From the IMG/VR virus record IMGVR_UViG_3300025141_000949, positions 1 through 21,064 of that record: a stretch of DNA of 21,064 bases; one strand, written 5' to 3'. Made by a program: the position numbers and the translations under genes. This stretch comes from a virus. The notes under the pieces were generated by a model that was not told the DNA's origin, made no database searches, and worked only from the letters and a program-made list of their open reading frames with translations. How positions within the stretch are numbered: position 1 is the stretch's first letter; the number at the start of each line of letters is the position of its first letter. Below, piece by piece: positions 1-21,064 of the stretch.

Positions 1-1615
1 CCTTCAGCGCCTCTGCCATTCCACCCATTGCTGTTCCAACTGAAGTGAGACCGTCTGCTGCTCCTTTGAAGTCTGACCCAACTAATTTTTCAGCCTTGGA
101 CATTGTGTCGCCTAGCATTTCAAACCCGGCAACAGGCATAGATGTTCCAACCTTATCGAATGCTACTGCAAGGTTTGTAGCAGGACCTGATATTTTAGTA
201 AGTGCAGCACCAATTGCCCTATCTGCTAGGACCTTTGATAGCTCTCCGGCCTTTATCTTGACCTGGCCAAACTCACCTGCGAGATCTTTTATCTCGTCGC
301 CTGGTGCTGACTTCTGTTTCGCAGTCACGATGGCGTTCTCAAAATCCTTGATGTCTTTTATGTCATCAGCTGTAACGAATCTCTCAAATGCTGCAACAGT
401 TCTGAAGCCTAGTGACTCTGCTGCTGCACTCTTTTGTGCCCAACCCATCTGCTCAAGTGAGATGTTGCTTTCGTCGATGGCATCCTTCATCATTTGCATG
501 GCGCCGCCGGCGTCGTTATTTGCCATCACCATCAGCTTAGAAGCATTCAGGTTAATTCCCATCAACTGATTGATCTTACCTACAGATGTAGACGCCTTCT
601 CAAAGTCCTGGAAATTTTGAACAACAGGCTGGAGGTCTTTTGACTGTAGGCCCGCCTTCTGCATCATTGCTGAAAGATGTGACAGGCTTTGTTCACCCGA
701 GCCTCCAAATGTCTCATAGTCTGATTTAAGGTCAGTCAGGTGGTGGCCCAGTACCTTCATGTGCATCCCTGATTCATCTGCATAGACTCTCAGGTTAGTC
801 TGCATGTCATCGAATGCTCTCTCGTTAAAGCTGCCGTATTTGTTTACCATCACCTCGAGGGTGGTGCCGAACTCCCCGGCTGTCATGCCCATGGCACGAG
901 CTCTGGCAGCAAGCTCTGGGAGCTGCTCTGCCATATCACTCTGCATTAGTCTCTCAGTATTTCTCCTGCTGAGCAATGCTTCATCAAGATATTCATTTAG
1001 ATCTTTCTCGCTTTTAAAGACTTGCTGATAAGATGTCTTGCTGCCACCAATTCTTTCAGTATAGAACGCTTTCTGTGAAGCAGTATAGGCTTTGTATGCT
1101 TTGTCAACAACTGAACCCATCTCCTGCGTGCTATTTATCACTCCGTCGCCATAGACGTCCTGCAAGAGATGCAGCTGATCATACCTGGAGCCTGCAGCTC
1201 GCATTGATGCTTCGTGTGACGCATCTGTGGCTGCTGCAGCATCCGCAAGCATTTGGATTGTCTCATCACCGAATCCTGCAGCGCCGGCCATCATCATGTC
1301 TGCCTGACTCTGGAAAAGACTCCTATTCTTACTTGTAGACTCCTCTATTATTTTTGTTGTATCAGCAGTGGATGCTCTGATCCTTGAAGTGCTAAGATCT
1401 AGGCTTGTATCAAGATTCAGCTTGTCTTTAATAAGTGCTGAGACCTTCTCGCCTACGCCGACATATTCCTCAAGACCACCAGACAGTGACGCATTTATAG
1501 CCTCTTGGAGCTTTAGCTGATTACCCAGCAGCTTCTCAGTATTTACAAGGCTCTGATTTATCTGCCTGATATGTTGAGCTTGCTGGCCAAAGTTAATATT
1601 GTCACCGGTTGCCAC
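1..1615 (-). CDS. Tail tape-measure-like protein, N-terminal 538 codons (runs off left edge)
   Basis: I read the complement by hand and found no stop from the GTG at 1615 to base 1, so at least 538 residues are encoded and the C-terminus lies outside the window. The start is GTG (N-terminus MATGDNINFGQQ), preceded by an AGGAG Shine-Dalgarno at 1624-1628. The protein is mostly helical: residues 1-35 look like a coiled coil, followed by long Ala/Met/Gln/Lys-rich stretches with no obvious catalytic motif. Around residues 350-400 the pattern INQLMGINLNASKL, then DAGGAMQMMKDAIDES, then AAAESLGF resembles tape-measure proteins of large T4-like phages as I remember them. Its place after sheath, tube and a baseplate/tail-assembly gene also fits. 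Such proteins set tail length and lie inside the tube. Its ribosome binding site lies in a 10-base inverted repeat. It could instead be another large helical internal tail protein. Confidence 0.72.
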   Translation of the reverse strand, partial: MATGDNINFGQQAQHIRQINQSLVNTEKLLGNQLKLQEAINASLSGGLEEYVGVGEKVSALIKDKLNLDTSLDLSTSRIRASTADTTKIIEESTSKNRSLFQSQADMMMAGAAGFGDETIQMLADAAAATDASHEASMRAAGSRYDQLHLLQDVYGDGVINSTQEMGSVVDKAYKAYTASQKAFYTERIGGSKTSYQQVFKSEKDLNEYLDEALLSRRNTERLMQSDMAEQLPELAARARAMGMTAGEFGTTLEVMVNKYGSFNERAFDDMQTNLRVYADESGMHMKVLGHHLTDLKSDYETFGGSGEQSLSHLSAMMQKAGLQSKDLQPVVQNFQDFEKASTSVGKINQLMGINLNASKLMVMANNDAGGAMQMMKDAIDESNISLEQMGWAQKSAAAESLGFRTVAAFERFVTADDIKDIKDFENAIVTAKQKSAPGDEIKDLAGEFGQVKIKAGELSKVLADRAIGAALTKISGPATNLAVAFDKVGTSMPVAGFEMLGDTMSKAEKLVGSDFKGAADGLTSVGTAMGGMAEALK

Positions 1616-1625
1616 TTTATTATCT

Positions 1626-1680
1626 CCTAATGTTAATTATTCACTTCCTGCAAAGCTCAAGTAAATCTTCTAACATTAGG
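1626..1680 (-). promoter_or_regulatory. Inverted repeat covering the tape-measure ribosome binding site
   Basis: A perfect 10-base inverted repeat pairs 1671-1680 (CCTAATGTTA in the mRNA) with 1626-1635 (TAACATTAGG), leaving a 35-base loop. The upstream arm is in the last codons of the small ORF that ends at 1657. The downstream arm includes the AGG of the AGGAG site for the GTG at 1615. If it folds, it would hide that site, and ribosomes finishing the small ORF would open it. The repeat and positions are seen directly; translational coupling is inferred. About one repeat of this length and spacing is expected by chance in a window of this size, so the placement is what gives it weight. Confidence 0.45.
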
Positions 1681-1893
1681 CGGAAGGTTATTTCTACCCA
1701 TTACCCTCTGCGCGCTTCTAGAGTCTTCTTCGCCTGAGTCATTTCCCTTTGTTATCTCTTTCACAATTCTATTTATGAACCATATTCGATATCTTATTGG
1801 AATATCACGAGACTCAGTATAACTCATACCCATGTAATACTGGAGTATAAATGAATGTTCTAGGAATATCTCTCTTGCTTCAGTCCCTAGGCC
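1657..1893 (-). CDS. Small tail-assembly ORF, probably reached by frameshift from the gp26/gp51-like gene
   Basis: This frame overlaps the 3' end of the preceding gene in the +1 (equivalently -2) frame. From the GGC at 1893 it reads 78 residues and stops with TGA at 1657-1659. It starts GLGTEAREIFLEHS, continues FILQYYMGMSYTES and IPIRYRIWFINRIVKEI, and ends NNLPPNVRRFT. From memory this resembles short proteins encoded after gp26-type genes in large phages (pattern LQYxxGxxYTE, RxWFIxR, RRFT ending). The frame is open back to a TAA about 50 bases upstream but has no ATG, GTG, TTG or CTG until the ATG at 1833, which lies inside the family-like region and lacks a Shine-Dalgarno. This suggests entry by recoding at the T7 run at 1894-1900, giving a fusion of about 347 residues. 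Alternatives are initiation at 1833 (58 residues), an ATA start, or a miscalled homopolymer. Confidence 0.6.
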   Translation of the reverse strand, partial: GLGTEAREIFLEHSFILQYYMGMSYTESRDIPIRYRIWFINRIVKEITKGNDSGEEDSRSAQRVMGRNNLPPNVRRFT

Positions 1894-2701
1894 AAAAAAA
1901 CCCGGCGCCGAGCGGAAGCTCCACCTCTGATCTGGCTCCGCAGCTTGGACATGACATTATGGATCTCATTTCAATCCCCGGCTCAGAATCATCCATATAT
2001 GTCCTAAGCTTACGAGAGTCAAGCGCAGGCATGTTCTTAACAAAATGTGAAATCTTATTCTTGTCATCAATTTCGTCAATTGACACGATGCAATTAGCTA
2101 GCCTTGACGTAACAAGACCATCAGATTCTCTATCAGGAAATATCTCCTGCATTCTTTGATTCTCAATTGCCATCTCTGACTCATCTTTTCCTGTGAGAAA
2201 TCTAAAGTTTACCGTCTTCTTTGTTACTGGTAGCACAAACTTAAATCTATTTTCGCCCGGCTTCACTGGACTGATCGATAATCTCTTTATTGGAAGATCT
2301 GATAGATTAAATTCCTGACGAGACTTATCTGAGCATGATGGACATGTGACTTCAGCCTTATACTCAGATCCGTATCCTGTTATCCTGATGGCGACCATTA
2401 GTGCATTTCTGTCTCCAGACAGCATGCTATTTACGTCTATGCCCTTGTCTGTTACGCACGCACTTAATAGCCGTGTTATAACAGTTCCCTTTTTTATCAA
2501 TGCTCTAGAGGTAAGGATGTCTTCCTCGTTAGCTGTCATTGATCTAATGTCAATTGTTTTCTTTTTGTAAAGCGGACTTCCAGAAGGATACACCCTTCCT
2601 TCTGATGGAATTGGTACTGTCTCATGCGGCACCTCCCAATTAAAGTCATCAAGCATCACATTTCTTTGCTGCATTCCAGAATTTGAACCCTTTTTTGGCA
2701 C
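1880..2701 (-). CDS. T4 gp26/gp51-like baseplate hub or tail-assembly protein with paired CPSC motifs
   Basis: This 273-residue protein starts at GTG 2701, six bases after a strong AGGAGG site. Residues 24-55 (VPHETVPIPSEGRVYPSGSP, then IDIRSMTANEEDILTS) match the T4 baseplate/hub assembly family of gp26 and gp51, whose members often begin with a VPSxGxxY segment and an IxxRxMT segment. Two zinc-ribbon-like CPSC pairs, Cys120/Cys123 and Cys251/Cys254, could together bind one metal ion. The C-terminus carries the ELPLGAGFFWP motif, which I associate with this family. The gene sits between tail tube and tape measure, where many phages encode tail-assembly chaperones, so that role is a serious alternative to a hub component. 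It overlaps the small ORF at its 3' end, and its ribosome binding site lies in an inverted repeat with the leader. Confidence 0.78.
   Translation of the reverse strand: MPKKGSNSGMQQRNVMLDDFNWEVPHETVPIPSEGRVYPSGSPLYKKKTIDIRSMTANEEDILTSRALIKKGTVITRLLSACVTDKGIDVNSMLSGDRNALMVAIRITGYGSEYKAEVTCPSCSDKSRQEFNLSDLPIKRLSISPVKPGENRFKFVLPVTKKTVNFRFLTGKDESEMAIENQRMQEIFPDRESDGLVTSRLANCIVSIDEIDDKNKISHFVKNMPALDSRKLRTYMDDSEPGIEMRSIMSCPSCGARSEVELPLGAGFFWPRD
1894..1900 (-). other. Candidate frameshift or slippage site (T7 run)
   Basis: In the mRNA the zero frame reads GGG TTT TTT TGG CCT AGG GAC TGA. The run of seven T sits five codons before the stop of the gp26/gp51-like gene. Skipping one T (+1, or -2) leads directly into the 78-residue small ORF. 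A -1 shift instead reaches TAG within a few codons. I saw no clear downstream pseudoknot. RNA polymerase slippage on the same run would give an equivalent product. The run and frames are seen directly; recoding is inferred. Confidence 0.45.
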
Positions 2702-2722
2702 TTATTCCTCCTAGTATGTCGT

Positions 2723-2728
2723 ATTATA
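2723..2728 (-). promoter_or_regulatory. Possible promoter -10 element (TATAAT) before the gp26/gp51-like gene
   Basis: The minus strand reads TATAAT just upstream of the ribosome binding site, in the only long gap of the tail block (132 bases). I found no convincing -35 hexamer at 16-18 bases, which would fit a T4-type late promoter that depends mainly on its -10 box (consensus TATAAATA). The match is not exact and the region is AT-rich. Confidence 0.25.
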
Positions 2729-2778
2729 CAATCTATCATACGCACACAGTCTTTGCTGTAAACGTTATTGCATACAAG

Positions 2779-2805
2779 TGACGCCTTGGCATTGCCAAGG
2801 CGTCA
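2779..2805 (-). other. Perfect 12-base-pair hairpin after the tail tube gene
   Basis: TGACGCCTTGGC pairs with GCCAAGGCGTCA around a 3-base loop, 29 bases after the tube stop codon. It is GC-rich in an AT-rich gap, so it is unlikely to be chance. No T-rich tract follows it on either strand, so it is not a classic intrinsic terminator. An mRNA 3'-end stabiliser, an RNase III processing site or a factor-dependent terminator that separates abundant tube message from less abundant downstream genes is more likely. Confidence 0.6.
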
Positions 2806-2833
2806 AAATAATACTAGGAGAAATTTTATAGAA

Positions 2834-3325
2834 TTAGAATTGCAATACGCAGTTATCAAATCTTATGTCAAGACTTATAGCCATGGGTATCTTATCATCA
2901 TCATAGTCAAGATCTTGAAATTTAGCTGATGTAAGAAATGCTCCCTTCACATCCCAGAGCTCGACGACTGTTCCAATAGGATCAAGCATCTTAATCTGAA
3001 TATCTCTCTTGTAAAAGTCTGCGTATCCAGATCTGCCAGATACTGACTCGTAGTGTGTCCTGATCCACTCCATCACCTGCTGTGCCCCAGAAGGTGCTAT
3101 GGGATCATAAAGCTCAACTGAAAGCTTTTCAAAAACTTGCCTGCCGGCTAGATACCGGACGGCGTTTACATATTTTATTTCCTGCTCTTGAATTGTGTAT
3201 GTAGGTCTCGCTGCCTTTTTTATAAGAAAAGAATCGATACCTTCAATCGCAAAAATCCATCTAAATTTTCTTTTTGGCTCAAATTTATTTGGAAGTAGAT
3301 CAGTGACTGCTAGTGTTTCGGCCAT
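2834..3325 (-). CDS. Tail tube protein, gp19-like
   Basis: This protein has 163 residues, the same length as T4 gp19 as I remember it. It forms the inner tube of the contractile tail, assembled on the baseplate under control of the tape measure and serving as the channel for DNA. Recognisable features are the N-terminal FEPKRKFRWIFAIEGIDSFL segment, the ARPTYTIQEQEIKYVN strand region, LSVELYDPIAPSGAQQVMEW, and the C-terminal IPMAISLDIRFDNCVL strand, all typical of T4-type tube proteins. The start is ATG 3325 with an AGGAG site. It follows the two sheath genes, as gp19 follows gp18 in T4. Only one tube gene is present for two sheath paralogues. Confidence 0.92.
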   Translation of the reverse strand: MAETLAVTDLLPNKFEPKRKFRWIFAIEGIDSFLIKKAARPTYTIQEQEIKYVNAVRYLAGRQVFEKLSVELYDPIAPSGAQQVMEWIRTHYESVSGRSGYADFYKRDIQIKMLDPIGTVVELWDVKGAFLTSAKFQDLDYDDDKIPMAISLDIRFDNCVLQF

Positions 3326-3372
3326 TTTTATTTCTCCTGACTATTAAGTATATATATCTTGTGTTCAAGTTT

Positions 3373-6300
3373 CTAGATCTCAGTTCCAGCATTTGTTACC
3401 ACAAAGTCTAGTGAGATAAACTCTGCAGTTCTAGTGGGCTGGAGGAAGATCTTTCCTCTAATTGTATTATTCTCAACATCTGCCTGTGTTGTTGTTGTTG
3501 TATCGATGATTACTTTGAACCTATCGAGACCCGATTGATCTTGTATGCTTTGAAGAAGTGGGTTAACAAGACCAGAAAACTTATCAAGTGTAGATGTCCT
3601 GTTGGGCTCGAATAGAAGCGTGTCCGCAATAGCCCTTACAGACCTTCTTATTTCTATGAGAAGCCTTCTTACATTCACTCTATCAAGAGAAGACTGAGTT
3701 GCAAGAAGCGTCTTCTGCCCCCAAACAACCACACCGGTACCTGGGAAGTCTGTTATAGGATTCACATCGCCGTCATAAAGATCATCTAGGTTGGCTCTGT
3801 TGAGGTCTACAGATGCAAACAATGTGGAATTCAATGCGCCTCTTGTGAATCCAGCAGGAGCAAACCAGGGGTGGCCGACGGCGTCATTCAGTGAGAATGC
3901 TCCAAGAACGACCACAGAAGGCGGGACCCTTACGTTTGTTAGTGTTACTGGGTCAGTAACGACACAGTCTGGGAAGTATGCAGCACCGAATGATGTATCG
4001 AGTCCTCTATTCTTAAACGACGTAACAGTGTTTCCAACAGATATCACCTGATCAGCTGAGGATGTGACAACGTTATTAAGTGTGTCTCTTTCCTCGATGT
4101 CCATGATATACATTGCGTCGAATCTATTTTCAACTACATCGATTGCGTAGTCACTTATCGCCGTGTGTCTCATACCTGGAATTGCTAACAGCTTTATGTC
4201 AACATCAGACTTATTACCCATCACATCAATGGCTTTTCTAAATGATCCTACTGTGGGACCTGCGGTTCCACCCTGATTATCAGCATCGTCCATTTCTCTC
4301 TTAGACGCATTGTTTGTTAGATTTGCCTTATCTTTGTCAAAGATATTGACTCCGTCAAATCCGCCCTGGAGTATTAATGTGAATTTCGCATAATTTCTAT
4401 TAGCGGAAGTTCCGAGGTCATCTACCTTGAATCTTCTAGTCTTATCTGTCGCAGATGTGTCTATTGTGCCGTTTCTATGGTAGGATGCTGATACCCATTC
4501 CAAGGCATCTGCTAAGCCATCTGTTCCTGTCCTTACAGATATGTTCTCAAGAGTAAATTTATTATTATTAAATTTATCTGAATCTAGAACTACTCCTCCG
4601 CTGTCTGCCACACCTGCATTGTCTCCTACCATGACATTTCTATTTGTCGGATGGAACATCGGGAAGAACTTAGTGTGCGATGTAATTGTCCTGTTCAGTA
4701 AAGCTGCTGAATTTGGCTCAGAGACCTTTGTTTTGAGATCAAATTGAATTCCCCAGTATAATTGTGCCTTGACTGTCTTTGTCGGATCAGTTCCAATTGA
4801 TAAATTTTCTCTCATCGGAATTGGAGGAACTCTTGTCTGCTTGAGCATTGCTGCGTACATATCTGCCGGGACTCCGCCGCCTGCTCCAATTAGCTGCTCA
4901 GTAAGAGGTTCTGACCCAGATGTTACAAGATGCTTGATTCCTCTGAAACCTAGCGGTAAAGCATTATCTGGAACTTCTCCTGCATCTAGTGCGTTTGACT
5001 GCTTTAGCCTTATGTAATTTGAATTTGTAGGATGATCTCCTTCAACAACGAGCTTTTGTGATGCTGTTGCCTTATCAAAGTCAAAGTATATAGTCTGATC
5101 ACCTACAACCCTTGGTGCGAATCTCGTTGATGACGGATCAAGGTTGACTCCCCTATATGCCTCCATCACAACTTTTTCTTCATCTGTGTCGAAGAAGTCT
5201 CTAACTACAATGTCAAAGCTTCCAAATAGATTTGTATCTGATGTTGACTTTGCAAGATTTTCAATTGAAATCTTCACCCTCGTATTGGGTGCGAAGCCAT
5301 CGTCTATTGACACTACCTTGAACAGGTCATATGCAACTCCACCAAAGGCCTGAGATATAATATATGGTGACTCCGTTGTCTGGAATCTATCCTCAAATGA
5401 CTCATAGTTTGGAATAGAAGCATTTGATGTATCTCTAGCAAGTGCACCTGTTGTAATGAATGCTATAGGTTCCCATGTACTTGAGCCGCCATAGTTCTGA
5501 ACGGATTCCTCTCTTACGCGACCAGTTCCAGTCACAGCAGCTAGAGCAGGGTGAATGTCATAGTGCGTGTAAAGAAAGTGTCCTTTCTCCTCTATCTTTG
5601 TGGGATCTGTATTTAGTGTATCTGCAAAGTAGTTTCCACCATTCATATCAAATGACGCTGTTATAACTCTTGGGCTTGCAGCGTCTAGACCTTTGTGACC
5701 ATTGAGGAACATTACAAATTCCTGTGATCCAATCTCAGCTGAGCCAGTTATTGAGCCTCTAACTTCTGCAGCTTCATTTGCTCGTGCAGTAGCTGCAGGA
5801 GCTGCGTTATTTCCTCTTGATGACGAAAGCTTTAATATTACACCGCTGGGTGCCATCAATACACCCCTTAGAATAGGCATTGATGCTGTCATGTCTGGTG
5901 AGCTTCCTACTTTCTGAATCCCGCCGTCCCTGAAGATTGTGCTTCCGTTAGACTCAGACATAAAGCAACCGAGGAAGTATGTCCTGCCTAATGGACCCGT
6001 ATTAGCATATGTGTTTGCACCAAGATTTCCGTTTGCCTGTGGGAGTTTTCCACCGACTAAGAATCCTGCATTTGTTACTTTTCCTGTCGTTGAATTTCTC
6101 TTCTTTCCGTCTCCAGCACCAAGAACTCTTATGAACGTACATGACTGTGCTTTCTTTAGCCACTCACTAACGGCCAAAGGTCCAAATTTCTCTCCATCTG
6201 ACTCTCCGAATCTCACCATAAAATCTGTGAAAGTTCCGACTGTCAGTGGTACAAAAGCAGGACCTTCATTGGATGTTCCAATGATTCCTGCAGGGATACC

Positions 6301-6378
6301 CGAAGGCTGTGCTTGAGACGGACCAGAAAGATCTATCTCTGTCGTAGTTACGCCTGGGCTTGATATTGTTTCAGCCAT
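3373..6378 (-). CDS. Tail sheath protein, gp18-like (second, downstream paralogue)
   Basis: A contractile tail sheath subunit of 1001 residues. The N-terminus (SPGVTTTEIDLSGPSQ, then GIPAGIIGTSNEGPAFVPLT) and the TFIRVLGAG strand are classic sheath signatures. The C-terminal 220 residues carry the HPWFAPAGFTRGAL, LDRVNVRRLLIEIRR, FEPNRTST and GKIFLQPTRTAEFISLDFVV segments that form the conserved sheath core and handshake strands. T4 gp18 is about 660 residues, so roughly 340 extra residues lie in the middle, probably as surface domains. The start is ATG 6378 with a GGAG site, 38 bases after the upstream paralogue. The two proteins align end to end by eye, including shared FNNNKFTL, YAKF and GGFDG segments in the variable middle, so they arose by duplication. 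Confidence 0.93.
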   Translation of the reverse strand: MAETISSPGVTTTEIDLSGPSQAQPSGIPAGIIGTSNEGPAFVPLTVGTFTDFMVRFGESDGEKFGPLAVSEWLKKAQSCTFIRVLGAGDGKKRNSTTGKVTNAGFLVGGKLPQANGNLGANTYANTGPLGRTYFLGCFMSESNGSTIFRDGGIQKVGSSPDMTASMPILRGVLMAPSGVILKLSSSRGNNAAPAATARANEAAEVRGSITGSAEIGSQEFVMFLNGHKGLDAASPRVITASFDMNGGNYFADTLNTDPTKIEEKGHFLYTHYDIHPALAAVTGTGRVREESVQNYGGSSTWEPIAFITTGALARDTSNASIPNYESFEDRFQTTESPYIISQAFGGVAYDLFKVVSIDDGFAPNTRVKISIENLAKSTSDTNLFGSFDIVVRDFFDTDEEKVVMEAYRGVNLDPSSTRFAPRVVGDQTIYFDFDKATASQKLVVEGDHPTNSNYIRLKQSNALDAGEVPDNALPLGFRGIKHLVTSGSEPLTEQLIGAGGGVPADMYAAMLKQTRVPPIPMRENLSIGTDPTKTVKAQLYWGIQFDLKTKVSEPNSAALLNRTITSHTKFFPMFHPTNRNVMVGDNAGVADSGGVVLDSDKFNNNKFTLENISVRTGTDGLADALEWVSASYHRNGTIDTSATDKTRRFKVDDLGTSANRNYAKFTLILQGGFDGVNIFDKDKANLTNNASKREMDDADNQGGTAGPTVGSFRKAIDVMGNKSDVDIKLLAIPGMRHTAISDYAIDVVENRFDAMYIMDIEERDTLNNVVTSSADQVISVGNTVTSFKNRGLDTSFGAAYFPDCVVTDPVTLTNVRVPPSVVVLGAFSLNDAVGHPWFAPAGFTRGALNSTLFASVDLNRANLDDLYDGDVNPITDFPGTGVVVWGQKTLLATQSSLDRVNVRRLLIEIRRSVRAIADTLLFEPNRTSTLDKFSGLVNPLLQSIQDQSGLDRFKVIIDTTTTTQADVENNTIRGKIFLQPTRTAEFISLDFVVTNAGTEI

Positions 6379-6416
6379 GCTTTACATCTCCAAAAGTTTT
6401 CATAAATAAATATGCC

Positions 6417-9400
6417 CTACTCAAAACTTACACCGGCATTGGTGATAATAAAGTCAACTGATATGAATTCTACAGCTCTTGTAGGAACAAGAACGATTCT
6501 ACCGTTTAGTCTATTATTCTCTATGTCCTCTTGTGTATTGTTAGAGGTATCCATTACAACAGAGAATTTCTCAATCCCCTGTTGACTCTGAACAAGAGCT
6601 AGAAGTGGCGTTACCTGAGAAACGAATTTAGCTCTAGTAGAAGTAGTATTTGCCTCGAAGACAATTTTTTCTGCAACACCTACTACGAGCCTCTTCACCT
6701 CGAGAAGCATCCTTCTTACATTAACTCTATCTAAAGCACTTCTCGCTTGCTGCAATGTCTTCTGGCCAAATATTACAAATCCAGCACCTGGAAAAGATGC
6801 GATCGGATTTATTCTAGAGTCATATAGGTCATCTCTATTTGCCTTGTTCAATCTTGTTGCTGTGTTTGTCACCATTGACAAAGCAGCTCTATTAAATCCT
6901 GCAGGTGCAAACCACGGATATGATATAGAATCATTGAAACCTAGAGCTGCTATTGCAGCAACTGATGCCGGCACCTTCACCTTCATGTCATTTACATTAT
7001 CATGAATAGTAACATCTGGGAAGTATGTTGCAGAATAGTTGTTGTCAACTGCCCTTGAGTCGAACTTCTCTCTCGTGTATCCTACATCTGGTTTCTTTCC
7101 ATCATTGTCATAGATTCTTGTTATGTCATCGTCAAAGTTAGGAATGTCCATAAGATACATCGCCTTGCTATAATCCTTCGTGGAGTCAGCTGCGTGATCT
7201 GTTACGAACGCGTCTCTAATTCCAGGAATTGCCAAGATGTTTATTCTTGTTACAAATGGATCTGTCATTATATCAATTGCTGTCTTGTATGAGAATATTC
7301 CATTATTGTATCTTCCCACTCCAGCCGGGAAAGCGCTTACAGCACCTGTGCTTGTACCATCAGAGCTTATGCCTATATCAAGAGTTCCAGCAGCCTTTCC
7401 TCCAAGATCAGTAGATGTAGCCCTGTCATTCATTCTTGACATATCTACGTCGAGGATGTTGTTTCCATCAAAACCGCCGTAGAATATGTTAGTGAACTTA
7501 GCGTAATCAGTGAACCTATTGAAGTATGTTGAAGACGTAAGTGCAGAGTATAATGTTGCCAATGTCAATCTGTATCTAGATGAGCCGTCATCGACCGTAT
7601 ATCCACTTGAGTCAGGAACACCATCACGAATGTATACCGTTTCAAGCATGTGCTCCTTGGCTGTTCCAGTGAGGTAAGACGTTACAGTTGAGACGATTGA
7701 ATTTAACGTTCCAGCCTGTGTCCTGTGAGCTGAGAGAGCAACATTTGCAAGAGTGAACTTGTTATTATTGAATACATCTTTTCCAGAACCTGTGACAACA
7801 GCGTCAAGATTCTCTATTCCTACGAATTTTGTAAAAGACCTAACTAGCTCATTTACCTCTGACGAATTATTTGGATTCAGAGCTGAAAGACTGAGTGATC
7901 CAGTTCGTGGAACTCTACATGTGTTGATTCCCCAGAAAAATCTGCTGTCTGTAATCTCATCATCTCCAGGTGAGCCTGGTGGACCAGACACTGCAGTGTT
8001 TCCCTTTGTTACCTTGTATCTCAGCGGCATTGGCGGAACAATTGATCCAGATAGACCAGATATAGAACCACTAGATCCAAGGCCGCCGTCGTAGTCCTTG
8101 GGAAACTTGCTTCCCATTCTTCGAGAATTGGCAGCACCATATGTTAAGCCACCAAATGCCAGGGCTGTCTTAGACTCATCTGTTAGTGTGTCAGTAGTCT
8201 TTAAGACAGGTACACCTCTGAATCCGAACGGAATAGCGTCTTCTGGCACTTCTCCTCTATTCATATCTGTGCTCATTACGATTCTTACTCTCGATGAGAC
8301 ATTTGGATACTTTCCAGTGACTACGAATCTTCGCTCCTTTTTATCCTCAGCATCGAAGTCAAATCTTAGCTTTAGATCACCTATTCTCTTAGAAACAAAG
8401 CCCTCATCATTTGGATCAAGAGTACACATAGGATACTGCTCTAGTATCTCAGGTGCAGTATCTGAGTCACCAAATGATCTTACAAGAACTGTAAATGTTC
8501 CAAACTTGCTTTTTGGATTTGTTGATTTTCTCAGAGTGCTAATAGAGACTTTGTACTTATCACTGGCGTTTGCACCGTCCGCTATTGTCTCAAAATAGAA
8601 TAAATTAAACTCACGATTACCGTATGGTTGTGAGATGAAGTATGATGTTTTTGGTGCCCTGTATCTTGTATCAAATCTTCCGTACATATCTCTAAAAGCC
8701 AGTGTAGATATTCCTGACTTAGATGATGTATTTGCAGATCCTGTACATAGTGCAACTGTTCCACTGATGTGTGATCTAGCTGCGTTTATAGATACTGTTG
8801 CTATCTCATCTTCTACTGCAAAATCAGCATAGAGAAGGTGCTCTTCTTGCTGGAATCTAGCTGGGTTTGTGTTAAGGATTTTTCCAACATAAGCATCATC
8901 AGATGGATTCAAGGATGCTGTAAATATTCTAATTCCAGACTTGCTCTCATCATTCCAATTTGCATTTGTGCTACTTGATAGTACAAGCTTAAACCTCTTA
9001 TACATCATAGTATCAACAGTTGTGCCGACCCTGCAGAGATCTGATGCACTAGCGACAGGCTGAACATCAGAATACTTCTGATCAAAATCCATAACCTCGA
9101 ATTTTGTTCCAGTTGCAGTAAAGAGCATAGCTCTAACAATATTCACCTCAGAAGTGAAACCTGAGCCTGCTCCCACTGTTGTGGAATTGAAGCTGATGTT
9201 GTCTGAATACTGCGGGTATGCACGGTTCCCGTCTGCGTTGACAGTATGCCGGGCTACCAAGAACTGTGGAGCACCTTGATATCTCTTATCTCGTGTATGA
9301 ACCCGACCGGCATCGGCATCTGTTTGTGTTAGTGTGCCGACAAGACTGAATCCTGCATTTTTAACAGTTCCCTGTGCTCTGGTGGCTTCAATATCTGTTG

Positions 9401-9680
9401 AAGTATCATTTGCACCAGCACCTAGAACCCTTATAAATGTTAGGGCTGTCCTGTTCTTAAGAAACTCGTTAACAGCATACGGTCCAAATCTTGTTCTATC
9501 TAGCTCACCAAACCTATTTACGAAATCGCCAATAGAGCCTATTGTAATTGGAATGAATGCAGGTCCTACTTCTGAGGTACCTATAACTCCCGCGGGAACT
9601 CCAACGACTTCTTCGACTCTTCCGGAGAGGTCGATTTCTCTTTCGTAAAATCCCGGTGATCTGAAGGTCTGTTCAGCCAT
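6417..9680 (-). CDS. Tail sheath protein, gp18-like (first, upstream paralogue)
   Basis: A tail sheath subunit of 1087 residues. The N-terminus has SPGFYEREIDLSGRVEE, GVPAGVIGTSEVGPAFIPIT and LTFIRVLGAG. The C-terminus has YPWFAPAGFNRAALS, LDRVNVRRMLLEVKR, FEANTTSTRAKF and GRIVLVPTRAVEFISVDFII. These are the conserved sheath core regions. The middle is enlarged well beyond T4 gp18 and contains segments shared with the neighbouring paralogue (FGFRGVP, VPPMPLR, FNNNKFTL, YAKFTNIFYGGFDG). A clear AAGGAG site precedes ATG 9680. Whether both paralogues go into one mixed sheath, or one has a special position such as the collar or baseplate end, cannot be told from sequence. Confidence 0.93.
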   Translation of the reverse strand: MAEQTFRSPGFYEREIDLSGRVEEVVGVPAGVIGTSEVGPAFIPITIGSIGDFVNRFGELDRTRFGPYAVNEFLKNRTALTFIRVLGAGANDTSTDIEATRAQGTVKNAGFSLVGTLTQTDADAGRVHTRDKRYQGAPQFLVARHTVNADGNRAYPQYSDNISFNSTTVGAGSGFTSEVNIVRAMLFTATGTKFEVMDFDQKYSDVQPVASASDLCRVGTTVDTMMYKRFKLVLSSSTNANWNDESKSGIRIFTASLNPSDDAYVGKILNTNPARFQQEEHLLYADFAVEDEIATVSINAARSHISGTVALCTGSANTSSKSGISTLAFRDMYGRFDTRYRAPKTSYFISQPYGNREFNLFYFETIADGANASDKYKVSISTLRKSTNPKSKFGTFTVLVRSFGDSDTAPEILEQYPMCTLDPNDEGFVSKRIGDLKLRFDFDAEDKKERRFVVTGKYPNVSSRVRIVMSTDMNRGEVPEDAIPFGFRGVPVLKTTDTLTDESKTALAFGGLTYGAANSRRMGSKFPKDYDGGLGSSGSISGLSGSIVPPMPLRYKVTKGNTAVSGPPGSPGDDEITDSRFFWGINTCRVPRTGSLSLSALNPNNSSEVNELVRSFTKFVGIENLDAVVTGSGKDVFNNNKFTLANVALSAHRTQAGTLNSIVSTVTSYLTGTAKEHMLETVYIRDGVPDSSGYTVDDGSSRYRLTLATLYSALTSSTYFNRFTDYAKFTNIFYGGFDGNNILDVDMSRMNDRATSTDLGGKAAGTLDIGISSDGTSTGAVSAFPAGVGRYNNGIFSYKTAIDIMTDPFVTRINILAIPGIRDAFVTDHAADSTKDYSKAMYLMDIPNFDDDITRIYDNDGKKPDVGYTREKFDSRAVDNNYSATYFPDVTIHDNVNDMKVKVPASVAAIAALGFNDSISYPWFAPAGFNRAALSMVTNTATRLNKANRDDLYDSRINPIASFPGAGFVIFGQKTLQQARSALDRVNVRRMLLEVKRLVVGVAEKIVFEANTTSTRAKFVSQVTPLLALVQSQQGIEKFSVVMDTSNNTQEDIENNRLNGRIVLVPTRAVEFISVDFIITNAGVSFE

Positions 9681-9739
9681 CAGTTTCTCCTTGTAAAACT
9701 TACCACGCAGTTATAACTATCGTCGTAAACGTCAATTGT

Positions 9740-10960
9740 CTAATCAGATTTAATATCACTAACAGTTTCTAAATCAATTACAATACGAGACGAAGAAACC
9801 GTTTCTCCTGCTCTCTGATTCCTAGATAATACCCTTACATATTTTCGTGATTTTTCATCTGTAAAGGGATCTATTGTAATGTCCATCAGCTTTGCGCTTG
9901 ACTGGCCTCGCTGTGCTGGTGATTCGCCGTGGGAATTGAGGACCTCGACGTCTGATAGAATAAAATTATCAATTTTATTTTGAGATATCTCAGACTTATC
10001 TTCAGATATTACTCTTGTTCTAGACTGCTTATACCCAAATTCAATTGTTGGTGCAGAAAGATATCTTCTGAACGGATTGGGCAAGTTTGGGTGATTCGGT
10101 GCCAATATGAATCCTGGAACTTTTACGTTGAACGAGTATCGTATTATTCTCTCTTCATTGCTAAAATTATCAAAGTTATCCTGAGATGTGAACTGTCCTT
10201 CAAAAAATGCAACAAACTCATATCCAGAGTTTGTTTTTATCTTGAATCCTTTTTCTTGCCCATCAAATTGAACTATTAGAGATTCTATAATCTGATTCAT
10301 ATGTATTGTATATTGTGTCCAGAATGTTATCTCATAGTTGCAAAGTATGAACTCAGGATACGGAATCGTTATGATCTCAAATATGTTATTTGTCAGATCA
10401 TTTCTCAATAGATTCCCAGTCGGATCATCAAAAAATGATAAATTTCTTGTATTTCTTCTCGACGCTATTCTTCCTGATTTTGCAACATTTCCTGGAAATA
10501 TATCATTTTGTGAAAATGCTGGTCGTGATGCAACATTGTCTTGATTTTTTAATCTTAGCTTGTTTATTATATTTTGATATCCTCTATCATTTTTGCTAAG
10601 CCTTCTTTTGATAGTGTATGCTTCTTGGTCTCTTGTTGCTATTGGTGTACCATAGTTTCCAGGATTGGGTGCAAAATCTATATTCTTTCTTCTTATCGAT
10701 ATAATGGGGAGAATTAGTGCATTATTTGAGTCTCTTATTGGGGGCTTTCTTCTTGTAAGCGCAAATCTTTCTCCTGTTGCAAATACTACAGGTACCTTCT
10801 TTGGCTTATTGTTTACGTTTATAGAAAACTTTAGTCTTTCATCAAAGAGGTTGAATAATGCTCTATCCATATCCTCTATCCCACAGGGCGCTATTGAAAA
10901 ATCATCAGGAATATTCTCTCCTTCAAATTTAGGGTCTATTCCGCTATATTTTTTTATCAT
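9740..10960 (-). CDS. Tail sheath stabiliser / tail-completion protein, gp15-like
   Basis: A 406-residue protein that I match to T4 gp15, which caps the head-proximal end of the sheath and tube and joins the tail to the neck. Evidence is the early segment ALFNLFDERLKFSINVNN followed by KKVPVVFATGERFAL (residues 55-69) and LPIISIRR (84-91), which parallels the gp15 pattern of strand, IKVPxxYGPKEKFL and LPRMSFEI. Further on come the IPYPEFILCNYEITFWTQYT segment (199-218) with a long helix of MNQIIESLIVQF, and then RIIRYSFNVKVPGFIL (271-286), as in the gp15 core. It is longer than T4 gp15 (about 270) through a basic linker at 110-190 and a C-terminal tail. ATG 10960 follows the gp14-like stop by 14 bases. 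Position after gp13 and gp14 supports the call. Confidence 0.75.
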   Translation of the reverse strand: MIKKYSGIDPKFEGENIPDDFSIAPCGIEDMDRALFNLFDERLKFSINVNNKPKKVPVVFATGERFALTRRKPPIRDSNNALILPIISIRRKNIDFAPNPGNYGTPIATRDQEAYTIKRRLSKNDRGYQNIINKLRLKNQDNVASRPAFSQNDIFPGNVAKSGRIASRRNTRNLSFFDDPTGNLLRNDLTNNIFEIITIPYPEFILCNYEITFWTQYTIHMNQIIESLIVQFDGQEKGFKIKTNSGYEFVAFFEGQFTSQDNFDNFSNEERIIRYSFNVKVPGFILAPNHPNLPNPFRRYLSAPTIEFGYKQSRTRVISEDKSEISQNKIDNFILSDVEVLNSHGESPAQRGQSSAKLMDITIDPFTDEKSRKYVRVLSRNQRAGETVSSSRIVIDLETVSDIKSD

Positions 10961-10974
10961 CTTATTTCTTCCTA

Positions 10975-11631
10975 TTACTCATCATAGAATGATGATCCTG
11001 GGCCCTGGGCCCTGTCTGATACCTCTTGCGGACCAGATATGGGATCATCTAGTACTCCACTCTCTCTTAACGCTCTGACATCTCCTGTAGCTCCTAATCT
11101 ATTTTCTGAATTGCCCCTCTGCTGAACAAATGTCTTTTGAACAGCATCATCATCAGTATATTCTTCGCCATACGGTCCAAATAACTTTGAATTGAACTGT
11201 CCTTTTCTTGCCTGCTTGCCCTTTATTGTGACGAATGACTTGTACTCTATCTCTCCGTATATCGTGTCACTGTCAGGCGCCTGAATTACCTCAAAAAATA
11301 CAGCGCCATAACTGAAGAAATCACCCTCTTGCATAATGATTCCCTTGTCTATCATATCTCTTTTTTGAACATACACCTCGATTGAATAGTATTCTTCACT
11401 TCCAAACTGATTCGTTCTTATCTCTTGTGGGTCATATTTTACAAGTGCTTCGACTTCTACGGGATTATCAAATACCTTATCTGGCGCTTCTTCATATATG
11501 TCATGAACATTAGACTTTGTCTCAGAGATCGGGTAAAAGAATATCTTTTGTCCAATGACATCTTTTAGAATCTCTTTTCCAATGTCATTTATAAAGTCTA
11601 CTTCTCTTTTTGTTATAAAAAGTCTTGACAC
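10975..11631 (-). CDS. Neck protein, gp14-like
   Basis: A 218-residue protein. The segment IGQKIFFYPISETKSNVHDI, the strand-rich stretch VEVEALVKYDPQEI, and GIIMQEGDFFSYGAVFFEVI (roughly residues 97-118), followed by YKSFVTIKGKQARKGQF, match the core of T4-type neck protein gp14, where a statement of the operating range ends in an EGDLIYF-like strand and an FEI strand. In T4, gp13 and gp14 form the neck that seals the filled head and receives the tail. It starts at GTG 11631, only three bases after the gp13-like stop, with GGGG of the previous gene's last codons serving as a Shine-Dalgarno, so translation is probably coupled. The C-terminal 40 residues are polar and probably disordered. Confidence 0.75.
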   Translation of the reverse strand: MSRLFITKREVDFINDIGKEILKDVIGQKIFFYPISETKSNVHDIYEEAPDKVFDNPVEVEALVKYDPQEIRTNQFGSEEYYSIEVYVQKRDMIDKGIIMQEGDFFSYGAVFFEVIQAPDSDTIYGEIEYKSFVTIKGKQARKGQFNSKLFGPYGEEYTDDDAVQKTFVQQRGNSENRLGATGDVRALRESGVLDDPISGPQEVSDRAQGPGSSFYDE

Positions 11632-11634
11632 GTC

Positions 11635-12816
11635 TTACCCCATGAATATTGCGAGACCGTTGGGCATCGGAACAAATTTTAACTGTTTATTAATTGCCTC
11701 AGCTCGTGCAGCAGATGTCTCAATAAGCTTATCGTATGTTAATGTGTCTAGCATCTCTTTTAGCTGTGTCATTAAATTAGTCTTATCTTCTCTTCCCTGT
11801 GACACTAGGTCAGTTCCGTTTAGCTGCAATTGTGCGTTTGGAATAGGGACATTACTAAACTTCGATCTTATTAAGCCCAAGCCCTCTCTGCTTAGAGATA
11901 ATGCATACTGTCTAATCCACTGCCTTCCAATGCTGTTTATTCTATCATAGATTAAATTTCCGAATGGAACATTAGATAAATTTGACACGCCGTGTATTGT
12001 GTCATCTTTGTATGCGGGATTTAATGGGTCAGGGTGATATTGCACTCTTATAAACAGCTTTTTTGGAGAATTATCAGTTGGCATTGGGAATATTCGTATT
12101 TTTGTTCCAATTATCTTATATGAATAGTTTGATCGTCTTACCCTGTTTGATATATCAAGCTGTCCGGCTCTTAGAATATCTTCGAATACAGGTAGAACAT
12201 AAAATATTGTCTCTGGCGTAAACGATTCAAATGAAAATTCATTATTTAGATAGTTTATAGCTGATGTTGTATCAAAAAATCTATACGCTGCCTGGGGTCC
12301 GAAGTGAAAGACCTCACTGACCTTTAGCTTTGTCTTTCTTCCTGATATCGCATTAGATCCTGAATTGAATAGAGATCCGCCGGCTGCATTCTTAAGATCA
12401 TTGTGTATATCATAATCCTGCTGATCTTTTATTAGCTGAATTGATCCTGATATCATATTATATGATCCACCGACACCCGCTTCCATTGCATACGGCTCAG
12501 CAAATCTAGTCAAGTACTCTAGATTTTCTCTTGGGAGTTTTTGCTCAGACCCTGACAGAAAACTACCTGTTGGCATTCCTAAAAATTGAACAAGCTGTGA
12601 TTTTGCCTGGTATTGATTTAAAATAGAGCCATATTCTAAAACTGCTTCCTCTAGATTTGCCCATATCTGTTTTTTCGTTAGCTCTACACTAAGAACATCA
12701 TCGCCTAGCTTTCTTTTAACAAACGTAACAACACTATCAGCCTCAGACTGAAAGTCTGTGTCTGAATCAAAAAACCCAAACGGAGTTGGATTTGTCGTTG
12801 AAGAAAAAGTTGCCAT
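11635..12816 (-). CDS. Neck protein, gp13-like
   Basis: A 393-residue protein starting at ATG 12816. A TTG just before it at 12819 is in frame but only four bases from the AGG of the ribosome binding site, while the ATG is better spaced. The N-terminal VVTFVKRKLGDDVLSVELTK followed by KQIWANLEEAVLEYGSI is the helical signature of gp13-type neck proteins (xLGxPVxxVELTxxQI, then a helix). Residues 160-260 include FHFGPQAAYRFFDTTSAINYL and IIGTKIRIFPMP, where T4-type relatives carry similar strands. Role: head completion and neck formation with the gp14-like product, which is encoded three bases downstream. The 124 bases between this gene and the tubulin-like gene are AT-rich and contain nothing I could assign firmly. 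Confidence 0.75.
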   Translation of the reverse strand: MATFSSTTNPTPFGFFDSDTDFQSEADSVVTFVKRKLGDDVLSVELTKKQIWANLEEAVLEYGSILNQYQAKSQLVQFLGMPTGSFLSGSEQKLPRENLEYLTRFAEPYAMEAGVGGSYNMISGSIQLIKDQQDYDIHNDLKNAAGGSLFNSGSNAISGRKTKLKVSEVFHFGPQAAYRFFDTTSAINYLNNEFSFESFTPETIFYVLPVFEDILRAGQLDISNRVRRSNYSYKIIGTKIRIFPMPTDNSPKKLFIRVQYHPDPLNPAYKDDTIHGVSNLSNVPFGNLIYDRINSIGRQWIRQYALSLSREGLGLIRSKFSNVPIPNAQLQLNGTDLVSQGREDKTNLMTQLKEMLDTLTYDKLIETSAARAEAINKQLKFVPMPNGLAIFMG

Positions 12817-12940
12817 CAATTTACCTAGTGCATATGTACGTATTCATACATATTGATTTCAAAGCACTGGTTCTATGAAATTTACTTATTCACATCATTT
12901 CAATCATAGGGATGATAGTTGATAAAAAATATTTTTATTT

Positions 12941-14257
12941 CTACTTCATCCCGCCCAGTGCCATAATTGCTATCAGCCCAGGAACAGAATTTCTGACATA
13001 TACACCAGAGAATAGTGTCTCTGATCTTCCACCCACATAAGATATCGCAGATTCCATCTGATTAGATGCAACTGGATCAGATGCAATATCTGAATTGACA
13101 ACTAGCAATAGCATTCCTGTATGTGGCTTTCCCTCTGGAGGTGGGCATGGTGATCTCTCTGTGCATGCCTTGAATATTTGTAATCCGAGGCTGTTGGCCT
13201 TTGAATCTCTTACAGCACATGTTCCCATAAACATTCTTCCGTCTTGCTGAAGACATTTTTCAAGATCTTTTGTATCAAATGTCTGAACTGGGGAGCTCTC
13301 AGACGCTAGCTTAAGAACTTGTGCTAGCATTTTTGCAAAGACTCTATTTGCTGTTGGGTACATCCCAAGCATTCCTACCTTTCCTCTTAGTAGCTGCAGC
13401 TGTTTTTCATTGTCGATTACTATGTAAGGTGAATTTACTACTGAATCCTTTAACATTTGAGAATTTGTCTTGATTGTTGGATTAAGAAGCTCTTGAGAAG
13501 ATGGTGTACTGACAATATATACAACCTTTCCTTCTGCCTGAACTGATGCGAGATATCTCTCATATGTGTTATGAAGAACTGTTGATGCACTTCCAGTTCC
13601 TCCGCCCCCCGATGCACATACAAATAACCAGTCGACTTTGCCCAGCTTTGCACGAAGTGTATCTTCGACGAGCGTGGCATTTTCCTGAAGAAGCTTCCTG
13701 CCAGCAACTACATCTTTTCCCACTCCGTCTGATCCGTCTAGTAGGACAAAGTGATCATCTGGAACACCGTCTGGCTGATCTTTATGTGTTGTGTTAATTA
13801 AAATTGTTCTATTGAAACCTAGATCTAAAAATGCCTTTGCCATCTTTCCGCCGCCACCACCGACCCCAACAAATCCACAATTAATTGCTGATTTTGCAGT
13901 ATTTTCTGGCAGGAGCATAGACTGATCATCTAGTTTTTCATCTCCATAGTGATCTACGAAGTCAAAATCATCGAAATCATCGAAGTCATCTGTAGGTTGA
14001 TTTGAATCTTGTTGCATTACTACCTCTTTTTTTTGTTCTTGAGCAGCCTCTTGAACTGTCTCTGTTTTTTTCTCTATTTTCGGACTTTCTACAACAGCTT
14101 CTTTCTTTGAATCTTTTTCTTCTATCTTTTCAGTCGGCCCTGCTGTTATGATGTCACGGATATGCTCTTTCTGTGCCTCTTTATAAAAATCGTCTGTTGC
14201 CATTTGTTTCTCTTTTTTTTCTGCATTCGCAAGACTAGCTCTTACTGTACTTGCCAT
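12941..14257 (-). CDS. FtsZ/tubulin-family GTPase
   Basis: A 438-residue protein with a tubulin/FtsZ GTPase domain from about residue 125. Visible motifs are T1 GFVGVGGGGGKMA (128-140), a T3-like loop GSDGVGKDVVAGRKLLQEN that parallels the FtsZ GAGxxPxxGRxAAEE loop, the signature T4 loop GGGGTGS (217-223), a T5-like STPSSQ (250-255), IDNEKQLQLL (281-290) at the FtsZ INND/L position, and a T7-like FDTKD (327-331) with both acidic residues (Asp328, Asp331), so GTP hydrolysis on polymerisation is possible. The first 120 residues are charged and low-complexity and include the acidic-aromatic repeat DDFDDFDDFDF (90-100). There is no FtsZ-type C-terminal tail peptide. ATG 14257 follows a GGAG site. 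The location between capsid/decoration and neck genes is unusual: phage tubulins such as PhuZ position the phage nucleus or plasmid-like genomes. The function here is unknown. Confidence 0.88.
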   Translation of the reverse strand: MASTVRASLANAEKKEKQMATDDFYKEAQKEHIRDIITAGPTEKIEEKDSKKEAVVESPKIEKKTETVQEAAQEQKKEVVMQQDSNQPTDDFDDFDDFDFVDHYGDEKLDDQSMLLPENTAKSAINCGFVGVGGGGGKMAKAFLDLGFNRTILINTTHKDQPDGVPDDHFVLLDGSDGVGKDVVAGRKLLQENATLVEDTLRAKLGKVDWLFVCASGGGGTGSASTVLHNTYERYLASVQAEGKVVYIVSTPSSQELLNPTIKTNSQMLKDSVVNSPYIVIDNEKQLQLLRGKVGMLGMYPTANRVFAKMLAQVLKLASESSPVQTFDTKDLEKCLQQDGRMFMGTCAVRDSKANSLGLQIFKACTERSPCPPPEGKPHTGMLLLVVNSDIASDPVASNQMESAISYVGGRSETLFSGVYVRNSVPGLIAIMALGGMK

Positions 14258-14274
14258 AAATTACACTCCATCAT

Positions 14275-14295
14275 ATCACATTATAATTATGTGAT
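14275..14295. repeat. Imperfect palindrome in the tubulin-like gene promoter region
   Basis: ATCACAT and ATGTGAT arms (7 bases each) flank the AT-rich centre TATAATT. It lies just upstream of the tubulin-like gene and overlaps a TATAAT box on the minus strand (14280-14285). It could be an operator or simply AT-rich symmetry. Position is the only support. Confidence 0.3.
14280..14285 (-). promoter_or_regulatory. Possible promoter -10 element (TATAAT) for the tubulin-like gene
   Basis: The minus strand reads TATAAT 22 bases before ATG 14257 and downstream of a strong terminator (14324-14348). The gene therefore probably needs its own promoter. No good -35 is visible, as with the other two TATAAT boxes in this window. 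This is consistent with late promoters that need only the -10 box. Confidence 0.35.
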
Positions 14296-14323
14296 AAAAT
14301 AAGTTATTTTTTTGAAATAAAGA

Positions 14324-14348
14324 AAAGCCCGCACTATGTGCGGGCTTT
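14324..14348 (-). terminator. Intrinsic terminator after the small virion protein gene
   Basis: An 11-base-pair perfect stem (AAAGCCCGCAC / GTGCGGGCTTT) closes a 3-base loop. On the minus strand it is followed by TTTTCTTTATTTC. It lies about 50 bases after the stop of the small virion protein gene and before the tubulin-like gene. Confidence 0.88.
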
Positions 14349-14401
14349 AAGATATAGCTCTATTAATTGCTATAGATTTCTTACTTAGAATTAAACAGTA
14401 A

Positions 14402-14917
14402 TTATGCTAAGTTGATTGCTCCAGTATTCGCAGCAAGAGGATCAATTACATCAGTAGCCAGCCAGCCGGTAGCTGCTGTGCTAGTAATGCATGTAACTGT
14501 GAAACATCCTCCCAAAACTGCGTTTTCATCAAATCCAATTGAATCATAACCTTGGGAGATGGCAGTATTGTCGCCATCACCTTTTGCCGTCACAGCAAGG
14601 ATCTTATCGGAGTCAGCTCCTAGAACATTAAAGTCTTGTCCAGCAGTTGCAACCATAACAAATGTATATGTACACCCTACACTAGCAGCTGATAGTGCTG
14701 GAAGTGTAATTGTTTGTGTCCCAGTTGTTAGCGCCGGAACTGTGAAAATTGTTCCAGATTCTTCAACTGTGATTGCTGTCCTAATAGCAGTTGCGCCACC
14801 CTGGTCTGAGAGTGTTACAACTCGACGCTTGGATTGCAGTGAATCACCTGTTAGGTCTAATCCTTTTCCTGATGTTTGATATAGCCCTTTGGTTTGTGAA
14901 TATTTTACTTTTGGCAT
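14402..14917 (-). CDS. Small virion protein, possibly capsid decoration or trimer protein
   Basis: A 171-residue protein starting MPKVKYSQTKGLY at ATG 14917, which follows a GGGAG site by seven bases. An in-frame ATG 33 bases further upstream lacks a good site. The middle, VTVEESGTIFTVP-like strands (ITVEESGTIFTVPALTTGTQ, then TITLPALSAASVGCTYTFVM), matches a repeated pattern of phage virion proteins in which a GTxFxVPAxxTxxxITLPA segment precedes a GxxYxFVV strand; related proteins are annotated as head decoration or virion structural proteins in marine phages, as I recall. It follows the major capsid gene but is separated from it by a terminator, so it can be expressed at its own level. No catalytic motif or signal sequence is seen. 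Confidence 0.6.
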   Translation of the reverse strand: MPKVKYSQTKGLYQTSGKGLDLTGDSLQSKRRVVTLSDQGGATAIRTAITVEESGTIFTVPALTTGTQTITLPALSAASVGCTYTFVMVATAGQDFNVLGADSDKILAVTAKGDGDNTAISQGYDSIGFDENAVLGGCFTVTCITSTAATGWLATDVIDPLAANTGAINLA

Positions 14918-14977
14918 AATTTCTCCCTTTTTTGAGTTGTTTGTCCACATGCTTCCGATGCTAGCGTGTGGGGTCCG

Positions 14978-15011
14978 CCATTATGCATGCACCGGGCTTA
15001 CCATTATATAT
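14978..15011 (-). promoter_or_regulatory. Candidate promoter region with two AT-ATAATGG boxes for the small virion protein gene
   Basis: The minus strand has ATATATAATGG (15001-15011) and ATGCATAATGG (14978-14988), 23 bases apart. The first contains an exact TATAAT (15003-15008). Both lie between the capsid terminator and this gene, which needs a promoter of its own. No convincing -35 is seen at the usual spacing. These could be two late promoters or a duplicated site. Confidence 0.4.
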
Positions 15012-15062
15012 GAGTCTTGCTATCTATTTTGGCTACTTTCAAAAATAAAAGCAAAATAAAAA

Positions 15063-15084
15063 GGGCGGCCCCGAAGAGCCGCCC
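15063..15084 (-). terminator. UUCG-tetraloop intrinsic terminator after the major capsid gene
   Basis: In the mRNA GGGCGGCUC and GGGCCGCCC form nine pairs (one U-G) around a cUUCGg tetraloop, followed by a T-rich stretch (TTTTTATTTTGC). The hairpin starts 26 bases after the capsid stop codon. This is a textbook strong intrinsic terminator and marks the end of a capsid transcript. Confidence 0.93.
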
Positions 15085-15110
15085 AGTTTATATCATAACC
15101 TCTTGTTATC

Positions 15111-17027
15111 TTAGATAACGTCGAGATCCATTACTGTGACTGTACCGTAGAAGTCAGCACGAACCATCTTCTTACCATACCGGGTCATCACTCCCTTACG
15201 GGGTGTGAAGTCTTCCGGCTGGAAGATAGTAGGTGTAACGATCAACGGAACGTAAGGTGCGTAAACGTACCCTGTCTCTAGATAGCTTCCGCCCTTGTAT
15301 CCGACGAGGACCTTGTTCCTTGGGAAGTAAGGATCCTTGTAGACCGTGAAACGGTTGCTTAGAGAACCAACTGCGGCTGCACCCATTGAGAATGGAACAC
15401 CAACCTGACCCTGTCCATCAAGACTGTAATTAGGCTTGTAGAGGACTGAGGCCTCAAAGATGGTACAGACATCCGGAGAAGTTACGATGAAGTTCGCAGA
15501 ACCTCGTAGTGTCTTCCTGTGGATCTCATTTGCAACATCGATGATTGTCTCTGTAAGAGTCTCATACCACTCGCGAACTGTACCTGTGAAGGTAGGACCG
15601 GTTGAAAGTGTGTTAGCAAGATTCTGGGTAGTACCAGTCTTCTTGTTAACGAACTTACCAGGCAACCTTGACCAGTAGTAGTTAGCACCGTTTGCCTCAC
15701 TGAGCAGATCGTTGAGAATCTCACGATCAATCTCAAGTGCAACTTGCTCGGAGAGGATCTGTGTTAGCTCTACCTCAGCGTCAAGGCTGTGGTATGCGTT
15801 GAGATCCTGAGCGAGCTCGGGTGACCAGCGAGCACGGAGCTTACGGGTAACCGCTGTTACAGCGATTGACTCAATCTTAATGTCAATCTCAGGGATTGCG
15901 GGTGAAGGTGCGGATGTACTAAAGTTAGACTCGAATGATGGAATCGTCAATGTTGAGCCATCACCATCTGCTTGCAGAGTGGAATTAAGTACCATCGAGC
16001 AAGTAAGATCTGTAGTCGAGTTGTTGTACGTCCTTGAACCAGAAACAACCATCAGTAGAACAGAATTCGCATCTGTTCTTCCAACCATCGAATCTGCTGT
16101 GAAATTTCCACCTACATATTTTCCAAGCTGGTTGAGCCTTCTAATGTTTAGAATGTTCTTTCCACCCTGAATTGTATCAGGAATTGCACCATATCCGATC
16201 GCGCCCTTACCGTCACCTAAGGTCGCACCAGAATAAAGTGCAATTTCCTTATGCGCTGTTAGGTCAACACCTGCTCCAAACGAATCCAGATCAACAAAGA
16301 GGAATGAGAACCTTCCGTCGTTGTCTCTCGCCGGGTCACCCTCAATTAGAGAAGTTACCTGCGGATCGAACTGTAGAAGCTTACCATCTGTTCCCGTTGC
16401 CATAGCTAGTGTTGAAACACTAATGCTAGATCCTGCGCCCCATGCACCTGATGCGACAATTCTGTGTGCCGGAATTTCAGAACTAGAGTGAACTCTAGAA
16501 TAGCCCGTGCCCACAAGGTCATACTGACCTCCTGCGCCTGTAGAGCCTGATCTTACACCTTTTCCAGGTGGGTTGTTGTAAATTGATGCGCCTTTCTGGT
16601 ATGTCTGAGCATTCATTCCATCAGTGGAAAGATCCATGGGTGCATCACCACCAACACCTGATCCGTATGTATAATCAAGGTAGAAGAGCAGTCCAGAAGG
16701 AAGGCTCATCGGCTGAATTGAAACTAACTCGTTTGCAACGAGTCCACCAAAGACACGTCGGACGATTGGGAATGCGATATTTGTGAATCCACGAATATCA
16801 CCGGATCCTGTTCCGGATCCTGCGCCTGTTGAAAGTGAATTAGCCTCTCTCAGAAGCTGCGCAGCTTGGTTCTCAAGCATAACAGACATCGATTCACGAT
16901 GCTGTTCCCCGAGACCACGTAGCAGTCCTGTTCTTGACCATTTCTCAATCAGACGCTTATTTTGCTCACCCATGTGACGGGATCTAATACCCTCAGTGAG
17001 CTGATTTAGCGTAAATGATTTTGCCAT
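15111..17027 (-). CDS. Major capsid protein, gp23-like
   Basis: A 638-residue major head subunit of the T4 gp23 type (HK97 fold). After an N-terminal helical region, the segment IAFPIVRRVFGGLVANELVS followed by IQPMSLPSGLLFYLDYTYGS (roughly residues 84-123) is the gp23 signature. Later regions include VTRKLRARWSPELAQDLNAY (the RKLKARYTxELAQDLxA motif) and FIVTSPDVCTIFEAS. The sequence LRE-A at residues 59-62 fits the T4 prohead-protease rule (hydrophobic-x-Glu before a small residue) and lies close to where T4 gp23 is cut (after residue 65). It is longer than T4 gp23 (521), with extra residues in the middle. ATG 17027 follows AAAGGAG. The stop codon TAA lies in the loop of a 6-base hairpin (15105-15119). 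Confidence 0.95.
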   Translation of the reverse strand: MAKSFTLNQLTEGIRSRHMGEQNKRLIEKWSRTGLLRGLGEQHRESMSVMLENQAAQLLREANSLSTGAGSGTGSGDIRGFTNIAFPIVRRVFGGLVANELVSIQPMSLPSGLLFYLDYTYGSGVGGDAPMDLSTDGMNAQTYQKGASIYNNPPGKGVRSGSTGAGGQYDLVGTGYSRVHSSSEIPAHRIVASGAWGAGSSISVSTLAMATGTDGKLLQFDPQVTSLIEGDPARDNDGRFSFLFVDLDSFGAGVDLTAHKEIALYSGATLGDGKGAIGYGAIPDTIQGGKNILNIRRLNQLGKYVGGNFTADSMVGRTDANSVLLMVVSGSRTYNNSTTDLTCSMVLNSTLQADGDGSTLTIPSFESNFSTSAPSPAIPEIDIKIESIAVTAVTRKLRARWSPELAQDLNAYHSLDAEVELTQILSEQVALEIDREILNDLLSEANGANYYWSRLPGKFVNKKTGTTQNLANTLSTGPTFTGTVREWYETLTETIIDVANEIHRKTLRGSANFIVTSPDVCTIFEASVLYKPNYSLDGQGQVGVPFSMGAAAVGSLSNRFTVYKDPYFPRNKVLVGYKGGSYLETGYVYAPYVPLIVTPTIFQPEDFTPRKGVMTRYGKKMVRADFYGTVTVMDLDVI

Positions 17028-17063
17028 TATAATTTCTCCTTTAAGCAGTTATTCATTTTGTTT

Positions 17064-18530
17064 TTAATTATCGTTTTGAATTCCAGCTAGAGTAGCCCAG
17101 CGATCAACTTCAGCGACCTGTTCATTTCTTGGAGACGATGCCCCTACAGTTCGTGAAGATGAGCCTAGTGTCCTACGCAATGCTGACTCAGAAAGTCTTC
17201 CTTTCCTTGGCTTAGCAAGTGATTCGGTTAGACTTTGGTACAATAACTTAGCCTCTCTTAAACTAGTAGCACCGTCGAGGGCCTCGATAATAGAACGCCT
17301 CTGGGATGCTCCCATGTCCTTGTTTTGCAAAAGCTTGTTAACATAGAGAAGCTTTGCATTAAACAGATTCATTTCTGTCAACTGCTCACGGAGTGAATCA
17401 ACTGCACCCACGTATTCATTGAGCCTTTTCTTGAGAGATCGATTTTTTCGTCTCTCATTTGTATAAGCTTCAGAAAGAACGTTTACCTTGACCTGTAATG
17501 GGTCTTTGGTTCTCTTTCCTCCGCCAAAATCGTCGCCTTTGCTACCGCCAGTTCCTCCATAAGAGCCTTTGACGCCAGCATTGCCATGGCCTTTTCCACC
17601 CCAGTGGTGTGCCATATCATTCTTAATTCCCTTGATTTTTGATAGATCCTTAGCTGCCTCAGAGAGACGACCTAGCTCGCTTCTAAGCATGTTAACGTCT
17701 ACCTCAAATAACTCATCGAGGTCGGGTAGCTCTTCACCTTCCGGCTCTTCAAGGTCTTCACCTTCTTCACCTTCCGGCTCTTCAAGGTCTTCCTCATCCT
17801 CTAGATCTACCTCTTCCCCTTCCTCGTCTTCCTCACCAAACTCAATGGCAAGCTGTGAAAGATCAAGCTGGTCTCTCAGCTCATCGGGCAACCCTTTTAA
17901 GATTAAATCCAACTCATCAAGCTGGCCTGCGACGCCTTCCGCTTCAGGGGGCTCTTCTGGGGGTATTTCTTCTTCACTTAGATCAAGACTTTCCATAAGT
18001 GCATCGAGATCGACTTCGTAAAGTGTATCCTGTGACATATTGATGTTCTCCTCAACGTCATTAAAGCTAAAGCTTTCTTGCATAACTATATCGCTAGTAG
18101 ATAAACTATCTGTATTGAGCCTTAATTTATCAACAACGCTAAGAAGTTTTTTCTTCTCTTCGCTGTCCATGGTATCTAATGCCTCTTGCATAGCCCCTAG
18201 AGCAAGACTTCTGCTCTTTAGCTTTCTAAGAGGTTCGCTCATGTCATCTGAATCACCGAACAGCTCCATAAGAGTTGATAATGCATCTTCTGTAAGTATT
18301 ACATCATCTTCTGATTGTGTTCCTGAATGCTCAGATAGCATATCATTAACTGTACTTTCTAAAACGTCTGAGTCGTCTCCGCTTGAGGTGTCTCCTACAA
18401 GCTGAGCTTCTATAAACTGTCTTATTTTTGGTGTCACAGCCTCAACAATTGCGTTCTTTGCATTTTTTTCTGCAACTTCTCTGAGTTGCTTTGCTTCAGC
18501 TATTGCTTCTTCATAAAGATTACTGGCCAT
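17064..18530 (-). CDS. Prohead core / scaffolding protein, gp22-like
   Basis: A 488-residue, strongly acidic protein encoded 36 bases upstream of the major capsid gene, as gp22 is in T4. Residues 1-45 are a charged helix, 50-180 a helical acidic region, and 186-276 an almost continuous Glu/Asp-rich stretch with the 11-residue repeat EEPEGEEGEDL. Residues 311-338 form a Gly-rich linker. From about 345 to 445 a basic helical coiled-coil region reads RSLKKRLNEYVGAVDSL, then LFNAKLLYVNKLLQNKDMG and SLREAKLLYQSL, which I have seen in head core proteins of large T4-like phages. Such cores assemble inside the prohead and are degraded by the prohead protease. No Ser/His protease motif is evident, so it is not gp21. 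Start ATG 18530 with a GAGG site. Confidence 0.78.
   Translation of the reverse strand: MASNLYEEAIAEAKQLREVAEKNAKNAIVEAVTPKIRQFIEAQLVGDTSSGDDSDVLESTVNDMLSEHSGTQSEDDVILTEDALSTLMELFGDSDDMSEPLRKLKSRSLALGAMQEALDTMDSEEKKKLLSVVDKLRLNTDSLSTSDIVMQESFSFNDVEENINMSQDTLYEVDLDALMESLDLSEEEIPPEEPPEAEGVAGQLDELDLILKGLPDELRDQLDLSQLAIEFGEEDEEGEEVDLEDEEDLEEPEGEEGEDLEEPEGEELPDLDELFEVDVNMLRSELGRLSEAAKDLSKIKGIKNDMAHHWGGKGHGNAGVKGSYGGTGGSKGDDFGGGKRTKDPLQVKVNVLSEAYTNERRKNRSLKKRLNEYVGAVDSLREQLTEMNLFNAKLLYVNKLLQNKDMGASQRRSIIEALDGATSLREAKLLYQSLTESLAKPRKGRLSESALRRTLGSSSRTVGASSPRNEQVAEVDRWATLAGIQNDN
17731..17792. repeat. Tandem 33-base repeat inside the scaffold gene
   Basis: Two 29-base segments are identical at 17731-17759 and 17764-17792 (period 33 bases). 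They encode the repeated acidic 11-residue unit EEPEGEEGEDL. The nucleotide identity, not only the protein identity, suggests recent slippage or duplication. Confidence 0.85.
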
Positions 18531-18598
18531 TATTGCCTCACTACTACAAGATTTAAATATGGCAGCCGTTGTTAAACTGCACTTTTAATTCATCAAAT

Positions 18599-19225
18599 TT
18601 ATCTGCGTGACTTATCAGCAGAAACTCTAGCTCTGTTAAGAGATCTCTTATCGGTATCAAAAATATCTTCTAGGCTATAAGATCTAATTCCGTCATCTCG
18701 TGTCAACGGAGCTCTAGACGTGCCGTATTGTGTTCCAGTTAGACGAGGAGGTCCTGTTCTATACGCAAATGACATAGATGACCCACCAACTGCTGGTCCA
18801 GAAAATTTCTTATATAATTTTCTAAATGGAATTGGAACCATAGTGCCATAGACACCATCTCTCTTTACAAGCGGAGGTATCGAATCCTCACTTAGTGTCG
18901 CAAGATCAAGACGCTGCCCAGTAGTTGTAGACTGCACATCAACTCTCTTATATCCTATTGCAGGATCATGTGCCATGTATGATTGACCTGTCTTTTTAAG
19001 AAATTTTCTTATGTTGTCAGTATCTTTTCCAAAGTCGTATATGAATGACTCCTCTTCCTCTTCCTCGTCATCATCTTCTGGAGACCTAAGATAGTCTTTA
19101 TAGGGATACGTCGATCCCATTTGCCAGTCCTTTCCGAGGCCCTTTGGCTTTATCGTGCCTACTGAGGTGCCTACACGGGCATCGAATCCGAAGGGTCCAG
19201 CTGCACCGTGTTCTTTGATTGTCAT
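18599..19225 (-). CDS. Hypothetical protein, probable virion component
   Basis: A 208-residue protein I do not recognise. It has a Gly-rich start (MTIKEHGAAGPFGFDARVG), an acidic run DDDEEEEEES at residues 51-60, then the basic and aromatic region FRKLYKKFSGPAVGGSSMSF, and a basic C-terminus (RSLNRARVSADKSRR). No signal peptide, membrane segment or catalytic motif is visible. ATG 19225 has only a weak ribosome site and lies 17 bases after the stop of the upstream gene. Its place in the head cluster, two genes before the major capsid gene, suggests a head or head-maturation role. It occupies the place where T4-type phages encode prohead protease (gp21), but I see no protease signature. Confidence 0.6.
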   Translation of the reverse strand: MTIKEHGAAGPFGFDARVGTSVGTIKPKGLGKDWQMGSTYPYKDYLRSPEDDDEEEEEESFIYDFGKDTDNIRKFLKKTGQSYMAHDPAIGYKRVDVQSTTTGQRLDLATLSEDSIPPLVKRDGVYGTMVPIPFRKLYKKFSGPAVGGSSMSFAYRTGPPRLTGTQYGTSRAPLTRDDGIRSYSLEDIFDTDKRSLNRARVSADKSRR

Positions 19226-19242
19226 TCTAAGACTGCTGTCTG

Positions 19243-19806
19243 CTAGCTTGCGCCAGCACCTGAGGATCCATCTCCTAGATCTCCCATCACACCCTCTATT
19301 GTCTGCAATCCTATATTTGCAGATGAGGCTAGTGGGCTGGCAGTTCCGCCGGCTCCAGAGCCGTATGAGGTCTGTTCCTTGGGGAGGTCTACTGCCAGGA
19401 GCCCACCGACACCAGCAGTTAGATCAGGCACGTATGCAGTTGCAGGAGCTCCAGCGCCAGCATTGAATGCTACAGCGTCTGTGGTCTCGGTGCCTGTTGC
19501 GACGTCATTGTCTCCTAGATAGTCAAGTGACTGAGTTGAATCAAACATGTATCCGCCGTCATTAACATAGCCCACATTTCCACCATCAGGAAGACCCACC
19601 TCGCCTAGAGCTGTTGCTGCAGGGCCTCCGTGAAGGGAAGCATCGCCGCATGCAAGGACAATAGCAGGTGTGTAAAGCCCTGCATGTATCGGTGATCCAG
19701 GAAACATCCTTGTCAGAGCTTCGTCATTTCTGTGACCCGCTGTGCCAGCAGTTGCTGCTGTGATGGGTGTGCCGTCAGGAACTGTTGTAGCAAATTTACC
19801 AGCCAT
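19243..19806 (-). CDS. Hypothetical Gly/Ala-rich virion protein
   Basis: A 187-residue protein with a low-complexity Gly, Ala, Thr and Asp-rich composition, unlike the neighbours. Segments such as GHRNDEALTRMFPGSPIHAG and GLQTIEGVMGDLGDGSSGAGA are the least repetitive. It has one Cys and no charged clusters. No family was recognised. ATG 19806 is preceded by AAGGAG, which overlaps the 3' end of the upstream gene (the stop codon lies two bases before the start), so the genes are coupled. It is probably a structural protein or a fiber-like component. Confidence 0.6.
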   Translation of the reverse strand: MAGKFATTVPDGTPITAATAGTAGHRNDEALTRMFPGSPIHAGLYTPAIVLACGDASLHGGPAATALGEVGLPDGGNVGYVNDGGYMFDSTQSLDYLGDNDVATGTETTDAVAFNAGAGAPATAYVPDLTAGVGGLLAVDLPKEQTSYGSGAGGTASPLASSANIGLQTIEGVMGDLGDGSSGAGAS

Positions 19807-19807
19807 G

Positions 19808-20053
19808 CTATAACTCCTTTATTACTTTATTTTTAAGTTGTCGTCTTACGCTTGAGAGAACTCGTGATGCCCTCTTGAGCTTTGCCTCTTTTATCTTTAG
19901 AGCCTTTATATAGTCGATGTGATTTGCAAGAGTTCCTGCAAAATCCTTTGCCTGGACCTCTTTTGCCTTTTCTGAATCAGTGAGAAGCTTATCCTTCTCT
20001 TCAAGAACTAGCTGCTTCAATAGCTCTGGTGTTAGCTTTCTTACTTTAGACAC
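19808..20053 (-). CDS. Small basic helical protein of unknown function
   Basis: An 81-residue protein if it starts at GTG 20053, which has AAGGAG six bases upstream. An ATG at 20083 in the same frame would add ten residues but has no Shine-Dalgarno. It reads MSKVRKLTPELLKQLVLEEK and continues as a charged helix to the C-terminus KNKVIKEL. The Lys/Glu pattern suggests coiled coils. No family recognised; it could be a head assembly or internal protein. The motif KLTPELLKQLVLEEKDKLL resembles the leader helix of the next-upstream gene product (KLRKSQLKEIVKECLVEIL). Confidence 0.6.
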   Translation of the reverse strand: MSKVRKLTPELLKQLVLEEKDKLLTDSEKAKEVQAKDFAGTLANHIDYIKALKIKEAKLKRASRVLSSVRRQLKNKVIKEL

Positions 20054-20108
20054 ATCAAACTCCTTATCTGTACAAACATACATATTATGTTGAATAAAAA
20101 TTTATCAA

Positions 20109-20588
20109 TTATTTTGACGAATTTTTGCCATCTTGGAAGGCGAGTGCTGCCCAGTTTGATGATGATTCTCCAAACATTTGCATAGGATCACTATTTAGCA
20201 TAGCTACTGATGCGGCGTCTCCGTTGGCTGAAATTGATCCGGCTGCATTTTGTCCAGTTGACTCGCCTAACTGAGATTGAAGAGTTGTCCTGGCTGTATC
20301 CTCAAATATAGACTGCATGATCGGATCTGATGTCAAAGACTCAGCAGTTGATGATACTGCTGCATCAAAGTTTCTATTCTCTGTCGGTGCTTTATTTACT
20401 TCAACGTGATCCCACACAGATCTTCTTGCATGAGATTCATTCACGACTCTAGAATTATCAACTTCTCTCGTACGAGCTGTAAGTGCACTCTGCATCTCAT
20501 GATTTGAGCTTCCAATCCCTTCTGAAAGAATCTCAACTAGGCACTCTTTTACGATTTCCTTTAACTGCGACTTCCTTAGCTTGGCCAT
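20109..20588 (-). CDS. Hypothetical internal head protein with possible cleavable N-terminal helix
   Basis: A 159-residue protein. Residues 1-23 form a basic amphipathic helix, KLRKSQLKEIVKECLVEIL, followed by LSE-G, which fits the T4-type prohead protease rule (Leu-x-Glu before Gly). The rest is polar, Ser/Ala/Asn-rich and low in hydrophobics. Similar KxxLRxIIKE-type helices occur at the ends of many marine phage proteins, as I recall. This arrangement matches T4 internal proteins, whose short N-terminal targeting peptide directs them into the prohead core and is then removed. ATG 20588 overlaps the upstream stop codon (TAATG), so translation is coupled. The assignment is an inference. Confidence 0.6.
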   Translation of the reverse strand: MAKLRKSQLKEIVKECLVEILSEGIGSSNHEMQSALTARTREVDNSRVVNESHARRSVWDHVEVNKAPTENRNFDAAVSSTAESLTSDPIMQSIFEDTARTTLQSQLGESTGQNAAGSISANGDAASVAMLNSDPMQMFGESSSNWAALAFQDGKNSSK

Positions 20589-21061
20589 TATCCGACTCCC
20601 TTGAACCTTGGCTGTGCCTTATTTAATATTGTGCCGTCTGATGCTGTAAGGTATGTTGACCCAGTTAGAACAGGGAACTCTCCTGCGTCTACGGTTGATA
20701 AACCTGCAAGAACAGATACTTTATCAATTGCGCCTGTTTCAGATCTAATAAATAGATCTTTGCATCTTAGCTCTAGTCTAGGTGTCTGATTATAGAATTC
20801 ACTATCACCTGTAGTTACACCCTGTAAAAGAAAGTAGTTGCGTGTCTCTGCGGCGTCGATTCCGTTTTCTGTAAATCCTATTCTAAGCTGCTTGTCAGCG
20901 CTGTCTTGCATTGACACAGTAATCCACCGTGTGGCTGAAGGAAAGCTAATCTTTATAGGTGTAGTCCCCACTTCAAGAGAAGAAGTAACATAAGGCGTTC
21001 CTGACACCTGGTATGCCGGCACAAAGTTTGGACCGTTTGTTTTAGGCCAGTGTGAGCTCAT
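20588..21061 (-). CDS. Hypothetical virion protein, beta-rich
   Basis: A 157-residue protein starting at ATG 21061, three bases from the window edge, so the ribosome site cannot be seen. Alternating hydrophobic strands (TPIKISFPSATRWITVSMQD, RLELRCKDLFIRS, IDKVSVLAGLSTV) suggest a compact beta-sandwich, as in head decoration or neck-fibre proteins. No catalytic motif, signal peptide or membrane segment. I recognise no named family. The gene ends at 20588 with TAA overlapping the next start. Confidence 0.55.
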   Translation of the reverse strand: MSSHWPKTNGPNFVPAYQVSGTPYVTSSLEVGTTPIKISFPSATRWITVSMQDSADKQLRIGFTENGIDAAETRNYFLLQGVTTGDSEFYNQTPRLELRCKDLFIRSETGAIDKVSVLAGLSTVDAGEFPVLTGSTYLTASDGTILNKAQPRFKGVG

Positions 21062-21064
21062 TCT

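Follow-up and report, generated by a model that had tools for sequence, protein, structure and literature searches.

The open reading frame at 12941-14257, on the minus strand of a T4-like marine phage that is represented by metagenomic sequence alone, encodes, as we are confident from its sequence and predicted structure, a GTPase of the tubulin/FtsZ superfamily with an intact active site. Its most probable role, to which we give a probability of about 0.5, is that of a phage-specific GTPase made late in infection and forming a stand-alone filament that places capsids or DNA, or organises the infected cell. Phage tubulins have come chiefly from nucleus-forming phages (PhuZ) and a plasmid-like prophage (TubZ), and the family described here may be a separate, previously undescribed phage cytoskeleton; a search of the open-access literature found no paper describing the family.

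Gene, predicted fold and active-site loops

The window, that is, the whole stretch of DNA analysed, is an IMG/VR virus record of 21,064 bases. Its main genes are all encoded by the minus strand and follow a late-gene order like that of T4; those nearest to the FtsZ-like gene, together with the sheath genes, are as follows.

17064-18530, minus strand: scaffold-like gene
15111-17027, minus strand: major capsid protein gp23 (PF07068, E 2.8e-76)
14402-14950, minus strand: all-beta decoration/spike-like gene, whose likely true start is the methionine of MPKVKY (residue 12)
14324-14348, minus strand: strong terminator-like hairpin, separating the upstream all-beta gene from the FtsZ-like gene
12941-14257, minus strand: FtsZ-like GTPase gene, 438 aa, ATG start, assigned by sequence matches and predicted fold
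11635-12819, minus strand: neck/head-tail adaptor gene, next downstream of the FtsZ-like gene (phrog_211, E 5.4e-10)
3373-6378 and 6417-9680: a pair of neighbouring tail sheath genes, encoding proteins of 1001 and 1087 aa that each match sheath families

The neck adaptor gene is followed by a second neck gene and then by a tail-sheath-stabiliser-like gene (PF16724, weak match); the remaining late genes are the two sheath genes, the tail tube and the baseplate hub. The sheath pair is seen again in relatives (e.g., L002 and L006). The product of 14402-14950 gave a low-confidence model whose top match is a Pseudomonas phage capsid spike; its family is all-beta, begins with MPKVxYxxxKGLVQ and occurs as tandem duplicates in some phages (members at L068, L070 and L100). 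The surroundings described in the first-pass annotation, with gp23, a decoration-like gene upstream, neck genes and a terminator before the FtsZ-like gene, were all recovered, the terminator as the hairpin listed above.

The FtsZ-like reading frame has GGAG ahead of its ATG, and relatives share its start peptide, MA[S]xx. By sequence the protein matches the NCBIfam ftsZ model TIGR00065 (E 2.1e-9; 37.2 bits, short of the 295.2-bit cut-off), FtsZ chains in the PDB (E 4.5e-6) and Pfam Tubulin (E 5.3e-5, under the cut-off, which four relatives exceed). Among solved chains, CetZ 3zid is the best profile match over the full length (E 4.2e-9). An AlphaFold2 model built from an alignment of 26 sequences contains both the tubulin/FtsZ GTPase fold and the C-terminal domain, with pLDDT near or above 90 over most of residues 115-438 and below 50 at 32-110; the structure prediction that the first-pass annotation had asked for gave the expected fold with a confident core. 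Foldseek matched the predicted fold to FtsZ with E 2.4e-19, and VIA-align of residues 122-438 gave Z scores of 32.3 for TubZ (Bacillus), 32.2 for CetZ2 and 29.1 for FtsZ. The protein features to which we refer below are these.

13922-14257, minus strand: N-terminal extension, residues 1-112, with a helix at 4-37 and then mostly predicted disorder
13946-13972, minus strand: conserved peptide DDFDFVDHY, residues 96-104, just ahead of the folded domain
13844-13867, minus strand: T1 glycine loop GVGGGGGK, residues 131-138
13589-13609, minus strand: T4 signature loop GGGGTGS, residues 217-223, with GGGTGS invariant in 82 sequences
13265-13285, minus strand: T7 (synergy) loop QTFDTKD, residues 325-331

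The T1, T4 and T7 Asp-x-x-Asp loops noticed at the outset are present and conserved across the 82 distinct homologues compared, T4 and T7 being essentially invariant rather than lost. The T1 glycines 131, 133, 134 and 136 occur in 100% of these sequences, as do Asp328 and Asp331 of the T7 element F-D-x-K-D (residues 327-331), which align with Asp209 and Asp212 of FtsZ. Asn207 of FtsZ aligns with the variable Thr326, and the neighbouring Gln325 is invariant. Essentially invariant too are Pro252, Gln255 and Glu256 of T5, Asp282, Asn283 and Glu284 of T6, and Phe327 of T7. In the nucleotide and T7 loops the mean entropy is 0.28-0.67 bits; in the core as a whole it is 1.03. The conserved active-site loops and the predicted fold make an active GTPase, as first proposed, likely.

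The ends of the protein are distinctive. Among family members 25-176 residues precede the first T1 glycine, and this extension is net acidic in most of them, with a median excess of 11 acidic residues. Within DDFDFVDHY, Phe98, Phe100 and Tyr104 are conserved in 96%, 98% and 95% of the 82 sequences, and we infer that the D-F-D-F-V-x-x-Y peptide is a candidate docking or partner-binding motif. At the other end, because just 0-7 residues follow the last glycine of the domain in the 82 sequences, there is no FtsZ-type C-terminal linker or tail.

Extent of the family and its place in the superfamily

A single-sequence scan of viral contigs yielded 3 relatives, and profile scans extended these to 34 and then 331 contigs. 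The family thus numbers no fewer than 331 virus contigs, the longest reaching 293 kb; the best 80 of the 331 were retained, and the conservation figures derive from 82 distinct sequences. A scan of a genome collection added two further relatives, both in Flavobacteriales bins, one of which contains two. Family phage contigs lie in the Flavobacteriales bin SZUA-1004 (L037 and L056) and in the Flavobacteriaceae bin NAT231 (L038), a binning that we regard as a weak hint of the host. In close pairs the gene is under strong purifying selection (median dN/dS 0.07 across 85 pairs).

A gp23 homologue was found in 11 of 12 large records bearing the FtsZ-like gene. The records behind L012 and L105 hold two tandem gp23-type capsid genes (loci L235, L238 and L245), each about 67-68% identical to the gp23 of the window. 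No credible FtsZ-like copy was found in the huge-phage capsid relatives LR756508 and LR756511 or in the cultured relatives immuto and Mel-JY01. From inspection of the sequences by eye, the phages of records G031 and G032 (L247-L253 and L257-L258) seem to encode DnaJ-like, IMP dehydrogenase/GMP reductase-like and nucleotidyltransferase-like proteins.

A tree of 60 rows separates the phage family (100/99), FtsZ (99/97) and PhuZ (100/100) into distinct groups; FtsZ is represented there by 22 Bacteroidota sequences and E. coli only, and TubZ lies outside the tree. Bacillus phage G gp138 and one CetZ fragment sit on long unresolved branches, for which long-branch effects were flagged. In profile comparisons the family matched phage G with E 1.1e-12 (hhalign), FtsZ with E 1.6e-10 (293 columns), CetZ with E 2.8e-8 (277 columns) and PhuZ with E 1e-5 (122 columns, N-terminal only). 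PhuZ chains were absent from the VIA-align top list, which we did not count as evidence. From the separate tree groups and the profile comparisons we conclude that the family forms a branch of its own within the superfamily. The first-pass annotation had called its placement, as between FtsZ and tubulin/TubZ types, uncertain, and these comparisons bear that out. The alternative raised there, a host-derived FtsZ, is disfavoured by the missing C-terminal tail and by the separation from Bacteroidota and E. coli FtsZ; recent capture of a host FtsZ was rejected on this same tree.

Each known system shares some features with the family and lacks others. Bacterial FtsZ has the same fold, the T1, T4 and T6 loops and the T7 Asp-x-x-Asp, but is only about 17-18% identical, scores the window protein far under the FtsZ cut-off, and carries a C-terminal linker and tail where the phage proteins have a variable acidic N-terminal extension. 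TubZ and archaeal CetZ gave the highest structural Z scores (32.3 and 32.2), but at 16-21% identity, and no TubR-type partner was seen beside the FtsZ-like gene. PhuZ of phiKZ and other Chimalliviridae is likewise a phage-encoded tubulin-superfamily GTPase of large-genome phages; it differs in its separate clade and partial profile match, and the phages bearing the FtsZ-like gene have T4-type gp23 capsids. Among annotated proteins of the phage collection, the closest relative is gp138 of Bacillus phage G ('putative FtsZ-like cell division protein'; 28% identity over 42% of the query, profile 61.5 bits), a tubulin/FtsZ GTPase that also comes from a very large phage; it is, however, a single long branch of unsure placement, and its gene lies among nucleotide-metabolism and unknown genes, outside any head-neck cluster. 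The best predicted viral structure match was A0A6J5RW92 ('FtsZ cell division GTPase', uncultured Caudovirales phage; E 3.6e-24, 19% identity).

Variable position and a candidate late-promoter motif

The place of the gene between gp23 and the neck genes, to which the first-pass annotation gave weight, turned out to be no fixed feature of the family. In a sample tilted towards window-like members, the gp23-neck slot accounts for 33 distinct family proteins; 9 are encoded in the portal-protease interval, 1 (at L110) in the protease-scaffold interval, 11 near PhoH and 13 upstream of the terminase, for the most part behind an SbcCD-like gene. The other 23 have various locations, among them a setting with lysis genes. 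The synteny survey called for at the outset, anchored on the neck gene, found 19 loci with the FtsZ-like gene in the gp23-neck slot and 27 complete intervals without it. In view of these intervals and of the at least five other slots, we rejected the idea that the whole family keeps the gene between gp23 and neck. No FtsZ-like copy was present anywhere in the 13 slot-negative records searched, all of which may be partial. On the neck-gene tree we count about eight changes in the state of the slot; a quick method applied to the tree of the FtsZ-like gene itself gives about 15 changes of slot label. The slot changes and the slot-negative records indicate that the gene is accessory and mobile, yet strongly constrained where present; since related phages do without it, it is dispensable for this type of virion, and since its position varies, position alone is no argument for a capsid, tail or virion role.

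The immediate neighbours of the gene vary with the slot. When gene content was compared, using as queries the ORFs of two positive records, the FtsZ-like family was the sole one present in 5 of 5 positive and 0 of 4 negative records, the latter being incomplete. Neither this comparison nor neighbour clustering yielded an obligate partner gene. That the gene is kept while its position shifts, with no family accompanying it, is as expected of a self-sufficient module.

For the expression of the gene, two elements lie between the hairpin and the start codon.

14284-14290, minus strand: ATAATTA, which fits ATANTTA (the candidate late-promoter motif) and lies 33 bp ahead of the FtsZ-like start codon
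14274-14296, no strand assigned: short inverted repeat overlapping the candidate promoter

On the coding strand of the window, 6 of 11 ATANTTA sites lie 26-44 bp before gene starts, those of the scaffold, gp23, FtsZ-like, both sheath and tube genes (starts 18530, 17027, 14257, 9680, 6378 and 3325). The motif was found after the fact, in the same regions in which its enrichment was then counted, and independent confirmation is therefore needed of the following counts across loci: sheathA 47/47 upstreams (shuffled mean 5.3), scaffold 25/27 (3.5), tube 17/21 (3.0), sheathB 15/22 (3.1), neck 46/84 (7.6) and FtsZ-like 37/63 (8.8), with PhoH at 1/9. By slot, the motif precedes the FtsZ-like gene in 20 of 24 readable upstreams between gp23 and neck, 7 of 11 beside PhoH, 0 of 8 between portal and protease and 0 of 10 beside TerL; genes in the last two settings may be read from upstream promoters. 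The canonical T4 late promoter, TATAAATA, which ATANTTA does not resemble, was absent from all 16 upstream regions examined in the window, and sigma-70 promoters showed no excess there (13 against 17.6 expected from shuffles). Of the first-pass proposal that the gene has its own promoter, the sigma-70-like form did no better than shuffled sequence, and another candidate element, ATANTTA, takes its place. The accompanying idea of late structural expression keeps a basis in this motif and loses the one it had in the gp23-neck position. Late expression of the FtsZ-like gene is, on these sequence signals, moderately supported.

Possible function, and other genes found beside the FtsZ-like gene

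We propose that late in infection the phage-specific GTPase would be made and bind GTP, and that its subunits would assemble head-to-tail, each supplying its T7 Asp-x-x-Asp to complete the neighbouring subunit's GTP site. Polymerisation is likely, and hydrolysis of GTP is what the conserved loops lead us to expect. The resulting filament would be a stand-alone cytoskeletal element within the infected cell, its most likely job being to place capsids, phage DNA or both, or to organise the cell, during virion assembly; the DFDFVxxY peptide of the N-terminal extension would probably serve as the docking site for cargo. Placement of capsids or DNA is our leading guess, given the analogy with PhuZ and the late-gene setting of many members.

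The main rival to capsid or DNA placement is a block of host division, in which the protein would co-polymerise with or sequester host FtsZ and keep the cell long. Some phages are known to inhibit FtsZ by means of small, unrelated proteins, among them T7 Gp0.4 and Kil (PMC13423816), and the FtsZ fold and nearly complete longitudinal-contact loops would suit such a function. We nevertheless think it unlikely, as the protein shares only about 17-18% identity with FtsZ, is not nested among Bacteroidota FtsZ and has no C-terminal FtsZ tail. In addition, a poison would presumably have no need of the conserved catalytic T7 aspartate pair, and a promoter motif of late type is late for this purpose. 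Somewhat less probable again is that the protein forms part of the virion or prohead, or helps assembly at the neck or capsid. Here the location in the head cluster in three arrangements (gp23-neck, portal-protease and, at L110, protease-scaffold) and the ATANTTA motif common to the FtsZ-like, scaffold and sheath genes are set against the many members outside that cluster (beside PhoH, by lysis genes, after an SbcCD-like gene) and against close relatives that build the same capsid and neck without the gene. Ahead of the fold, a conserved LLPEN looks like an LxE cleavage site for gp21, but the residue is Glu in just 71% of the 82 sequences and Asp in 20%, and we rejected it as such a site.

The top structural Z, that of Bacillus TubZ, tied with CetZ2, raises the thought of a TubZ-like segregation filament serving a plasmid-like or pseudolysogenic state. 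This we hold improbable: T4-type phages are typically lytic, a search of 12600-15200, around the FtsZ-like gene, found no array of TubZ-type iterons, and no consistently accompanying gene family could be TubR. The PhuZ spindle of a nucleus-forming phage is the least probable reading, and very unlikely, even though there is a weak PHROG match to PhuZ (E 0.0085) and several relatives have large genomes. PhuZ forms a separate clade, its profile match (122 columns, E 1e-5) covers the N-terminal domain only, against 293 columns for FtsZ, and the capsid is of T4 type. Chimallin gave no match in 12 records, by an insensitive search: the same query finds phiKZ and RAY but misses the PhuZ-bearing Aphrodite1 and LAh10.

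Returning to the stand-alone filament, we tentatively suggest, with less assurance than for the filament itself, a third kind of phage cytoskeleton: widespread, self-sufficient and late, placing capsids or DNA through its N-terminal docking peptide in T4-like phages that have no nucleus, and encoded by a mobile but strongly selected gene. If this is true, there would be a third common family, in T4-type phages, and cytoskeletons inside infected cells would prove independent of the phage nucleus. Comparing close relatives that have or lack the gene would then offer a natural way to ask what such filaments add to phage assembly.

Several other genes were observed beside the FtsZ-like gene. A sulfotransferase-like gene lies between gp23 and the FtsZ-like gene at L061 (8204-9094, PF03567) and L113 (8494-9372), an odd cargo for this slot. 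Directly downstream of the FtsZ-like gene at L007 is a P-loop gene of zeta-toxin/kinase type (9484-10353; PF06414, E 1.6e-10), with similar cases at L083 and L122. A small sigma-70 region 4 protein adjoins the gene on the opposite strand at L081 (11098-11370, minus strand) and recurs in phages with the PhoH slot. At L020 (9546-11454), downstream of an endolysin, the FtsZ-like gene stands between a spanin-like gene and a gene for a secreted, coiled-coil-looking protein, with which it overlaps by 13 bases.
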